Of a stretch of 64,000 nucleotides of DNA, positions 1 to 64,000 are shown in pieces. A model generated the notes under the pieces. The model searched no databases. It worked only from the letters and a program-made list of their open reading frames with translations, and was not told where the DNA came from. The stretch is from Archaeoglobus profundus DSM 5631 (GTDB lineage: Archaea > Halobacteriota > Archaeoglobi > Archaeoglobales > Archaeoglobaceae). The DNA is taken from assembly GCF_000025285.1 (NCBI RefSeq), contig NC_013741.1, positions 124,001 through 188,000 of the forward strand. Reading direction: 5' to 3'. The position numbers and the translations under genes were made by a program. The stretch's first letter is position 1. The number at the start of each line of letters is the position of its first letter.

Positions 1-889
1 ATGCTCCGTCAGTTCCCAAGCAAACGTTTATTCCTAGATCGTGCAAGTCCTTAACTCTGGCAATTCCAGAGGCCAATTTGAGGTTACTTATGGGGCAGTG
101 AACCACGCTTACATTTCTTTCTTTCAAAATCCTCATCTCATTATCGTCAAGCCAGATTGCATGAGCTATAACAGTTCTTTCATCTAAGAAACCTATTTCA
201 TCAAGCAACCTCACGGGAGTCTTTCCATAAACGGATTTCACGTGCTCAACTTCCCACTTCGTTTCAGCTACGTGAATGTGAACGTATGTGTTCAACTCTA
301 TTGCAGCATCCTTTACCCTCTTGAGAAACTCAGGAGTGCATGTGTATGGTGCATGCGGCCCAAATATAGCCCTAATTCTACCGTTGAATGCATTGTCCCA
401 ATTTTTGATGAACTCTGTTCCAATCTTTAACTCGAGATCAGCCTTTTCTTTACTACCTCTGTCAGCCATTCCATAGCTTAGAACTGCCCTAATCCCCGAC
501 TCCCCAACAGCTTTGGCGACTTCGTCCATGTGTATGTAGAGATCGCTGAAAGCAGTAGTTCCAGTTTTAAGCATTTCTAAGATTCCTAAGAGCGATCCCC
601 AGTACACATCTTCTGGCTCAAGGAGTTTCTCTACTCTCCAAATTTTCTTCTCAAGCCAGTCTTTCAAAGGTAAATCTTCCGCATAACCTCTGAAGATTGT
701 CATTGCTAGGTGAGTGTGAGCGTTGAAAAGACCCGGAATGACGATCTTTTCCCTAGCATCGATTTCGAGGTCTCCACAAATGTCGTCCCTTCCAACGTAT
801 GCTATCAAGTTTCCTTCTATACCTATGTTAGCCTGAACGAATTCACCATTTACAAAGCACAGACCGTTCTTTATCGCCACATCAAACAT
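1..889 (-). CDS. mtaD: 5-methylthioadenosine/S-adenosylhomocysteine deaminase-like amidohydrolase (C-terminus cut off)
   Basis: The minus-strand frame opens with ATG at 889 and runs off the window start, so about 296 N-terminal residues are visible and the C-terminus is missing. It reads as a cytosolic metal-dependent amidohydrolase of the MtaD/SsnA/TrzN family, which deaminates 5-methylthioadenosine, SAH or related adenosines. Visible marks are the first metal motif NAHTHLAM after the beta-sandwich N-terminus, a later HIHVAET, the HAIWLD segment, and HCPISN followed by LGTDGA close to the cut, all in family order. It lies 35 bp downstream of trkA on the same strand and could be co-transcribed with it. 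The family call is firm; the exact substrate (MTA, SAH or 5'-deoxyadenosine) is not settled. Confidence 0.88.
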   Translation of the reverse strand, partial: MFDVAIKNGLCFVNGEFVQANIGIEGNLIAYVGRDDICGDLEIDAREKIVIPGLFNAHTHLAMTIFRGYAEDLPLKDWLEKKIWRVEKLLEPEDVYWGSLLGILEMLKTGTTAFSDLYIHMDEVAKAVGESGIRAVLSYGMADRGSKEKADLELKIGTEFIKNWDNAFNGRIRAIFGPHAPYTCTPEFLKRVKDAAIELNTYVHIHVAETKWEVEHVKSVYGKTPVRLLDEIGFLDERTVIAHAIWLDDNEMRILKERNVSVVHCPISNLKLASGIARVKDLHDLGINVCLGTDGA

Positions 890-924
890 ACCAGTTGACA
901 GTGCAATCGCCTTTAATACGTTTT

Positions 925-2223
925 TTATTCGAATATGTCCTCTAATTCCTCTATACAATCCCAAGTTGCGAAAACGAGTATTCTATCTCCCCTTTTGATT
1001 ACGGTGTCTCCTCGAGGTATCAAGAAGTCCTCTCCTCTAATCACACCTCCTATTATCGCGCAGTCAGGTAACTTTAGATCCATTATCTTAACATCATCGA
1101 CATTCTTGGCTATAAACTCCAGAACGGCAATCTTCTGTTTAATTTCTGCAATACTCCTTATATCCACAAGCCTGAGATATTTCATTACTTCGAGAAAGGT
1201 TACCCTTCTAGGAGATATTGCATGATCTACTCCAACCATTTCGAATATCTTTATGTAATCACCCTTCTCGACCTTCGCAATAGCTTTCCTCGCACCCATG
1301 CTTTTGCAAAGGAGAGAAATCATCAAGTTTCTCTCGTCGCTCTCGGTTGTTGCGATCACTACATCGCTCTTACCAACCTCAACTTCCTCAAGAAATTCGA
1401 CATCCGTTGCATCTCCGCATACAACCTTTGTCTTCCTTAAACTCTCGCTCAAAATTTCGCATCTATCAATGTTCGAATCCACTAAGGTTATCTTAAACTT
1501 CCCCGTTTCGAGAGTTCTTGCTATGTATTCTCCTATGGTTCCCCCTCCGAATATCGTAACATTCTTTACAAGAGTCTGCCCAAATGCTTGAACCTTTGCA
1601 ATTTCATCCACTCTTCCCAAAACGACTAGAACATCTCCCTCCTCTACTACGGTTTCTCCTCTGGGTATAACAACTTCTCCATTTCTGAGTATAGCTACGA
1701 TTAGCACGTTTTTCGGTAAATTTAAATCGGAAATTTTCTTTCCAACGATGCCCGCTCCAGCCTTGATTTCTACGACGTTAGCTTCCCCCCCACTCAACGT
1801 TACAAAGTCAACAGCTCCAGGAATCATGAGCAGATTTGCAATCTCGTTTGCCAAAGCGAGCTGTGGACAAACTACGAGATCGAATCCGAGTATGTGATCT
1901 CTAACGATAGGTCTGTCAACGTAATCTGGATTGCTCACTCTAACAACGACTTTTTTCGCACCAAACTTCTTAGCCAAAAGACCAGAAAGCATGTTTACCT
2001 CGTCATCACCTGTTACAGCCAAGAATACATCAGCCTTCTCTATTTCGACAGATTTCAGAACGTCTATGCTTGCGGAGTTACCTCTTACTGCAGAAACATT
2101 AAGATTTTTCATATTTTCTACCTTATCTTCATCTATATCTATGACGTAAACATCGTGATTATCGCACAAAACCTTCGCCAAGTTGTATCCTACCTCTCCT
2201 GCTCCAGCTATGACTATGCGCAT
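925..2223 (-). CDS. trkA: Trk potassium uptake system NAD-binding protein TrkA
   Basis: This 432-residue protein has two tandem RCK units, each made of a Rossmann TrkA-N and a TrkA-C domain. The first nucleotide motif GAGEVG is at residues 7-12 and the second (GGGTIG) lies near residue 225. Each unit ends in a TrkA-C segment with the typical PRGETVVEEGD or PRGDTVIKRGD turn. TrkA sits on the cytoplasmic face of a TrkH/TrkG potassium channel and gates it in response to NAD(H) or nucleotides. No TrkH gene is visible in the window, so the channel partner must be elsewhere. The gene starts with ATG 9 bp after the tatC stop, suggesting co-transcription. Length and domain order are normal. Confidence 0.93.
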   Translation of the reverse strand: MRIVIAGAGEVGYNLAKVLCDNHDVYVIDIDEDKVENMKNLNVSAVRGNSASIDVLKSVEIEKADVFLAVTGDDEVNMLSGLLAKKFGAKKVVVRVSNPDYVDRPIVRDHILGFDLVVCPQLALANEIANLLMIPGAVDFVTLSGGEANVVEIKAGAGIVGKKISDLNLPKNVLIVAILRNGEVVIPRGETVVEEGDVLVVLGRVDEIAKVQAFGQTLVKNVTIFGGGTIGEYIARTLETGKFKITLVDSNIDRCEILSESLRKTKVVCGDATDVEFLEEVEVGKSDVVIATTESDERNLMISLLCKSMGARKAIAKVEKGDYIKIFEMVGVDHAISPRRVTFLEVMKYLRLVDIRSIAEIKQKIAVLEFIAKNVDDVKIMDLKLPDCAIIGGVIRGEDFLIPRGDTVIKRGDRILVFATWDCIEELEDIFE

Positions 2224-2232
2224 TGAACTGCC

Positions 2233-2961
2233 TTATCCCGTACTCTTTATATTTTTCTCCATGATCCTTGCAAGCACTATGCTGAACTCGTACATGATTA
2301 CAACGAGGGTCAGAACGATTATTTGACTGATTCCCGATATATCGAGAGTTAAATTCGTTGCCAGAATGAAAACAGCTAGATATACTATCCACCTTTTGCT
2401 CTTCAACCACTTGGAATCTATCAAACCGATTCTAACCGCTATCACAGCTAAAACTGGAATCTGAAACGACAGTCCGAAGGCTAATATTATCTTCAAGGCT
2501 GAGTACAGCGTTTTTTTGGCTGTTAAGAAAGGATCAGCTCCCATATTGAAAAGCATGGATATGCTGAAAACCCTAGGAACAACGATGAAGAAGCCTAAAG
2601 AGACACCGACTAAAAATAGTATATAGGAAAAGGGTAGAAAGATTTTTACAAATCTCCTCTCATGCTCGTAAAGTCCGGGCCTAGCAAATTGATAGAGTTC
2701 GTAGACCAAATAAGGATAAACGACGATGAGCACAACCGAGAACGAAAATGTAAGTTGAACCATGAACCATTCAGTTGGAGTCACAACGTTGATTTGAGTA
2801 TCGGGTAGCACATAGCTCCAAAAATCCTTTATCATCTGTCCAGAAAATCTAAAAACTATCGCAATTCCTATGACAAAAACAACGAAAACTCTCAAGAGTC
2901 TTTTTCTAAGCTCTGCCAGGTGTTCCTGTAGAGGCATTTCCCTGTCTTCTGGTGGTTCCAC
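2233..2961 (-). CDS. tatC: Sec-independent (twin-arginine) protein translocase subunit TatC
   Basis: This is a 242-residue polytopic membrane protein with six predicted hydrophobic segments. The conserved TatC N-terminus PLQEHLAELRKRLLRV is at residues 10-25 and is followed by the FxRPGLY-like motif FARPGLYEHE. TatC is the receptor that binds twin-arginine signal peptides and recruits TatA for export of folded proteins. No tatA is visible nearby. The start used is GTG at 2961, because a TATA-like AGATATATT lies about 25 bp upstream and gives a leaderless start; the internal ATG at 2937, right at the TatC motif, is the alternative. Transcription continues into trkA. Confidence 0.93.
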   Translation of the reverse strand: MEPPEDREMPLQEHLAELRKRLLRVFVVFVIGIAIVFRFSGQMIKDFWSYVLPDTQINVVTPTEWFMVQLTFSFSVVLIVVYPYLVYELYQFARPGLYEHERRFVKIFLPFSYILFLVGVSLGFFIVVPRVFSISMLFNMGADPFLTAKKTLYSALKIILAFGLSFQIPVLAVIAVRIGLIDSKWLKSKRWIVYLAVFILATNLTLDISGISQIIVLTLVVIMYEFSIVLARIMEKNIKSTG

Positions 2962-2992
2962 GCTTTGACTTTCGGCTTAGAATATATCTCTT

Positions 2993-3304
2993 TTATGCAG
3001 ACAACCTCCTTTTCATCATGAGCAGATAAGGAAGTGTGGAAATTCCAACAATCCCATAACTAAAATTGGCATCTTCTCCACCTAAAAAGGTGTCAGCGTA
3101 GGATGCCATAGCAGATAGGATCATTAAAACACCGAAAGCCAATCCAAGTATAGATCCAGCCAAGCAGTACCCATCCTTTTTTGTAACTACTCCCTTGAGG
3201 AAGACTGCAGATATTGTAAACAGTACAAAAGAGTTTGCATAGCTGTTCTTCAATTCGAAAATTGCTGATACAAAAAATATCATAAAGTAAATCAGGCCAA
3301 CCAA
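2993..3304 (-). CDS. small membrane protein linked to FeoB (paralogue of the 5466-5849 product)
   Basis: This is a 103-residue protein with about three or four hydrophobic helices, directly behind the intact feoB and overlapping it by 13 bp. The start is TTG at 3304, supported by a strong Shine-Dalgarno GGAGGTG five bases upstream inside the end of feoB. It resembles the protein at 5466-5849 by eye: ISAVFLKG pairs with VSAIFLRG, then a D-rich turn, GVLMILSAM with GVLYTLVLL, and a basic C-terminus. Both sit immediately downstream of a FeoB gene, so a role in the ferrous iron transporter is likely, but this is inference. I do not recognise a named family. It is not the Cys-rich FeoB-associated protein known from bacteria, because it has only one cysteine. 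Confidence 0.7.
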   Translation of the reverse strand: MVGLIYFMIFFVSAIFELKNSYANSFVLFTISAVFLKGVVTKKDGYCLAGSILGLAFGVLMILSAMASYADTFLGGEDANFSYGIVGISTLPYLLMMKRRLSA

Positions 3305-4989
3305 GTTCCCACCTCCGTTATCAGTAATGCGAATATGTAGGCGACGATAAAGCTATAAAGAATTGAAAATATCGCCCACTTAAATCCGGCTTCACTTCTT
3401 ATTGCGGCAATCGTTGCAAAGCAGGGTACGTAAAGTAGTGTGAAAACCATGAAAGCTAAGGCCTGATATGTACTTAAAAGGCTTACATCGACATTCATTA
3501 ATCCTATCGTCTCGACAACTACCTCCTTAGCAACAAAACCCATTATGAGGGCAAGAACCAGTTTGTAATCCCAACCCATCGGTGCGAAGAGGGGATGAAT
3601 AGCCTTACCGATTATTCCGGCAAAACTCTCTTCAATATTCTCACTTGGATAGCTCGTTATGAACCATATGAATACTGCCATAACGACTATGACTGTTCCA
3701 GCTTTTTCAAGGAAGTGCTTGACCCTATTCCAAGTTAGGAGTACTATATCCCTAACGTTCGGTAAGATGTAAGGAGGTAATTCGAGTATGTACTCTGCCT
3801 CTCCCTTAAATATAGTCTTTCTGAAAAGAAATGCCGATATTAGGGCTACAGCCAATCCGAACAAGTATAGGCTCATTATGACAGCACTACCATTCCTAAA
3901 GAGTGCGCTAACAAAAAGGACGTATATAGGCAATCTAGCACTGCACGACATGAACGGACTTACCAATACGGTGGTTAGCCTAATTCTATCATCCTCTATG
4001 CTTCTCGTAGCCATTACAGCGGGGACATTGCAACCGAACCCCATTATAAGCGGGATTATAGACCTACCATTCAATCCAAATTTTGACATGATTGAATCCA
4101 CTAAATAAACTGCGCGGGGCATATAACCGCTTAGCTCAAGGATCGACAGCGAGATAAAGAGAAACGCGATGTTTGGCAGGAAAACTAAAACGCTACCAAC
4201 ACCGCTAATGACACCGTTACCAAGCAAATCGAAGAGTATTCCATCATAACTTGATATGAGATCTGCAAGCGCAGAAAAAAAGGCATCTAACAAATCAACG
4301 ATTGGCTGCGCGACATTGTAAGTGAAAACAAAAACCATCCACATGAGGGATAGAAAAATGGGAATTCCCAAATGCTTGTCCATAAAAGCTTCATCAAGCA
4401 GCTCGCTTATGATAACCTTGCTTTCGAACCTCTCGATCACTTTATTTGCAATTTCTTCGGCAATCTTAACTTTCTCTTCAAAAGTTCTACCCAATCTTTT
4501 CGGAACTTTCCCTCCTTTAATGATCTCCTCTTTTAGTCTGTCTATTCCTATTCCTTTACTTGCAACAGTTTCAACTACTGGAACACCCAAAATCTCGCTG
4601 AGCTTGTCGCTCCTTATTCTTATTCCCCTATTCTTCGCAATATCGACCATGTTGAGTACAACTATCATTGGAATTCCGAAATCTGTCAGTTCTAATGTGA
4701 GGTATAGATTTCTTTCAAGGTTCGATGCGTTTACGACGTTTAAAATTAAATCTGGCCTTTCCTTAACTAAAAAATCTCTCGCAACCTTTTCATCTATTGA
4801 TCTGGGTTGAAGGCTGTAGATGCCGGGCAGATCTATGAAAATTACCTCCTTACCGTCTATCCTCGCCTTCCCCTCTTTCTTTTCAACTGTCACACCGGGA
4901 AAGTTACCTACTGTGAAGTTTCCACCAGTTAAAGCATTTATAAGGGCTGTCTTCCCAACGTTTGGATTTCCAACGAGAGCAACTTTCAC
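3292..4989 (-). CDS. feoB: ferrous iron transport protein B (intact)
   Basis: This 565-residue protein has an N-terminal GTPase domain fused to a polytopic membrane core. GTPase motifs are GNPNVGKT (residues 7-14), GVTVEKKEG (32-40), DLPGIYS (53-59) and NMVD near residue 113. The membrane part has the two gating repeats typical of FeoB, with GFGCNVPA and SCSARLPIY in the first and GFVAKEVVVETIG in the second. It imports Fe2+ across the cytoplasmic membrane. The start is GTG at 4989 with a TATA-like AATTTTTATTTAG about 25 bp upstream, giving a leaderless start. It is slightly shorter than many bacterial FeoB proteins. No feoA is adjacent to this copy; two lie upstream on the same strand. Confidence 0.95.
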   Translation of the reverse strand: MKVALVGNPNVGKTALINALTGGNFTVGNFPGVTVEKKEGKARIDGKEVIFIDLPGIYSLQPRSIDEKVARDFLVKERPDLILNVVNASNLERNLYLTLELTDFGIPMIVVLNMVDIAKNRGIRIRSDKLSEILGVPVVETVASKGIGIDRLKEEIIKGGKVPKRLGRTFEEKVKIAEEIANKVIERFESKVIISELLDEAFMDKHLGIPIFLSLMWMVFVFTYNVAQPIVDLLDAFFSALADLISSYDGILFDLLGNGVISGVGSVLVFLPNIAFLFISLSILELSGYMPRAVYLVDSIMSKFGLNGRSIIPLIMGFGCNVPAVMATRSIEDDRIRLTTVLVSPFMSCSARLPIYVLFVSALFRNGSAVIMSLYLFGLAVALISAFLFRKTIFKGEAEYILELPPYILPNVRDIVLLTWNRVKHFLEKAGTVIVVMAVFIWFITSYPSENIEESFAGIIGKAIHPLFAPMGWDYKLVLALIMGFVAKEVVVETIGLMNVDVSLLSTYQALAFMVFTLLYVPCFATIAAIRSEAGFKWAIFSILYSFIVAYIFALLITEVGTWLA

Positions 4990-5087
4990 GGATTTGGTTG
5001 GCCAGTGACACTAAATAAAAATTGCTGGTTGTAGTTGAGTTGATCGCAGTTTTTCAGATCGTTTCACATCTAAACATTGGTAAAAAT

Positions 5088-5435
5088 TTAAATGAATTTT
5101 GAAATATACGTAGCGACTTTTGCCCCTATAAGAACGAATAGAGCGATGACTAGAGTTTCAATCCCCGCTTTTGGACTGATTTCTTTCATCGCAAGAGCCG
5201 ATAAAAAGTCTGTTAAGACTGCGAAAGCTAGAGCCGCAATCAGACCGTACCTGCTAAATATTAGAACCATTGCAACAACTAGGGGTATAGCCACTAGAGT
5301 GCCGATAACTGTAACCTTTATCAGATCCAATCCCGTCGACTTGGCTATTAAGCTCGTAATTCCTGCCATTCTTGGGCATACTACGAAAAATGCGAAGGAT
5401 AAAGCTGCAATTAATATTCTTACATCACCCCCCAT
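5088..5435 (-). CDS. small four-helix membrane protein in the feo region
   Basis: A 115-residue, very hydrophobic protein with about four transmembrane helices and no cofactor motif that I can see. The longest frame opens with TTG at 5456, but a TATA box (TTTATATA, 5457-5464) covers that codon. The ATG at 5435, about 26 bp from the TATA centre, therefore fits a leaderless mRNA and is the start used here. It lies between the two FeoB loci on the same strand, with 98 bp separating it from the intact feoB. The context hints at metal transport, but nothing in the sequence proves it. Confidence 0.6.
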   Translation of the reverse strand: MGGDVRILIAALSFAFFVVCPRMAGITSLIAKSTGLDLIKVTVIGTLVAIPLVVAMVLIFSRYGLIAALAFAVLTDFLSALAMKEISPKAGIETLVIALFVLIGAKVATYISKFI

Positions 5436-5465
5436 GCATAATATTGAAATGGGCAATATATAAAG

Positions 5466-5849
5466 CTAAGGTGGCAAAGTCTTCCTAGCTCTATTGAGAG
5501 CTGTCAATCCCGGTATTGCAAGTGGAAGTAGCAGAATTTCTACCCTTAGATCGTTTAAGGGATTCCACTCATCTCCCACGATCCATGCATCCAATCCGTT
5601 CGTGAGCAAGACCAGTGTGTAGAGTACACCAAATACGGCAAGCATCAATGAGCCAAAACCAAAGAAAGCATCATGTTCATCGTGCGTTAGTCCTCTCAGA
5701 AATATCGCTGAAACCACAATCAGAACTAAGCCCCCAAATACATCGCTTGGAAATAGTTGTAATATCATTTCTCCCTTCAATCCTCCTACGATCTCGAGTA
5801 ATCCAGCTGCAAGCGTCATTATGAATAAGATTGCCGAATACCACCTCAT
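5466..5849 (-). CDS. small membrane protein linked to the split FeoB (paralogue of the 2993-3304 product)
   Basis: This 127-residue protein has about four hydrophobic segments. It begins directly after the stop codon of the FeoB membrane-domain gene (no intergenic base), so the two are surely co-translated. Its central part matches the 103-residue protein behind the other feoB: SAIFLRGL followed by an acidic/His loop (HDEHDAF) and GVLYTLVLL. The His/Asp/Glu-rich loop could touch metal, but this is speculation. One paralogue sits behind each FeoB, the strongest argument that the family works with FeoB. No named family recognised. Confidence 0.7.
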   Translation of the reverse strand: MRWYSAILFIMTLAAGLLEIVGGLKGEMILQLFPSDVFGGLVLIVVSAIFLRGLTHDEHDAFFGFGSLMLAVFGVLYTLVLLTNGLDAWIVGDEWNPLNDLRVEILLLPLAIPGLTALNRARKTLPP

Positions 5850-7127
5850 TCAAGCCACCCCCAAGCTTACAGCAATTCCGTAAACGATCAAAGCTACAAC
5901 ATAGGCCAAGATAAGTTCATAAGCAACAACAAATGTTGTCCACTTCCAACTACCAAGTTCCTGCTTCAGAATTCCAAGTGTTGCTAAACAAGGTAGGTAT
6001 ATCAGCGTTATTACCATTAGAGCCAGTGCGGAAGCTGGTGTGAAGTGTTGTGATATAACATCAGCAACATCCTCTTCACCAACGCCGTATATTACTCCCA
6101 AAGTCCCAACAACGATCTCTTTAGCCAAGAATCCTCCGACCAAAGCTACTCCGGCAGTCCAGTCCAAACCCAAAGGTTTGATTATTGGTTCAACAGCATG
6201 GCCTATTGCAGATGCGTAGGAATTCTCGATTAGTTCGCCACCGTTAGTTGCATCCCAAGGATGTGTTGTTAGGAACCACATCACGAGTGCTCCAATGAAG
6301 AGTATTGTTGCAGCTTTTTTCAGGAAGATTAAAGTCCTATTCCAAGCACTTATCAAAATACTTCTTACAGTTGGAGTTTCGTAAGGAGGCAGTTCCATGA
6401 GCAGAGGTGAAGGTTTTCCACCGAATATGAGCTTTCTGAAGAGTGTGGCCATTATTGCAGCGAGCAATATCCCGAGTATATACATCAATGTTATCACTGC
6501 ACCGGCAAATTTCTCGAAGAACACTCCGGCAAATAGCATGTAGACGGGTAACCTTGCAGAGCAAGACATCAGAGGATTTACCATTATAGTGATCTTTCTG
6601 TCGATGTCGTCCTCTATCGTTCTTGTAGCCATTATGGCTGGAACGTTGCAACCAAAACCGAGAAGCATCGGAATGAAAGATTTACCCTGCAATCCTACCT
6701 TAGTCATAGCTCTATCCATTACAAAAGCGGCTCTTGGTAGGTAGCCACTATCTTCGAGTACTGCCAAAGCTATGAACACAAATGCTATAGGTGGTAGGAA
6801 AACCAAGACGAATCCCCATCCACCGAATATTCCGTCTCCAATTAATGATGCCAGTTGCGGATTAGCTATGTTGCTCTTGGCCCAGTCCGAGCAGAATGAA
6901 AAGAACACATCTATTGCATCGCTGAATGGAGCAGAGACTGAATATGCAAATTGGAATACTGCCCACATTAGGGCCAAGAATATCGGTATTCCGACGTACT
7001 TGTCAGTCACAACAGTATCTATTAAGTCTGAGAACGTCCTTGGCTTCTCAACTTTTTCAACGCATTTACCAACTATTTCTTCAATTTTTTCATACCTTGC
7101 CAAAGCTAGCTCACTGGCGAAATCCAT
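5850..7127 (-). CDS. feoB: ferrous iron transport protein B, membrane domain (split gene, C-terminal part)
   Basis: A 425-residue protein covering only the FeoB transmembrane core. It starts with ATG at 7127 inside the end of the GTPase gene and begins with a FeoB linker (ARYEKIEEIV, then DKYVGIPIFLALMW). Gate repeats contain GFGCNVPAIMAT, SCSARLPVYM and GGFLAKEIVVGTLG. With the 233-residue upstream product it makes a normal full-length FeoB. The reading frame is -1 relative to the GTPase gene, and the two overlap by 22 bp. A one-base change in the AAAA run just before the ATG would restore a single ORF, so a natural split, programmed frameshifting, a mutation or a sequence error are all possible. 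Both halves are well conserved to their ends, which argues against old decay. Confidence 0.88.
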   Translation of the reverse strand: MDFASELALARYEKIEEIVGKCVEKVEKPRTFSDLIDTVVTDKYVGIPIFLALMWAVFQFAYSVSAPFSDAIDVFFSFCSDWAKSNIANPQLASLIGDGIFGGWGFVLVFLPPIAFVFIALAVLEDSGYLPRAAFVMDRAMTKVGLQGKSFIPMLLGFGCNVPAIMATRTIEDDIDRKITIMVNPLMSCSARLPVYMLFAGVFFEKFAGAVITLMYILGILLAAIMATLFRKLIFGGKPSPLLMELPPYETPTVRSILISAWNRTLIFLKKAATILFIGALVMWFLTTHPWDATNGGELIENSYASAIGHAVEPIIKPLGLDWTAGVALVGGFLAKEIVVGTLGVIYGVGEEDVADVISQHFTPASALALMVITLIYLPCLATLGILKQELGSWKWTTFVVAYELILAYVVALIVYGIAVSLGVA

Positions 7128-7807
7128 TCTTTTACCACCTCTTTGCTTATTCTAGCTTTGCTCATAATCTCATCGTCAAGCTCGAGCAACTTTATGGCAA
7201 CAAACCTTGATGGATACTCTGAAAGAATTGAATTTTCAACGATTTTAGACTCCAAAAGCTTGATATACCTCTCGATCCTGTCGTTGTACTTTATAACAGG
7301 TTTTCTTGGCATACGTGAGGCCTGAATTATCGTGTTCTTAAGCTCCTCAATCCCCTCACCCCTTATTGCAACCATCGGAACTACTGGAACCCCTAAATCG
7401 GCAGAAAGCCTTCTTACATCTATCTTGTAACCCTTCGATTCAGCTAAATCCATCTTGTTCAAAGCAACTACGACGTTTGCTCTCATTTCGATCAGCTGGA
7501 GTGTTAGATAGAGATTTCTCTCGATGTTCGATGCATCAACTATATCAACGACAACATCAGGCCTTTCGTTCAGTATGAAGTCCATTGCAATTCTTTCATC
7601 TAGAGATGTTGCTGAAAGGGAATAAATACCGGGAAGATCGACTATTACCATTTTGACTCCTTTATGCTCGCAAATTCCTTCCTTCTTCTCAACCGTAACA
7701 CCGGGCCAGTTTCCAACCTTCTGCCTTGCACCAGTTAAAGAGTTAAAAATCACGGACTTCCCTACATTCGGATTCCCGGCTAATGCAACCTTTATAGTCT
7801 CTTTCAT
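7106..7807 (-). CDS. feoB: ferrous iron transport protein B, GTPase domain (split gene, N-terminal part)
   Basis: A 233-residue soluble G protein equivalent to the FeoB N-terminal domain. Motifs: GNPNVGKS (11-18), GVTVEKKEG, DLPGIYS (57-63), NKMD near residue 117 and a G5-like VAIRGEG. The last part is the helical linker region that normally leads into the membrane. The frame then ends with a TAG in the -1-related overlap with the membrane-domain gene. It overlaps feoA by 4 bp, so feoA, the GTPase piece and the membrane piece form one translational unit. It would act as the nucleotide-sensing part of the Fe2+ transporter, on the cytoplasmic side, if it docks on the separate membrane protein. 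Confidence 0.9.
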   Translation of the reverse strand: MKETIKVALAGNPNVGKSVIFNSLTGARQKVGNWPGVTVEKKEGICEHKGVKMVIVDLPGIYSLSATSLDERIAMDFILNERPDVVVDIVDASNIERNLYLTLQLIEMRANVVVALNKMDLAESKGYKIDVRRLSADLGVPVVPMVAIRGEGIEELKNTIIQASRMPRKPVIKYNDRIERYIKLLESKIVENSILSEYPSRFVAIKLLELDDEIMSKARISKEVVKEWISPVS

Positions 7808-8034
7808 TCTCTCACCTCAACGATAACCTTCTCAGCCTCAGCTTTACGAAGAGTAAGACGATATCTCCTAACTTCTATCTCCATTGGGTCTTTCAATGGA
7901 GCATTTCTGACAATCCTAACTTCCGCTCCTCTTGTCAGCCCCATTCCCAAGAGTTTCCGTTTCAAGGTCGTATTTCCTTCTACATCCAAAACGATGGCTT
8001 TCGTTCCCGGCTTTAGTTCGTGCAACCTTCTCAT
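7804..8034 (-). CDS. feoA: FeoA domain protein
   Basis: A 76-residue SH3-like FeoA protein: GTKAIVLDVEGN, then the family core LLGMGLTRGAEVRIVRNAPLKDPMEIEVR. FeoA is a small cytosolic partner of FeoB. It overlaps the FeoB GTPase gene by 4 bp (ATGA type). Its promoter region is the 205-bp gap to the dtxR stop: TATTTATT centred near 8060 gives a start at the ATG, and the two 17-bp direct repeats at 8071-8117 lie just upstream of that TATA box. Confidence 0.92.
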   Translation of the reverse strand: MRRLHELKPGTKAIVLDVEGNTTLKRKLLGMGLTRGAEVRIVRNAPLKDPMEIEVRRYRLTLRKAEAEKVIVEVRE

Positions 8035-8070
8035 TGTCAGAAATTTAATTTAGCTGAATAAATACTTAAT

Positions 8071-8117
8071 CCTAATAAATTTAGATTGTCATTTGACTTA
8101 CCTAAGAAATTTAGATT
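8071..8117. promoter_or_regulatory. candidate metalloregulator operator: two direct repeats upstream of feoA-feoB
   Basis: Two 17-bp copies, CCTAATAAATTTAGATT (8071-8087) and CCTAAGAAATTTAGATT (8101-8117), differ at one base and start exactly 30 bp apart, about three helical turns. On the minus strand each reads as AATCTAAATTT followed by a TTAGG half-site. A third, weaker CTCCTAAAA follows near 8129. They lie immediately upstream of the probable TATA box of feoA (centre near 8060). The TTAGG/CCTAA half-site also occurs in the palindrome in front of the other feoA, pointing to the DtxR-like protein encoded next door. Binding is inferred. Confidence 0.6.
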
Positions 8118-8239
8118 CTTCGATAAATCTCCTAAAAGCCTAAGCATATCAAATTATTAGAGAAATCACGCTAAATCGCTAGGTTTCTTAAGCTTTATTT
8201 TCGTAAAAGAATCTATACTTGAAATCCTAGCGGAAGTTG

Positions 8240-8722
8240 TTAAACGTTTAACGCCTTACGCTTAACCCTTTCGCTCTTTGCTCTATCGCAAGGGTGAATA
8301 CCCGTTCTACAAAACTCCCTAAAGTGTTCAAGCCACTTCGGGCTTATAGCGGGACATTCTTCTATGAATTTTACAAAATTCTTAAGCTGCTTAACCGTTT
8401 CAGAATGTAAGACATGCTCTATCGTGCATGCATCTTTTTCAGCAATATCCTTAGGAATTCCCAAGGCTGTAAGAAACTTTACAAGTATCTCCCTTCTCTC
8501 TCTCACATCTCTCGCTACCTTTCTTCCCTTTTCAGTCAAGGCCACGAAAAGTCTCTTTCTATATATTATATAGCCCCCTTTTGAGAGTTTTTCGAGCATT
8601 TCTGAGACGGTGGCAGGCTTGACGTTCAATCTCTCAGCTATGTCTTTCACCCTCGTAAAACCTTTCTCTCTGCAAAGCTCATAAATTGCCTCCAAGTAGT
8701 CTTCAGCCCTCTTTCCCAACAT
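8240..8722 (-). CDS. DtxR/MntR-family metal-dependent transcription regulator
   Basis: A 160-residue regulator. An N-terminal winged helix (residues 1-65) carries ERLNVKPATVSEMLEKLSKGGYI. A dimerisation and metal-binding domain has DACTIEHVLHSE, which matches the Cys-x-x-Glu-His site of DtxR/IdeR. There is no C-terminal SH3 domain, but the adjacent overlapping gene encodes a separate FeoA/SH3-like protein, so the two could function together (inference). A Cys-containing tail (EECPAIS, FCRTGIHPCDR) may bind another metal. It overlaps the upstream feoA-like gene by 20 bp. It probably represses feo genes when Fe2+ (or Mn2+) is plentiful. Confidence 0.88.
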   Translation of the reverse strand: MLGKRAEDYLEAIYELCREKGFTRVKDIAERLNVKPATVSEMLEKLSKGGYIIYRKRLFVALTEKGRKVARDVRERREILVKFLTALGIPKDIAEKDACTIEHVLHSETVKQLKNFVKFIEECPAISPKWLEHFREFCRTGIHPCDRAKSERVKRKALNV

Positions 8723-8939
8723 CGACCATCACCTTCATTGCTAAACCTCTCCCTATCACGAACTTCGTACCGTTTATCGAAATTAGCATGGCCCCACCCC
8801 TCCTCCCCAGAACTCGGATTTCTTTGCCCGGTACTATTCCCATAGCCATGAGCTTCCTCAGAGCGCCTATACCTCCGACAATGTTAACAACTTTGCCTTT
8901 TGCACCCTCTGGTAACATTGCTAGTGGAATTAGGCTCAT
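8703..8939 (-). CDS. feoA: FeoA-like protein (second copy), first gene of the regulator operon
   Basis: A 78-residue FeoA/SH3-like protein with GAKGKVVNIVGGIGALRKL, MGIVPGKEIRVLGRRGG and a C-terminal GRGLAMKVMVDV. It shares layout with the FeoA at 7804-8034 but is clearly diverged. It is translated just ahead of the DtxR-like regulator and overlaps its start by 20 bp. It may be a true FeoA, or it may supply the SH3-like part missing from the regulator. Its promoter contains a perfect TTAGG-N4-CCTAA palindrome between TATA box and start codon. Confidence 0.85.
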   Translation of the reverse strand: MSLIPLAMLPEGAKGKVVNIVGGIGALRKLMAMGIVPGKEIRVLGRRGGAMLISINGTKFVIGRGLAMKVMVDVGKEG

Positions 8940-8944
8940 CGAAA

Positions 8945-8958
8945 TTAGGGTATCCTAA
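8945..8958. promoter_or_regulatory. palindromic operator in the feoA-dtxR promoter
   Basis: TTAGGGTATCCTAA is a perfect inverted repeat of TTAGG with a 4-bp spacer. It starts 6 bp before the feoA-like start codon and directly abuts the minus-strand TATA box (TTATATATTT, about 8959-8968), so a bound repressor would block the transcription start. The half-site resembles DtxR-family boxes. A further TTTGCCTAAATCAAA partial dyad lies at about 8979-8993. Confidence 0.65.
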
Positions 8959-9029
8959 AAATATATAATCCTTTTGGTTTGCCTAAATCAAACGAGCAGA
9001 ATTTATATAACTTCAACCGACTCGAAACC

Positions 9030-10067
9030 ATGTTTGAACTACTCAAAAAGTTGTGCGACGCACACGGAATAAGTGGTTACGAAGATGAGGTCAGAGAGAT
9101 AGTCAAAGCAGAGCTTGAGGGCTACGTCGATGAGATAAAGGTCGACAAGCTCGGGAACCTTATTTGCATCAAGAACGGTAGCGAATTCAAGGAGATGGTT
9201 TGTGCGCACATGGATGAGATCGGTTTTATGGTGAAATACATAGACGAGAAGGGTTTCATAAGGTTTACACCGATAGGTGGGTGGTTCAGTCAAATAGCTT
9301 TGGGACAGAGGGTAGTTCTGCACGGAAGCAAGGGGAAGGTCTACGGAGTTATAGGATGCAAACCTCCTCACGTTATGAAAGATGAGGAAAGAAAGAAGGC
9401 GATAGAGTTTAAGGATATGTTCATTGACGTAGGAGCGGAGAGCAAGGATGATGTAAAAGAGATGGGCATTGAGATTGGAACTCCGATAACCATTGATAGA
9501 GAACTTGTAAAGATGGGTAACAGGATAACTGGAAAGGCTTTGGATGACAGAGCAGGTTTGGCTGTAATGATAGAGGCTTTAAAGAGGACTAAGAGCGATG
9601 CAACAATTTATGCCGTAGCTACAGTTCAGGAGGAGGTCGGTTTGAAGGGTGCGAGAGTTTCAGCATTTGCGATTGAGCCAAATGTAGCTTTAGCATTGGA
9701 TGTATGCGTTGCCACAGATTTTCCCGGTGCGGAGTCAACTTACATGGATATAAAGCTTGGAAAGGGGCCAGCTATAACAATAGTTGATGCAAGTGGTAGG
9801 GGTCTGATTGCAACAAAGAATGTCGTAAAGTGGTTGAAGGAAACTGCTGAGAAGAACGAGATACCCTATCAGCTTGAAGTTGCTGAAGGTGGAACAACGG
9901 ATGCAACGGCAATTCAGCTCACGAAAGCTGGAATTCCATCTGGTGTGGTTAGTATACCTGCGAGGTACATCCACAGCCCAGTTGAAGTTGTTGATATGAG
10001 AGATATGGAGAATTCAGCCAATTTAGTTGCAAGAGCCCTTGAAAGAGCTGAGAAATACTTCAAGTAG
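9030..10067 (+). CDS. M42 family metallopeptidase (TET-type aminopeptidase)
   Basis: A 345-residue cytosolic aminopeptidase of the M42/TET family, which forms large complexes that trim peptides. Metal and catalytic segments in order: CAHMDEIGFMVKYI, GKALDDRAGLAVMIEAL (bridging Asp), VATVQEEVGLKGAR (catalytic Glu-Glu), ALDVCVATDFPG and a final ARYIHSPVEVV (His ligand). A longer frame starts 17 codons upstream, but TTTATATAA at 9002-9010 lies inside it, 26 bp before the ATG at 9030, so a leaderless start at 9030 is preferred. It is divergent from the feoA-dtxR operon, and the promoters are close. Confidence 0.93.
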   Translation: MFELLKKLCDAHGISGYEDEVREIVKAELEGYVDEIKVDKLGNLICIKNGSEFKEMVCAHMDEIGFMVKYIDEKGFIRFTPIGGWFSQIALGQRVVLHGSKGKVYGVIGCKPPHVMKDEERKKAIEFKDMFIDVGAESKDDVKEMGIEIGTPITIDRELVKMGNRITGKALDDRAGLAVMIEALKRTKSDATIYAVATVQEEVGLKGARVSAFAIEPNVALALDVCVATDFPGAESTYMDIKLGKGPAITIVDASGRGLIATKNVVKWLKETAEKNEIPYQLEVAEGGTTDATAIQLTKAGIPSGVVSIPARYIHSPVEVVDMRDMENSANLVARALERAEKYFK

Positions 10068-10101
10068 TAATTTTTAAATTTTATCTTGTTAAAGGTCGTA
10101 C

Positions 10102-10512
10102 GTGGCAAAGGGCAAGACTTACCAATTCTTTACGAAAGCATACTACGCACTCATGTTCATGATGGCTTTCGTAGTTCTGATTCTGCTAATTTTAAATGTG
10201 TACATTATTGTGAAGTCTATTCCCAATGTGGTAATAGTTGAAAGCAGAAGAGTTCTAGACGAACTTATCGCCGAAATACTCACGTTCTTTGTCCTGATAG
10301 AACTCACAAGGGCTTTTACAGAATACTTTGCATACCATCGTGTCAGACTTAGCTTGATGGCTGAGATTGCGTCAATATTTATCTTGAGAGAAATTCTGAT
10401 AAAGCTCTACGTTGGAGAGTATGATTGGCTTACGCTAATAGCTTTTTCAGTCCTTCTAATCTCTGTAGTCATCGTGAGGGTTATGTGTTTGAAGTACTCA
10501 CCAAAAGAATGA
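10102..10512 (+). CDS. PsiE-like membrane protein
   Basis: A 136-residue protein with about four transmembrane helices. The pattern matches the PsiE (phosphate-starvation-inducible E) family: first helix, then ESRRVLDELIAEILTFFVLIEL, FAYHRVRLSLMAEIASIFILREIL, and a last helix. The function of the family is unknown. The start is GTG at 10102, fitting a TTTAAATTTT box about 25 bp upstream. It is followed after 24 bp by the Ftr homologue, possibly in one transcript, but no functional link is evident. Confidence 0.75.
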   Translation: MAKGKTYQFFTKAYYALMFMMAFVVLILLILNVYIIVKSIPNVVIVESRRVLDELIAEILTFFVLIELTRAFTEYFAYHRVRLSLMAEIASIFILREILIKLYVGEYDWLTLIAFSVLLISVVIVRVMCLKYSPKE

Positions 10513-10536
10513 TTAAGTTCTGAGCTAAGTGGTGGT

Positions 10537-11412
10537 ATGGTTGAAGTAGAGGATACGTACTGTGAGGCTTTTAGCGGCATATACACTCGCTTAATTGTAA
10601 CTGCCAAGTACAAGTATCTGCTTGAAAAAGCCGTTTATTCCGCAACGGCACTGCCATCTACAGTCTTTGGAGAATCTGAGGCTGGAGTAGAAAGGTGGTT
10701 GAGTCCTGAGGAAACACCAGATGGAAGAGTTGGAGCGGTAATCCAAATCTGGGTTCCGAAGACTAAAAAATTCATGGATGTTCTGCTTAGAGAAATGGGT
10801 AAGAGAATAAGACAGGGGATTTTAGTTGTCCCAACTACAAGAGTTTTCAACGCTTGTGAAGGTGAGAAAATTGATGTAGAGATAAACGTTGGAAGGTGTG
10901 GTGACGGATACGAGTGGTTTGAGGAGAGGTGGGGTAGGGAAGTTATAGTCGTTCCGATAATGTTCGGAGAGTTTGTCATCGAGCGTTACATAGGCTACGC
11001 CGAAGGTGTAGCTGGAGGTAACATCTGGTACTTCTGCGAGAGCGAAGAATCAGCATTGGAAGTTGGTGAAAGGGCTGTTGAGGCTTTAAAGGATGTGGAT
11101 GGAGTGATAACACCTTTCGATGTATGTTCAGCGGGTTCCAAGCCCGAAACGAAGTTCCCAGAGATAGGTCCAACGACAAACCACCCTTACTGCCCATCGT
11201 TGAAGGGCAAGATACCCGATTCTAAAGTTCCAGAAGGTGTTAAAGCCATTCCCGAGATAGTAATCAACGGTGTGAGCTTAGAAGCCGTTAAGGAGGCTAT
11301 GAAGGTGTGTATAGAGGTCGGAATGAATGTGGATGGAGTTGTGAAGATTTCAGCCGGGAACTACGGAGGTAAGTTAGGAAAGTACAAGATTTATTTGAGG
11401 GAGTTGATTTAA
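10537..11412 (+). CDS. ftr: formylmethanofuran:tetrahydromethanopterin formyltransferase homologue
   Basis: A 291-residue cytosolic enzyme, close to the usual ~297. Ftr moves the formyl group from formylmethanofuran to H4MPT in the C1 branch of methanogens and Archaeoglobi. Family signatures: [58 protein letters not shown], and the near-invariant [14 protein letters not shown] at the end. The N-terminal half is noticeably diverged from the catabolic enzyme as I remember it, so this may be the second, Ftr-2-type copy. No other C1-pathway gene is near. SD-like GGTGGT precedes the ATG. Confidence 0.87.
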
Positions 11413-11482
11413 ACTGGTTCAGCAATCACCATCTTCAATTCTTTTTCGTCCAAAACTCGGGGGCATTATTACCAACTTCCTA

Positions 11483-12238
11483 TCATTCAACAATCTCCTC
11501 AAGCTCATCTGGAGCTTGAGCGAACAGCCTTAAACAATCGAACTCCATAAAGTGTAGCTTAGCCAACACGACCATGACATGCAAAGGCTCTCCAAAATCG
11601 TAATCTTTCAAATTTTTCATTCTATCGCACTTCACAACTGGATTTTCGCTCCCAGCCCTCGCAATTCCCACCGCAAACAAATCTCCAACACCACTCTCAA
11701 CATCCATTAGAATCTCTACTGCATCCTTTATGGTCATAGGCTTGGGATGCAAATCTAAGAAGAGAAGTGTATGGGCGTTTATGCTTAGATTCTGATTTAT
11801 AACGTCTATTGGCGTTTTTGATTTAATCCAGCTGACAGTGGCAGATTTACCGAACTTGTAGTTGTGCAAACCCGTTAAACCACAAACCGCGTTGATTATG
11901 CTACCAGCGTTTACTACTCTCGTCTTAACCCCTCTTCTTTCAGCCTCATATTTAAGAGCGGAGTGAGTTGTAGCGATCATCGGATCACCGGGGATTAGAA
12001 TAACGACATCCCTCTCCTTAGCTCTCTCGATTATCCAAACACAGTTTTCTTCAAGATCGCTCCTACTCAACTCGACGATTTTTCTTCCGACGAACTCCTC
12101 TATTCTTTCGAGGTTCGTTCCCATGAGCTTTGAAGTGTAAAACTCGACGTAAACTTCGTCAGCTTTCCTTGCGATCTCCAAGCCTTTACAGCTTATGTCC
12201 CTCTCATCCCAGAGACCCATCCCAACAAATATCAACAT
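11483..12238 (-). CDS. dphB: diphthine synthase
   Basis: A 251-residue SAM-dependent methyltransferase of the tetrapyrrole methylase fold. It methylates the modified histidine of elongation factor 2 during diphthamide synthesis. Motifs: MLIFVGMGLWDERDISCKGL at the start, YVEFYTSKL, ILIPGDPMIATTHSAL, AGSIINAVCGLTGLHNYKFGK, and LFLDLHPKP. It has normal length and is flanked by convergent ftr and divergent drg. The 142-bp gap to drg shows no extra gene that I can support. Confidence 0.94.
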   Translation of the reverse strand: MLIFVGMGLWDERDISCKGLEIARKADEVYVEFYTSKLMGTNLERIEEFVGRKIVELSRSDLEENCVWIIERAKERDVVILIPGDPMIATTHSALKYEAERRGVKTRVVNAGSIINAVCGLTGLHNYKFGKSATVSWIKSKTPIDVINQNLSINAHTLLFLDLHPKPMTIKDAVEILMDVESGVGDLFAVGIARAGSENPVVKCDRMKNLKDYDFGEPLHVMVVLAKLHFMEFDCLRLFAQAPDELEEIVE

Positions 12239-12381
12239 CGCTCCAGCACCTCATCCTTAACCCTTCCACTCTCTGCTTTCCAAATGGATTAGACTTCCTG
12301 TTACCAAGCCTCAGCTATTAACGTTTTGTTGCAAACGTATTGGCATAAACGATTTAACCCCATTCAGGTTTTAAATTCGCG

Positions 12382-13446
12382 ATGGATATAATCCAAGAGA
12401 TCAAGAGACTTGAGGAGGAGATCAAGAAAACACCCTACAACAAGGCTACTGAACACCACATAGGTAGGCTTAAAGCTAAGCTCGCAAGGCTTAAAGAGGA
12501 GCTTGAGAAGCAGAGGCAGAAGAAGTCTAAGGCTCCAGCTTTCTCTCTCAGAAAGGAGGGCGATGCAAGCGTATTCTTGGTAGGATTTCCTTCGGTTGGG
12601 AAATCAACTCTCCTAAATGCCTTAACGAATGCGAAGAGCGAGGTTGGCGATTACGACTTCACAACTCTAAAGCCGGTTCCGGGTATGTTGGAATATAAAG
12701 GTGCGAAGATTCAGATAGTGGACGTTCCGGGATTGATAGAAGGAGCATCTAAGGGTAAGGGGAGGGGAAGGGAGGTTTTGAGCTTCATAAGGAACGCGGA
12801 TTTGATAGTTATCGTGGTTGACGTTTTTACACTTCACAACATCGACATCATAAAGAGGGAACTTTACGAGGCTGGAATCAGGTTAAATCAAAAGCCACCG
12901 GAGGTTGTTATAAAGAAGAGGGAGAGGGGAGGAATTAAGATAACTTCAACCGTTCCCCTTTCCTTAGATGAGAGCACGATTGTTGAAGTTTTGAAGGAAA
13001 ACAGGATACACAACGCTGAAGTCATAATAAGGGAGGATTTAACGCTCGACAGGTTGATAGATGCCATAATGGGTAACAGAGTGTACATTCCATCGATAAC
13101 TGTTGTGAACAAGATCGATCTCTATCAGCCTGAACTACCCGAAGACGTAATTCCCATTTCCGCAGAGAGAGGAATAAACTTGGACAGGTTGAAGGAGGAG
13201 ATTTACAGGAAGCTCGATTTCATAAGAATATACCTCAAACCTCCGGGTGGAAAGCCCGATTTTGACGAGCCTCTGATAATGAGAAGGGGTTGCACCGTCG
13301 CGGATGTCTGCAAAAAACTTCACAGGGGTATGCTTGAGAGCTTTAGATATGCTAAGGTCTGGGGTAAATCTGTAAAGTATCAGGGACAGAGAGTTGGTTT
13401 AGATCACGTGCTTGAAGATGAAGACATTTTGACAATCTACGCTTAA
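12382..13446 (+). CDS. DRG family GTP-binding protein
   Basis: A 354-residue Obg-superfamily GTPase of the archaeal/eukaryotic DRG group, which associates with ribosomes. An N-terminal coiled-coil helix (residues 1-50) is followed by the G domain with GFPSVGKST (68-76), TTLKPVPG, DVPGLIEGA with a switch-rich GKGRGREV, and NKID near residue 244. A C-terminal TGS domain covers about 280-354. A GATTTAAC box about 26 bp upstream of the ATG gives a leaderless start. Confidence 0.94.
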   Translation: MDIIQEIKRLEEEIKKTPYNKATEHHIGRLKAKLARLKEELEKQRQKKSKAPAFSLRKEGDASVFLVGFPSVGKSTLLNALTNAKSEVGDYDFTTLKPVPGMLEYKGAKIQIVDVPGLIEGASKGKGRGREVLSFIRNADLIVIVVDVFTLHNIDIIKRELYEAGIRLNQKPPEVVIKKRERGGIKITSTVPLSLDESTIVEVLKENRIHNAEVIIREDLTLDRLIDAIMGNRVYIPSITVVNKIDLYQPELPEDVIPISAERGINLDRLKEEIYRKLDFIRIYLKPPGGKPDFDEPLIMRRGCTVADVCKKLHRGMLESFRYAKVWGKSVKYQGQRVGLDHVLEDEDILTIYA

Positions 13447-13974
13447 TTACCATTTCTCCCAGTGCGTTAGATATTCTATTGGATACCTCTCCCTTCTTTT
13501 AGGTTTCTCAGCTGGGTAGCCTATAGGTACTATAGCCATAGGTCTTGCGTAGTCTGGGATTCCAAGTATTTCCATTACCTCAACTTCATCAAAAGCTCCG
13601 ACCCAAACCGCTCCCAATCCAAGCATGTGCGCAGCCAAGAGTATGTTCTCGATTGCAGCGGTGGCATCTTGCTCCGCGTAGAGCCTTCCTCTCTCTCCGT
13701 AAACTCTCATCGATCGGGGATAGTTTGCACACACAACGATAACTACCGGAGCTTCAGCTATGAACATCTGTTTTAATGCTGCCTTTGCCAACTTCAATTT
13801 GGTATTCTCATCTCTAACAACAATAAAATCTCTTGCCTGTAAATTCCCGGCTGAAGGTGCAGCGTTCCCCGCTTCTAAAATGACTTTAATCACATCCTCT
13901 GGAACGGGATCGGGTTTAAATCTTCGAATTGAGACTCTCGTAAATATAGCTTCGAGACGGTGTTCGTAAGGCAT
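13447..13974 (-). CDS. nitroreductase family FMN oxidoreductase
   Basis: A 175-residue flavoprotein of the small nitroreductase family. [15 protein letters not shown] near residue 15, [18 protein letters not shown] (FMN binding), [27 protein letters not shown] and the final [15 protein letters not shown] are all typical. It uses NAD(P)H to reduce an unknown substrate. The stop abuts the DRG gene (convergent, no gap), and it is divergent from thrS 70 bp away. Confidence 0.9.
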
Positions 13975-14044
13975 GACTTAAGTAATCTAACACCGATAAA
14001 TTGTTTTCCATTAAAATTTTAAGCAGTCGAACTTCCTTGCATCC

Positions 14045-15901
14045 ATGAGACTTCTGCTCATCCATGCGGATTATATCGAATACGAGCCTAAAGAGAAAAC
14101 GAAGTTTGCTGAGGATTGGGAGCCTAAGAAGGAAAGAATTGAGGAGTGCCTTGTCGTCTTTACGTCCGTTGAAAAGGGTGATGAAAATGTTGTAGATAGG
14201 GCTGTTGAAGAGATTAGGGAGGTTGCCAAGAAGCTCAACGTAGATAAGATAGTTGTTTACCCTTACGCTCATCTCTCCTCAAACTTAGCCGATCCAGATA
14301 CAGCAGTTGCCGTTTTAAAGGAGATTGAAAGCAAGCTTAGTCAGGATTTTAATGTTCACAGAGCTCCTTTCGGCTGGTATAAAGCTTTCAAGCTCTCCTG
14401 TAAAGGACACCCTCTCAGCGAGCTTTCCCGTTCAATAGTAGTTGAGGAGGAGAAAGAAGTTACTCAGGCTTTAAAGGCTGAGGAGAAAGTTAAGAGCTAC
14501 TGGTTTATCCTTACTCCGGATAAGGAGCTTGTTGAGGTTGAAAAATTCGACTTCACTGGTTACGAAAACTTGAGGAAGTTTGCAAGGTATGAGATGGAGA
14601 AGAGGAGGGCTGTTGACAAGATACCACCGCACGTCGAGCTAATGAAAAGACTTGAAATTGCCGATTACGAACCGGCATCAGATTCTGGTCATTTGAGGTA
14701 TTATCCCAAGGGTAGGCTAATCAAAAGCCTCCTTGAAGAGTTTGTAACGCTAAAGTGCATAGAATACGGGGCTATGGAAGTCGAAACACCGATAATGTAC
14801 GACAGAAGTCATCCAACACTGAGGAGGTATTTGGAGAGATTTCCAGCGAGGCAATACATAATTAAAGGCGACAAAAGGGAGTTCTTCCTTCGATTTGCGG
14901 CTTGCTTTGGTCAGTTTCTAATAGCTCACGATTCCGTCATAACATACAAAAATCTGCCCATGAAGCTCTACGAACTGACAAGATACTCCTTCAGAAAGGA
15001 GCAGAGGGGAGAGTTGGTAGGTTTGAGGAGGCTTAGAGCCTTCACAATGCCGGACATGCACACCTTCGTAAGGGACATGGAACAAGCTAAGCAAGAGTTC
15101 TTCAACCAATACAAGCTTTCCGTAGAAGTCTTAAAGGGAATTGGAATAGATCCTGAAGATTACGAAGTTGCGGTAAGAGTAACTAAAGATTTCTACGAAC
15201 AGAACAAGGAGTTCATTCATTCTCTTGTCGATATTCTTAGAAAACCCATTCTGGTGGAGATGTGGGATCAAAGATTCTTCTATTTCGTTCTCAAATTTGA
15301 ATTTAACTTCGTAGATGCCTTGGAGAAAGCATCGGCCCTGTCGACTGTTCAGATAGATGTTGAAAATGCTGAAAGATATGACATAAGCTATGTGGATGAG
15401 AACGGTGAGAAGAAGAGACCTCTGATTTTACACTGCTCTCTAAGCGGTGCTATAGAGAGATGCATGTATGCACTGCTTGAGAAAGCCCACATGAATATGG
15501 AAAGGGGTAAGTTGCCAATGCTTCCCGTCTGGCTCTCTCCAACACAGGTTAGAGTCATTCCCGTTTCGGAGAGGTACTTAGATAGAGCAATTGAGGTTGC
15601 AAATGAGTTGAGTAGGCGTGGGATAAGAGCAGATGTTGATGACAGGGATGAGACATTAGGCAAGAAGATAAGGGATGCCGGGAGGGAATGGATACCTTAT
15701 GTTGCTGTGATTGGTGAGGATGAAGTTAAGGGAGGATTCTTGACTGTAACAATTAGAGCAGAATCAACCTTGAAGGAGCAGAAGAGGGTCAAGATGAGTA
15801 TCGATGAACTTGCGGAAAGAGTTAAAAAGGAGTGTGAGGGTAAACCGTTCAAGCCTTTGCCTTTACCGATGTTGCTGTCTAAGAGACCGAACTTCAGGTG
15901 A
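14045..15901 (+). CDS. thrS: threonyl-tRNA synthetase, archaeal type
   Basis: A 618-residue class II synthetase. The N-terminal ~140 residues form the archaeal editing domain related to D-aminoacyl-tRNA deacylase, with [14 protein letters not shown] and [16 protein letters not shown], rather than the bacterial N1/N2 domains. The catalytic core has a motif 2 region ([24 protein letters not shown]) and motif 3 ([18 protein letters not shown]). The C-terminal anticodon-binding domain starts with [19 protein letters not shown] at 14045 follows a TTAAAATTTTAAG box by about 26 bp. The next gene overlaps by 4 bp. Confidence 0.96.
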
Positions 15902-16164
15902 TGAAGATGAACAGAGAAGGTTTAATCAAGACGGGCATTCCCCTTATTTTGGGAGCGATAGCGGGCATTCTGTCCTTCCTTATAACAGACGGTATCAGGT
16001 CGAGGGATCCGCTTGGAATAATTGTCCTCGTTTTTCTAATCTACGTGAACAAGTTCCTTCTTCCAAAGCTTGGTGTGAATCTTGAGGGGAAGGACTGGGT
16101 TGCCATAAGCTTCATGTGCTTTGCTGGCTGGTATATAACTTGGACGTTCTTGTTAAACGTATGA
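15898..16164 (+). CDS. EMC6-like archaeal membrane protein
   Basis: An 88-residue protein with three predicted transmembrane helices: [38 protein letters not shown] and a C-terminal [15 protein letters not shown]. This resembles the archaeal EMC6-like proteins, relatives of subunit 6 of the eukaryotic ER membrane complex; the match is from memory. Its likely role is membrane protein insertion. The start overlaps the thrS stop (GTGATGA context), so it is translationally coupled to thrS. Several in-frame ATGs exist within the first four codons. Confidence 0.6.
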
Positions 16165-16272
16165 TCTTTGCTAGCAGAAAGCCTATTATCAAACCCCACT
16201 TTTTGCCTCCTTCATAAAGATCACTCGAAACACAAGCTTAAGTTTATATTGCGAGGTTCTCACGGTTGGAAA

Positions 16273-18042
16273 ATGACGAAGAAGATCAGAATTGCAGTGG
16301 TAGATAAGGACAGATGTCAGCCGAAGAAGTGCTCACAGGAGTGTGTTAAATACTGCCCGAAGGTCAGGACTGGTGCAGAGGATACGATCGTAATAAAGGA
16401 TAAGGCAGAAATTTCAGAGGAGCTTTGCGTTGGATGCGGTATCTGTGTCAAGAAGTGTCCATTTAAGGCTATTACGATCGTAGGCTTACCTCACGAGCTT
16501 GAGGGGAAGGAGGTTCACAGATACGGCAAAAATGGATTTGTTCTATACGGGCTGCCCATTCCGAGAAAGGGTTACGTTGTAGGATTGCTAGGTCCAAATG
16601 GAACTGGTAAGACCACTGCAGTAAAGATACTGACAGGTCAGCTAAAACCGAATTTGGGAAAGGAAGAGGCCACATGGGAAGAAATCTTCGAGCGATTTGC
16701 TGGTACAGAGCTTTTGAATTACTTTAAGGACTTGGCTGAAGGCAAGATAAGGGTTAGCGTAAAACCGCAGTATATCGAGGCCATTCCGAGGGTTTACAAG
16801 GGTAAGGTGATAGATCTACTTAAGAGGGCTGATGAGCTTGGAATTTTGGACGAGATGGTTGAGAAGCTTGAACTGAAGAACTGTTTGCACAGAGATGTGA
16901 AGGATTTGAGTGGTGGAGAGTTGCAGAGGATCGCGATAGCTGGATGTCTGATGAAGGATGCCGATTTCTACTTCCTCGATGAAATAACCTCTTATCTCGA
17001 TATCTATCAGAGAATGAACTGTGCTAAAGTTATAAGGGAAAGAGCTGAAAACAAATCGGTTCTTATAGTAGAGCACGATTTGGCTATTCTCGACATGCTC
17101 GCAGATTTTGTCCACATAAGCTACGGTGAACCGGGAGTTTACGGTATCATAACAAACGCTAAAGGTGTCAGGGTTGGTATAAATCAGTATCTGAGAGGTT
17201 ACTTAGCTGAGGAGAACGTGAGGATAAGAGAGAAGCCTATAGAGTTCGACATATTCCAGCCAAGACAGGATGTTAGTGAAAAAATCCTTGTTGAGTATCC
17301 CAGCTTCACAAAAACCCTAAACGGTTTTAGACTTGAGGCTGAGGCGGGAGACATTAGATGTGAAGAAGTCTTAGGCGTTGTAGGTAAGAATGCAACCGGT
17401 AAATCGACTTTTGTGAAGATACTCGCTGGTGTTTTGAAAGATGACGAGGAGAAGGTAAAGCTGAATGTCAGAGTTTCATACAAGCCTCAATACGTTAAAG
17501 CTGATGTCAGCATGGAAGTCGGAGCTTTTTTGAGGAAGATAAATCCAATGATCGACTCCTCTTACTACAAAACAGAGTTCATAAAGCCCTTAGGCTTGGA
17601 TAAACTCATGGACAGGAATCTGGATGAATTAAGCGGTGGAGAGTTGCAGAGAGTTGCAATAGTTGCATGCCTGCTTAGAGAGGCCGATTTGTATCTACTC
17701 GATGAACCTTCAGCCCATTTGGATGTTGAACAGAGGATAGAGGTTGCTAGAATAATAAGGAGATTTGCCTTAAACTTCTCGAAGAGCGTACTCGTTGTAG
17801 ATCACGACATCTACTTGATAGATATGGTAAGTGACAGACTTATGGTGTTTCAGGGAGAGCCGGGGAAGAGAGGAATTGCAAGAAAGCCTATGGGTATGAG
17901 GGAAGGTATGAACACATTCCTAGCAGATTTGGGTATCACGTTCAGAAGGGATGAGGAAACTAAGAGACCTCGTGTCAATAAGATAGGTTCGAGATTAGAT
18001 AGAGAGCAGAAGGCAAAGGGTGAGTATTATTATTACTTCTAA
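16273..18042 (+). CDS. ribosome recycling ATPase ABCE1 (Rli1)
   Basis: A 589-residue cytosolic twin-ABC ATPase that splits ribosomes after termination together with aRF1. The N-terminus has two 4Fe-4S clusters (Cys at about 15, 20, 24 and 28, then CVGCGICVKKCPF). ABC1: GPNGTGKTT near residue 108, signature LSGGELQRIAIA, Walker B FYFLDEITSYLD, hinge DFVHISYGEPGVYG. ABC2: GKNATGKST, LSGGELQRVAIV, LYLLDEPSAHLD. A longer frame starts at 16168, but TTTATATT at 16243-16250 is inside it and about 26 bp before the ATG at 16273, so the shorter form is chosen. The 108-bp gap upstream shows only this promoter. Confidence 0.96.
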   Translation: MTKKIRIAVVDKDRCQPKKCSQECVKYCPKVRTGAEDTIVIKDKAEISEELCVGCGICVKKCPFKAITIVGLPHELEGKEVHRYGKNGFVLYGLPIPRKGYVVGLLGPNGTGKTTAVKILTGQLKPNLGKEEATWEEIFERFAGTELLNYFKDLAEGKIRVSVKPQYIEAIPRVYKGKVIDLLKRADELGILDEMVEKLELKNCLHRDVKDLSGGELQRIAIAGCLMKDADFYFLDEITSYLDIYQRMNCAKVIRERAENKSVLIVEHDLAILDMLADFVHISYGEPGVYGIITNAKGVRVGINQYLRGYLAEENVRIREKPIEFDIFQPRQDVSEKILVEYPSFTKTLNGFRLEAEAGDIRCEEVLGVVGKNATGKSTFVKILAGVLKDDEEKVKLNVRVSYKPQYVKADVSMEVGAFLRKINPMIDSSYYKTEFIKPLGLDKLMDRNLDELSGGELQRVAIVACLLREADLYLLDEPSAHLDVEQRIEVARIIRRFALNFSKSVLVVDHDIYLIDMVSDRLMVFQGEPGKRGIARKPMGMREGMNTFLADLGITFRRDEETKRPRVNKIGSRLDREQKAKGEYYYYF

Positions 18043-18094
18043 ACCCTACAACCATTTTCTAACAACATTTAAAACGTTCAAGTCTAAGTGATCT

Positions 18095-19345
18095 ATGCGA
18101 AAAACGTTACTGGTAATTCTCATTTTCATCTTCGCAATCCCCCAAGCCAAAGCTCTAATAGTTGAGATAGACATCAAAGGCGAGATCAATCAAGGGACTG
18201 TGGAGTTAGTCAGGCAGGGATTCGATTTGGCTATGAGGGAGAATGCTCAAGCCGTTTTGATAGTCTTAGATACGCCCGGAGGACTTCTCTCTTCAACAAA
18301 GGAGATCGTATCGACGATAATGAATAGCGGAATCCCCGTAATAACCTATGTACCCAAAGGGGCATTTTCGGCCTCAGCTGGCACGATAATCCTACTGTCT
18401 GGGCACATCTCCGCAATGGCAAACGGCACATCTTTAGGTTCTGCAACACCAGTCGGTTTGAGTGAGGAGGAGAAAAACAAGACGATAAATTACGTGGCTA
18501 GTTATTTGGAGAGTATTGCTGAAGCAAGAGGAAGGCCGAAAGAGATTGTAAAAAAGTTTGTTACTGAAGGAATAAGTTTGACTGCGAGAGAGGCTTACGA
18601 GAAGGGTGTTATAGATATCTTGGCTGATAGCAGAGAAGAGCTTTTTGAGAAGGCTGATGGCTGGAAGGTGGATTTAAATGGTAAAAACGTCATGTTGCAC
18701 CTTAGAGGAGAAAGGGTTGTTAAGGTGAGTAAATCTCTTAAGTCTGAAATCGTAGGATTTTTGAGCAATCCAATAGTGGCATCTCTACTTCTCTTAATCG
18801 GAGTATACGCATTAATAATTGGATTTTCAACTCCCGGAATAGGATTGGAGATTGTCGGAATCGTTTGCTTAATCCTCGCCCTATTTGGACTTCAGGTCAT
18901 AAACTTCGATTACTTGGGACTTGTTCTGATAATAATTGGTGCAATTCTGCTGATTCTCGAATTATTCGTACCAGCTCATGGAATCTTGGCAATCGCATCG
19001 ATAGTTGTTATCGTTTTAGGATCGGTAATGCTGGTAAAAGAGCCTTTGATGCCCGAAGAGTTTTACAGAAGTTTTCTCTACCTCATTGCTGGTATGAGCA
19101 TAGGCTTAGCATCTTTCATGAGTTATGCGGTGATAAGGATATTCCAGACGAGGGAGATAAGGGCGAGGGTTGGGGAAGTTGTTGGAGAGATTGGAGAAAT
19201 AGTCGAATTCTCTGACGGTAAGGGGTTTGTCAAAGTTAGGGGAGAGATATGGCGTTGTAAGAGCGATGAGGAGCTTAAGAAGGGAGATGAAGTAGTTGTA
19301 GTTAGGAGGGAGGGGTTGACGCTATGGGTGAAAAGGAAGAGCTGA
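18095..19345 (+). CDS. NfeD-type membrane-bound serine protease
   Basis: A 416-residue membrane protein with a signal peptide (residues 1-20), a ClpP-like extracytoplasmic protease domain, three or four transmembrane helices (about 225-345) and a C-terminal NfeD OB-fold domain (about 360-416). Protease marks: VLDTPGGLLSS, YVPKGAFSASAGTIILLSGH with the nucleophilic Ser, ATPVGL, and KFVTEGISLTAREAYEKGVID with the Lys region. This is the family of the Pyrococcus 1510-N protease, which cleaves the C-terminus of stomatin. No stomatin gene is adjacent. The ATG is leaderless (TTTAAAAC box at about -26). Confidence 0.92.
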   Translation: MRKTLLVILIFIFAIPQAKALIVEIDIKGEINQGTVELVRQGFDLAMRENAQAVLIVLDTPGGLLSSTKEIVSTIMNSGIPVITYVPKGAFSASAGTIILLSGHISAMANGTSLGSATPVGLSEEEKNKTINYVASYLESIAEARGRPKEIVKKFVTEGISLTAREAYEKGVIDILADSREELFEKADGWKVDLNGKNVMLHLRGERVVKVSKSLKSEIVGFLSNPIVASLLLLIGVYALIIGFSTPGIGLEIVGIVCLILALFGLQVINFDYLGLVLIIIGAILLILELFVPAHGILAIASIVVIVLGSVMLVKEPLMPEEFYRSFLYLIAGMSIGLASFMSYAVIRIFQTREIRARVGEVVGEIGEIVEFSDGKGFVKVRGEIWRCKSDEELKKGDEVVVVRREGLTLWVKRKS

Positions 19346-19575
19346 TTTCTGAAACTAAAAAGTGGCTTGAGCAGATAAAGGAGAGGATTAAGAAAGTTTC
19401 CGCTTGCAACGAGAAAGGAGAGGAGTTTCTGAGAAACATAAAGGCATACATAAGTGACACGGAATACTTTTTCGAAAAGGGAGATCTCGTTAGAGCTTTT
19501 GAATGTGTAGTCTGGGCTTGGGCTTGGCTTGAGATAGGATTGAATTTGGGTCTTCTGATTGAATCAGCAGATTGA
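19324..19575 (+). CDS. DUF357 family protein
   Basis: An 83-residue all-helical protein that overlaps the end of the NfeD protease gene by 22 bp. IKAYISDTEYFFEKGD followed by LVRAFECVVWAWAWLEIGLNLGLL matches the DUF357 pattern (Y-x-x-D-x-x-YF, then a helix ending in a W-L-x-x-G-x-x-LGL motif). DUF357 proteins are archaeal and uncharacterised. Its 3' end overlaps the convergent helicase gene by 12 bp. Confidence 0.8.
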   Translation: MGEKEELISETKKWLEQIKERIKKVSACNEKGEEFLRNIKAYISDTEYFFEKGDLVRAFECVVWAWAWLEIGLNLGLLIESAD

Positions 19576-21474
19576 AACGAACTTACCTTCCCTTTTGATA
19601 AATTCGATTAATCTTCGATAGGTCTCGTGAGTTGAGAGCGTCTTTGAGTCCCCGACCATTATCAGCTTTCTCTTAGCCCTCGTTAATGCAACGTTTAACC
19701 TCCTCAAATCCTCTAAAAAGCCAATCTCTCCTCTTCTGTTACTTCTTACAAACGAAATGATTATTACCTCCTTTTCTCTCCCCTGATAGCCATCGACTGT
19801 GTTTACTTCAACATCTATCATCCTTCTGAGAAGATCAACTTGATCCTCGTAAGGTGTAATTACTCCTATCCACTCCCTTTTAACTCCCGCTCTGACAAGC
19901 TTTTTGACTATTTTGGTAACGATCTTAGCTTCGAGTGGATTTTCTCTCGAAGTCGATCCTTTTCTCTGCCTTTCAAATCTATCTGGGCATTTTGACGTAT
20001 CTAGGAAGATCAAAACGTTCCTTGGATTCACTATCTCATCTTCCGATTCAACTCTCAAGTCTGCAAGGGTTATGTTCCTAACACTCTCATCAGCTTTCAA
20101 CTTACCTCCGTAGAACTCTTTATTTGGAAACTCCATCAGCTTCTCGTTCATACGGTATTGAATTTCAAGCATTTTCGAATGCTCGGGATACTTCTCTATT
20201 AGCATCTCGAAGAGCGTTTTACTGAGTTCCTCAGCTTTTAAGACTGTAGGAGGGAGCTGTTTATGATCTCCAGCTAAAACAAACTTTTCAGCCTTGTTTA
20301 TGGGAATTAAAACGCTTGGAATCGTTGATTGCGTTGCCTCATCTATAACTGCGACATCGAAATTGATATCGATTGTGAACGCGGTAGAATTCGTTGCCAA
20401 AACAACTTCAGCCTCTTCAATCACTTCTCTCGCTATTTCCTCCTCTAAAGCTCTCGCTTTATTCAAAAGTTCTTCTATCAACTTGTTAAGCTTTATCCAC
20501 TCGGCCATAGACCTTATGACCTTCCAAGAGACTCCTCTAGCTCCTCTCTTCTTTTCGGCAAGCTCCAAAATCTCTTCATCGCTCAAACCCCTCCTCAAAG
20601 CTGGAGTTGGCTTTCTAAACTTGGCTCTTGCTTTGATCAGCCTTTCAGCCCTACTTCTAAGCTCTTCAACATCTTTATACCTCTCATGGCCAACAACTTT
20701 GGCTGAGAGGGTTGTAGATTTAAGCTGAGTTCTTGAAGGATGTCCCAACCTGACAATGTTCAAATCCCTGAGTTGTTCGACGAGGTTGTCAACGGCTATG
20801 TTGCTCTCAGCTGTAGCTAATACTTTCCTTCCCCTTTTGACCTCCTGCCTAACAATTTCGGCAAGAGTCCTCGTCTTTCCAGTTCCAAAAGGTCCGTGAA
20901 TTAGGAAGAAGTCGTTTGAACCCAAAGCCAGAGCTACCGCCTCTCTCTGACTTTCGTTTAAACGCTCGTCAACTGGCTCAAAGTAAGCCTTTTCAGGTTC
21001 ATCCGGCTTTTCAAGTCCTAAAGCAAATTTCAGAGCTTTTAAAGCAACGTTACCCAAATTCTCTAGATTTTCTATCCATCTTCTGAATGTGACATCATTC
21101 GCATAAAGATCGATCCTCACATCCTTTAAAGCCCAACTTGGAACGTTTTCCAAAGCTACAACAATGTATCTGTTCCCCTTCTCTGCCACAACACCTACAA
21201 GATCACTTTTCAAAGGGTTTCCTCTACTTATCAGAACCAAATCACCGACGTTGATGTTTGTCTCAATTTTCCTTCTTCTTCCATACTTTACAAGCTTATA
21301 ACCAAACTCCTCTCCAACAACCTTCCCATTGAGATTTAAAATTGCTCTACCCCTTAGCTCCCTTTCCTCTCCACTCAGAAATCTTATCTCGTTTAGCATT
21401 GCCTCTATCTGCGCCCTTCTTTCTATTTCCACGAGTTCCTTCAGTTTATCAATAAAATCATTCAGCATAGTCAT
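19564..21474 (-). CDS. superfamily 1 helicase, UPF1/IGHMBP2-like
   Basis: A 636-residue SF1B DNA/RNA helicase. The N-terminal domain has an OB-like stalk (GDLVLISRGNPLKSDLVGVV). Motif Q/I region is LNESQREAVALAL then GPFGTGKTRTLAEIV (about residue 200), motif Ia TAESNIAVDNLVEQL, motif II VAVIDEATQ, motif III VLAGDHKQLPPTV, IV/V IEYRMNE-like and NTVDGYQGREKEVIIISFVRSN, motif VI RRLNVALTRAKRKLIMVGD. It probably unwinds RNA or DNA 5' to 3'. It overlaps the racemase gene by 4 bp. Confidence 0.93.
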   Translation of the reverse strand: MTMLNDFIDKLKELVEIERRAQIEAMLNEIRFLSGEERELRGRAILNLNGKVVGEEFGYKLVKYGRRRKIETNINVGDLVLISRGNPLKSDLVGVVAEKGNRYIVVALENVPSWALKDVRIDLYANDVTFRRWIENLENLGNVALKALKFALGLEKPDEPEKAYFEPVDERLNESQREAVALALGSNDFFLIHGPFGTGKTRTLAEIVRQEVKRGRKVLATAESNIAVDNLVEQLRDLNIVRLGHPSRTQLKSTTLSAKVVGHERYKDVEELRSRAERLIKARAKFRKPTPALRRGLSDEEILELAEKKRGARGVSWKVIRSMAEWIKLNKLIEELLNKARALEEEIAREVIEEAEVVLATNSTAFTIDINFDVAVIDEATQSTIPSVLIPINKAEKFVLAGDHKQLPPTVLKAEELSKTLFEMLIEKYPEHSKMLEIQYRMNEKLMEFPNKEFYGGKLKADESVRNITLADLRVESEDEIVNPRNVLIFLDTSKCPDRFERQRKGSTSRENPLEAKIVTKIVKKLVRAGVKREWIGVITPYEDQVDLLRRMIDVEVNTVDGYQGREKEVIIISFVRSNRRGEIGFLEDLRRLNVALTRAKRKLIMVGDSKTLSTHETYRRLIEFIKREGKFVSIC

Positions 21475-22154
21475 TTAAGGGCAAATTCAACAGCGTAGAC
21501 TGCATGAATCTTTGTTGAGTCAAAAATCGGAATTTCTGCATGTTTAACAAGGAGTGGTAGTTCTGTACAGCCTAAAATAACTCCCTCGGCACCCTTCATT
21601 TTAAGTCTCTCGATAATCTCAATCAGTTTTCTCTTCGAAGAGTCTTTGAAAATTCCCCTACAAAGCTCCTCGAAAATTATGCGGTGCACTTCGTTTCTGT
21701 CCTCCTCATCCGGAATAACTACTTCTAAGCCGTATTTTCTCAAACCATCTTCGTAAAATCCGTCTTCCATTGTGAACTTTGTCCCTAAGAGTCCAACCCT
21801 TTTAATTCCCCTTTTCACGACTTCTCTAGCTACGCAGTCTATTATGCTTAGGAGAGGAACGTTTATCCTGCTCTGAACATAATCAGCTACCTTGTGCATG
21901 GTGTTTGTGCATATGAGAATGAAGTCTGCACCAGCATTTTCAAGAATCTTAGCCTTTTCTGCAAGAATCTCGCCGAGCTCGTTCCACCTATTCTGACTCT
22001 GAAGCTCAGCTATTTCACTGAAATCGAAGGAGTAGAGAATTATCTTGGCTGAGTGAAGACCATTCAGTCTTTTGGCAACTTCCTCGTTTATTATCTTGTA
22101 GTATTCAAGCGTTGATTCCCAACTCATTCCTCCCAACAGCCCGATTGTCTTCAC
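21471..22154 (-). CDS. aspartate/glutamate (hydantoin) racemase family protein
   Basis: A 227-residue cofactor-independent racemase. The two catalytic Cys motifs are present: CTNTMHKVAD near residue 82 and GCTELPLLVKH near residue 195. The start KTIGLLGGMSWESTLEYYKIIN and VGLLGTKFTMEDGFYEDGL are standard for aspartate racemase. It would interconvert L- and D-aspartate or a related amino acid. The start is GTG at 22154. It is divergent from the ilv promoter region. Confidence 0.9.
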   Translation of the reverse strand: MKTIGLLGGMSWESTLEYYKIINEEVAKRLNGLHSAKIILYSFDFSEIAELQSQNRWNELGEILAEKAKILENAGADFILICTNTMHKVADYVQSRINVPLLSIIDCVAREVVKRGIKRVGLLGTKFTMEDGFYEDGLRKYGLEVVIPDEEDRNEVHRIIFEELCRGIFKDSSKRKLIEIIERLKMKGAEGVILGCTELPLLVKHAEIPIFDSTKIHAVYAVEFALK

Positions 22155-22174
22155 GAAGTTAAAAGCTCAGTAAA

Positions 22175-22184
22175 GTATAAATAT
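22175..22184 (+). promoter_or_regulatory. TATA box of the ilv leader/ilvBN transcript
   Basis: GTATAAATAT is the best TATA match in the 146-bp gap before ilvB. Its centre lies about 27 bp before the ATG at 22207, the spacing seen in front of many leaderless genes in this window. This puts the transcript start at the leader ORF and leaves roughly 95 nt before ilvB. Confidence 0.65.
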
Positions 22185-22206
22185 TGTAACGTTCTCCCTT
22201 TGCTCA

Positions 22207-22272
22207 ATGCATACACATTACGTAAACTCTATTATTATTTCTGTAAGCTTGGTAGTTTTGTTGGTAGAGTAA
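22207..22272 (+). CDS. putative branched-chain amino acid leader peptide upstream of ilvBN
   Basis: A 21-codon ORF with ATG at 22207 and TAA at 22270-22272. Eleven of 21 residues are Ile, Val or Leu: residues 9-11 are Ile-Ile-Ile (three ATT codons in a row) and residues 15-20 read LVVLLV, using TTG, GTA and GTT codons. The TATA box at 22175-22184 would place the transcript start at or next to this ATG, so the ORF would be translated as a leaderless message while ilvB starts 28 bp after its stop, with GGGTGG as SD. The composition recalls ilv leader peptides of enterobacteria. No canonical terminator hairpin is visible; AGTTTTGTT is repeated at 22254-22262 and 22279-22287. A chance hydrophobic ORF or a small membrane peptide remains possible. 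Confidence 0.5.
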   Translation: MHTHYVNSIIISVSLVVLLVE

Positions 22273-22300
22273 ATTCTCAGTTTTGTTCGGGTGGTTTTCC

Positions 22301-23959
22301 ATGAGGGTTGCTGATGCGATCGTCAAAGCCTTGGAGAAGGAGGGTGTCGAAGTAGCTTTTGGCATACCCGGTGGAGCGATAATGGAAGTCTACGATGCTC
22401 TATACGATTCGAACATAACCCACATACTCGCAAGGCACGAGCAAGGAGCAGTTCATATGGCTGATGGATACGCAAGAGCTAGCGGCAGGGTCGGAGTCGC
22501 ATTTGCAACATCTGGCCCCGGTGCCACGAACACGGTTACAGGAATTGCGACAGCCTACATGGATTCCTCCCCTCTCATAGTCTTCACGGGACAAGTTCCA
22601 AGAGCGATGATCGGTAATGATGCGTTTCAGGAAGCGGATATAACGGGCATAACCATGCCAATAACAAAACACAACTACCTCGTTACGGATGAGAAGGAGG
22701 TTTTGAAGATTGTTAAGGAGGCTTTCTATATAGCCTCAACAGGAAGGCCGGGTCCAGTCCTAATTGATCTGCCGAAGGACGTTACTCAGGCTGACATAGA
22801 CTTCGATTACCCTGAGAAGATCGAGATAAGGGGATACAAACCCAAAATACATGGACATCCCAACCAGATTAAAAGAGCTGTAGAGCTTATAATGAAGTCT
22901 GAGAGACCGATAATATTAGCGGGAGGCGGAGTTAGAATATCAAACGCTCATCCTGAAGTCCTAGAGCTGGCTGAGAAGATCCCTGCATTTGTTGTAACTA
23001 CCTTAATGGGTAAAGGTGCTATTCCGGAGGAACATCCACTTAGCTTGGGATTCATAGGAATGCACGGGACAAAGTATGGAAACTTGGCTGTAATGGATGC
23101 CGACTTGATAATAGCTGTCGGATGCAGGTTCAGTGATAGAACGGTTGGAAAGTTTGATGAATTTGCTCCAAATGCAAAAATAATCCACATAGATATAGAT
23201 CCTGCGGAAATAGGTAAGAACGTAAGAGTAGATGTACCAATAGTGGGAGATGCTAAGCATGTTTTGAGAGAGATTATCAAGTTCATCGAGTTTAAGGCGA
23301 GGAAGGAGTGGTTCGATTACGTTAACGAGCTAAGGAGGAAGTATCCATTGAAATATGAGTATCGAGAGGACGTGATAAAACCACAATTTGTGATAGAGAA
23401 AGTATACGAGCTTTTCCCAGACGCAATAGTGACTACTGAAGTCGGACAGAACCAGATGTGGGCTGCACAGTACTTCAAAGTTAAGTATCCTAGACAGTTC
23501 ATAACTTCCGGTGGACTGGGAACGATGGGATTCGGATTCCCGGCTGCAATAGGTGCAAAGGTTGCGTTTCCAGATAAAGTCGTGATAGACATAGCTGGAG
23601 ACGGTAGTTTCCTGATGAACATTCAAGAGCTTGCTACAGCCGTCGATTACGGTATCAACGTCATAGTTTGCGTTTTGAACAATGCGTACCTTGGAATGGT
23701 CAGACAGTGGCAAGAACTATTCTACAATAAACGCTATTCTGCCACAAGGCTCAGATATCCTGAACTCAGCTTTGAGAAGATTGCCAAAGGGTTTGGGGCT
23801 CACGGAATAACCGTTGAGAAACCGAGTGAGGTTGAGGATGCACTTAAAGAAGCAAGGGATGTTGATAAGCCCGTTGTGATTGACTTCCACGTTGAAGTGG
23901 AAGAGAACGTCTTCCCGTTCGTTCCACCGGGCAAATCGCTTAGGGAGGTGTTGGGATGA
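22301..23959 (+). CDS. ilvB: acetolactate synthase large (catalytic) subunit
   Basis: A 552-residue ThDP enzyme that condenses pyruvate with pyruvate or 2-oxobutyrate, the first common step of Val, Leu and Ile synthesis. The catalytic Glu is in ILARHEQGAVHMADGYARASG (about residue 47); FATSGPGATN, the FAD segment and the C-terminal ThDP motif (GDGSFLMN followed by NNAYLGMV) are present. An in-frame TTG six codons upstream exists, but ATG at 22301 with GGGTGG in front is preferred. It is followed by ilvN with a 4-bp overlap. Confidence 0.95.
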   Translation: MRVADAIVKALEKEGVEVAFGIPGGAIMEVYDALYDSNITHILARHEQGAVHMADGYARASGRVGVAFATSGPGATNTVTGIATAYMDSSPLIVFTGQVPRAMIGNDAFQEADITGITMPITKHNYLVTDEKEVLKIVKEAFYIASTGRPGPVLIDLPKDVTQADIDFDYPEKIEIRGYKPKIHGHPNQIKRAVELIMKSERPIILAGGGVRISNAHPEVLELAEKIPAFVVTTLMGKGAIPEEHPLSLGFIGMHGTKYGNLAVMDADLIIAVGCRFSDRTVGKFDEFAPNAKIIHIDIDPAEIGKNVRVDVPIVGDAKHVLREIIKFIEFKARKEWFDYVNELRRKYPLKYEYREDVIKPQFVIEKVYELFPDAIVTTEVGQNQMWAAQYFKVKYPRQFITSGGLGTMGFGFPAAIGAKVAFPDKVVIDIAGDGSFLMNIQELATAVDYGINVIVCVLNNAYLGMVRQWQELFYNKRYSATRLRYPELSFEKIAKGFGAHGITVEKPSEVEDALKEARDVDKPVVIDFHVEVEENVFPFVPPGKSLREVLG

Positions 23960-24444
23960 AGAAATACATAGCTGTTTTGGTTGAGAACAGGCCCGGTGTC
24001 CTCGCAAGAGTTGCATCGCTCTTCAGGAGGAGGGGATTCAATATAGATAGCCTATCCGTTGGGACAACAGAGAGAGATGATATCTCTCGAATGACTATCG
24101 TTGTCAACGAGGATGAGAAGACTGTTGAGCAGGTAACGAAACAGTTGAATAAGCTGATTGAAGTAATAAAGGTCAGTGATGTCACGGAAAACAGTGTTCA
24201 TAGAGAGCTAGCTTTGGTGAAGGTAAGCGCGCCTCCAGACAGGAGAGGTGAAATAATCGAGATTGCCAACATCTTTAGGGCGAGAATCGTTGATGTGGCG
24301 AGGGACAGCTTCATAGTTGAGATTACTGGTGATGAGGAAAAGATCAACGCATTCATCGATTTAATGAGGCAGTATGGCATAAAGGAGGTTGCGAGAACGG
24401 GGGTTGTTTCGATGTCGAGAGGGAGTAAGGTAACTTCGATCTGA
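23956..24444 (+). CDS. ilvN: acetolactate synthase small (regulatory) subunit
   Basis: A 162-residue regulatory subunit. The N-terminal ACT domain starts KYIAVLVENRPGVLARVASLFRRRGFNIDSL and contains SRMTIVVNEDE; the C-terminal IlvH-type domain has LALVKVSAPPDRRGEI, IVDVARDSFIVEITGDEEKI and TGVVSMSRG. It confers valine feedback inhibition on IlvB. Its start overlaps the ilvB stop (ATGA). Confidence 0.96.
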   Translation: MKKYIAVLVENRPGVLARVASLFRRRGFNIDSLSVGTTERDDISRMTIVVNEDEKTVEQVTKQLNKLIEVIKVSDVTENSVHRELALVKVSAPPDRRGEIIEIANIFRARIVDVARDSFIVEITGDEEKINAFIDLMRQYGIKEVARTGVVSMSRGSKVTSI

Positions 24445-24465
24445 TTTTTCTCAACTTTTTAGTTC

Positions 24466-25362
24466 ATGATATTCGGCTACGTTCCCTCAAGAAGGCTGGG
24501 AAAGAGTTTGGGTGTGAATAACCTGCCGGAAAAGCTTTGCAGCTACTCCTGTGTATACTGTCAAATTGGAAGAACTAAGAATCTCACAATTGAAAGAAGG
24601 GCATTCTACAAGCCCGAAGAGATAAGGAAAGCTGTGGAGAACGTTCTTAAAGAGAAGGTAGATTACATAACGTTTGTTCCAAATGGAGAGCCAACGCTTG
24701 ACATAAATTTGGGTAGATCTGCTGAGATACTAAAGGATTTGGGCAAAGTGGCTGTAATATCTAACTCCTCATTGATTTGGATGGAAGATGTCAGGCATGA
24801 TCTGAGCTTTTTCGATTTGGTATCTCTAAAACTCGATACAACAAACGAAAGACTCTGGAGGAGGATAAACAGACCTCACAGAGACCTAAAGCTGGATAAA
24901 ATACTTGAAGGTATGCTCGAGTTTTCAAGAAATTATAGCGGAACTTTGATTACAGAAACAATGCTTTTAGACGGGTTTGAATACGATTTCGAAAATATAG
25001 CTAATTTTTTAAGAGAGTTGAAGCCAGATAGAGCCTATATTTCAATACCTATAAGACCTCCAGCGGAGAGATGGGTTAAGCCTGCCAATCCTTATGTAGT
25101 CATGAAAGCCTATGAAGTATTTTCAAAGTACGTCAAAGTCGATTTACTGACAGATTACGAGGATTTGAACTTCGGTTTTAGCGGAGATGCAAAGAGGGAT
25201 TTGCTGAGTATAACTTCTGTTCATCCTCTTAGGGAGGAGGCTGTTCTAGAAATTTTAAAGAAGGATAATGCTGATTTCAGTGTGGTTGAGGAGCTGATAA
25301 ATGAAGGGAAGCTTGAGGTCAGAGAATTTGGGGGTAAGAGGTTTTACGTTAGAAGGCGCTAA
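24466..25362 (+). CDS. radical SAM protein of the COG0731 type
   Basis: A 298-residue protein with the radical SAM cluster CSYSCVYCQ (Cys 25, 29 and 32) and an N-terminal FGYVPSRRLGKSLGVN that is typical of COG0731 iron-sulfur oxidoreductases. FVPNGEPTLD and NRPHRDLKLDKILEGM follow, and a C-terminal helical domain of about 70 residues reads like a winged helix. The substrate is unknown. It begins 21 bp after ilvN; T-rich sequence in the gap (ATTTTTCTCAACTTTTTAG) may end the ilv transcript. Confidence 0.82.
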   Translation: MIFGYVPSRRLGKSLGVNNLPEKLCSYSCVYCQIGRTKNLTIERRAFYKPEEIRKAVENVLKEKVDYITFVPNGEPTLDINLGRSAEILKDLGKVAVISNSSLIWMEDVRHDLSFFDLVSLKLDTTNERLWRRINRPHRDLKLDKILEGMLEFSRNYSGTLITETMLLDGFEYDFENIANFLRELKPDRAYISIPIRPPAERWVKPANPYVVMKAYEVFSKYVKVDLLTDYEDLNFGFSGDAKRDLLSITSVHPLREEAVLEILKKDNADFSVVEELINEGKLEVREFGGKRFYVRRR

Positions 25363-25373
25363 TTCGTAAAAAT

Positions 25374-26186
25374 TTATGAGATCAAATTGACAATCCACCT
25401 CGGCAAGGCAAAGGCCGAAATGTGGACTTCGGGTGTGTAGTAAACAGTTTCAATTTTTCTATTCTCAAATCTTTCCTTAATCACATTCAAATCGAGTACA
25501 ATCTCCCTTCTGTCAGATGCAATCAGGTAGCTCCAAAGTCCGTGTGGATATGTGGGAACGAAGCCCAAATAGACTGCCTTATTCTTGAATCTCGCATTCT
25601 TATATATTGACTTGAAGTAATCGGGCTGAGCAAACGGGGATTGGGATTGAGTAACGAAATAGTCACATATCTTGGCACAGTCCCTGTAAAACTCACTTGA
25701 AATCAGAGCTTGGCTTATGGGGTTAGGATCAGTTCCATCAACAATTATGACATCAAACTTATCTTTGCAGCTCTTGACGAACTCCAATCCATCCTCGAAG
25801 AGTACCTTAACTCTTGGATCTTCCAAAGCTCCCCTATCTATCCCGATGTACTCTTTACAGGCCTTTACAACGTTCTCGTCAATCTCAACCATAACTACTT
25901 CTTTCGGATCGTGTTTGAGCACTTCTCTGACAGCTCCACCATCTCCTCCACCGATTACAAGAACTTTCTCTGGATTTTCGTGCATTAACATTGCGGGATG
26001 AACGAGCATCTCGTGATAGAAGGATTCATCCTTCTCAGTAAGCTGGATTTTGCCATCTAAAACAAGCATCTTTCCAAAGCTTTTGGTCTGGAAAATCTGA
26101 ATGTGCTGAACACCTTTAAACTCGTAGAGTATTTTCTCAACCTCTATCAGCAATCCAGAGCCGTTATATCTCTCCACAAACTCCAT
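25374..26186 (-). CDS. speE: polyamine aminopropyltransferase (spermidine synthase)
   Basis: A 270-residue enzyme that transfers aminopropyl from decarboxylated SAM to putrescine, agmatine or other amines. The N-terminal beta part is followed by the Rossmann core: GKMLVLDGKIQLTEKDESFYHEMLVH, VLVIGGGDGGAVREVLKHD, VEIDENVVKACKEYI, FDVIIVDGTDPNPISQAL and FVTQSQSPF. Substrate choice among amines is not readable from the sequence. The genes on either side are unrelated. Confidence 0.93.
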   Translation of the reverse strand: MEFVERYNGSGLLIEVEKILYEFKGVQHIQIFQTKSFGKMLVLDGKIQLTEKDESFYHEMLVHPAMLMHENPEKVLVIGGGDGGAVREVLKHDPKEVVMVEIDENVVKACKEYIGIDRGALEDPRVKVLFEDGLEFVKSCKDKFDVIIVDGTDPNPISQALISSEFYRDCAKICDYFVTQSQSPFAQPDYFKSIYKNARFKNKAVYLGFVPTYPHGLWSYLIASDRREIVLDLNVIKERFENRKIETVYYTPEVHISAFALPRWIVNLIS

Positions 26187-26199
26187 GCTTTAACTTCGT

Positions 26200-26580
26200 T
26201 CAGAGTTTAAATACCTTGCATTCGAGTGGTATGAACCTCACATTCTCTGAAACTCTCAGCAAAGCCTTATGCAACTCTGCAATCTTATCTGAATCTCCGT
26301 AAACGACAAAGCTGCTTATGCAGTAATCTTCAACGTGAATGTGAGAAAATGTGTTCACTACCTCCTTAAACTTCTCAACGGCAGTTAAGTCCTTAAATCC
26401 CCTCGTAACAACCGTTATCATCCCGCAGCATCTGTGTTTTACCGTATAGTGAGTATGCTCAGCTAAATAAGTCCTCAGAGCTTCTCTAACAACTTCTGAT
26501 CTCGAAACTCCCAATTTTTCAGCTAAATCGTCTAAAGCCTTGGCCAAGTCCTCAGGAATTGAAACTCCGAACCTCCTCAT
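26200..26580 (-). CDS. NikR-like ribbon-helix-helix metal regulator with an altered metal site
   Basis: A 126-residue regulator with an N-terminal CopG-type ribbon-helix-helix (RRFGVSIPEDLAKALDDLAEKLGVSRSEVVREALRTYL in pieces) and a C-terminal ACT-like domain. NikR's nickel ligands are His76, His87, His89 and Cys95 (E. coli numbering). Here the equivalent is HIHVEDYC, with four instead of five residues between the second His and the Cys, and no obvious His76; an extra Cys-Cys occurs in KHRCCGM. It overlaps the ABC permease gene by 4 bp and so probably senses the metal that the transporter moves. A longer frame starts at 26754, but ATG at 26580 is the family start. Confidence 0.78.
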   Translation of the reverse strand: MRRFGVSIPEDLAKALDDLAEKLGVSRSEVVREALRTYLAEHTHYTVKHRCCGMITVVTRGFKDLTAVEKFKEVVNTFSHIHVEDYCISSFVVYGDSDKIAELHKALLRVSENVRFIPLECKVFKL

Positions 26581-27353
26581 TTTAACCACCCTACTAAGTA
26601 GAAAGTAAGCATTACTAGACCTATAACTCCAGATGGCGAGAGATTTAAGGTTAGCGAGATGGACAATCCTACTATCGAAGAGATAACACTGATCAAGACA
26701 CTGTAAACAATCAAACCCTTCGATCCCTTCGCAAACTTCATTGCAATTGCACACGGTAGCAGTATTAGAACGTGTTGTAGTACGAATCCGACTACCTTCA
26801 GCATCGCAACAGTTGAAATCCCCAGAATGGTGTAGAAGGCTAAATCGTACAACTTCACGTTAATTCCAGCCAAGATTGCGCAATCCCTATCGAAACCTAT
26901 GTGGAACTGCTCTCTGTAAGTCAAGACAGTCACCAAAATGACGAATATAGTTACAGTACTCAAGAACTTCAGATCGCTCCAAGTCACCAAGAGAGGATCT
27001 CCCAAAATCATCGCCCATATGTCCGTTGCAATTTCGTAGTGCGTTATGACGAAGTACATAGCCAGAACGCTCGTAGAAGCTGTAAAGGAGACTAAAATGG
27101 ATGTTGCTGTATTGGGTTCGACACCTCTGTTTATCGCGTAACCGACTGAATATATTAGACCCAAACCTATCAAAATCGCAGAGATGTAGCTTGGAATGTA
27201 AGCTGAGAGTGGTATAGAAAGTAGAACTGCCAGCAAAGCTGTATGAGAGGATGCAGCTGATAGAAACTGTAGTCTCCTAGCATAGACAAGTGGGCTTATC
27301 AATCCGTACATGGCCGATGCAAGTACTACAGTCGCAAACCATTTCTCAAGCAT
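26577..27353 (-). CDS. metal ABC transporter permease (ZnuB/MntB family)
   Basis: A 258-residue integral membrane protein with about eight helices, family ABC-3 (Zn/Mn/Fe permeases). SPLVYARRLQFLSAASSHTALLAVLL near the N-terminus and IGFDRDCAILAGINVKLYD resemble ZnuB. The N-terminal end overlaps the binding-protein gene by 28 bp and the 3' end overlaps the nikR-like gene by 4 bp, giving a tight operon of binding protein, permease and regulator. Confidence 0.88.
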   Translation of the reverse strand: MLEKWFATVVLASAMYGLISPLVYARRLQFLSAASSHTALLAVLLSIPLSAYIPSYISAILIGLGLIYSVGYAINRGVEPNTATSILVSFTASTSVLAMYFVITHYEIATDIWAMILGDPLLVTWSDLKFLSTVTIFVILVTVLTYREQFHIGFDRDCAILAGINVKLYDLAFYTILGISTVAMLKVVGFVLQHVLILLPCAIAMKFAKGSKGLIVYSVLISVISSIVGLSISLTLNLSPSGVIGLVMLTFYLVGWLK

Positions 27354-28168
27354 AACACCACCAAAGCAAGAATTGCCAGAACTGCGGTATAGCCGGGCGT
27401 TTTTTTAGCTATGTTTTCCTTAACTTCGATGCTTTTCAGCTTTTCTGGAATACTCTTCTCAACAAACGGCGAATCGATATAGATAACCTTGCTGTATTCG
27501 ACATTTTCTAATAGCGACTCGGATTTTGTTGAATTTCTTGTCAAAACAAGGTAATCGACTTTCTTGAAAGTTTCTGGTGTAGTAGGAGCTTCGAATGCAA
27601 TACTAACAACCTTTAAACCCATCCAAGTTACAGCGTACTGAGCGTAGGGGTAGTCGACCAAAGCAGTTCCGTTCAACTTTCTGGCTTTGTTTACAATATC
27701 TTCAACTTCTTTACACACCTTCTCTGCTCTTTCGATGTAGTTTTCGGAAGGATTCAGCTTTTGCAACTCTTCAGCCAAGGCCCTAATGAAGATCTCGTAG
27801 TTGTACGGATCGTATATTGGCATATGCGGGTTGATCTTACCGCTTTCTGGATACTTCAGAAAGACAATGCCCTTAATCTTTGGAATTTCAAAAAGAACGC
27901 CTTTCACTTCCCCTCTCTCTTTCATCTCCGCAATTTCGCTTTCGAAGTGCGTGTGTGCTGTAGAAATCACAATGTCAGCATTCTTAATTACCTCCACATC
28001 TTTCGGCGTTAGCTCGTAATCGTGAGAGAAGGCGGGAATTGCATAAATCGAGTCATTTGGCGCTATAAGCTTAACATCCTCTTTTAGGCTCGGAAATGTC
28101 GTAACTATGCTTAAAGCGCTAGCTTTGCATACAAGGAGAGGGATAATCATCAAGATCAAAGCTCTCAT
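27326..28168 (-). CDS. metal ABC transporter substrate-binding protein (ZnuA-like) with a C-terminal membrane anchor
   Basis: A 280-residue extracytoplasmic protein. Start ATG at 28168 gives a clean signal peptide (RALILMIIPLLVCKASALS); a longer frame begins at 28195. Metal-ligand candidates are the His in AFSHDYELTP, THTHFE and NPHMPIYDP, matching the three or four His/Asp sites of cluster A-I binding proteins. A last hydrophobic helix (YTAVLAILALVVLCL) anchors it in the membrane, as in other archaeal binding proteins. It is shorter than ZnuA and has no long His-rich loop. Confidence 0.82.
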   Translation of the reverse strand: MRALILMIIPLLVCKASALSIVTTFPSLKEDVKLIAPNDSIYAIPAFSHDYELTPKDVEVIKNADIVISTAHTHFESEIAEMKERGEVKGVLFEIPKIKGIVFLKYPESGKINPHMPIYDPYNYEIFIRALAEELQKLNPSENYIERAEKVCKEVEDIVNKARKLNGTALVDYPYAQYAVTWMGLKVVSIAFEAPTTPETFKKVDYLVLTRNSTKSESLLENVEYSKVIYIDSPFVEKSIPEKLKSIEVKENIAKKTPGYTAVLAILALVVLCLRNGLRL

Positions 28169-28176
28169 AGCAAACC

Positions 28177-28199
28177 TTATGTGCACGATCTGCATATAA
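28177..28199. promoter_or_regulatory. inverted repeat in the 39-bp divergent promoter of the metal transporter
   Basis: TTATGTGCA, a 5-bp spacer CGATC, and TGCATATAA form a dyad with 8 of 9 matching pairs. It fills the gap between the binding-protein gene and the ATPase gene and includes the minus-strand TATA sequence. The palindrome GTGTGCACAC follows at 28210-28219 inside the ATPase start. The site is a candidate operator for the NikR-like regulator of the same operon. It is not the E. coli NikR box (GTATGA-N16-TCATAC). Confidence 0.5.
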
Positions 28200-28207
28200 G
28201 TTTTTAA

Positions 28208-28969
28208 ATGGTGTGCACACTCGAAGTTTTCGATGTCGATGTGATTTTGAACGGTGAAGTTATACTGAAAGACTTGAATCTGAGATTTGAGTCTGGGCTG
28301 TATCAGATAATAGGCCCGAATGGAAGTGGTAAAACAACGCTTCTAAGAACAATTTTAGGCTTAATAAAGCCAGTTAAAGGTCGCATTCTGCTGAACGGTG
28401 AAGATATAACTGGAAAGCCAGAAAAGGTTGGTTATAGAGTTGGATACATGCCCCAGCTTTCTGAGGATGTTGGGATACCTTTAACAGCTTTTGAGATAGT
28501 TCTGGATTCATTACTACTGCACAGAAAGAGGTTTCCGAGGTTTGCCAAAAGTAGCGATATCAAAAAGGTTGAAGAAACCCTTAAGCTCGTCCATCTACCA
28601 AGAGAAGAGTGGAACAAGCCTTTTAATGAATTGAGTGGTGGCGAAAGGCAAAGGGTGTTGTTAGCCAGAGCTCTGGTTTACGATCCCGAAGTCCTGCTTT
28701 TAGATGAACCTCTTTCAGCAATAGACCCCTTAGGGAAAGTTGAGTTCGTGGAGCTTATCGGAAGTTTAGCTAAGGACAAACTTGTAATTCTAACTTCGCA
28801 TGATCCCATTCTATTTTTGAGGTATACAAACGAAATCGTAGTCCTGAACAGAACGTTTTACAGGGTCGGAAAGCCTGAAGATGTTTTGACTGTAAATGTT
28901 CTTAGAGAGGTGTATGGTGATTCGGCTGTGAAGTTGGAGGAGCATGTGCACATAAGCGATGCTCACTGA
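28208..28969 (+). CDS. metal ABC transporter ATP-binding protein (ZnuC-like)
   Basis: A 253-residue ABC ATPase: Walker A GPNGSGKTT near residue 38, Q-loop YMPQLSEDVG, signature LSGGERQRVLLARAL, Walker B EVLLLDEPLSAID, switch His in ILTSHDP. The C-terminus is His/Glu-rich (EEHVHISDAH), perhaps metal binding. It is divergent from the binding-protein and permease genes, sharing the 39-bp promoter gap with them, so the three subunits are split over two divergent transcripts. Confidence 0.9.
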   Translation: MVCTLEVFDVDVILNGEVILKDLNLRFESGLYQIIGPNGSGKTTLLRTILGLIKPVKGRILLNGEDITGKPEKVGYRVGYMPQLSEDVGIPLTAFEIVLDSLLLHRKRFPRFAKSSDIKKVEETLKLVHLPREEWNKPFNELSGGERQRVLLARALVYDPEVLLLDEPLSAIDPLGKVEFVELIGSLAKDKLVILTSHDPILFLRYTNEIVVLNRTFYRVGKPEDVLTVNVLREVYGDSAVKLEEHVHISDAH

Positions 28970-29002
28970 AAAAGTTATCAAGTGTCGAGTGTTGCGCATT
29001 GC

Positions 29003-30085
29003 ATGGAGTTCAACGATTACGACTTTTTCGTTCAACATGCGGATATAAACCTCTACTATGCAACGAAGTTCAAAGCAATCGATCTAGCCTTCTACATTGT
29101 GGGAAACGACGGAACTGACCTTTTACTCGTTCCGGATATGGAGAAGGAGAGGGCTGTTAGGGAAAGCAGGGTCAAGGAGATTGCATCCTTTGGAGATTTG
29201 GGTTATCACGATCTAAGAAAGGAGCTTAAGGATTCGAGAAAGGCTCAAGCGGAGATGCTGATAAGGTTGTTAAAAACTCATAAAGCTAGGAGGGTTGGAA
29301 TTCCCACAGACTTCCCAGCGTACCTAGCAATTCCTCTCTCCCAAGCTTTCGAAGTGAAAGTTGTTAAGAGTCCGTTTCTCAAAATGAGGGCTGTTAAGAC
29401 TCAGAAGGAAATCGAGTACATAGGGGATACGAGCAAGGCAATAATATCTGCTTTTGAATTCGCTCTCAAGCTTTTGAGAAGGGAGAAAAGCTGTGATAGA
29501 ATAAGGGAGAGAATAGAGAACTACCTATACCTCAAAGGATACCTTGCAAGTGATACGATCATTTCATCTGGAAAGTTGTCGGCAATTCCGCATGCAAGCG
29601 GTGGAATTGTCGAAGATCACGTAGTGATGGATATATTTCCGAGGAGCAGGAAGCATTACTACTACTCGGACTTCACGAGAACTGTTATTGTAAATCGCAA
29701 CGATAAAATTGAAGAGATGCTCAACGCGGTTATAGAGGCTCAGGAAAAGGCTATTTCAATAATCAGAGAGGGGATTACCGCTAAAGATGTTCATTACACC
29801 GTATGCGATGTCCTCGAAAGTTACGGCTACAAGACTCTTAGACAGAAAGCTAATGAAGGGTTCATACATTCAACAGGGCACGGAGTCGGATTGGAAGTTC
29901 ACGAAGAACCGAGAATCTTCGAAAATGAGACTGTTTTAGAGGCTGGGATGGTTTTTACAGTTGAACCCGGTTTGTATTATAAGGATATCGGCGGTGTGAG
30001 GGTAGAGGATGTCGTAGTTGTTAGGAAGAACGGCTGTGAAGTTTTAACCGAGTATCCAAAGCGAATATACTTGAATTCCATCTGA
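29003..30085 (+). CDS. pepQ: M24 family Xaa-Pro peptidase
   Basis: A 360-residue aminopeptidase P/prolidase-type protein. An N-terminal creatinase-like domain (1-120) precedes the pita-bread catalytic domain: metal ligands in YYYSDFTRTVIV (Asp), STGHGVGLEVHEEPRI (His), MVFTVEPGLYY (Glu) and VRVEDVVVV (Glu). It hydrolyses the bond before proline and is cytosolic. An alternative GTG start lies at 28982. It follows the ABC ATPase by about 30 bp but is probably unrelated in function. Confidence 0.9.
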   Translation: MEFNDYDFFVQHADINLYYATKFKAIDLAFYIVGNDGTDLLLVPDMEKERAVRESRVKEIASFGDLGYHDLRKELKDSRKAQAEMLIRLLKTHKARRVGIPTDFPAYLAIPLSQAFEVKVVKSPFLKMRAVKTQKEIEYIGDTSKAIISAFEFALKLLRREKSCDRIRERIENYLYLKGYLASDTIISSGKLSAIPHASGGIVEDHVVMDIFPRSRKHYYYSDFTRTVIVNRNDKIEEMLNAVIEAQEKAISIIREGITAKDVHYTVCDVLESYGYKTLRQKANEGFIHSTGHGVGLEVHEEPRIFENETVLEAGMVFTVEPGLYYKDIGGVRVEDVVVVRKNGCEVLTEYPKRIYLNSI

Positions 30086-30238
30086 CTATCTCTTATCTTT
30101 TTGTTTGTAGCTATTGAAATCGGTAAGCTTTCCTCAAAATCAGCATTGCAAAATTTGCTACAAATATCAATGCGCAAAATCTCTATCTATGCATGATGGT
30201 TTAGGAAGATTTAAAGTCTCGCCTTGAACCTTAAGTGA

Positions 30239-30856
30239 ATGAAGCCAATAAGAATTGTTACGCCACCGCTTGGAGCGAACGTCTATCTCATACTGGACGA
30301 GAAAATAGCTCTCATAGATACGGGTGGAGATTCCGCCTTTTTAATAAAAGCCCTTCAAAGGTTTATAAATCCCAAAGATTTGGATTACATCTTTCTGACT
30401 CACTCCCACTTTGATCATGCAATGGCTGTTCCAGACATGAAGAAGTTCGGTTGTAAGGTTGTAATGCATTCCATAGAGTTTGATCTACTCAGGAGAGGTT
30501 TAACCACACTGGGTTACGTCTACTATTTTGAGCCAGATATTTTTGTCAGAGGAGGGGAAACGTTTGAACTCGGCGAGATTAGGCTGGAAGTTATTCACAC
30601 ACCTGGTCATACAGCTGGTAGCGTTTGCTATTACGAACCAGATAAAAAGTGGTTATTTAGCGGAGATACAGTCTTCAAATACGGATTCGGAAGATATGAC
30701 TTTCCGAGCGGGAATCCATACGATCTACTGAAGTCTCTTGAGCTTCTGGCGAGTTTGGATGTTGAATGTCTCTATCCGGGGCATGAGGATGTTGTTGAGG
30801 GTAACGCTAAAAATTACATACTCAAAAACCTTGAGGTTCTTAGATCGGTGATATGA
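30239..30856 (+). CDS. metallo-beta-lactamase fold hydrolase
   Basis: A 205-residue MBL-fold enzyme of the glyoxalase II-like group, with THSHFDHAM (two-metal motif), HTPGHTAGSVCYY, LFSGDTVFKYGFGRYD and YPGHEDVVEG. It is a likely thioester or phosphodiester hydrolase; the substrate is unknown. A TATA-like GATTTAAAG about 26 bp upstream fits a leaderless ATG at 30239. It overlaps trmJ by 4 bp. The 153 bp before it show only this promoter. Confidence 0.88.
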   Translation: MKPIRIVTPPLGANVYLILDEKIALIDTGGDSAFLIKALQRFINPKDLDYIFLTHSHFDHAMAVPDMKKFGCKVVMHSIEFDLLRRGLTTLGYVYYFEPDIFVRGGETFELGEIRLEVIHTPGHTAGSVCYYEPDKKWLFSGDTVFKYGFGRYDFPSGNPYDLLKSLELLASLDVECLYPGHEDVVEGNAKNYILKNLEVLRSVI

Positions 30857-31557
30857 TAAGCGTTTACCTAGTAGGATTGAAAATTCCTGAGAATGTTGGA
30901 TTTGTCGCGAGGGTGATGAAGAACTTCGGATTTGAGAAGCTGTATCTCTACAACTGTAAAGTTACAACGGTGTCTTTCAAAACAGCTTCGCATGCAAGGG
31001 ATATCTTGAGGAACGCTGTCGTGTTAAGAAAATTTGACGATATACTAGATCACGTTAACATGCTCGTTGGAACTACTGGCGTTACAGCTTACAGCTATGA
31101 GAGATACATCAGAAAGCCTATATTTACACCAGAAGAGTTTAGAAATTTTTTGGAGGGGAAAAAAGGAGAGATAGCGGTTGCATTTGGTAGAGAGGATTAC
31201 GGATTGTTTAATGAAGAGCTTGAACTCTGTCACATGCTTGTGTCGGTTCCCACAAATCCGGAGTATCCTGTCATGAATGTCAGTCACGCTGTAGCTGTCA
31301 TTCTGTACGAGCTCAGTAAAGGAAAATACGGTTTGGAGGACAAAACGATAGTCACTGCTAGAGAAATTGAGAAGCTCGTCGAGAACTTCGAAAAGCTAAT
31401 GCTTGAGACTTGGTATCCGAGGCATAGAATCGAGAGAACAAAAATAGCTTTGAGAAGAATTTTGGGTCGTTCCTTGATAACGAGGAGAGAGTTGGCAGTT
31501 TTGCATGGTATTGTTACAAAGGCTTTAACATACATTCAGCACTTGAAGAAAGGCTGA
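30853..31557 (+). CDS. trmJ: tRNA 2'-O-methyltransferase TrmJ-like (SpoU family)
   Basis: A 234-residue SPOUT methyltransferase. The N-terminus VYLVGLKIPENVGFVARVMKNFG, motif 2 VAFGREDYGLFNEEL, and motif 3 VSVPTNPEYPVMNVSHAVAVILYEL form the trefoil-knot SAM site. A C-terminal helical extension (about 165-234) is present as in archaeal TrmJ, which modifies position 32 of tRNA. The last 44 bp overlap the convergent gene 31514-32221. Confidence 0.88.
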   Translation: MISVYLVGLKIPENVGFVARVMKNFGFEKLYLYNCKVTTVSFKTASHARDILRNAVVLRKFDDILDHVNMLVGTTGVTAYSYERYIRKPIFTPEEFRNFLEGKKGEIAVAFGREDYGLFNEELELCHMLVSVPTNPEYPVMNVSHAVAVILYELSKGKYGLEDKTIVTAREIEKLVENFEKLMLETWYPRHRIERTKIALRRILGRSLITRRELAVLHGIVTKALTYIQHLKKG

Positions 31558-32221
31558 GGTCAAGTTTCAAAAGTTCTTCGAGATTTTCAACATCCTTCAC
31601 CTTCCTGTAAAGATTCCCCTTCTCGTTGTAAACTGACAAAGCAGATATGTATCCTGATGCAATTAACTCAAATCCCAGAACCTCTGGCTTCAAAACTCTG
31701 CAAAGCGGGCATTCCCTTTCAAGGTAAAATCCGTTTAAAGCGACGAGTTTCAAAGCTTTTGCAAGGCTTTCAGGCGATCTTAGAGAACCAACTTTCGGCT
31801 CTTTTGGGAGAGGAACCTTCACGAAGTAAACCGAAAGTCCATCTTTAATCTCCTTTGGAGGGTTTTTGAGTAGTTCTGTTGCATCTTCAGCATAGTACGT
31901 TAGCTCTATCTCTTCTCCTAAAAACTCGAACTTCAGAATGTGCTTTCCACCGCTTCCAAGCTTGCCAACACGTCTTTCTTTTATTATATTGCCGAACTTC
32001 GCAGCTTTTCTTCTTATCTCAGCCAAATTTGTCTCTGGGAGATGAGAATCGACGAAAATTAGCCTATCTCCGAGTATAACCGCATGCTCTAAATCATCAC
32101 TTGAACCAGCGTAAAGGACAGGTAAGTCGAGCCTTGACTTTTCGATTTCCTCGGCAATCCTAACTAGAAACGGGATTTCCGCTCTCTCGAATGGTAGGGA
32201 TTTAACCCTCTCTACCAACAC
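31514..32221 (-). CDS. conserved-looking protein of unknown function
   Basis: A 235-residue soluble protein that I do not recognise. No membrane segment is visible. The central part is beta-rich with a Gly loop (GKLGSGGKHILKFEFLG), there is a lone CPLC pair near residue 176, and a Leu/Ser-rich end. VLYAGSSDDLEHAVILGDRLIFVDS could be a Rossmann-like start (inference). Codon use and length look like a real gene. It has its own start next to the 32269 regulator (divergent, 47 bp gap). The 44-bp 3' overlap with trmJ is unusually long for this window. Confidence 0.6.
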   Translation of the reverse strand: MLVERVKSLPFERAEIPFLVRIAEEIEKSRLDLPVLYAGSSDDLEHAVILGDRLIFVDSHLPETNLAEIRRKAAKFGNIIKERRVGKLGSGGKHILKFEFLGEEIELTYYAEDATELLKNPPKEIKDGLSVYFVKVPLPKEPKVGSLRSPESLAKALKLVALNGFYLERECPLCRVLKPEVLGFELIASGYISALSVYNEKGNLYRKVKDVENLEELLKLDLSLSSSAECMLKPL

Positions 32222-32268
32222 GGCTCACGTTTTCGGATAAGTTTATTACGCTTTGCAAAACATTCGAC

Positions 32269-32667
32269 ATGGAACTGACGTTTAGAGACTGTAAAATTGC
32301 CCAAAAAGCAGCCTTAGACTTAGTTAAGTTTGGCAGAGTTAGAATTGAACGCTGTTACAGGCTTAGAGATCGATTTGAAGTTGTTTACAAGCTCTACTTG
32401 GATGTTCTTTGGGCTGATGATGAGCTTATCGAAGCCATTAAAAAGTATTCCGAAAATTTCGAAGAAGATTTCGATGATGTTGTCAGATTTTTGAAAGAGA
32501 AGAACGAAGTTTTGAGAAAAATTCTTAGCTTGCTTGAAACTCCCAAATCGGTTGAAGAGCTAAGTTCAAATTTGGACTTGAGTAGAGATACGGTCTCTTC
32601 ACTACTCAACGATCTTGAGGAGGCAGGCTGTGTTGTAAATGTCGGTGAAAGATTTCAGAGAACTTAA
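32269..32667 (+). CDS. small winged-helix (ArsR/MarR-like) DNA-binding protein
   Basis: A 132-residue protein. The N-terminal half is a mixed domain without a motif that I recognise. The C-terminal half (about 80-130) is a helix-turn-helix: LSLLETPKSVEELSSNLDLSRDTVSSLLNDLEEAG. It is probably a transcription regulator. A TTTATTAC box 26 bp upstream of the ATG fits a leaderless mRNA. The 3' end overlaps the MqnE-like gene by 4 bp (convergent). Possible targets are the neighbours on either side; nothing shows which. Confidence 0.6.
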   Translation: MELTFRDCKIAQKAALDLVKFGRVRIERCYRLRDRFEVVYKLYLDVLWADDELIEAIKKYSENFEEDFDDVVRFLKEKNEVLRKILSLLETPKSVEELSSNLDLSRDTVSSLLNDLEEAGCVVNVGERFQRT

Positions 32668-33683
32668 TTGAAGACTCTCATGACGTTGCAAAAGCTGTCC
32701 CTCTGAACTGGAATCTTGCCGGCACCTTTTATCAACTTGATTATCCTGTCAACGGTCATGTATGTCGGCGAATTTGCCCCGGCAGAATGTGTAACTTTCT
32801 CTTCCATTATAGTTCCATCAACATCGTTCGCTCCGTAATTCAGAGCAACTTGTGCAAGCTTTTCTCCCAACCCAACCCAGTAAGCTCTTATGCTTTTGAA
32901 GTTGCTTAGAACAATCCTCGCCACCGCTATGGTCTTTAAAATGTCAATGGGGTTGGTCTTCTCCTTAACGAGACCCCACCTCTTAAGCTGTGTGTTTTCG
33001 GGATGAAATACTAGAGGAATTAGAGAAACGAACCCTTTTGTCTTCTCCTGTAACTTCCAGAGCTTGTAGAGATGTATTGCTCTGTGTCTGTAGTCCTCAA
33101 TGTGCCCAAATAAGATCGTTGCGTTGCTCTTCAAACCCATCTCGTGAGCTATCTTCATAACACTCAACCATTCCTCAGCTTTAGCTTTGTTCGGGCATAT
33201 AACCCTTCTAATGTCGTTACAGAGTATTTCGGCACCTCCTCCTGGTAACATTTGAAGTCCAGCATCTTTAAGCCTCGAGAGGATTTCCCTGACGTTGCAC
33301 TTCTCCTTCTTAGCCAAGAAGTGGATTTCTGTGGCTGTTAAAGCTTTGATAACGACGTTTGGATATTTTCTTTTTATCTCGCTGAAAATATCCTCAAAGT
33401 ATTCTACCGTTACCTCTGGATTGTGCGATCCAACTATATGCAACTCCGTAGCTCCCCTTTGAACAGCCTCATCAACCTTTTGCAGCAATTCCTCCTTGCT
33501 CATCAGATAGCCGTTATCCTTCCAGAATGCACATAATGGGCATTTTGAAACACAGACGTTCGTGTAGTTTATGTGCCTGTTTATAACGAACATCACTTTG
33601 TTGTCATTCATGCTGTTTGCAATCCTTCCAAGCTCGTGAACATCCATTTCAAAGAGTTCCCTAATCTTTTTTACTGTCCACAT
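32664..33683 (-). CDS. MqnE/MqnC-type radical SAM enzyme (futalosine menaquinone pathway)
   Basis: A 339-residue radical SAM protein with NVCVSKCPLCAFWK (Cys-x3-Cys-x2-Cys) near residue 43. LHIVGSHNPE, VVIKALTATEIHFLAKKE and GLQMLPGGGAEIL resemble aminodeoxyfutalosine synthase MqnE more than the cyclase MqnC; CofG/CofH are more distant. Menaquinone is the known quinone of Archaeoglobus. It overlaps the glycosyltransferase gene by 23 bp. No other mqn gene is in the window. Confidence 0.72.
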   Translation of the reverse strand: MWTVKKIRELFEMDVHELGRIANSMNDNKVMFVINRHINYTNVCVSKCPLCAFWKDNGYLMSKEELLQKVDEAVQRGATELHIVGSHNPEVTVEYFEDIFSEIKRKYPNVVIKALTATEIHFLAKKEKCNVREILSRLKDAGLQMLPGGGAEILCNDIRRVICPNKAKAEEWLSVMKIAHEMGLKSNATILFGHIEDYRHRAIHLYKLWKLQEKTKGFVSLIPLVFHPENTQLKRWGLVKEKTNPIDILKTIAVARIVLSNFKSIRAYWVGLGEKLAQVALNYGANDVDGTIMEEKVTHSAGANSPTYMTVDRIIKLIKGAGKIPVQRDSFCNVMRVFN

Positions 33684-34593
33684 CCTTCAACTCCTCCAGA
33701 GTTCTTCTAAGTTCGTAAATCTCCCTTCTAAGCTGAACATTACTTCTCAGCACAAAATCACTTATTAAACCGAATAGGATTATCTGCAATCCAGAAACTA
33801 TCAAAAGTGTTGTTAAAACGGCCAAGAGATCGTGAGAAATATGTTTAAACCACTCGTAAACAACGTAAAAACCTACAAGAACTCCTAAAAGTATGAGGAT
33901 TATACCAAAGAGAAGAAAGAATCTTGCCGGGCTGAACCTTATGAGCAAGTTGTAGATTGTCCAACCTATCTTGAAACCATCTTTGAGTGGGTTCAGCTTG
34001 GTCTTCCCCGATCTTTTCTTGTAGCTGATAGGGACCTCCATTATTCTGTAACCTTTAGCCAACGTCTCGACCGTCAATTCAGTTTCTATTTCGAATCCCA
34101 TCTTCTTTAGCTCAACACTCTTGTAAACATCCCTCTTCAGGGCTCTGTAACCAGATAAGATATCCTTTAGATCGACACCGTAGAAAAATCTGAAGAGTGC
34201 GTTCAAAATTTTGTTTCCTATTAAATTCAGTCTTGTAAACGCTCCTTTCTCGAAATTAGCAAACCTGTTCCCCACAACGTGATCTGCGATTCCCCTTCTT
34301 ATAGGTTCGAGAAGTCTCTCAACATCTTCTGGCAGATACGTTCCGTCCCCATCTATCAAGACTAGAACATCGCTATCCACAATATGAAAAGCCTCAGCTA
34401 CGGCCTGACCCTTTCCTTTCCCACTTTGAATGACCACTCTAGCTCCTTTCTCCTTAGCTATTTCTCTCGTCCTGTCTGTGCTGTTTCCATCAATTACTAG
34501 TATATCGCTGTAACCCAACTTCTTGAATCCATCTATCACGTTGCCTATGCTTTCTTCCTCGTTGAGCGTTGGAATCACTATCGTTACCTTCAT
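33661..34593 (-). CDS. family 2 glycosyltransferase with C-terminal membrane helices (DPM1-like)
   Basis: A 310-residue GT-A enzyme. TIVIPTLNEEESIGNVI starts the nucleotide-binding fold, LVLIDGDGTYLPEDV holds the metal-binding DGD, and DILSGYRALKRDVY follows. Two hydrophobic helices (about 230-290) anchor it in the membrane, as in polyprenyl-phosphate-sugar synthases for N-glycosylation. It likely transfers a hexose to dolichyl phosphate. The C-terminus is a Lys/Glu/Arg coiled tail. It is next to GfcR-like and mqnE genes (1-bp and 23-bp overlaps). Confidence 0.87.
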   Translation of the reverse strand: MKVTIVIPTLNEEESIGNVIDGFKKLGYSDILVIDGNSTDRTREIAKEKGARVVIQSGKGKGQAVAEAFHIVDSDVLVLIDGDGTYLPEDVERLLEPIRRGIADHVVGNRFANFEKGAFTRLNLIGNKILNALFRFFYGVDLKDILSGYRALKRDVYKSVELKKMGFEIETELTVETLAKGYRIMEVPISYKKRSGKTKLNPLKDGFKIGWTIYNLLIRFSPARFFLLFGIILILLGVLVGFYVVYEWFKHISHDLLAVLTTLLIVSGLQIILFGLISDFVLRSNVQLRREIYELRRTLEELKDVDSKKD

Positions 34594-35183
34594 CAGATCC
34601 TTACGATCTTGAATAGACTCAGAAGAGGAATACCCTCTATTTCGCTAAGGCCCCTCTTATCTATTATCACGGCGGAGCACAGAACACTACCCTTTCTATT
34701 TTTGACCTGTTCTATCGTCTCTCTTATTGTGTTTCCAGTGGTAATCACGTTGTCAACTATCACACAGTTTTTCTCGTCAACCTTTGCAAAATTTTCACTG
34801 AAAACTCCACCAACCCTACTTCCCTCGCCTTCCCACTTCAATTTCTTCGGATAGTACATGCTCAAGTCAGCATCCAAAGCTTCAGCAACAAAAGTGGCTA
34901 TCGGAATTCCACTTGTTGCTATCCCAACGACAACATCCGGGTTTTTGTCTACAGTTTCGTATATCATATCCGCCATAGCATTGGCTATATTTCTCATCCT
35001 GTAAGGGTTTGATATTGCCCTTAAGTCGACGTAAACGTCTGAGATTACCTTATCCTCTCTAACCTTAGCCAAAAGCCACATTGCAGTTTCTCTCGAAACG
35101 TTGAGTTCTGAAGCTATTTCACCAATTGTTAATCCCTTCTCCTTCAACTTTCTTGCCCTTTCAATCAAATCATCCACCTTCAT
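34593..35183 (-). CDS. gfcR: GfcR-like PyrE-related regulator with N-terminal HTH
   Basis: A 196-residue protein with an N-terminal helix-turn-helix (LTIGEIASELNVSRETAMWLL, residues 18-38) joined to a type I phosphoribosyltransferase domain with the PRPP loop NCVIVDNVITTGNTIRETI. This combination is the archaeal orotate phosphoribosyltransferase-like family whose haloarchaeal member GfcR regulates sugar catabolism. The catalytic role, if any, is unknown. The start follows an SD (AGGTGAGAAG) inside the end of nob1, overlapping it by 4 bp. Confidence 0.83.
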   Translation of the reverse strand: MKVDDLIERARKLKEKGLTIGEIASELNVSRETAMWLLAKVREDKVISDVYVDLRAISNPYRMRNIANAMADMIYETVDKNPDVVVGIATSGIPIATFVAEALDADLSMYYPKKLKWEGEGSRVGGVFSENFAKVDEKNCVIVDNVITTGNTIRETIEQVKNRKGSVLCSAVIIDKRGLSEIEGIPLLSLFKIVRI

Positions 35184-35650
35184 CTTCTCACCTTTTTAAT
35201 CATAGCCTCACTACCGCAAACTGGACAAATATCACCATCAACGGACCTACCACAACCCCTACACACCTTAACCCATCTAAAGCGTTTCGATATCTTGGGC
35301 TGGACTATATTATCAACCTTCAAACCCAAGGACATAGCAACATTCTGAATCGAATAGTCGTCCGTGACTAGGATTACATCTTCTCCTCTCTCCTTTATGT
35401 CGAGAGCCTTCGCTATAAGCTTTATATCCGTATTGGATAGCTTGTGTATATCACCGGTTTTCTTGGCAACTCTTATAACCTTCTCAACGTTTCTATTGCT
35501 TGCCTCCTCAACTCTCAAGTTGAGTAGGGAGAAGTAGAACTGCGAATTTTCGTCCCTTATTTCGTCAACTACCTCTGGAATCGTAACCATATTCTCGTAA
35601 TACGCCTTTCTCATGAATATTGTGCTTGTGTCTATTACGTGGATTGTCAT
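35180..35650 (-). CDS. nob1: ribosome biogenesis endonuclease Nob1
   Basis: A 156-residue PIN-domain nuclease with a C-terminal zinc ribbon (CRGCGRSVDGDICPVCG, four Cys). It makes the final cut at the 3' end of 16S rRNA. PIN acidic residues appear in VIDTSTIF at the start, in the TDIKLIAKALD segment and in VILVTDDYSIQNVA. It is first in an operon with gfcR, the glycosyltransferase and mqnE, linked by overlaps. It is divergent from the 35711 gene, with several TATA-like sequences in the 60-bp gap. Confidence 0.93.
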   Translation of the reverse strand: MTIHVIDTSTIFMRKAYYENMVTIPEVVDEIRDENSQFYFSLLNLRVEEASNRNVEKVIRVAKKTGDIHKLSNTDIKLIAKALDIKERGEDVILVTDDYSIQNVAMSLGLKVDNIVQPKISKRFRWVKVCRGCGRSVDGDICPVCGSEAMIKKVRR

Positions 35651-35710
35651 GTCCTCAACATCTTATGCTAAAACGTATATAGTATATATATTTAATCTCA
35701 ACACCCGTTG

Positions 35711-35935
35711 ATGAAGCTTAAAGATGAGATAATCAAAGCTTTGGAGGATTTCTTTAGGAGTGCGAAGGACTACAGGAGAGTACAATGGGAGCTTGATAAC
35801 ATTATCTACCCTTATATCGGAAACTACATAGCCAACGGTTATCTCACGAAGGAGGAAGGTAAGGAAATATTCGAGTTTTGTGAGAAGAAGCTTAAAGAAC
35901 TTAAGAATCAGGGAGTACAGCCTTCATCATCTTGA
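35711..35935 (+). CDS. small helical protein of unknown function
   Basis: A 74-residue soluble, charged protein, rich in Lys and Glu, with several aromatic residues (YRRVQWELDNIIYPYIGNYI) and an amphipathic C-terminal helix. I do not recognise it. The frame can start at TTG 35708, but ATG at 35711 is preferred. AGTATATATATTTAA lies about 25 bp upstream. Its last codons overlap, antisense, the box C/D sRNA at 35906-35962. Confidence 0.6.
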   Translation: MKLKDEIIKALEDFFRSAKDYRRVQWELDNIIYPYIGNYIANGYLTKEEGKEIFEFCEKKLKELKNQGVQPSSS

Positions 35936-35962
35936 ATCAGATCCTGCCTGATTCATCATTGA
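35906..35962 (-). ncRNA. box C/D guide sRNA (predicted 16S rRNA methylation guide)
   Basis: Minus-strand RNA with box C ATGATGA (35953-35959), guide AUCAGGCAGGAU (12 nt), D' CTGA (35937-35940), 6-nt spacer, C' ATGATGA (35924-35930), guide AGGCUGUACUCC (12 nt), and D CTGA (35908-35911), the exact archaeal sRNA layout. The second guide can pair with GGAGUACGGCC, a conserved 16S segment, with 11 of 12 positions paired including one G-U. The first pairs with AUCCUGCCGGAG near the 16S 5' end with 10 of 12. Its own TATA box lies about 26 bp upstream. TGAATCAG/CTGATTCA is an internal 8-bp inverted repeat. Confidence 0.8.
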
Positions 35963-35982
35963 AGCGACTTTACTATCTCCGC

Positions 35983-35991
35983 TAATAAATC
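35983..35991 (-). promoter_or_regulatory. TATA box of the box C/D sRNA
   Basis: Minus-strand ATTTATTAG, centre about 26 bp upstream of the predicted sRNA 5' end near 35961 and located just after the thiI stop codon. It allows the sRNA to be transcribed on its own, although read-through from thiI is equally possible. Confidence 0.5.
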
Positions 35992-35995
35992 TTTC

Positions 35996-37075
35996 TCACT
36001 CAAATTCCTCTTCAATCTTCAAAACCTTTTCAAGATCTGCTTTAGTCGTGGGCCTTTTTGGGACAGCTAGGCAATCAGCTGGGATTGTTGAATATTCGAA
36101 CGTGCCTATCTTTCTGGCAATTTCCTCAATTTCAATCTTGTCAAATCCTATTAAAGGTCTGTAGATAGGGATGCTACATGCCTGACTTATTACCAGTAGA
36201 TTATCCAAAGTCTGACTTGCAACCTGTCCCAGTGAATCCCCAGTAACTATTCCTTTAGCACCAACATCTTTCGCTACTTCTTCAGCAACCTTTAGCATTC
36301 TCCTCTTGCAGAATATGCATGTATAACTTTCCAATCTCTTTTCCTTCAAGATATCCTTAACTTTCATCAAGAAATTACCATGCTCTTTCACAATGACATC
36401 AAAGTCGGGATCGTATTCTTTCAATACCTTAGCAACTTTCTCAACCCTTTCAATTGCCCTTTCACTCGTAAAAGGTCTGATGTCGAAGTATATAGGTACT
36501 ACCTCGCAACCCCTCTTCATCATTAGCCATGTTGCAACGGGTGAATCTATCCCGCCAGAAAACAGAGATACGAGCTTTCCCTCGACACCCAAAGGAATTC
36601 CTCCAACGCCTTTTATTATCTCATCGAAAACATAGCAATCTTCGTTCCTGATCTCAACATAGATTGTTTTTTCAGGGTTTTCGAGATCAACTTTTAGATG
36701 TGGAAAGTTCTTGAGTATTAACGCTCCAAGTCTTCTCTCTACATCTTGAGATGTGAAGTCATGTTCACCAACTCTTTTAACTCTCACAGCAAAAGTCCTT
36801 ACGGATTCCAGTTTACCTTTGCAGAACTTTAACACGAAATCCTCAAGCTCGTCAAGCTTGCAGTGTTCACACGGTGAGAAAGATACTATTCCAAAAACCT
36901 TCTTCAACTTATCGTCAACGTTTCTGTCCGTTATCAGCCATATTCTGCCCCTTTCAAGCCTAAACTTGCAATCGCCGACAATTCTCCTTATATTTCTAAT
37001 CAGCTTGTTGATCCACCTTCGTCTTACCTGTTCAGACTTAAGAAATATCTCAGAATAGCGTATAAGATAAAGCAT
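35996..37075 (-). CDS. thiI: tRNA 4-thiouridine / thiamine sulfurtransferase ThiI
   Basis: A 359-residue protein: ferredoxin-like and THUMP domains (about 1-160, LYLIRYSEIFLKSEQVRRRW at the start) followed by a PP-loop ATP pyrophosphatase domain (SLFSGGIDSPVATWLMMKRG near residue 172). It carries CIFCKRRM and TGDSLGQVASQTLDNL motifs and has no C-terminal rhodanese domain, as usual in archaea, so another sulfur donor is needed. It makes 4-thiouridine at tRNA position 8. Its stop lies just upstream of the sRNA promoter. Confidence 0.93.
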   Translation of the reverse strand: MLYLIRYSEIFLKSEQVRRRWINKLIRNIRRIVGDCKFRLERGRIWLITDRNVDDKLKKVFGIVSFSPCEHCKLDELEDFVLKFCKGKLESVRTFAVRVKRVGEHDFTSQDVERRLGALILKNFPHLKVDLENPEKTIYVEIRNEDCYVFDEIIKGVGGIPLGVEGKLVSLFSGGIDSPVATWLMMKRGCEVVPIYFDIRPFTSERAIERVEKVAKVLKEYDPDFDVIVKEHGNFLMKVKDILKEKRLESYTCIFCKRRMLKVAEEVAKDVGAKGIVTGDSLGQVASQTLDNLLVISQACSIPIYRPLIGFDKIEIEEIARKIGTFEYSTIPADCLAVPKRPTTKADLEKVLKIEEEFE

Positions 37076-37100
37076 AAAAGAATGATAATAAAAAAGAAAT

Positions 37101-37310
37101 TTACTTGGTCATCTCGACAGCCAGCTTGATGTCGTCAACCTTGACTGTCTTTCTTCCGGCGTGCTTTGCGACCTCGACTGCCTTCTTTGCTACGGCAATT
37201 GCGTAGTCCTCCAAGACCTCTCTAAGCTTTTCCACAGCCTCTGCACTTACTCTCTCTGCACCTGCCTTTCTTACCAACCTGTCGATTGGGGCAAGGGGCA
37301 ACTCAGCCAT
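37101..37310 (-). CDS. archaeal histone
   Basis: A 69-residue single histone-fold protein: [19 protein letters not shown], then the long central helix EALEDYAI-like ([20 protein letters not shown]), and [16 protein letters not shown]. It forms dimers that wrap DNA. Start ATG at 37310 is preceded by a strong SD (GGAGGTG) and a TATA box TTTATATA near 37350-37357, so this transcript has a short leader, unlike most here. The 166 bp upstream contain only that promoter. Confidence 0.95.
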
Positions 37311-37476
37311 TCACACCACCTCCAATTATCTGTTTGTCATAAGGGGTATATAAATTTTTATCTTGAAGATAGAGGCTACCATGTATGGTGGTTCGGTGTT
37401 AGGATGTCGATGGTCTTTGTAACGTGAGGTTGGGGCAATTGATAATAAACTATATAATGTCAAACTAGATAAATTC

Positions 37477-38265
37477 TTAGACTTGCTTGAATCCCAGCAC
37501 GTGATCCATGTCGTATATACCGGGCTTGTCCACCTTGCTTACCCACTTGATAGCCCTTATAGCACCACTCGCGAAAGCCTGTCTACTCCAAGCCCTATGA
37601 GTAATCTCAATTCTTTCACCCATTCCAATGAAGAACGTTGTATGCTCTCCAACCACGTCTCCTCCTCTTATGGCAAGAACACCTATCTCTTCACCCCTCG
37701 GACAAATTCCTCCCCTTCCAAATACGATCTTTCTCTTACCTATAACACTCTGAACGATTTCAGCCGTTTTCAAAGCTGTTCCGCTCGGTGCATCCTTCTT
37801 AAATCTGTGGTGGATCTCCAAAATCTCGATATCGTAATCCTTCAAGAACTTCGAAGCGAATTCTACAAGCTTCCAAAAGATGTTCACACCGACACTGAAG
37901 TTTGGTGATATTACAGCTGGAACTCTTTTACAATACTCTCTAATCCTCTGCCAGTGCTCCTCCGTAAATCCTGTTGTCCCAACGACCAGCTTAACACCCT
38001 TATCGCTTGCGATCCTTATATTCTCAACTGCTCCTTCGGCTACCGTAAAATCCACCAAGACATCGGCGTTAAGAACATTCTCCATTTCCCTTGCATCTGT
38101 TATCTGAACACCAATTCTACCAACACTGGCAATCTCTCCTGCATCCTTTCCGATTTCTCTCACGTCAAAAGCTTGAGCAAGTTCAAGCTCTTCATCCTCA
38201 ATGACATTCTTAACAATCAATCTTCCCATCCTACCAGCAGCACCGGCCACAGCAACTTTAATCAT
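37477..38265 (-). CDS. dapB: 4-hydroxy-tetrahydrodipicolinate reductase
   Basis: A 262-residue NAD(P)H-dependent reductase of lysine/diaminopimelate synthesis. IKVAVAGAAGRMGRLIVKNV is the Rossmann start, DFTVAEGAVENIRIA and VVGTTGF follow, and the catalytic part is SPNFSVGVNIFWKLVE with EILEIHHRFKKDAPSGTALK. An upstream in-frame start at 38280 exists; ATG at 38265 with GTTATTTTTG about 26 bp before it is preferred. No other lysine gene is near. Its promoter touches the terminator of the tRNA-Gln/sRNA unit. Confidence 0.94.
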   Translation of the reverse strand: MIKVAVAGAAGRMGRLIVKNVIEDEELELAQAFDVREIGKDAGEIASVGRIGVQITDAREMENVLNADVLVDFTVAEGAVENIRIASDKGVKLVVGTTGFTEEHWQRIREYCKRVPAVISPNFSVGVNIFWKLVEFASKFLKDYDIEILEIHHRFKKDAPSGTALKTAEIVQSVIGKRKIVFGRGGICPRGEEIGVLAIRGGDVVGEHTTFFIGMGERIEITHRAWSRQAFASGAIRAIKWVSKVDKPGIYDMDHVLGFKQV

Positions 38266-38278
38266 GTTGTGAGTTGAC

Positions 38279-38292
38279 AAAAATCAAAAATA
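38279..38292 (-). terminator. oligo-T terminator of the tRNA-Gln/sRNA unit
   Basis: Two runs of five T on the minus strand (plus AAAAATCAAAAATA), just 13 bp after box D of the sRNA. Oligo-T runs end transcription in archaea. The same bases contain the dapB TATA element, so termination and initiation overlap here. Confidence 0.5.
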
Positions 38293-38302
38293 ACGGTTAC
38301 GA

Positions 38303-38355
38303 TTTCAGCGTAGGACTTTTTCATCATGTATCAGGGCGTTAGCCCTTCATCACTT
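38303..38355 (-). ncRNA. box C/D guide sRNA directly downstream of tRNA-Gln
   Basis: Minus-strand elements: box C GTGATGA (38347-38353), guide AGGGCUAACGCC (12 nt), D' CTGA (38331-38334), spacer TAC, C' ATGATGA (38321-38327), guide AAAAGUCCUACG (12 nt), D CTGA (38305-38308). All spacings are ideal for an archaeal C/D sRNA. By the D+5 rule the targets would be the fifth U of GGCGUUAGCCCU and the fifth G of CGUAGGACUUUU; I could not place these on rRNA or tRNA from memory. Only five bases separate box C from the tRNA 3' end, and no promoter fits in between, so it should be processed from a tRNA-sRNA precursor. Confidence 0.85.
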
Positions 38356-38358
38356 TAA

Positions 38359-38431
38359 TAGCCCCGCGGGGATTCGAACCCCGGTCGCGGGCTCCAAAGG
38401 CCCGCAGGATTGACCGCTACCCTACGGGGCT
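38359..38431 (-). tRNA. tRNA-Gln (anticodon UUG)
   Basis: A 73-nt cloverleaf on the minus strand. The 7-bp acceptor pairs AGCCCCG with CGGGGCT; the T-arm holds GGTTCGAATCC; the anticodon stem CGGGC/GCCCG encloses loop CTTTGGA, giving anticodon TTG. The discriminator base is A and CCA is not encoded. No intron. A CTTTAACTA box lies about 26 bp upstream. In archaea it is charged through Glu-tRNA-Gln amidation (family knowledge). Confidence 0.95.
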
Positions 38432-38521
38432 TCAAGTTAGACAACGCTAGAAGATAGTTAAAGATTTCGTTCAAGACACAAAAATTTAAATTTTAAATAC
38501 AACTGCAGAAGCATCCCGTGC

Positions 38522-39886
38522 ATGGGTTGGATTGAGGAGTACTTCGAATTTAGCAAGTACAAAACCAACATGAAGACAGAGATTTTGGCGGGATTAACGA
38601 CATTCATGACAATGGCTTACATAATCTTCGTGAATCCATCGATTCTCAGCGTCGCAATAGGTAAAGAGGCGGTACCGTCGCTTGTAACAGCTACAGCGCT
38701 TTCCGCTGGAATTGCGACATTAATAATGGGTATTTACGCCAAAAAGCCGTTTGCACTTGCACCGGGAATGGGTTTAAACGCGTACTTCACATACGGAGTC
38801 TGCTTGGGAATGGGTTATCCGTGGCAGGTAGCTCTGGCTGCAGTTTTTGTTGAAGGTTTAATCTTCATAGTCCTGTCAATTACGAAAGTTAGAAGTGCCG
38901 TAATAAACGCGATACCTCTCTCCCAGAAGTATGCACTTGGTGCTGGAATTGGTTTGTTCTTGACGCTGATAGGTCTTAGAGAGGCTGGAATAGTTACTGT
39001 GTCAGTTACGAACCCGAATGCAAGTGTTCCGGGGATGTTAAGTCCTGTTGACTGGTTACCTACCTTAAATACAGCATTCTTCAAGCTTCCAGAGTTTTGG
39101 CTCGCGGTGTTTGGTGTATTTTTAGCAAGTGCTCTGATGGTAAGGAGAGTTCCGGGTGCACTGCTAATTTCCATATTGACTGTAACGGGTATATCTGTCG
39201 CTTTAGGACTTACTCCACCACCCAAATCGATATTCTCACTGCCAACATTGGACTACACGTTCATGAAGCTTGATCTAAGAGGGCTGTTAAACGTTGGAGC
39301 AATAGGTGTAATTTTCGCATTCTTCATGGTCGACTTCTTTGACACACTCGGAACAGTTGCTGGCTTAAGTGCTAAAGCTGGTTTCATAAACGAGAAGGGT
39401 GAAATTCCCGATTCCGAGAAGATATTATTAACTGATGCTGTTGGAACAACGTTGGGTGCAATATTCGGAACTTCAACCGTAACGACGTATATAGAGAGTG
39501 CCGCAGGTATTGAGGAGGGAGGTAGGACAGGATTCGTTGCTGTAGTTGTTGGTTTACTATTCTTGGCAATTGGACTCTTTGTATCACCGATTGCTGAGAT
39601 CATTCCGTCGTTCGCTACGGCACCAGCGTTGATAGTTGTTGGATTTCTAATGCTCAACGTCCTTAGTAACTTGGACTTTAGTGATTTCACGGAAGCTTTG
39701 CCAGCATTCTTCGTCTTGGCAACGATTCCGTTCACGTACAGCATTGCAGACGGTATCGGTGTTGGTTTCATAAGCTACTGCATTCTGAAGCTTGTTGCGG
39801 GGAGAGCTAGAGAAGTGCATCCGCTGCTGTGGATTCTGGCTGGAGTCTTCGTTGTGTACTTCCTTTACTTGGGTGGCCTAATTTAA
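38522..39886 (+). CDS. AzgA/PbuG-type purine (guanine/hypoxanthine) permease
   Basis: A 454-residue polytopic transporter of the NCS2-like AzgA family with 12 to 14 helices. Family marks: ILAGLTTFMTMAYIIFVNPSIL at the start, APGMGLNAYFTYGVC, VDFFDTLGTVAGLSAKAG, and GTSTVTTYIESAAGIEEGGRTG. It probably carries purine bases with protons or Na+. The ATG at 38522 follows TTTTAAATAC by 26 bp (leaderless). It ends in T-rich sequence. Confidence 0.92.
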   Translation: MGWIEEYFEFSKYKTNMKTEILAGLTTFMTMAYIIFVNPSILSVAIGKEAVPSLVTATALSAGIATLIMGIYAKKPFALAPGMGLNAYFTYGVCLGMGYPWQVALAAVFVEGLIFIVLSITKVRSAVINAIPLSQKYALGAGIGLFLTLIGLREAGIVTVSVTNPNASVPGMLSPVDWLPTLNTAFFKLPEFWLAVFGVFLASALMVRRVPGALLISILTVTGISVALGLTPPPKSIFSLPTLDYTFMKLDLRGLLNVGAIGVIFAFFMVDFFDTLGTVAGLSAKAGFINEKGEIPDSEKILLTDAVGTTLGAIFGTSTVTTYIESAAGIEEGGRTGFVAVVVGLLFLAIGLFVSPIAEIIPSFATAPALIVVGFLMLNVLSNLDFSDFTEALPAFFVLATIPFTYSIADGIGVGFISYCILKLVAGRAREVHPLLWILAGVFVVYFLYLGGLI

Positions 39887-39908
39887 TTTCTTTTAATTTC
39901 TCTTTTTG
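39884..39908 (+). terminator. T-rich terminator after the purine permease gene
   Basis: The 34-bp convergent gap after the permease contains several T runs, including TTTTT at 39903-39907, of the kind that ends archaeal transcripts. There is no hairpin. The convergent gene ends at 39921. Confidence 0.4.
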
Positions 39909-39920
39909 AAAAATACTGAA

Positions 39921-40643
39921 TTAAGGCTTCTTCAAGCTACAGGGAACTCCACAGGCACACTTACCACACACGTCTGCAAATCCAAAATCGAACAGCTTGG
40001 TATTATCCATTAGAATTTCGTAGCACCTTCTCTTATCTAACCCAGTAGCCTTTAATGCTCCGAATGAGCATTTATCAACGCACTCCAAACATTTTCGACC
40101 TCTCTTGTATAAACAAAATTCTTCCTTTATCGGCTCACTGCAATCAAGCTCAGCTGTCGTCACCAAACTCCCCAAACGTCCGCAACATCCCTTCTTGGTT
40201 ATAATCATCGTGTGAAGACCGAAGGTTCCGAGCCCGGCAAGGTAAGCGATGTGTTTGTGAGACCACATGCTGAGCAAAGTTCTTTCATCAAAGTTGTGTG
40301 TAGGCTTAATTACAGCACTACCAAAACCTTCAGCTTCGAGTTTCTTATCCAGATAGTGATTTAGGCTTTCTATAAGTCTGTTCGTCTCGATATAGGCTAA
40401 AGCCCAGAGTTTTGAAGGCTTAACTCCAGAGATATTGCTCTTTACGACCTCCTTGGTAAACGGAATAAAGTAGACTATAACACTTTTTGCTTTCGGGAGT
40501 AAATCCTCTGCGGTCAAATGATTGGGGACGATTTTAGGCAATTTTTCAGTTGTATCTGCTGAGCAGAACGATACAAGCGGCTCTCTCCAAAATTCTCCTT
40601 CTACAAATTTTTTTATCCAACCTTCGACCTTAGCTGTGAGCAT
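39921..40643 (-). CDS. QueG-like 4Fe-4S reductase family protein
   Basis: A 240-residue iron-sulfur protein related to epoxyqueuosine reductase and similar COG1600-type proteins. The N-terminal part has [11 protein letters not shown] and [33 protein letters not shown], a pattern shared with QueG. Two Cys groups follow: CLECVDKC plus the preceding Cys, and [10 protein letters not shown] at the end. It is shorter than QueG (no C-terminal HEAT part). Archaea use archaeosine rather than queuosine, so the substrate is unknown. Confidence 0.7.
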
Positions 40644-40703
40644 TTAAAATTAAAACGGAGAAAGTTCAAAAAGTTTATACCCATGCAAGAAGAACTTAGC
40701 GAC

Positions 40704-41912
40704 ATGATCATAGAGGATGTCATTTTCAGAATAGTTTTTGACAGCAGGGGAAATGAGACTGTGGAATGCGAGGTTTACGCTGGAGATGTTGTCGGAAGGG
40801 CTATAGCTCCAAGCGGTGCTTCAACCGGGACGCATGAGGCTGTTGTAGTTGATCCATACAAAATCGACGAGATCGAGGAGAAAATCTCAAAAGCTTTGAT
40901 AGGATATTCTGTGTTTGATCAGGTCGCAATTGATGAAAAGCTTAGGGAGATTGATGGAACCGAGAATTTCTCAAACATCGGTGGCAACTTCGCAATAGCT
41001 ACAAGTTTGGCTGTTGCCAAAGCTGGAGCGGAGCTTTTGGGTATGCCTTTGTACGAGTATCTCGGCGGGATATTCGCTAAAGAGCTTCCCTATCCACTGG
41101 GCAACGTCATAGGTGGTGGAAAGCATGCCGAAGGTTCTACAAATATTCAGGAGTTCTTAGTGATACCCGTAGGAGCGGACAACTTCTTTACAGCTCAAAG
41201 AACAAATGCGATGGTTCACAAGACACTCAAGAAACTCTTCAAGAAGAAGGGAATTTTCGCTTGCAAAGGTGATGAGGGTGCTTGGGCTTGTCAGATAACA
41301 GACAACGATGCTTTTGAAATCCTAAGTGAGGCTATAGGCATTGTTAAGGATGAGACGGGCGTTGACGTTAGGATAGGAATAGACGTTGCGGCTACGGAGC
41401 TTTGGAATGGAGAGTACTATGTCTACAAAGACAGAAAGCTCACTACTGAAGAGCAGATAAGTTACATAGCCGAGCTTGTTGATCGCTATAACCTTTTATA
41501 TGTCGAAGATCCTCTACATGAAGAAGATTTCGAAGGCTTTGCAGAGCTTACGAAGGAGGTTGGAAATAGATGCATGATATGTGGTGATGATCTGTTCGTG
41601 ACAAATATAAATAGAATTCAGAAAGGAATTGAGCTGAAATCAGCAAATACTGTCCTAATTAAGCCTAACCAGATAGGAACTCTCACAGATACGTTTAAAG
41701 CTGTGAAGATCGCTAAGGACAATGGATGGTACGTAGTTGTATCGCACAGGAGCGGTGAAACTGAAGACAACACCATAGCTCATCTCAGCGTAGCCTTCAA
41801 CGCAAAGCTGATCAAGACCGGTGTGGTTGGGGGAGAAAGAACTGCAAAGCTGAACGAACTCATAAGAATTGAGGAAGATGGCTTAAACATGACGAAGCTG
41901 CCTTTCTGCTAA
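40704..41912 (+). CDS. eno: enolase (phosphopyruvate hydratase)
   Basis: A 402-residue glycolytic enzyme interconverting 2-phosphoglycerate and phosphoenolpyruvate. It has [32 protein letters not shown]-like [31 protein letters not shown] and [16 protein letters not shown]. The frame opens at 40683, but GTTTATAC at 40673-40680 lies 26 bp before the ATG at 40704, and the family N-terminus begins there, so 40704 is used. The segment [15 protein letters not shown] differs a little from the usual GGAHADN pattern but keeps the Gln-Glu-Phe. Confidence 0.94.
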
Positions 41913-41941
41913 CTTTTTATACTCTTTCTCGATTTATCTTC

Positions 41942-42208
41942 ATGAAATACAGGATAGTCAGAATCGAGCTTAAGGATGAAGAGGTCGTGATTTACTTCAA
42001 AAAGCTAAGGAGTCAAGCAACGGTCATGCCCAGAATTGATTCTCCCGAAAAGATGCTTGAATTCAGCATGCAGATGGGGATGAATCTTGCAAAGAAGGTT
42101 GAAGAGGCTTTTAGCTTCGATGGCTTCATAACTCTCGAATACGAAACCTACTGCACACTCGATTTGAAGGTTGGAGATATTGTTGAAGTTGAGATAAAGC
42201 CAGCTTAG
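41942..42208 (+). CDS. small protein of unknown function before the radical SAM gene
   Basis: An 88-residue, beta-rich soluble protein (YRIVRIELKDEEVVIYF at the start, LKVGDIVEVEIKPA at the end) with two Met-rich turns (EFSMQMGMNLAKK). I know no family. A TTTTTATAC box about 26 bp upstream gives a leaderless ATG. It stops one base before the next gene, so the two are co-translated. Confidence 0.65.
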   Translation: MKYRIVRIELKDEEVVIYFKKLRSQATVMPRIDSPEKMLEFSMQMGMNLAKKVEEAFSFDGFITLEYETYCTLDLKVGDIVEVEIKPA

Positions 42209-42209
42209 C

Positions 42210-43289
42210 ATGGAACTCGCAATAAACCCTTCAAAGATAATCAGCCCGCTATGTTATTCAGTTTTAAGGCTTGAACCATATACGAACTGTGCATACTCCT
42301 GTCTGTACTGCTATGCAAGATGGTATAGGGGAGGGAGGATAAAGCCGAGACCTAGAGCAATAGGGATGTTTGCAAAAATCGCAAAGAAGCTCGATTTGAA
42401 AATTCCCTTCAGGTTAGCTACGCTAAGCGATCCGTTGCAAGATATAGAGGAGAATGCAAAAGTTTCCTACAAGCTCATGAGGATCGCTAAAGAAAACGAA
42501 ATTCCAATAATACTCTCAACAAAATCCGACAGAATAGCAAAGAATCCTTGGAAAAGCTTGATAGAGGAGATGGCTAAGGATGGACTGGTAGTGGTGCAAG
42601 TTTCGATAAGCTCCCTTGAGAGGAACGACTTAGAGCCTAGAGCACCACACCCTCAAAACAGGATTGAAGCTTTAGAAATCATTGATGCACCAAAGATTTT
42701 GAGGTTACAGCCTTTAATCCCAAACTACTCCTTTAGAAATGCTGAGGAGTTCGTTGAAAGAGTTAAAGATGTTGCAGATCAGATAACCACAGAACCTTTG
42801 AGAATTGAGAAGGGAGAGATTGAGTTTTACAATAAATTTTGGAGTAGGTGGACTCACTACTCGTTTGAAGGAGAGCTTTTGAAGGCTGATTGCTACGAAA
42901 TCTTGGAGGAGCTTAGCGTTGCATGTAGAAAATACGGCTTGGACTTTGGACTGTGCAAAGAGGGTTACTTCCACTTGGAAACTGCAAACTGCTGTGGATT
43001 GCACATGATAGAGTGCAAGCTTAGACCAACCCTTAGAGAAGTCTACAAAATTTTGTTGGAAAGAAAGGAGATTGATGTGAATGACTTGAAGTTCGAAGGT
43101 TACCTTTTTGGGGAAAGGTTAAGCGAACTCCCGAGAGCGATTAGGAAGGCTCTGAGATTTCACGAAAAGCTGTTTTTGAAATGTCTAAGAGATAACTCCT
43201 GCTTGAGCCATTTAACTCCATTGATAAGGTTTGAAGATGGAAAGTTGAAGCTAATTAGCTCAGATCAAAATCAGCCTTCAGAGCTTTAG
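42210..43289 (+). CDS. radical SAM protein, SplB-like (COG1533 type)
   Basis: A 359-residue protein with the radical SAM cluster CAYSCLYCYARWYRGG near residue 27. The Tyr-Ala after the last Cys and the C-terminal Cys-rich stretch (FGLCKEGYFHLETANCCGLHM) match COG1533, named for spore photoproduct lyase but found widely in non-sporulators. The true substrate is unknown. It is co-translated with the 88-residue protein ahead of it. The 3' end overlaps the convergent FAD protein gene by 35 bp. Confidence 0.8.
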   Translation: MELAINPSKIISPLCYSVLRLEPYTNCAYSCLYCYARWYRGGRIKPRPRAIGMFAKIAKKLDLKIPFRLATLSDPLQDIEENAKVSYKLMRIAKENEIPIILSTKSDRIAKNPWKSLIEEMAKDGLVVVQVSISSLERNDLEPRAPHPQNRIEALEIIDAPKILRLQPLIPNYSFRNAEEFVERVKDVADQITTEPLRIEKGEIEFYNKFWSRWTHYSFEGELLKADCYEILEELSVACRKYGLDFGLCKEGYFHLETANCCGLHMIECKLRPTLREVYKILLERKEIDVNDLKFEGYLFGERLSELPRAIRKALRFHEKLFLKCLRDNSCLSHLTPLIRFEDGKLKLISSDQNQPSEL

Positions 43290-44484
43290 CAACCTCTATT
43301 CCAGCTTTGATACTTCCATTCATACTTCTCTCTGGATAATTCGGCTTCGAGAACATCCCGGCCAAGTAAAATCCTTTCAAGTTCGTCCTGTAAGGTACGA
43401 TCTTTTTAAGGTAGCCCTTTTCATAGATCGGGGCGGAATATTTAGCTTTGAAAATCTTTATCCACTTAACATCTCTCCTTTTCATTCCAAGCCTCTCCAA
43501 GTCCTTTAGATATAGGTTAGCCAAGTTCTTTTCACTCATTCTGAACAGTTCGCTGTCTGGAGTTGTGTAGCTCGCTAAATAAATCAGATGCTCGCCGTAA
43601 TCTTCGAATGGCATGAAGTTAGTGTGCTCTATGACTGCGCCAAAGATAGCATTATCGACGTTTATCCAGTAAAGATCGCTCAGAGGCTTTTCACACCCTA
43701 CTAAGGCACATATAGAGCTTTGATAGCTTATGCTCGGTAAGTTGAGATTATTTGCTATCTTTGGATCGAGTAGTGGGAGTGGGGCAGTCCAAACAACTGC
43801 ATCAAACTCCATACCGTGAATATGGTACTTTTTATTGAAGTAGCCTATGTTCTCAACAGGTTTTCTAATTATGTTGAGCCCTTCAGCCATCCTATCAACG
43901 AGTTGCCAGAATCCTCTCCTAAGATAACCTAACTCCTCCCCGCTCAGCTTCCTATTACTTCTTATTGCAACTCTCGCTAAAAGCCAAGCGTAGCTTACTC
44001 TCTCGTAATTCTCACCGAATTTCGCCTTGAGAAGGGGCATGAAAAACTTTTGAAGAAGATTTTCTCCTAACTCCTCTCTAATTCCCTCTACAACTCCCCT
44101 ATCATCCTCAATTGTGTAATCCCTCTTTCTACTTTTTAATGTGAATCTTGCGAGCCTGATTTTATCCATTAAGCTTAAGTGTGGGTATCTCAGGATTTCG
44201 AGGGGTGTGTTTAGGGGATAAATCTTTCCATCAATGGCAAATCCTGTCTTCGCTATCTTCCATACGACTTTACTCGACAGTCCGAGCCTCTTTATCATAT
44301 TCAGCAGGTCGTGATCCCATCGAAAGAAGTGATGGTAGAACTTCTCAATTCTATAACCTTTCCGTCCGTAAGACGCTAGTAGTCCTCCAACGTCGTGGCA
44401 CTCGAATATAGTTGGGTTATAGTCCCTAAGCTCTAAGGCGCAACTCAATCCAGTCAATCCAGCACCAACTATAGCAATTTTCAC
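43255..44484 (-). CDS. FAD-dependent oxidoreductase, protoporphyrinogen oxidase/UDP-galactopyranose mutase-like
   Basis: A 409-residue flavoprotein with KIAIVGAGLTGLSCALEL (FAD-binding dinucleotide motif) at the N-terminus and ECHDVGGLLASYGRKGYRIEKFYHHFFRWD, typical of the NAD(P)-binding-like/amine oxidase family that includes sugar mutases and desaturases. The final YLAGMFSKPNYPERSMNGSIKAG closes the FAD fold. GTG at 44484 is used because a TTTAAATCC box precedes it by about 24 bp; a longer frame starts at GTG 44514. It may act in lipid or glycan metabolism; the substrate is not readable. Confidence 0.8.
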   Translation of the reverse strand: MKIAIVGAGLTGLSCALELRDYNPTIFECHDVGGLLASYGRKGYRIEKFYHHFFRWDHDLLNMIKRLGLSSKVVWKIAKTGFAIDGKIYPLNTPLEILRYPHLSLMDKIRLARFTLKSRKRDYTIEDDRGVVEGIREELGENLLQKFFMPLLKAKFGENYERVSYAWLLARVAIRSNRKLSGEELGYLRRGFWQLVDRMAEGLNIIRKPVENIGYFNKKYHIHGMEFDAVVWTAPLPLLDPKIANNLNLPSISYQSSICALVGCEKPLSDLYWINVDNAIFGAVIEHTNFMPFEDYGEHLIYLASYTTPDSELFRMSEKNLANLYLKDLERLGMKRRDVKWIKIFKAKYSAPIYEKGYLKKIVPYRTNLKGFYLAGMFSKPNYPERSMNGSIKAGIEVAKALKADFDLS

Positions 44485-44568
44485 GTTCCGAGTTTGTGTG
44501 GTGGATTTAAACACTTTCAGTTTTAGGCTAACCGAAAAGACTATATAATCTGTGCTAAACCTTCAAAG

Positions 44569-44946
44569 ATGAATGGTTGGGGTAGATGCAGAAGACGGGG
44601 TTGGGGTAGAGGAAGAGGATGGTGTGGTGGAGGTAAGGGTAGAAGAGCGGGCTGGGGTAGAAGATGGGGAATGAGTTTTGGTATGGGTATAAGTTCTGGA
44701 CTATCGCAGATAATTTCAAAGCCAATTTCAGCTATAAGGAGTTTGTTAGCAAGGGAACCGCCAGAGGTTATTGAAAAAGCCCAAAATATTTACGCTCTAC
44801 TACCAAAGAGGGATTGTGGTGCCTGCGGCTACGATAATTGCTATCAGTGCGCTTTGGCAATTGCTAAAGGTGAAGCTCCGCCTGATGCTTGTAGGGTTGT
44901 GGGAAGAAAGATAAAGGATGTAGTTGAAGAAATTTTGAGGGGGTGA
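44569..44946 (+). CDS. Gly/Arg/Trp-rich protein with a 4Fe-4S (FeS) domain
   Basis: A 125-residue protein. Residues 1-40 are almost only Gly, Arg, Trp and Cys (GWGRGRGWCGGGKGRRAGWG). The C-terminal half has the four-Cys FeS motif DCGACGYDNCYQCALAIAKGEAPPDAC found in reductive acetyl-CoA and Rnf-type iron-sulfur domains. Function unknown. Its N-terminal motif GRGRGWC recurs in the next protein. A CTATATAATC box lies about 26 bp upstream. Confidence 0.7.
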   Translation: MNGWGRCRRRGWGRGRGWCGGGKGRRAGWGRRWGMSFGMGISSGLSQIISKPISAIRSLLAREPPEVIEKAQNIYALLPKRDCGACGYDNCYQCALAIAKGEAPPDACRVVGRKIKDVVEEILRG

Positions 44947-44952
44947 TGTTTT

Positions 44953-45207
44953 GTGTGGTGGAGATGGAGGAGGTATCCGGGGCATGGGCCTTGGAGTGAT
45001 CTCCCACCTTGGGAAAGGCCGGGATGGAAGTTTGGCAGGGGCAGAGGATGGTGCTGGTGGTACATGTCCCGCTATCTTGAGGATATTCCAGAATACGCTC
45101 CGTCAAAGGAGGAAGAGATCAGAATGCTCGAAGACTACGCAAGATACTTAGAGCAGGAGCTTGAGAGGATAAAGAGAAGGATAAGAGAGCTTAAAGGTTC
45201 TGAATAA
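44953..45207 (+). CDS. Trp/Arg/Gly-rich small protein with coiled-coil tail (DUF5320-like)
   Basis: An 84-residue protein. GTG at 44953 is preceded by an SD-like GGGGGTGAT at the end of the gene before it. Residues 1-35 contain many Trp, Arg, Gly and Pro (RWRRYPGHGPWSDLPPWERPG, then GRGRGWCWWY). The C-terminal 45 residues are a Glu/Arg coiled coil (EEEIRMLEDYARYLEQELE). This split resembles DUF5320 proteins found near MRP-type ATPases and Fe-Mo cofactor genes. A second frame over the same bases is rejected below. Confidence 0.6.
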   Translation: MWWRWRRYPGHGPWSDLPPWERPGWKFGRGRGWCWWYMSRYLEDIPEYAPSKEEEIRMLEDYARYLEQELERIKRRIRELKGSE

Positions 45208-45217
45208 TCTTTAATCT

Positions 45218-45868
45218 TTAAGTGAAGTACAGCTTCTCAATCTCTTCTTTACTCTCAAATTCCTTAACTATTGATCCTTTAACCAAGACGTAGCCTCTAT
45301 CGGCAAAACTCATAGCGAATTTAACATTCTGCTCGACTATCAAAATCGAAACCTCCCTCTTTATCTCTTTCAACACACCTGCAATTTCTTTTAAGACCTT
45401 TGGGGCTAAACCCATCGAAGGCTCATCCAATATCAAGACCTTTGGCTTTGAAATCAATGCCCTTGCAATTGCAACCATTTGCTGTTCTCCACCGCTCATC
45501 TGCTTAACTAACTGATTTCTTCTGTTTTTCAGCTTTGGAAAGAGTGAGTAAGCCAAATCCAGATCGTCACCGGCCAAGAGAAGATTTTCTTCGACTGTCA
45601 TGTTCGGAAAAAGTCCCCTTCCTTCAGGGCAAACTCCAATCCCCAATCTAACTCTTTCATGAGGCTTTAGGCTTGATATGTCTGTACCGTTGAAGAAAAC
45701 CTTACCTTCCGTCTCAACCAAACCCAGAATGGCTCTTATGAGTGTGGTTTTTCCAGCCCCGTTTGGACCAAGTATCGCAACTGCCTCTCCCCTGTTTACC
45801 TCAGCATTCACACCGTTTAATATCTGAGCCTTCCCGTAGAAAGCTTTCAAATCCTCAGTTTTAAGCAT
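45218..45868 (-). CDS. livF: branched-chain amino acid ABC transporter ATPase LivF
   Basis: A 216-residue ABC ATPase: GPNGAGKTTLIRAILGL near residue 37, CPEGRGLFPNMTVEENLL, MSGGEQQMVAIARALISKPKVLILDEPSMGLAP, and a final IVEQNVKFAMSFADRGYVL. The PEGRG and MSGGEQQ signatures are LivF hallmarks. ATG at 45868 has an SD-like GGTGA; it overlaps the end of livG by 8 bp, and a longer frame begins at 45892. Confidence 0.93.
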   Translation of the reverse strand: MLKTEDLKAFYGKAQILNGVNAEVNRGEAVAILGPNGAGKTTLIRAILGLVETEGKVFFNGTDISSLKPHERVRLGIGVCPEGRGLFPNMTVEENLLLAGDDLDLAYSLFPKLKNRRNQLVKQMSGGEQQMVAIARALISKPKVLILDEPSMGLAPKVLKEIAGVLKEIKREVSILIVEQNVKFAMSFADRGYVLVKGSIVKEFESKEEIEKLYFT

Positions 45869-46529
45869 AGTCTTCACCAATATACGCTTCAACTACCCTG
45901 CTATTTCTCACGGCTTCCTCGGGCTTCCCCTCAAATATAACCCTACCGAAGTTCAGAACAACAACTCTGTCTACCAAATCGAACAGCTCCCCCAATTTAT
46001 GCTCTATTAAGACCATCGGTGTTTTCACATCCTTCAAAACTTCTATCAAGCTTTCACATTCCACTGGACTTAAACCCGAGAAAGGCTCATCAAGCAAAAG
46101 CATTTTGGGTTTCTTAGCTAGTGCCAAAGCTATTCCAAGCTTCCTCATCTCTCCCTGCGACAGATTTCCAGCTACAATGTTTCTCTTCTCCCATAGACCA
46201 ACTAACTCGAGTAAATCCCTTGAATCATCACTTACTATCGAAAGGTTTTCTTGAACAGTCAAGCTCTTGAAGACCTTGAGGAGCTGAAAGGTTCTAACTA
46301 AGCCCATTTCTGCAATCTTGCTCGGTCTTAAGCCCGTGATATCCTTTCCATTGAACCAGATTTTGCCGCTATTGGGCTTTAGAAAGCCTGAAATTACGTT
46401 GAATAGAGTTGTCTTACCCGCCCCGTTCGGACCAATAATTCCTAGCCTTTTACCATTTACCTTGAACGATACGTTATCAAGAGCAACCAACGCTCCGAAC
46501 CTCTTTGTGACTCCCTCTACCTCAAGCAT
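45861..46529 (-). CDS. livG: branched-chain amino acid ABC transporter ATPase LivG
   Basis: A 222-residue ABC ATPase with the LivG features GPNGAGKTTLFNVISGF, LRPSKIAEMGLVRTFQLLKVFKSLTVQENL and LLLDEPFSGLSPVE, then MVLIEHKLGELFDLVDRVVVLN. It is shorter than the ~250-residue bacterial LivG. ATG at 46529 follows the shared TATA near 46556 by 26 bp; GTG 46544 is the alternative. It is divergent from livK. Confidence 0.93.
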   Translation of the reverse strand: MLEVEGVTKRFGALVALDNVSFKVNGKRLGIIGPNGAGKTTLFNVISGFLKPNSGKIWFNGKDITGLRPSKIAEMGLVRTFQLLKVFKSLTVQENLSIVSDDSRDLLELVGLWEKRNIVAGNLSQGEMRKLGIALALAKKPKMLLLDEPFSGLSPVECESLIEVLKDVKTPMVLIEHKLGELFDLVDRVVVLNFGRVIFEGKPEEAVRNSRVVEAYIGEDYA

Positions 46530-46551
46530 GCTATATTGATACACAGTCGCA

Positions 46552-46562
46552 ATGTTTATTAA
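46552..46562. promoter_or_regulatory. shared bidirectional TATA element between livG and livK
   Basis: GTTTATTAATC contains TTTATTAAT on the plus strand and ATTAATAAA on the minus strand. Its centre is about 26 bp from both the livK ATG (46584) and the livG ATG (46529), so one element can position TBP for both divergent leaderless transcripts. Confidence 0.55.
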
Positions 46563-46583
46563 TCTTTCTCCAAGTGGGAGAAC

Positions 46584-47822
46584 ATGAGAAAGTTGTTGAC
46601 AGCGATAGTGTTAGTTTGCGCCTTAATGATGCTTGGGTGTAGCCAGAAAACACCTTCTGAAACTCCAGCTGAAACTACCGCAGAAGCAGAAGTAATCAAA
46701 ATTGGTGTTATAGGTCCGATGGAAACGAAGTTCGGTAAAGCTATGGTTAACGGTGCACAGCTGGCTGTTGACGAGATAAACGCTCAAGGGGGGATAGATG
46801 GTAAAAGGCTGGTTATAGTTCAGGCTGACGGCAAGCTCAAGCCAGATGTGACTGGAAAAGAATTGAGAAGACTTGCCTACGACGAAAACGTAAACGTCAT
46901 AATAGGTGGATTTTCGAGTGGGATAGTTATAGCAAACATGGACACCATCGCAGAAATCAAGAAAGTTTGGATTGTAGAATGTGCTTCACCGACGGTGACG
47001 AAGAAGATTGCAGAGGACTACGATAGTTACAAGTACATCTTCAGGCTCGAAGCAAACTCTTCGACAGATGTTCCTTTTCTGCTTGAAGGGATGAACTACG
47101 TTAGGGAAAAAATACCAATGAAAAGAGTTGCCATAGTGAGGGATCAGGCCAAATGGGTTGAAGATGTAGACCAACAGCTTAAGAATGCGCTGATTGAGAA
47201 CGGATACGAAGTTGTCGATGACATAGCAATTCCACCGCAGAAGACGGATTTCGACGATGTCTTTACAAGGGTAAAGAATGAGAGAGCTGATGTCATAGTC
47301 GCGATGATAGCTCATGGAAATGCTGTTAACTTTATCAAGCAGTGGAAGGATAGCGTAAACATACCCGTTATAGGATTGATTCTTCCAGCAATCGATCCCA
47401 ACTTCTGGAATGAGACGAACGGTAAGTGCGATAAACTGCTGGTGCTTGCCCCATCTTCGCAAGTCCCTATACCCATTAACGAGAACATGAAGAATTTCCT
47501 TAAAAACTACAAGAGCAAATACGGACATCTGCCAGAGGCTTACACTGCGTATGAAAGCTACGAGGCTGTTTACGTGTTCAAGAAGGCTTACGAGATGGCT
47601 AAGGCCAACGGAGAAGATCCGAACGACTCCGATATCCTTGTGAAATACTTGGAGAAGATAAACGCTCAGAACCCCTTGCAGGGAGTTAGGGGTAAGATAG
47701 CATTTACGAAGTACCACGACATAATCGTTGCTAAGGGCTACATTGTAAACCTCATCATTCAGTGGCAGAACGGTAAGATGGTGGCAATATATCCGATAAA
47801 GACGGGAGAGCTTGTTTGGTAA
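46584..47822 (+). CDS. livK: branched-chain amino acid ABC transporter substrate-binding protein
   Basis: A 412-residue extracytoplasmic binding protein of the LivJ/LivK family. A lipoprotein-like signal (LTAIVLVCALMMLGCSQ, Cys at residue 19) is followed by a Thr/Glu-rich linker and the type I periplasmic binding fold (IKIGVIGPMETKFGKAMVNGAQLAVDEINAQGGIDGKR in parts). It probably binds Leu/Ile/Val or a related amide. The ABC components follow downstream (livH, livM) and lie divergently (livG, livF). Confidence 0.9.
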   Translation: MRKLLTAIVLVCALMMLGCSQKTPSETPAETTAEAEVIKIGVIGPMETKFGKAMVNGAQLAVDEINAQGGIDGKRLVIVQADGKLKPDVTGKELRRLAYDENVNVIIGGFSSGIVIANMDTIAEIKKVWIVECASPTVTKKIAEDYDSYKYIFRLEANSSTDVPFLLEGMNYVREKIPMKRVAIVRDQAKWVEDVDQQLKNALIENGYEVVDDIAIPPQKTDFDDVFTRVKNERADVIVAMIAHGNAVNFIKQWKDSVNIPVIGLILPAIDPNFWNETNGKCDKLLVLAPSSQVPIPINENMKNFLKNYKSKYGHLPEAYTAYESYEAVYVFKKAYEMAKANGEDPNDSDILVKYLEKINAQNPLQGVRGKIAFTKYHDIIVAKGYIVNLIIQWQNGKMVAIYPIKTGELVW

Positions 47823-47830
47823 ATCTTTTA

Positions 47831-47836
47831 TTTTTT
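47831..47836 (+). terminator. oligo-T run between livK and livH
   Basis: A TTTTTT run inside TCTTTTATTTTTTAAC, in the 31-bp gap behind livK. It could reduce transcription into livH/livM so that more binding protein than permease is made, a common ratio for such systems. The effect is inferred. Confidence 0.35.
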
Positions 47837-47853
47837 AACCTCCCCGCAAGCCT

Positions 47854-48693
47854 ATGATTTTGCCAATCCTTATCATAGGAACAATCTTGGGAGGTATTCT
47901 AACATTAGTCGCATGCGGATTTACGCTCACATTCGGTGTGGGCAGGATATTCAACTTCGCACACGGTACATTTTTTGCGATCTCAGCCTACACAGCTTAC
48001 GCCCTGTTCCCCTACTTAGGATATTCCTCCCTTCTGATCGGAGTATTAGCTTCAGCGCTCTTTGGCTTGGCAATGCACTACCTCATAAAACCAATAAGGA
48101 GAAACGAGATAATGGTAATTCTTTTAACGCTCAGTTTGGCTTTACTGGTTGAACAGATAATTCTGATGATTTTTGGAGTCGATGCGATTTCGATAGCTCC
48201 CATAATCAAAGGATCGATCAACTTGTTTGGTGTTGAAGTAACAAATGTGAAAATACTATCATTTGCCATAACGATTGCATCTATGATCGCTTTGGAGAGG
48301 CTTATAAAGAAGACAAGGCTTGGAAGAGAGATAAGTGCAGTCTCTCAGGATGTAGAATCAGCAATGATCGTTGGAATAGACATTGAGAGAGTTTTCATGT
48401 TCACGCTTCTCATATCTTCAATCCTCGCTGGGATTGGAGGCATTTTATACGCTCAAATCTACTCTCTAACACCAAACTCGGCTTTGGAGATACTTCTCCT
48501 TGCGTTTGCGATAGTTGTCGTCGGTGGATTGGGTAGTGTGAATGGAAGTGTGGTTTCAGCGTTCATAATCAGCTATATAAAGACTGCTGTGAGCGTTCTC
48601 TTGGGAACGAGGTGGTCTGAGCTTGCAGTTTTGATCGTGATAATAGCTATCCTCATAGTTCGACCTCAAGGACTCTTCGGGGTGGAAGAATGA
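47854..48693 (+). CDS. livH: branched-chain amino acid ABC transporter permease LivH
   Basis: A 279-residue membrane protein with about eight helices. GGILTLVACGFTLTFGVGRIFNFAHGTFFAISAYTAYAL is the LivH N-terminal pattern (FNFAHG). GLGSVNGSVVSAFIISYIKT closes the core. It forms the permease with LivM and overlaps its gene by 4 bp. Confidence 0.93.
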   Translation: MILPILIIGTILGGILTLVACGFTLTFGVGRIFNFAHGTFFAISAYTAYALFPYLGYSSLLIGVLASALFGLAMHYLIKPIRRNEIMVILLTLSLALLVEQIILMIFGVDAISIAPIIKGSINLFGVEVTNVKILSFAITIASMIALERLIKKTRLGREISAVSQDVESAMIVGIDIERVFMFTLLISSILAGIGGILYAQIYSLTPNSALEILLLAFAIVVVGGLGSVNGSVVSAFIISYIKTAVSVLLGTRWSELAVLIVIIAILIVRPQGLFGVEE

Positions 48694-49619
48694 GGAGGGG
48701 GTTGATTTTAGCTCTGACAGCAATTCCGTTGATATTTCCCTTTGTCTTACCAAAATCGGTAGTTTTCATGCTCGGCTTGGCATACCTATTCGTGGTTTAC
48801 GTCGTGACTTGGGATCTGGTTGCTGGCTATGTTGGTGAAGTCAACTTAGGTCATGTAGTCTTCATTGGATTGGGAGCTTACACATCCGCTTTACTCGTTC
48901 TGAATCAAAACGTTCCGGTCCCTATCTCAATTCTAGTAGGGGCTGTTGTGGCAACGCTGTTCGGATTAGGAGTTGGAGCAGTATGTTTGAGGTTGAAAGG
49001 TTATTATCTGGCTTTGGTTACTGCAATACTCCCCTTAGTCTTCGTTCAAATTGTAAACATATATCCCCAAATCTTTGGAGGTTACGAGGGTTTATCAGTG
49101 GGAATAAAAAATGCCTTACACAGAACGACCGAAGGAAGGTATTACATAGCCTACGCCTTCATGCTTGCAAGCGTCTTAGTCCTATACAGAGTTGTGAACA
49201 GCAAATTCGGTTTGAGGCTTAAGGCGATAAGAGATGATCCAGAGTTGGCTGAAAGCTTGGGAATTAACGTTTTCAAGCACAAGGTCATGGCATTCTGCAT
49301 CTCCGCATTCGTATCTGGCTTGGCTGGAGCTATAACAGCTTTCTACAGGCTTTCCGTCGGAGTTGATATGTTTGGAGTTCCTCTCATGCTTCTGATAATA
49401 ATTTCAGCTGTCTTCGGCGGACTTGGGACTTTCTTCGGTGCGATAATCGGAGCTTTAACAATCTACATCCTCAAAAACTGGATACTCATGGAGGTATCCT
49501 ATTCAACGGGTATAATGGGTCTTGATAACCTCATAATATACGCGATGCTGATAGTTTTGATACTGAAGATGCCACACGGAATATTCGGTCTGGTAAAACG
49601 GTTTAAAGAGAAAGATTAA
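48690..49619 (+). CDS. livM: branched-chain amino acid ABC transporter permease LivM
   Basis: A 309-residue membrane protein with about nine helices: VTWDLVAGYVGEVNLGHVVFIGLGAYTSALLV (LivM motif), LRLKAIRDDPELAESLGINVFKHKVMAFCISAFVSGLAGAI, and GGLGTFFGAIIGA. It is the last gene of the liv plus-strand operon. Its stop overlaps the convergent trpA stop by 4 bp. Confidence 0.93.
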   Translation: MRRGLILALTAIPLIFPFVLPKSVVFMLGLAYLFVVYVVTWDLVAGYVGEVNLGHVVFIGLGAYTSALLVLNQNVPVPISILVGAVVATLFGLGVGAVCLRLKGYYLALVTAILPLVFVQIVNIYPQIFGGYEGLSVGIKNALHRTTEGRYYIAYAFMLASVLVLYRVVNSKFGLRLKAIRDDPELAESLGINVFKHKVMAFCISAFVSGLAGAITAFYRLSVGVDMFGVPLMLLIIISAVFGGLGTFFGAIIGALTIYILKNWILMEVSYSTGIMGLDNLIIYAMLIVLILKMPHGIFGLVKRFKEKD

Positions 49620-50371
49620 TAGTAAAGTCCCTTTCTGAGTTCTCTACACTTCTCTTCAATTTTATCGCCGGCTTTTTCACCGAACTCTTCTATCAGCTTG
49701 ACTATGGCACTTCCAACGACTACCCCATCGGCACCAGCCTTCAAAAGCTCTCTAACATGCTCAGCCTTTGAAACACCAAAACCCACAGCCAAAGGCTTAA
49801 CGCAAACACCTCTTGCTCTTTTAACTAAATCAAAAGCCAAACTCGAAATCCTATCCCTTGCACCCGTAGTTCCATAAAGAGATATCAAGTAAACGAAGCC
49901 AGAGCTTGCTTCATCTATAGCCTTAAGCCTATCGTTTGGAGTATTTGGAGAAGCCAAAAAGACTGTTTTCATATCGTATTTTTCGCAAACACTCAAATAA
50001 TCGTCAGCTTCCTCTATAGGCAAATCAACGACGAGCATAGCATCCACACCGCTATCTTTGGCAGTTCCAATAAAATTATCCAACCCCCTTACAAATACGG
50101 GATTGTAGTATGTCATGAGGACTATCGGAGTCCTATGGTTGTCTTTGAACTCTTCAATAACCCTAAAAACATCTTTCACCTTAGTTCCAGCCTTCAAAGC
50201 CCTGTAATGAGATTTTTCAATCGTTTTACCGTCAGCCATCGGATCGCTGAAGGGAATTCCCAACTCAATTATCTCACTGTATTTGGAAAGAATTTCGAGG
50301 AATTCTAAAGTTGCATCAACGTTCGGGTCTCCTGCTGTAATATACGTTATTAGAGAGGGTTTTTGAATCAA
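49616..50371 (-). CDS. trpA: tryptophan synthase alpha chain
   Basis: A 251-residue TIM barrel that cleaves indole-3-glycerol phosphate to indole. [35 protein letters not shown] (catalytic Glu near residue 35), [24 protein letters not shown] and [29 protein letters not shown] are all normal. The start is TTG at 50371, supported by SD GGAGGTG six bases upstream; it overlaps the trpB stop. It forms the alpha2beta2 complex with TrpB. Last gene of the trp operon. Confidence 0.95.
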
Positions 50372-51531
50372 AATCCCACCTCCCTCATGACAATGTCCAA
50401 ATCCTTGTCTCCCCTTCCCGAAAGGTTTACAACAATTATTTCATCCCTGCTCATTTCCTCAGCAATCTTCATTGCATAAGCTAAAGCGTGAGCGGATTCT
50501 AAAGCTGGTAAGATACCTTCAGTCCTCGAAAGCTCCAGAAATGCTTTCAAAGCCTCATCATCCGTAACTGTTACGTATTCAGCTCTTCCAATCTCTTTCA
50601 GATACGCATGCTCCGGACCTACGCCGGGATAGTCTAAGCCAGGTGCAACGCTATGGGTATCTAAAATCTGCCCGTCCTCATCCTGCAGGAAGTAGCTCAG
50701 CATCCCGTGCAGAACTCCCTTTTTACCAGCACAGAGTGAAGCCGAGTGTTTGCCAGTTTCAATACCATTCCCGCCAGCTTCAACACCCACAAGCCTGACT
50801 TTTCTGTCCTCTATGAACGGATGGAATATTCCCATAGCGTTACTACCACCACCTACACACGCAACGATAATGTCTGGCAGGCAACCTTCAATCTCCAAAA
50901 TCTGCTTCTTCGTCTCCTTACCAATCACCGACTGGAAATCTCTGACTATCGTTGGATAGGGATGAGGGCCAACAACTGAGCCTATCAGGTAGTGAGTGTA
51001 TTCGAACGTTGCAACCCAATCCCTTAAAGCCTCGTTTATGGCATCTTTCAAAGTCTTAGTCCCGCTCTCAACAGGTATGACATTCGCACCTAAAATCTTC
51101 ATCCTAAAGACGTTCATCTTCTGCCTCTCAACATCCTCAGCACCCATGTAGACATCCACTTTTAAACCGAGCAAAGCTCCAGCTATTGCCGTCGCAACAC
51201 CATGTTGCCCAGCCCCAGTCTCAGCAATTAAACGACTTTTTCCCATGTATTTCGCAAGTAGAGCCTGTCCTATGGTGTTGTTTATCTTATGAGCACCGCT
51301 GTGAAGTAAATCCTCACGTTTGAGGTAAATCTTAGCTCCTCCAATCTTCTCGGTTAGATTTTTAGCGTAATACAGTGGTGTTGGGCGACCAGCGAAGTTC
51401 TTCAAATAGTAATCGAGTTCAGCCTTAAACGTCTCATCATCTTTAAGCTCGTTGTAAGCTTTTTCAAGCTCCTTTAAAGGTTGAACAAGAGTTTCAGCAA
51501 CGAACATCCCCCCGAACTCACCAAATTTCAT
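50368..51531 (-). CDS. trpB: tryptophan synthase beta chain (TrpB1 type)
   Basis: A 387-residue PLP enzyme making tryptophan from indole and serine. [20 protein letters not shown] at the start, the PLP lysine in [28 protein letters not shown], the phosphate loop [12 protein letters not shown] and the C-terminal SGRGDKD. This is the classic TrpB1 that pairs with TrpA, not the stand-alone TrpB2. ATG with SD GGTGAGAAG; overlaps the ACT-protein gene upstream by 4 bp. Confidence 0.96.
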
Positions 51532-51902
51532 CTTCTCACCTTAAATCCAAGCTCCTTAAGAACACTCAGAGCCTTGTCAAGGAACTCCTCCTTAACGAGG
51601 ATTCTGTCCGTGTAAAGAGATAGGATCAGAATTGGAACCTTAGCATTGGCTAAGGCACTTGAAACCTTCGAAATGTAGCCCACAACATCCAACGGGACGT
51701 TTATGTCCAGAGTAATCAACCTGTAACCTGTTTCGCATTCAACGAACTTCTCAAGCTTAACCAACTCCTTCTCAGGCATCACGACCTCGTAATACTTGTT
51801 TCTAACCACAGCGACGTAATTCACGTCTGGCAAGCTCCTCAGCTTGACTACGGCAAACCTCTCCGGGTGGATTTCTATCTCCTCTCCGACAAATTCGATC
51901 AT
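51528..51902 (-). CDS. ACT-domain (CASTOR-like) protein B inside the trp operon
   Basis: A 124-residue protein with two small ACT-like modules. The N-terminal part ([22 protein letters not shown]) is followed by [56 protein letters not shown], the ACT_7/CASTOR pattern of amino acid-sensing proteins. It is a clear paralogue of the next gene upstream (51907-52263). It sits between trpF and trpB, overlapping trpB by 4 bp; SD GGGGTGAGAAG. It likely senses Trp or another amino acid; regulatory target unknown. Confidence 0.72.
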
Positions 51903-51906
51903 CTTC

Positions 51907-52263
51907 TCACCCCTCCTCGATTAGGAAGCCAATGTTTCTCAATGTTTCGATCGCTCCTTCAACGAAGTCCTCTTTGATGAGTATGTGATCGGTGTGATAG
52001 GAGGAGTACACAAGAATAGGGATGTTTGCTTCGGCTAAAGCCCTTGAAATCTTGGATATGAACCCAACCGTGTCAAATGATAAATCGACGTCGAATGTTA
52101 TCAGCCTAAAACCGTACTCTGCCTCCTTAACTTTTAAATTGGTGAGAGCACCCTCTGGAACCACTGCAGTGATTTCTGAAAGTTTAACGATTGCGAAGAA
52201 ATCTTTCGGGATTTCATCAGTCTTCACGACTGCAAACTTTTCAGGGTGTAATTTAGCTTTCAA
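51907..52263 (-). CDS. ACT-domain (CASTOR-like) protein A inside the trp operon
   Basis: A 118-residue paralogue of the neighbouring ACT protein: EKFAVVKTDEIPKDFFAIVKLSEIT, then FRLITFDVDLSFDTVGFISKISRALAEANIPILVYSSYHTDHILIKEDFVEGAIETL. The start is TTG at 52263 with SD GGTGAGGAG. It overlaps trpF by 11 bp. The shared core (PL/F-D-VGxISKxSxALAxAxxPILxxS-Y-TDxILxKEdFxxxA) is easy to follow by eye. The pair could form a heterodimer. Confidence 0.72.
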   Translation of the reverse strand: MKAKLHPEKFAVVKTDEIPKDFFAIVKLSEITAVVPEGALTNLKVKEAEYGFRLITFDVDLSFDTVGFISKISRALAEANIPILVYSSYHTDHILIKEDFVEGAIETLRNIGFLIEEG

Positions 52264-52876
52264 ATCTCCTCACCTCCCTAACGAAATCTGTAACGAGTTT
52301 TTCATCCTTCCTCCCGTTCTTTTCGACACCGCTCGAAACGTCTACTCCAAAAGGTTTAACGAATTCTACTATCTTAGCAACATTTTGAGGATTTAAACCG
52401 CCAGCCAAAATAATGTCGAACTCCTTGGCAACTATCCTGCTGACTCTGTGATCGTGTATTAAACCTGAGCCTTTTCCTGTGTCGAGCAAGATCAGATCGA
52501 CATCGTAAAGCTCAATCTTTTCAATCAAAGATTTTGCATCTCTCTCAGGATTTTCGCTGAGCCTTGGAACTCTGAAAGCCTTCATAACCTTAATATCCAA
52601 CTCCTTAACCTTCCCGACCAAATCCGGTGAGACTTCTGCATGAATCTGAATGTACTCAGCTTGAGTCTTCTCGATAACCCTCATCCAAGCATTCAAATCC
52701 GTAAGAGTTGAAACTACGAATACGGGGATATTCGCACATTCTATTATCTCTCTGGCTTTCTCAAGAGTTATCCTGCGCTTGGATTCACATTCAACAACAA
52801 CTCCAGTAGCGTTGGCGTATTTCTCAACGATCTCAAGTTCCTCCAAGCTCTTGATACCGCAGATTTTAACGAACAT
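52253..52876 (-). CDS. trpF: phosphoribosylanthranilate isomerase
   Basis: A 207-residue TIM barrel. VKICGIKSLEELEIVE with the catalytic Cys at residue 5, PVFVVSTLTDLNAWMRVIEKTQAEYIQIHAE, LILLDTGKGSGLIHDH and ILAGGLNPQNVAKIV, then VDVSSGVEKNGRKDEKLV with the C-terminal phosphate-site pattern. It converts PRA to CdRP. It overlaps trpG by 11 bp. Confidence 0.95.
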   Translation of the reverse strand: MFVKICGIKSLEELEIVEKYANATGVVVECESKRRITLEKAREIIECANIPVFVVSTLTDLNAWMRVIEKTQAEYIQIHAEVSPDLVGKVKELDIKVMKAFRVPRLSENPERDAKSLIEKIELYDVDLILLDTGKGSGLIHDHRVSRIVAKEFDIILAGGLNPQNVAKIVEFVKPFGVDVSSGVEKNGRKDEKLVTDFVREVRRFES

Positions 52877-53438
52877 GGCACATCTCCACGAAGTTCCTTA
52901 TCATCTTCAAACCTTCCTCACGTGGCGTCAAAACGCTTTCAGGATGAAACTGAACACCCTCAATTCTCTCATCCCTACTCCTTATCCCCATGACCAAATC
53001 ATCGTCGATAACCTTAGCTGTGACCTTGAAACCCTTAGGAACTTTCAGAACTGCTAGGGAGTGATATCTCCCCACCTCTATTGGATTTTTGACTCCCTTG
53101 AATATTCCTTCTCCATCGTGTTTAATAACGCTCGATTTACCGTGCATAGGCTTAACCCTGTTAACGACACCACCAAAAACGTGAGCGATTATCTGATGAC
53201 CTAAGCATACGCCTAAAATCGGAACGTCTATCTCTAAAACGACCTTGGGACTAATTCCAACATCCCTCTTGCTATCTGGACTACTAGGACCGGGGGATAT
53301 TATTATTCCCTTCGGATTCAGCTTCTTTATCTCAGCCAAGCTTACGGTGTTCGGCAAAACTTTAACCTTCGTAAAGATCGAAGCGTATTCTGCGAGGTTC
53401 CAAACGAAAGAGTCTCTGTTATCTATCAACACGATCAT
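52866..53438 (-). CDS. trpG: anthranilate synthase component II (glutamine amidotransferase)
   Basis: A 190-residue class I amidotransferase: ILIDNRDSFVWNLAEY-like start, GIIISPGPSSPDSKRDVG, PILGVCLGHQIIAHVFGG with the nucleophilic Cys, RYHSLAV, and VQFHPESVLTPREEG with His/Glu of the triad. It supplies ammonia to TrpE. It overlaps trpE by 4 bp. Confidence 0.96.
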   Translation of the reverse strand: MIVLIDNRDSFVWNLAEYASIFTKVKVLPNTVSLAEIKKLNPKGIIISPGPSSPDSKRDVGISPKVVLEIDVPILGVCLGHQIIAHVFGGVVNRVKPMHGKSSVIKHDGEGIFKGVKNPIEVGRYHSLAVLKVPKGFKVTAKVIDDDLVMGIRSRDERIEGVQFHPESVLTPREEGLKMIRNFVEMCHVR

Positions 53439-54739
53439 TCTACCACCCTTAAAGCCTTCAAAACTGCGGACATCTTGTTCCCAGTTTCGAAGAATTCCTT
53501 CTCTGGATTTGAGTCTGCAACTATCCCTGCTCCAGCCCTAACCCTGCAAACGTCATCTATTTCGACCATTCTGATTGCGATAGCCATGTCTGCGTATCCA
53601 CTAACTGAAAAGTAACCTACACATCCCCCGTAAACCTTCCTTTTGGACTTTTCAAGCTCGTCTATGATCTCCATCGCTCTTATCTTCGGTGCACCTGTAA
53701 GCGTTCCAGCTGGAAAGCAAGCTTCCACAGCTTCAAACATATCGCTTTCAAGCTCTCCGACAACCTCACTTTCAATATGCTGAACGTGGCTGTACTTCAA
53801 AACCTTCATGAACATCGTAACCCTCACACTTCCAGCTTTGCTGACCTTTCTAACGTCGTTTCTTGCCAAATCCACCAACATAACATGCTCTGCCCTTTCC
53901 TTCTCATCAGCCAAAAGCCTCTCAGCAATTGCCCTATCTTCCTCCTCGCTCCTTCCTCTTGGAGCGGTTCCAGCTATGGGATTAACCTTAACAACGTTCT
54001 TCTCAACGGAGCACATCGTTTCTGGAGAAGCTCCGACTACAGCCTTCCCAAACTCCAAGCAGAACATGTATGGACTCGGATTAATCTTCCTCAAGTTTCT
54101 GTAAATCTGGAAAGGCGAAAAATCGGTATCGACCTCGTATTCCCTCGAAATGACAACCTGAAACACATCACCAGAGTAAACGTATTCTTTAGCTCTTTCA
54201 ACCATCTCAACAAACGTGTCCTTATCCGCATCACATCGAATCACATCGGAAAAACCTTCCTCATTCTCAACCTTCGTTCTCTTAGCCTTTCTAACTATTC
54301 TTTCAGCCTCCTTAGCTTTTTCATCGTCCTTGTTAAGGGATAGGAAGTAGAAGATGCCGGAGATGTGATCGTAAACGAAGACGTTCGAGTAAAAGCCGAA
54401 AACCGATGGCTCCTCTATCTCACCTTCGATATAGTTATGGACGGCATCGTAGGCTATGTATCCAACAAATCCACCGTTGAACCTCTGTCCATCCACACTC
54501 CTCACTCTCAAACCTTTCAAAGCCTTGAAGGGGTTCGTTTCCTTGCTGATTAGCTTCCCATCGACTCTCGTTCCCTTTCCGTCAACCTCGACAATGAAAT
54601 CTGGATTTGCGGAGACATACGTGTATCTTGCCTTCCTTTCATGCTTTCCAGCGGATTCGAGAATGAACGGGAAGTCTTCATCTCTCAAAACGTTGTAGAG
54701 CTTTAAGGGATTCACGTAGTCAAGCTTCTTGACGAGCAT
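53435..54739 (-). CDS. trpE: anthranilate synthase component I
   Basis: A 434-residue chorismate-utilising enzyme. The N-terminal ILESAGK segment (residues 28-34) resembles the LLESA feedback site, so tryptophan inhibition is likely. Catalytic region: VYSGDVFQVVISREYE, SPYMFCLEFGKAVVGASPETM, NPIAGTAPRGRSEEED, ARNDVRKVSKAGSV, FPAGTLTGAPKIRAMEII, GGCVGYFS and RAGAGIVADSNPEKE. It forms the complex with TrpG. It overlaps trpD by 28 bp. Confidence 0.96.
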   Translation of the reverse strand: MLVKKLDYVNPLKLYNVLRDEDFPFILESAGKHERKARYTYVSANPDFIVEVDGKGTRVDGKLISKETNPFKALKGLRVRSVDGQRFNGGFVGYIAYDAVHNYIEGEIEEPSVFGFYSNVFVYDHISGIFYFLSLNKDDEKAKEAERIVRKAKRTKVENEEGFSDVIRCDADKDTFVEMVERAKEYVYSGDVFQVVISREYEVDTDFSPFQIYRNLRKINPSPYMFCLEFGKAVVGASPETMCSVEKNVVKVNPIAGTAPRGRSEEEDRAIAERLLADEKERAEHVMLVDLARNDVRKVSKAGSVRVTMFMKVLKYSHVQHIESEVVGELESDMFEAVEACFPAGTLTGAPKIRAMEIIDELEKSKRKVYGGCVGYFSVSGYADMAIAIRMVEIDDVCRVRAGAGIVADSNPEKEFFETGNKMSAVLKALRVVE

Positions 54740-55686
54740 ACTATCTCCTCCAGCTTCTTTATTGCAATTTCACCCAAAACGCCCTCGATAACTTCAACAC
54801 ACTCCCTGAGATCGTCTTTCAGAAGGTTAAGAGCTAAAGCGGAGTTTATCAGAACGAAGTTCCTATCCTCCTCTTTCCCTTTCCCAGCGAGTACAGCCCT
54901 AATCCTCTCCGCACTCTCCTCTGGCGAGTGACAAGGCTTTATATCGACTGGCTTAAGCCCGAAATCCTCTGGTTCGAGCTTGAACTTCTCTATTCCCTCA
55001 TTTACTTCAACAACGACAGTTTCTCCTTTGGGATTAACCTCATCTAAGCCGTCGCCATAAACTACATAAGCCCTCTCAACACCCAAAAACTCTAAGGCGT
55101 TTGCGACCTTATCAACCAAATCTGGAGAGCTTACACCTATTATCTGGTATGATGGATTTGCTGGATTTGCCAGAGGTCCTAAAACGTTGAATATTGTCTT
55201 TATGCCAAGTTCCTTTCTGACTGGCATTACACCTTTGAGGGTTGGATGGTAGAGCGGAGCGAAAAGAAACGTGAAGTTCGTTTTCTCGATCAAAGCCTTT
55301 GCCTGATCTGGATTTAGCCTATAGTTTATGCCTAAAGCTTCTAAGAGGTTTGCGGAACCGCTCTTCGAAGTTATTGAGACGTTTCCGTGCTTAGCAACCC
55401 TCGTGAAGCACGAGAGGATTATTGCACTTGCGGTGCTGACGTTGATTGTGAATGATCTATCACCACCTGTTCCACATGTATCGATAACATCGCCCAAATC
55501 GAGTTTTACGGCTTTGTCTCTCATGGCTTTGGCAAATCCAGCAAGTTCTTCAGCGGTGTATCCTTTGGTTTGTAATGCTGTGAGAATTCCAGCGATCCTG
55601 ATCGGAGTTTCCTCTATCAGCTGATTGAAGATCTCGTAAGCCTCTTCAAAGCTCAAATTCTTGCCCTCAACAATCTTCTCAAGCAT
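54712..55686 (-). CDS. trpD: anthranilate phosphoribosyltransferase
   Basis: A 324-residue enzyme joining anthranilate and PRPP. DVIDTCGTGGDRSFTINVSTASAII (PRPP/Gly-rich loop), VAKHGNVSITSKSGSANLLEALG, FAPLYHPTLKGVMPVRKELGIKTIFNVLGPLANPA, YVVYGDGLDEV. It overlaps trpC by 8 bp. It is not fused with TrpG. Confidence 0.96.
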   Translation of the reverse strand: MLEKIVEGKNLSFEEAYEIFNQLIEETPIRIAGILTALQTKGYTAEELAGFAKAMRDKAVKLDLGDVIDTCGTGGDRSFTINVSTASAIILSCFTRVAKHGNVSITSKSGSANLLEALGINYRLNPDQAKALIEKTNFTFLFAPLYHPTLKGVMPVRKELGIKTIFNVLGPLANPANPSYQIIGVSSPDLVDKVANALEFLGVERAYVVYGDGLDEVNPKGETVVVEVNEGIEKFKLEPEDFGLKPVDIKPCHSPEESAERIRAVLAGKGKEEDRNFVLINSALALNLLKDDLRECVEVIEGVLGEIAIKKLEEIVCSSRSLTT

Positions 55687-56362
55687 GAACGAAACACCTC
55701 ACGAAGCTTTCGGTATCCTCAGCAAGCATGAAGGCTGTACCAATTAGAACAGCATCTGCAAATCTCAAAGCCCTCTTCAAATCATCCAAACTCCTTATTC
55801 CACTTTCACTGAGCTTTACAAACTTGTTCGGGATGAGTGGTGCAAGTTTCTCAGTCAAACTGACGTTTCCGTCATCCTTTTCAAGTTGACCTATATCCCT
55901 ATTGTTTATCCCGACTATCGTCGTGTCGGTGTTTATTGCAATCTCAAGCTCTTGAGGGGTATGAACCTCAACAACCGTGTCAAGTCCATGCTCCTTGGCA
56001 AAATCGACGAATTCAGCAGTTCTGTCTTTCAGAATTCTCGTTATTAGTAAAACCGCTGAAGCCTCAACCTCAGCCGTTTTCTCAATCTCGAATTTATTCG
56101 TTATGAAGTCCTTTCTCAAAACGGGTAAATCTGTGAGCTTGCAAAGCTCTTTGAGGAATTTAAAAGAGCCTCTAAAGTGATTAGGTTCGGTTATGTAGGA
56201 TATTCCGCAGGCACCAGACCTCTCGTAAGCTCTTAGAATGTCGATTGGATCTCTACCTCTCAGCAGATCGCCGTGTTTTGGAGAGTGAACCTTAATTTCA
56301 GCAATTACAGCATTCTTTCCGTTCTTCTCAGTAAGCCTGATAGACTTGCTCAATCTAAACAT
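55679..56362 (-). CDS. trpC: indole-3-glycerol phosphate synthase
   Basis: A 227-residue TIM barrel, shorter than the usual ~250 because the N-terminal helix is short. AVIAEIKVHSPKHGDL carries the catalytic Lys, with ISYITEPNHFRGSFKFL, LPVLRKDFITNKFEI, VVEVHTPQEL, VGINNRDIGQL and KLSESGIRSLDDLKRAL in order. First gene of the trp operon; a TATTTAAA box at 56385-56392 lies 26 bp before the ATG, so there is no room for a leader peptide. Confidence 0.95.
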   Translation of the reverse strand: MFRLSKSIRLTEKNGKNAVIAEIKVHSPKHGDLLRGRDPIDILRAYERSGACGISYITEPNHFRGSFKFLKELCKLTDLPVLRKDFITNKFEIEKTAEVEASAVLLITRILKDRTAEFVDFAKEHGLDTVVEVHTPQELEIAINTDTTIVGINNRDIGQLEKDDGNVSLTEKLAPLIPNKFVKLSESGIRSLDDLKRALRFADAVLIGTAFMLAEDTESFVRCFVHA

Positions 56363-56472
56363 TGAGGATTGATCTTATAAGCTGTATTTAAACCTTTTTC
56401 TTGGGAGTGATCCTGGTGAGCGAGTGTGGTAGCAGTATATCATTCAAAAGATTGAGAATCGGGAAGGTAGAA

Positions 56473-58176
56473 TTATTCTTTAAAAATCTCACCGAACTCA
56501 GTTATGTCTTTATCGCTCGTTAAAAGTTCGTTGAGTACTTTTGGCAACTCGGAAATCTTGACCCTAACCTGCTTGGTTGTATCTCTGTCCCTAATTGTGA
56601 CAGTTTCATCCTCAAATGTCTGGTGATCGATCGTTATACAGAAAGGAGTTCCGATCTCGTCAAACCTCCTGTATCTTCTTCCTATGCTACCAGAATCGTC
56701 GTATTCAGTGTAGAAACCGTTTTCTCTCAACATCTGCACAATCTCCTTAGCTTTGGATGTGAAAGGCTCCCTTGAAAGCAAAGGCAAGACTGCAACAGGT
56801 ATTGGAGCAACCCACCTCTTAAGCCTAAGAACTCTTCTCTCCTCCCCTTCCACAACATCTTTGTCGAAGGAGTGCTCCAAAACTGCGTAGGTTATCCTGT
56901 CCAAGCCGAAAGAAGGCTCAATTACGTGTGGAACAATCTTTTCACCGTGAATCTCCTCTTCAACCTCAACTATCTCGAAGAAATCTTTGGTGATTTCGAT
57001 CTTCTCGCCATCAAGATCGATTGTTATCGATTCTACATCCCCGTCAACCTCAATTTCCTCAAGCTTCTTAGCAATCTCCTTAGCCTTCTGCCTGTAAACT
57101 GGGCCGAGTTTCTTCATGTTTGGAATTACCTTCTTCCTCTTAACCTTTATTGGCTTTTCAAACTGTACGAATACTCTCAAATCCTCTCCGCTGTGTTCCA
57201 TGTGCTTCTTAAGGTCGTAGTCAGTTCTGTCAGCAATTCCAACGATTTCTATCCATCCGTAAGCTGTCAATACCTCAGCATCCCAGCAGTCTATTGCGTA
57301 ATGTGCCCTCTCATCGTCCTTATGTTGTCTGAACCTTAGCTTGGCCTCATCTATACCAACCTCAAGTAGAAACTCCCTCGTTTTCCCTATGAAGTATGCC
57401 ATTAGTTCATGGCAGACTATACCCTTCTCAACAGCCTCCTTCAGCGTTACCTCGTGCAGAACATCGTTCTTGTCCAAGAGCTTTACAACAACATTCGCAT
57501 ACCTTGCAAAATTCGGATGTCTCTTCTCTCTGGGATTGACGAAATATTCAAGTTCAGCCTGATTGAACTCTCTCAGCCTTATAACACCCTGTCTCGGACT
57601 TATCTCGTTTCTGTAAGCTCTTCCTATTTGTGCAACACCGAAAGGTAGTTTGTGCCTGAAGTATTCCAAAAGCCTCCTGAAGTCTATGAAAATGCCTTGT
57701 GCTGTTTCAGGCCTCAAATATCCCTTCTTTCCCTTCCCCGGTCCTATCGTCGTTGAGAACATGAGGTTAAAGAGGAAAGGCTCCTTGAATTTACCGCCAC
57801 AACTGCACTTGAGGTCGTAGGTTTCGATTATCTCCTTCACCGTTTCTATGTTCGGCTCGATCTCTATTCCCAACACATCTTTTATGTAGTGATCTGCTCT
57901 GAAAACTCTACCACAGCTTTCGCATTCAATTGCTACATCTGTAAAGCAGGAAACGTGCCCAGAGGCAACGAAAACCTCCTCAACGCATACCGTGGGAGTA
58001 TCTATCTCAACAGCCCTCTCTCTCACCACAAAGTGCTTACGCCATATATTCTCAATCTTCCGCCTTAAAGCGTTACCCAAAGGACCGTAATCGACAAATC
58101 CGGCCATTCCACCGTATATCTCAAATGACTGCCAGAAGAAACCTCTCCTGGTGAGCATCTCCATTAACTCGCTCAT
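56473..58176 (-). CDS. glyS: glycyl-tRNA synthetase (alpha2 type)
   Basis: A 567-residue class II synthetase of the archaeal/eukaryotic dimeric type: LTRRGFFWQSFEIYGGMAGFVDYGPLGNALRRKI at the start, PTVCVEEVFVASGHV, a zinc-like Cys set (CESCG and CSCGGKF), LMFSTTIGPGKGKKGYLRPETAQGIFIDF, RNEISPRQGVIRLREFNQAE (motif 2), VIEPSFGLDRI (motif 3), and a C-terminal anticodon domain (LPLLSREPFTSKAKEIV). The TATA box CTTTAAAAAG lies about 26 bp upstream. Confidence 0.96.
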   Translation of the reverse strand: MSELMEMLTRRGFFWQSFEIYGGMAGFVDYGPLGNALRRKIENIWRKHFVVRERAVEIDTPTVCVEEVFVASGHVSCFTDVAIECESCGRVFRADHYIKDVLGIEIEPNIETVKEIIETYDLKCSCGGKFKEPFLFNLMFSTTIGPGKGKKGYLRPETAQGIFIDFRRLLEYFRHKLPFGVAQIGRAYRNEISPRQGVIRLREFNQAELEYFVNPREKRHPNFARYANVVVKLLDKNDVLHEVTLKEAVEKGIVCHELMAYFIGKTREFLLEVGIDEAKLRFRQHKDDERAHYAIDCWDAEVLTAYGWIEIVGIADRTDYDLKKHMEHSGEDLRVFVQFEKPIKVKRKKVIPNMKKLGPVYRQKAKEIAKKLEEIEVDGDVESITIDLDGEKIEITKDFFEIVEVEEEIHGEKIVPHVIEPSFGLDRITYAVLEHSFDKDVVEGEERRVLRLKRWVAPIPVAVLPLLSREPFTSKAKEIVQMLRENGFYTEYDDSGSIGRRYRRFDEIGTPFCITIDHQTFEDETVTIRDRDTTKQVRVKISELPKVLNELLTSDKDITEFGEIFKE

Positions 58177-58230
58177 GCGAAGCGGTGATAGGGGACTTTT
58201 TAAAGATTTATCGACAAAGCAAAAAATTGG

Positions 58231-58344
58231 TTAGTGATGCCCAAGATAGTACATGCATGACATCACAAACATCGAGATAGCTATCAGGAAGAATATCCAA
58301 GCCACAACCGACAAGGCAATTCCAGCAGCGTCCCCGCTCTCCAT
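58231..58344 (-). CDS. 37-residue single-helix membrane protein
   Basis: A small ORF with ATG at 58344 and TAA at 58231-58233. Residues 10-30 are a hydrophobic helix (LSVVAWIFFLIAISMFVMSC), preceded by MESGDAAG and ending with YYLGHH. The minus-strand TATATTTTATC box (58362-58371) has its centre about 23-26 bp before the ATG, like the leaderless genes here. It is divergent from nre and ends 54 bp before glyS. No family recognised; a role as a small subunit of a membrane complex is a guess. Confidence 0.55.
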   Translation of the reverse strand: MESGDAAGIALSVVAWIFFLIAISMFVMSCMYYLGHH

Positions 58345-58413
58345 GTGCTCAGTGTGACAAGATAAAATATAACTCTTTCCAAACTGTTAAATTCGATTGA
58401 ACCAACGAACGTT

Positions 58414-59580
58414 GTGAAGTGTGCAATCTGCAAGGGATACAGGCTATTGTGCGGTAGGAATTTTTGCCCCATTTTGAGGAAAGTTAGAATAATCAAGTCC
58501 GTCTTTAGCGATCTCAAGCTTGACAAAGTCGTCTTCGGATCGTCACCACCCTCGATCTTCGTAGGTGAGAAGGGCTATCCCAAAGTTAGAGTGGCCCCGC
58601 TCGTTCCTCCAATTGAAGGGGATACTTCAAGCTTAGATAGTCCGCTTAAGTGGGAAGATGTAACGCTTGAAGATGCGATAAAGCGTAGAGCTGTGCTCGT
58701 GATGGGTGAGAGGGTTTGTAATGTCAAAACGAGCTTGGATTTCGATGGACTCGTTATGTCCGTTAAGCCAGTTGATGCTGAGATGGTTTTAAGCAAAAAA
58801 CCCGTACTAAAAATTGATTTGAGCGAGATTTCTGCTGTAGTTAATCCTAAAGCTGAGCTTGAAAAGCTTAAGGTGGTAGGAAATCCCAGGGTTCCTAAAG
58901 CGGTTGATAAGATAGTTGGAGATGAGATAAAGGCTCAAAAGGCAATGGTGGATCTGTACGAGAGGGGATTTGACGAATACTACATAATCAGGCTACTCTC
59001 CGCAGGTCTCTTGGGAATCGATAAGAAGCTTGTGCCTACTAGGTGGAGCATTACGGCAGTTGAGGATACAATCGGAGAGCATCTCAAGCGTGAAATTGTC
59101 AACTATAAGCCGATAGACCGCTACGAGGTCTACAGAGCGGAGTTCTTAGGAAACGTCTACACGATTTTGATGATTCCATCAGCTTACGCTTTCGAACTCC
59201 TTGAGGTCTGGTTACCTAAATCTCTGTTCGGTTTTAGCGGAGTTTTGAGAGATTACGAGTTCTTTAAGAAGAGAGGTTACGCTAATGAAACGCTTGGGGC
59301 TTACTATTCCGCAAGGCTGAGCGTCTTAGAATTTTTGAGAAAGAAGAGAAGGCAAGCAAAGGTTGTCGTTTTCAGGGAAGTTACCGAAGAATACTACGCT
59401 CCGATAGGCTCTTGGCAGATAAGGGTTGGAGTGAGAAAGGCTTTGAAGAATAAGGTTGGTACTTTTGACGATTTAAGCTCCGCTCTTAGCTTTTTGAGAA
59501 ATCTACTGAGACATAGGCTTGAGGATTATCTCAGAAGAGATGTCGTTTTGAAAGCTAGGACAATCGATAGCTATTTTTGA
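58414..59580 (+). CDS. Nre family DNA repair protein
   Basis: A 388-residue archaeal protein with an N-terminal zinc finger (CAICKGYRLLCGRNFC) followed by the DUF650 and DUF651 regions: SSPPSIFVGEKGYPKVRVAPLVPP and NPRVPKAVDKIVGDEIKAQKAMVDLYERGFDEYYIIRLLS, then VPTRWSITAVEDTIG. NreA of Haloferax acts in DNA damage response and binds PCNA through a C-terminal PIP motif; here the C-terminus ends TIDSYF, a degenerate form. GTG start at 58414 after a TTAAATTC box (about -24). Confidence 0.9.
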   Translation: MKCAICKGYRLLCGRNFCPILRKVRIIKSVFSDLKLDKVVFGSSPPSIFVGEKGYPKVRVAPLVPPIEGDTSSLDSPLKWEDVTLEDAIKRRAVLVMGERVCNVKTSLDFDGLVMSVKPVDAEMVLSKKPVLKIDLSEISAVVNPKAELEKLKVVGNPRVPKAVDKIVGDEIKAQKAMVDLYERGFDEYYIIRLLSAGLLGIDKKLVPTRWSITAVEDTIGEHLKREIVNYKPIDRYEVYRAEFLGNVYTILMIPSAYAFELLEVWLPKSLFGFSGVLRDYEFFKKRGYANETLGAYYSARLSVLEFLRKKRRQAKVVVFREVTEEYYAPIGSWQIRVGVRKALKNKVGTFDDLSSALSFLRNLLRHRLEDYLRRDVVLKARTIDSYF

Positions 59581-59601
59581 AATCCGTGAATATTTTTCGG
59601 T

Positions 59602-60096
59602 GTGAAGATCGCCGTGACTGGAAGACCGGGTATCGGCAAAACTACGCTTTGCATGAAGGTTTTCAAGAGCTTGGATGATGTTGAGGGCTTTGTTACACTT
59701 GAGGTCAGAGAAAAAGGTAGAAGAATTGGTTTCAAGCTTCACGATCTCAAGAGCGGGGAGGAGCTCTGGCTCGCTAAGGTTGGAGAAGGTTACCCCAAGG
59801 TTGGAAAATACGTCGTCTTCTTAGAATCGATAGATCGTTTTGCGGAGATGCTGAAAGGTTACAGCGGAAATCTTGTCATAGTCGATGAGGTTGGTCCGAT
59901 GGAGCTTAAAAGTGAGAGATTTGTAAGGGCGATGGAAGATCTTATTGAAAGTCCAAAAAATCTGCTCGTGACAGTTCACTATAGATCGAGGCATCCTCTC
60001 GTTGAAAGAATCAAGAGGGAGTTCGAACTATATGTAATCGATGAGAAGAACAGGGATGAGGTGGCGAGAGAGATAATAAGGAGGTTCAGGGGATGA
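59602..60096 (+). CDS. THEP1-type nucleoside-triphosphatase
   Basis: A 164-residue P-loop NTPase: KIAVTGRPGIGKTTLCMKV (P-loop 7-14), GFVTLEVREKGRRIGFKL, LVIVDEVGPMELKSERF (Walker B) and a C-terminal helical part. Archaeal THEP1 hydrolyses NTPs; its cellular role is unknown. GTG start at 59602. It overlaps trm1 by 4 bp. Confidence 0.9.
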   Translation: MKIAVTGRPGIGKTTLCMKVFKSLDDVEGFVTLEVREKGRRIGFKLHDLKSGEELWLAKVGEGYPKVGKYVVFLESIDRFAEMLKGYSGNLVIVDEVGPMELKSERFVRAMEDLIESPKNLLVTVHYRSRHPLVERIKREFELYVIDEKNRDEVAREIIRRFRG

Positions 60097-61139
60097 TAGT
60101 CGAGGAAGGCAAGGTTAAAATCAAGCTCGACAGGGACGTTTTCTACAATCCTCGAATGAGATTCTGCAGGGATTTGGATGTTCTCGTTTGGAGGGTTTTG
60201 GATGACAAACGAGAGTTTTTGGATGCCTTAGCTGGAACCGGTGTGAGAGGGATAAGGGCTAAAGTGGAGGGAGGTTACGATGTAGTATACTTCAACGACA
60301 GGAATCCCAAGGCAGTCGAACTTATTAAAGAGAATATGAAGCTTAACGGTATCGAGGCTGAGGTTTTCAACAAGGATGCAAACATCCTGATGAGAGAAAA
60401 AAAGTTCTGGCACATCGATTTAGATCCGTTTGGAAGTCCTGCAGAGTTCATGGACTCGGCAAGTTTCTCAGTTAAGAAGTATCTCAGCGTTACAGCAACA
60501 GATACAGCTGCGTTCTGCGGTTCCGCAACGGAATCTGGCTTGAGGAAGTATTTCGTCTTCGCCGAAATGACAGATATCTATCCGGAGATAGGATTGAGAG
60601 CTTTGATAGGTTACGTTGCGAGAGAGCTTGCTAAATACGAGAAAGGGATTGAAGTTCTCGTATGTTGGACTAAGGAGCACTACTATCGAATCCACTTGAA
60701 GGTTAGGAAATCTTTGAGGGCTTCAAAGGACACTGTAAAAAAGTTGGGATACATGCTTTACTGTCCCAATTGCATGAACAGGGATTTTGTCGGAGTTGGT
60801 GAATGTTTTGAGAGATGTGAGTGCGGTGGAAGATTCAGGATTTACGGTCCGATCTGGCTTGGGGATGTTAAAGATGCAGAAATAGTTAGGAAGATGCTCG
60901 AATACGCTAAGGGGAAGGCTGAGAAGTTCGTTAAGGCTATAGCTGAGGAGCTAAACACACCTCTTGCATACAACATCCATGCGTTGTCGAAAAAACTGAA
61001 GATAAACCCTCCGAAAATGGAGAAGATACTTACAGACCTCAGAGAAAACGGTTTTACTGCTTCAAGGGTGCACTACTCCGGAACGGTTTTAAAAACAAAC
61101 GCCAAAATTGTAGATTTGATTTCACTGCTTAACTCCTAA
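60093..61139 (+). CDS. trm1: tRNA (guanine26-N2)-dimethyltransferase
   Basis: A 348-residue enzyme: FYNPRMRFCRDLDVLVWRV, LDALAGTGVRGIRAKVEGG (SAM loop), VYFNDRNPKAVELIKENM, HIDLDPFGSPAEFMDSAS (catalytic motif IV), VTATDTAAFCGS, and a C-terminal domain with four Cys (CPNCMN and CECGG). It dimethylates G26 of tRNA with SAM. Co-translated with THEP1. The last 18 bp overlap the DUF5350 gene. Confidence 0.95.
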   Translation: MIVEEGKVKIKLDRDVFYNPRMRFCRDLDVLVWRVLDDKREFLDALAGTGVRGIRAKVEGGYDVVYFNDRNPKAVELIKENMKLNGIEAEVFNKDANILMREKKFWHIDLDPFGSPAEFMDSASFSVKKYLSVTATDTAAFCGSATESGLRKYFVFAEMTDIYPEIGLRALIGYVARELAKYEKGIEVLVCWTKEHYYRIHLKVRKSLRASKDTVKKLGYMLYCPNCMNRDFVGVGECFERCECGGRFRIYGPIWLGDVKDAEIVRKMLEYAKGKAEKFVKAIAEELNTPLAYNIHALSKKLKINPPKMEKILTDLRENGFTASRVHYSGTVLKTNAKIVDLISLLNS

Positions 61140-61307
61140 GATCGACTTCGGCGACCTCTTTATCCTCCTTCTCTTTTTTCCGTCAGATGTGTACTTCTGG
61201 TTCGGTCCGGGCTTCTTGTAATACTGCCATTTCGTAGGAACTAGCCTGTATTCGTTGCTGTTCCTCTTCTTGATCTTAACCCACGTTACACTACCAGTCT
61301 TACCCAT
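61122..61307 (-). CDS. DUF5350 family small basic protein
   Basis: A 61-residue, strongly basic protein: MGKTGSVTWVKIKKRN, KWQYYKKPGPNQKY, and a C-terminal KKRRRIKRSPKS. It resembles DUF5350, a euryarchaeal family; RNA or ribosome binding is plausible but not shown. ATG at 61307 is leaderless (CTTTTATGC about 26 bp upstream). Convergent overlap of 18 bp with trm1. Confidence 0.7.
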   Translation of the reverse strand: MGKTGSVTWVKIKKRNSNEYRLVPTKWQYYKKPGPNQKYTSDGKKRRRIKRSPKSILGVKQ

Positions 61308-61487
61308 GCTTTCATGCTTTGGCTTTTAGCATAAAAGTCTTTTGATGAATAGGTTCTGGACTAAATTCAACGTAATTAATAATAGCTATACTAGTTTTTA
61401 AATTGTCGAACTTCCATAATATCTGCCAAAAGTTATATCAACGCTTAAATATATTAACAACGAAAAACTTAAAACGAGAGATATAGA

Positions 61488-61771
61488 ATGATTATTATGA
61501 GTTATCAAATTAAAACCACAGATGAATTTGAAGAACAATTTAAAAAGTTAACAAGAAAGAATAAAGCCTTAGCTGAGATGTTCGCTAAGGCAATTTTGAA
61601 ATTGAAAGAAAATCCCATGCTGGTAAGCCTTTAACCCACGAACTTAAAGGGTTTCGTTCTTTACACATCTCGGGAAAATGGAGGTTAATTTATGATGTTC
61701 ATTAAGATCAAAAATTAATAGTCCTGAGATCAATCGGACATAGAAAGCGAATCTATACCGATTTCCCTTAA
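61488..61771 (+). pseudogene. broken RelE-superfamily toxin gene
   Basis: The first frame gives 48 residues (TDEFEEQFKKLTRKNKALAE, then LKLKENPML) and stops at 61632. Joining from GGT at 61622, one base out of frame, continues as GKPLTHELKGFRSLHISGKW and RLIYDVH, the typical RelE core. An in-frame TAA (61703-61705; GAA by a single change) follows, and then DQKLIVLRSIGHRKRIYTDFP to TAA at 61771, the expected C-terminus. So a one-base deletion near 61621 and a nonsense change disable an otherwise complete ~94-residue toxin. The surroundings are AT-rich, which suits an acquired module. The last 42 bp overlap the convergent antitoxin-like gene. Confidence 0.8.
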
Positions 61772-61924
61772 GAAGTCTTCAAAATCTCTCTTTGGTGGCT
61801 GTTCTCTAGCTCTCTTGATGGATTCCATTAACTCCTCATCGGAAATGATTTCAAGCGTCTCGATAATGGAGTCGAGCTTTTCCTTGATCTCTATCAAGTC
61901 TTTAAGTATTTCCTGCTTGATCAT
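61730..61924 (-). CDS. RelB-like antitoxin candidate
   Basis: A 64-residue, highly charged protein: an N-terminal coiled helix (LKDLIEIKEKLDSIIETLEI), then DEELMESIKRAREQPPKRDFEDFLREIGID, a pattern common in archaeal RelB-type antitoxins. A TATATA box (61948-61955) puts the start at its ATG (61924). It is convergent with the broken toxin rather than upstream of it, unusual for relBE, so the pairing is uncertain. It may now be an orphan antitoxin. Confidence 0.6.
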   Translation of the reverse strand: MIKQEILKDLIEIKEKLDSIIETLEIISDEELMESIKRAREQPPKRDFEDFLREIGIDSLSMSD

Positions 61925-62017
61925 TAATGTATTCTCTGATGTATGTTGTATATATCAGATTCGATTTAAGTTGAACTTTTTGTAAACGCTGAGAGTATCG
62001 ATCACTTTGGTGGTGTC

Positions 62018-62049
62018 TGAAAATATTATAAGATTGAAAATATTATAAG
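62018..62049 (+). repeat. tandem 15-bp direct repeat holding TATA-like boxes
   Basis: TGAAAATATTATAAG occurs at 62018-62032 and 62035-62049, perfect copies with a 2-bp gap (17-bp period). Each copy contains TATTATAA. The second is centred about 26 bp before the ATG at 62070. It is in the 318-bp region between the antitoxin-like gene and metG, which otherwise holds only the small ORF below and the metG promoter. Confidence 0.7.
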
Positions 62050-62069
62050 TTTGCTTAAAAATTTCTTTG

Positions 62070-62211
62070 ATGATGGAGTACATTTTGACTTCTCTGATAA
62101 TGGTTTTAATCTCGTTTGTAGTCTTCTCGCATGTTAAGAAAACAAGCGATCGGTGAATTGCTCTTACTACATGAGCATTACAAGAGGGGTTACGAAGAGG
62201 CTATGAAATAA
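62070..62211 (+). pseudogene. small single-helix membrane protein, apparently frameshifted
   Basis: The first frame (ATG 62070 to TGA 62156) gives 28 residues: a hydrophobic helix ILTSLIMVLISFVVFSHV and a basic KKTSDR end. Removing one base in the AAAA run near 62138-62141 would continue as KKQAIGELLLLHEHYKRGYEE and AMK to TAA at 62211, a natural 46-residue protein with one membrane helix and a charged tail. A true frameshift, a sequencing error, or a genuine 28-residue peptide are all possible. No family recognised. Confidence 0.4.
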
Positions 62212-62242
62212 ACATTTATAATCGCTCAAGCTTTGTTGAGGC

Positions 62243-64000
62243 ATGAAGCTCGTTACCTGTGGCTTACCCTATGCGAACGGTAAGGCACACATAGGTCATC
62301 TGAGAACTTACATTCCCGCTGACGTCTACGTCAGATACCTCAGGCTTTTGGGAGAAAAAGTCCTGTTCATCTGCGGTAGCGATTGCCACGGAACACCGAT
62401 AGTCGTAAACGCTGAGAAGGAGGGAATATCTCCGAAAGAGCTTGTGGATAGATATCACGAACACTTTCAGAAAGTCTTTAAAGAGCTTGAGGTTGAATTC
62501 GATTTTTACGGGAGGACTGACGCTGAATACAACCATCGCAGGACTCAGGAAATAGTAAAGACACTCATGGATAAGGGATACATCTACGCTAAGGAAATTG
62601 AGCTTGCATACTGTCCGAAGTGCGACAGATTTTTACCTGATCGATATGTGGAGGGAATTTGTCCATACTGCGGTGCAGTTGCGAGAGGAGATGAGTGCGA
62701 TCAAGGTTGTGGAAGACATTTGGAGCCGGGAGAGATTTTACAGCCGAAGTGTAAGATTTGTGGGAGTCCGGCAGTTTTCAAGAAGCAGAAGCACTACTTC
62801 TTCAAGCTTACAGCCTTCAAAGACTTTCTAATGGACTACTTGGAGAATAAACTTCAGGGAACTTCCAACGCTTTGAACTATGCAAGGGAATGGGTAAGGA
62901 GAGAGCTCAAGGATTGGTGCATAACTCGAAACTTGGAATGGGGTGTTAAGTTCCCTGGCGAAAATTTAGTTGTCTATGTCTGGGTTGATGCACCTATAGG
63001 CTACATATCTTTCACAGAACAGGCTTGTAAGCTCAAAGGCTGTAACTGGGAGGATATTTGGAAGAATGGTGAGATTAGTGACATAACGCACTTCATAGGC
63101 TTAGACATAGTCTATCATCACTGCATATTCTGGCCTGCAATGTTGAAAGGAGCAGACTATTCATTGCCTAAAGCCGTTGTAGCAAGTGGAATGGTAAAGG
63201 TGGAAGGCAAAACTTTCTCCAAGAGCAGAGGATACGTTGTCTGGGTTGAAGACGACTATCTCAAGGCTGGATTTCATCCAGACTATCTAAGATACTACAT
63301 TGTGAGCTACACATCTCATGAGAAGGATCTTAATTTCTCTTGGAGGGTTTTCAAGGACAAGGTAAACAACGAGCTGATCGGAACTTTCGGCAACTTCATC
63401 TATAGAGTTCTTCACTTCGCTTGGAAGAACTTTGGCAGGGTTAGGATGAATGTTGATAAAGAGACACTCGAAAAAATTTCGAATGTTAAAGATAAAATCG
63501 TTGAATCTCTGAAAGTCTGGGAGTTCAAGGAGATTTGTGATGCATTTATGGAATTAGCCACATTCGGAAACGAGTTCTTCCAGTCCAAAAAGCCTTGGGA
63601 GTTGATAAAGACCAATAGGGAAGAATGTGAAAGGGTTTTGGCAAACGCAATCCAGCTTGTGAAAGCTCTTTTGATATTTGCATATCCAGTGATGCCCAAG
63701 AGCATGGAAAACGTTGCTAAGGTGATAAACTTGGATCTGAAGAATGCAAGACTTGACGACGCTTTAAAGGTTGATGATGTTGTTGAACTTAGTAAACCTA
63801 AGATTCCGTTTGAGAAAGTTGAAGACAAGAAGATCGAGGAGATGGAAAGAATTATGATAGAGAGAATTAGAAGAGCTGAGAGCGGTGAGAAAGAGAAGGA
63901 GGAAGAACTCGTAGATATAAAGGACTTTACAAAGCTGGACATAAGGATTGGTAAGATTATCAAGGCTGAAAGAATAAAGGGTAGCAAAAAACTGCTAAGG
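62243..64000 (+). CDS. metG: methionyl-tRNA synthetase (C-terminus cut off)
   Basis: 586 residues are visible to the window end. Class I synthetase: [32 protein letters not shown] (HIGH-type), a knuckle domain with four Cys pairs ([28 protein letters not shown]), [33 protein letters not shown] and [12 protein letters not shown] (KMSKS-type). After the anticodon-binding helices it enters a C-terminal tRNA-binding EMAP/Trbp111 domain ([14 protein letters not shown]) and is cut there. A TTTATAAT box lies about 26 bp before the ATG, so the mRNA is leaderless. Confidence 0.96.

Follow-up and report, generated by a model that had tools for sequence, protein, structure and literature searches.

A tRNA-Gln(UUG) gene followed on the same strand, 5 nt downstream, by a box C/D sRNA was observed in the window, the whole stretch of 64,000 nt of Archaeoglobus profundus DSM 5631 that was analysed (C1:124001-188000; the genome of this thermophilic archaeon comprises 1,563,423 bp in two contigs, of which the chromosome makes up 1,560,622 bp). 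The arrangement is real and had been correctly seen in the sequence-only reading, whose placement of the two genes was borne out by ARAGORN, Rfam and the sequence itself. The pair probably constitutes a dicistronic gene, from which the sRNA would be released by tRNase Z, with a D' guide predicted to direct methylation of U43 of tRNA-Gly(UCC) and a D guide that would be an orphan.

Anatomy and conservation of the tRNA-Gln/sRNA unit

The features of the unit were as follows, in order of transcription.

38359-38431 (-): tRNA-Gln(UUG), predicted by ARAGORN and Rfam RF00005 (60.7 bits)
38354-38358 (-): linker UUAAA, 5 nt, from the tRNA discriminator base to the C box, from the sequence
38305-38353 (-): box C/D sRNA, C box to D box; exact box layout, conserved in G016
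38347-38353 (-): C box GUGAUGA, from the sequence
38335-38346 (-): D' guide AGGGCUAACGCC, 12 nt, from the box layout; kept in G016
38331-38334 (-): D' box CUGA, from the sequence
38321-38327 (-): C' box AUGAUGA, from the sequence
38309-38320 (-): D guide AAAAGUCCUACG, 12 nt, probable orphan, from the box layout; diverged in G016
38305-38308 (-): D box CUGA, from the sequence
38279-38290 (-): T5GAT5 run, possible terminator, 14-25 nt past the D box, from the sequence
37477-38265 (-): dapB, dihydrodipicolinate reductase; ORF with Pfam DapB_N (1.3e-36) and DapB_C (3.2e-43)

Read along the minus strand from 38353 to 38305, the sRNA had the order GUGAUGA-AGGGCUAACGCC-CUGA-UAC-AUGAUGA-AAAAGUCCUACG-CUGA, that is, the C, D', C' and D boxes in the order and with the 10-12 nt guides of C/D sRNAs (RUGAUGA/CUGA criteria); the perfect boxes and two 12-nt guides described earlier were thereby found again, as the single exact match in the window. 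The sRNA lay directly 3' of the tRNA on the same strand, as expected of a tRNA-C/D dicistron, with a spacing of 5 nt here and 7 nt in G016, a near-complete genome of the same genus. CCA was not encoded in the tRNA-Gln gene, and the ATG of dapB was located 39 nt past the D box. The D' guide together with the D' box (38331-38346) can form a 5-bp hairpin, AGGGC-UAAC-GCCCU; this palindrome, pointed out in the sequence-only reading, was retained in G016 with one G-C pair changed to G-U.

When up to three mismatches were allowed, the C/D layout was still observed once in the window, whereas 0.01 occurrences were expected per window from shuffled sequences. A genome-wide search for the C/D'/C' pattern gave 35 matches versus 1 for the reversed-pattern control, which indicates that C/D sRNAs are numerous in the genome and that 38305-38353 is one of them. 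No match to the sRNA was obtained in Rfam at the gathering threshold; identification thus rests on box layout and conservation. The missing Rfam match is what speaks for a chance arrangement of boxes at 38305-38353 that would not function as a C/D sRNA, but this is extremely improbable in view of the expectation of 0.01, the 35 matches against 1, and the retention in G016 of the boxes and the D' guide while the adjoining bases diverged.

To evaluate conservation, tRNA-Gln was searched in 57 genomes of the order and the regions behind about 29 fetched loci were read. Among these, a C/D sRNA behind tRNA-Gln(UUG) was observed only in G016 (L089), where it is followed by dapB as in the window. Since the pair was present in two genomes only, its conservation amounts to one comparison. 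In that comparison the boxes and 11 of the 12 bases of the D' guide were kept, whereas the linker, the spacer and the D guide had changed, a pattern that fits selection on the D' guide. With the strict patterns used in these surveys, the sRNA was absent in the other genera of the order. In other genera the same D' guide was not found in a C/D context; it had this context in the two genomes of the genus, and the other matches were unrelated sequence. A scan of the whole database was run with a C-to-C' gap of 24-29, compared with 20 in the sRNA described here, and its 46 matches are uninformative on the tRNA-sRNA arrangement; two archaeal matches inspected from it (L150 and L159) were not C/D sRNAs.

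A further C/D sRNA was noticed in the window at 35908-35959 (-), just 3' of a thiI-like gene. It possesses the guides AUCAGGCAGGAU and AGGCUGUACUCC and an AT-rich promoter-like stretch of its own, AGAAAGATTTATTA; its D guide matched 23S rRNA over 9 bp at nt 1926 and 16S rRNA over 11 bp, one of them a G-U pair, at nt 867.

Promoter-like sites and probable transcription of the unit

Promoter-like sites were scored with a position weight matrix (PWM) derived from the sequences upstream of 39 further tRNA genes in the same genome. Two sites bear on the unit.

38457-38470 (-): BRE/TATA promoter-like element of tRNA-Gln, ACGAAATCTTTAAC, PWM 5.7 bits, at -39 to -26 from the tRNA 5' end
38289-38302 (-): dapB promoter-like site, PWM 9.1 bits, at -37 from the ATG; 7.0 bits in G016

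The tRNA-Gln site had a position typical for tRNAs and was conserved in G016 as ACGAAACTTTTAAC (5.9 bits); its score is modest, the 95th percentile of shuffled 60-mers being 7.0 bits at any position. No promoter-like site was found between tRNA-Gln and the sRNA: over the 60 nt that precede the C box, most of them within the tRNA, the PWM score peaked at 0.6 bits. This agrees with the earlier claim that the spacing leaves no room for a promoter, and the tRNA-Gln promoter is thus the only visible one for the sRNA. A start of the sRNA inside the tRNA gene or the linker, independent of processing from the tRNA precursor, is very unlikely: it has in its favour the general possibility that promoters of other types, to which the PWM is blind, are present, but the score of 0.6 bits compares with about 8-16 bits for most tRNA genes of the genome.

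At the 3' side, no hairpin-type terminator was found after the sRNA, and the T5GAT5 run overlaps the dapB promoter-like site by two bases, so that a terminator of the sRNA is not established. The run could terminate the transcript or belong to the dapB promoter region. Of the statement that the sRNA ends at an oligo-T terminator, the run itself was confirmed, whereas the role assigned to it is unproven. These features also bear on the possibility that the sRNA is excised from a longer tRNA-Gln/sRNA/dapB transcript. The short distance from the D box to the dapB ATG, which occupies the same place in G016, would suit such a transcript, and longer transcripts are the source of most archaeal C/D sRNAs (PMC7994747), but the T-run intervenes, as does the dapB promoter-like site, which was scored in both genomes, and this explanation is considered unlikely.

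Co-transcription of tRNA-Gln and the sRNA, with release of the sRNA 5' end by tRNase Z, is the best-supported reading and is likely, given the lack of room for a promoter, the conserved layout and the presence of another such pair elsewhere in the genome (see below). Transcription from the tRNA-Gln promoter would run on into the sRNA, and cleavage by tRNase Z after the discriminator base would generate the tRNA 3' end and leave the sRNA with a 5-nt leader ahead of the C box. Assembly of L7Ae, Nop5 and fibrillarin at the C/D and C'/D' motifs would then protect the body of the sRNA during trimming of its ends.

Candidate targets of the two guides

The target scan covered the 16S and 23S rRNAs and the tRNAs of the genome. 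Against 16S and 23S rRNA, neither guide of the tRNA-Gln sRNA surpassed its shuffled versions (60 shuffles each, 20/60 being as good in each case). The D' guide AGGGCUAACGCC formed 11 contiguous Watson-Crick pairs with nt 39-49 of tRNA-Gly(UCC), starting from the base next to the D' box, a match equalled by 48 of 20,000 shuffled guides when compared with any tRNA. The D' guide thereby shows target complementarity in register with its box, a characteristic of archaeal C/D sRNAs. Linear nt 44 lies opposite the fifth guide nucleotide and was numbered U43 under the standard tRNA scheme. The paired segment comprises part of the variable loop and of the 3' side of the anticodon stem, and the D' guide is predicted to direct 2'-O-methylation of U43 in tRNA-Gly(UCC). 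Of the target strings proposed in the sequence-only reading for a search of rRNA and tRNA, GGCGUUAGCCC was present in tRNA-Gly(UCC), while CGUAGGACUUUU gave no convincing target and rRNA no credible match.

The D guide AAAAGUCCUACG is probably an orphan. A 7-bp match between it and the D arm of tRNA-Gly was rejected, as 4521 of 20,000 shuffles were as good and the match was lost in G016. In Pyrobaculum, sRNAs targeting tRNAs have one guide for a tRNA and one without target (PMC7994747), a pattern matched here by the D' guide paired to tRNA-Gly and the orphan D guide.

tRNA-Gly(UCC) was identical in G016, in which the guide base nearest the D' box forms a G-U instead of a G-C pair with it. Many other genera share the target sequence in their tRNA-Gly, but no such guide was found there; modification of U43, if real, would thus be a genus-level trait or be guided differently elsewhere. 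In the genus designated g11, tRNA-Gly reads GGCGUUGGCCC. No report of Um43 in archaea was found, and the text of Wolff 2020 (PMC7668247) that was searched contained no mention of "position 43".

It is somewhat unlikely that the dicistron is real while the match to tRNA-Gly arose by chance, the sRNA acting instead on 5S, SRP or RNase P RNA, on an mRNA, or as a folding chaperone of rRNA. In PMC4644070 one-third of archaeal C/D sRNAs lacked complementarity to rRNA, orphan guides are common (PMC7994747), and the target scan was confined to 16S and 23S rRNA and the tRNAs. The ability of the D' guide to fold on itself speaks against the main reading. A chance origin is opposed by the 11 contiguous pairs in D' register, at a frequency of 48/20,000 in shuffled guides, and by the conservation of both guide and target in G016. 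The tRNA-Gly(UCC) target is the most useful new prediction of this analysis, the other addition being the tRNA-Ser comparison given below.

A second tRNA/sRNA pair and relation to known systems

In the same genome, a C/D sRNA was observed 3 nt behind tRNA-Ser(GGA) (C1:1222529-1222610, minus strand).

G000:C1:1222478-1222610 (-): pair of tRNA-Ser(GGA) and C/D sRNA (L071), second dicistron

The D guide of this sRNA matched 23S rRNA over 10 bp at nt 2050, a result reached by 0/60 shuffles, and the corresponding guide of G016 would form 12 bp at the same site, the 23S rRNA of A. profundus being used for both. G016 possesses the same pair (L149), except that tRNA-Ser(UGA) instead of tRNA-Ser(GGA) precedes the same sRNA, which suggests an anticodon change or a replacement between near-identical tRNA-Ser genes. 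In four genomes of genus g11 (L199-L202), an sRNA whose guides are almost identical was located beside the same convergent gene (about 72% identical protein), with no tRNA in front, and the gene on the tRNA side in A. profundus and G016 (L197/L198) was unmatched in g11. This break of synteny on the 5' side of the sRNA indicates that a rearrangement there either joined or removed the tRNA. The occurrence of this sRNA with and without a tRNA is consistent with a proposal in the literature that location in a transcribed region is all that an archaeal C/D sRNA requires. With a strict tRNA plus C/D pattern, matches were found in four genomes of a phylum sample of 391. Two of these belong to this genus and showed both pairs; the others had one match each, that in G023 lacking an evident tRNA upstream and that in G133 lacking a clear C' box.

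The tRNA-Ser pair, together with the presence of its sRNA without a tRNA in the neighbouring genus, may suggest that tRNA genes repeatedly became promoters of C/D sRNAs in this genus. We tentatively consider it possible, though doubtful as a whole, that such recruitment occurred repeatedly and that a guide RNA derived from the tRNA-Gln transcript methylates U43 of tRNA-Gly(UCC), linking two tRNAs in maturation.

Near-identical sequences were also noticed directly behind different tRNAs, i.e., L028/L081 (Ser GCT/CGA), L023/L026 (Val TAC/GAC) and L074/L076/L082 (several Leu), as though tRNA 3' ends had been colonised by related genes or elements.

An archaeal tRNA and C/D sRNA in such tight spacing had been singled out in the sequence-only reading as worth attention, but the arrangement already has published archaeal precedents. 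In N. equitans, a dicistron of tRNA-Val(UAC) and sRNA8 was detected by RNA-seq and RNase Z was proposed to create the sRNA 5' end (Randau 2012, PMC3491384); PMC7994747, citing Tripp 2017, mentions C/D sRNA dicistrons for I. hospitalis (with tRNA-Ser) and T. tenax (with tRNA-Pro). As in these cases, the A. profundus sRNA follows a tRNA directly and in the same orientation, shows no promoter of its own, and is expected to acquire its 5' end through tRNA 3' maturation. Unlike them, it involves another tRNA and lineage, the order tRNA-Gln/sRNA/dapB is kept in the genus, the predicted target is another tRNA, and the unit is described from sequence. No paper on C/D sRNAs of A. profundus was found in the literature searched. 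The A. profundus unit extends the published examples found by a further tRNA-C/D dicistron that has comparative support, with Um43 of tRNA-Gly(UCC) as a specific target prediction.

Plant tRNA-snoRNA units are RNA polymerase III genes, whereas the A. profundus locus has an archaeal-type promoter. In both, the tRNA is followed by a C/D RNA and RNase Z is expected to separate the two (Kruszka 2003, as cited in PMC3491384 and PMC7994747). The plant and archaeal units are likely of independent origin. In the guide located in the tRNA-Trp intron (Clouet d'Orval 2001) and in Pyrobaculum families (Lui 2018; both papers cited from PMC7994747), one guide matches a tRNA, as is the case here; unlike in those systems, the site predicted for the A. 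profundus sRNA is U43 of tRNA-Gly(UCC), outside the wobble site, and the guide lies behind another tRNA rather than within an intron.
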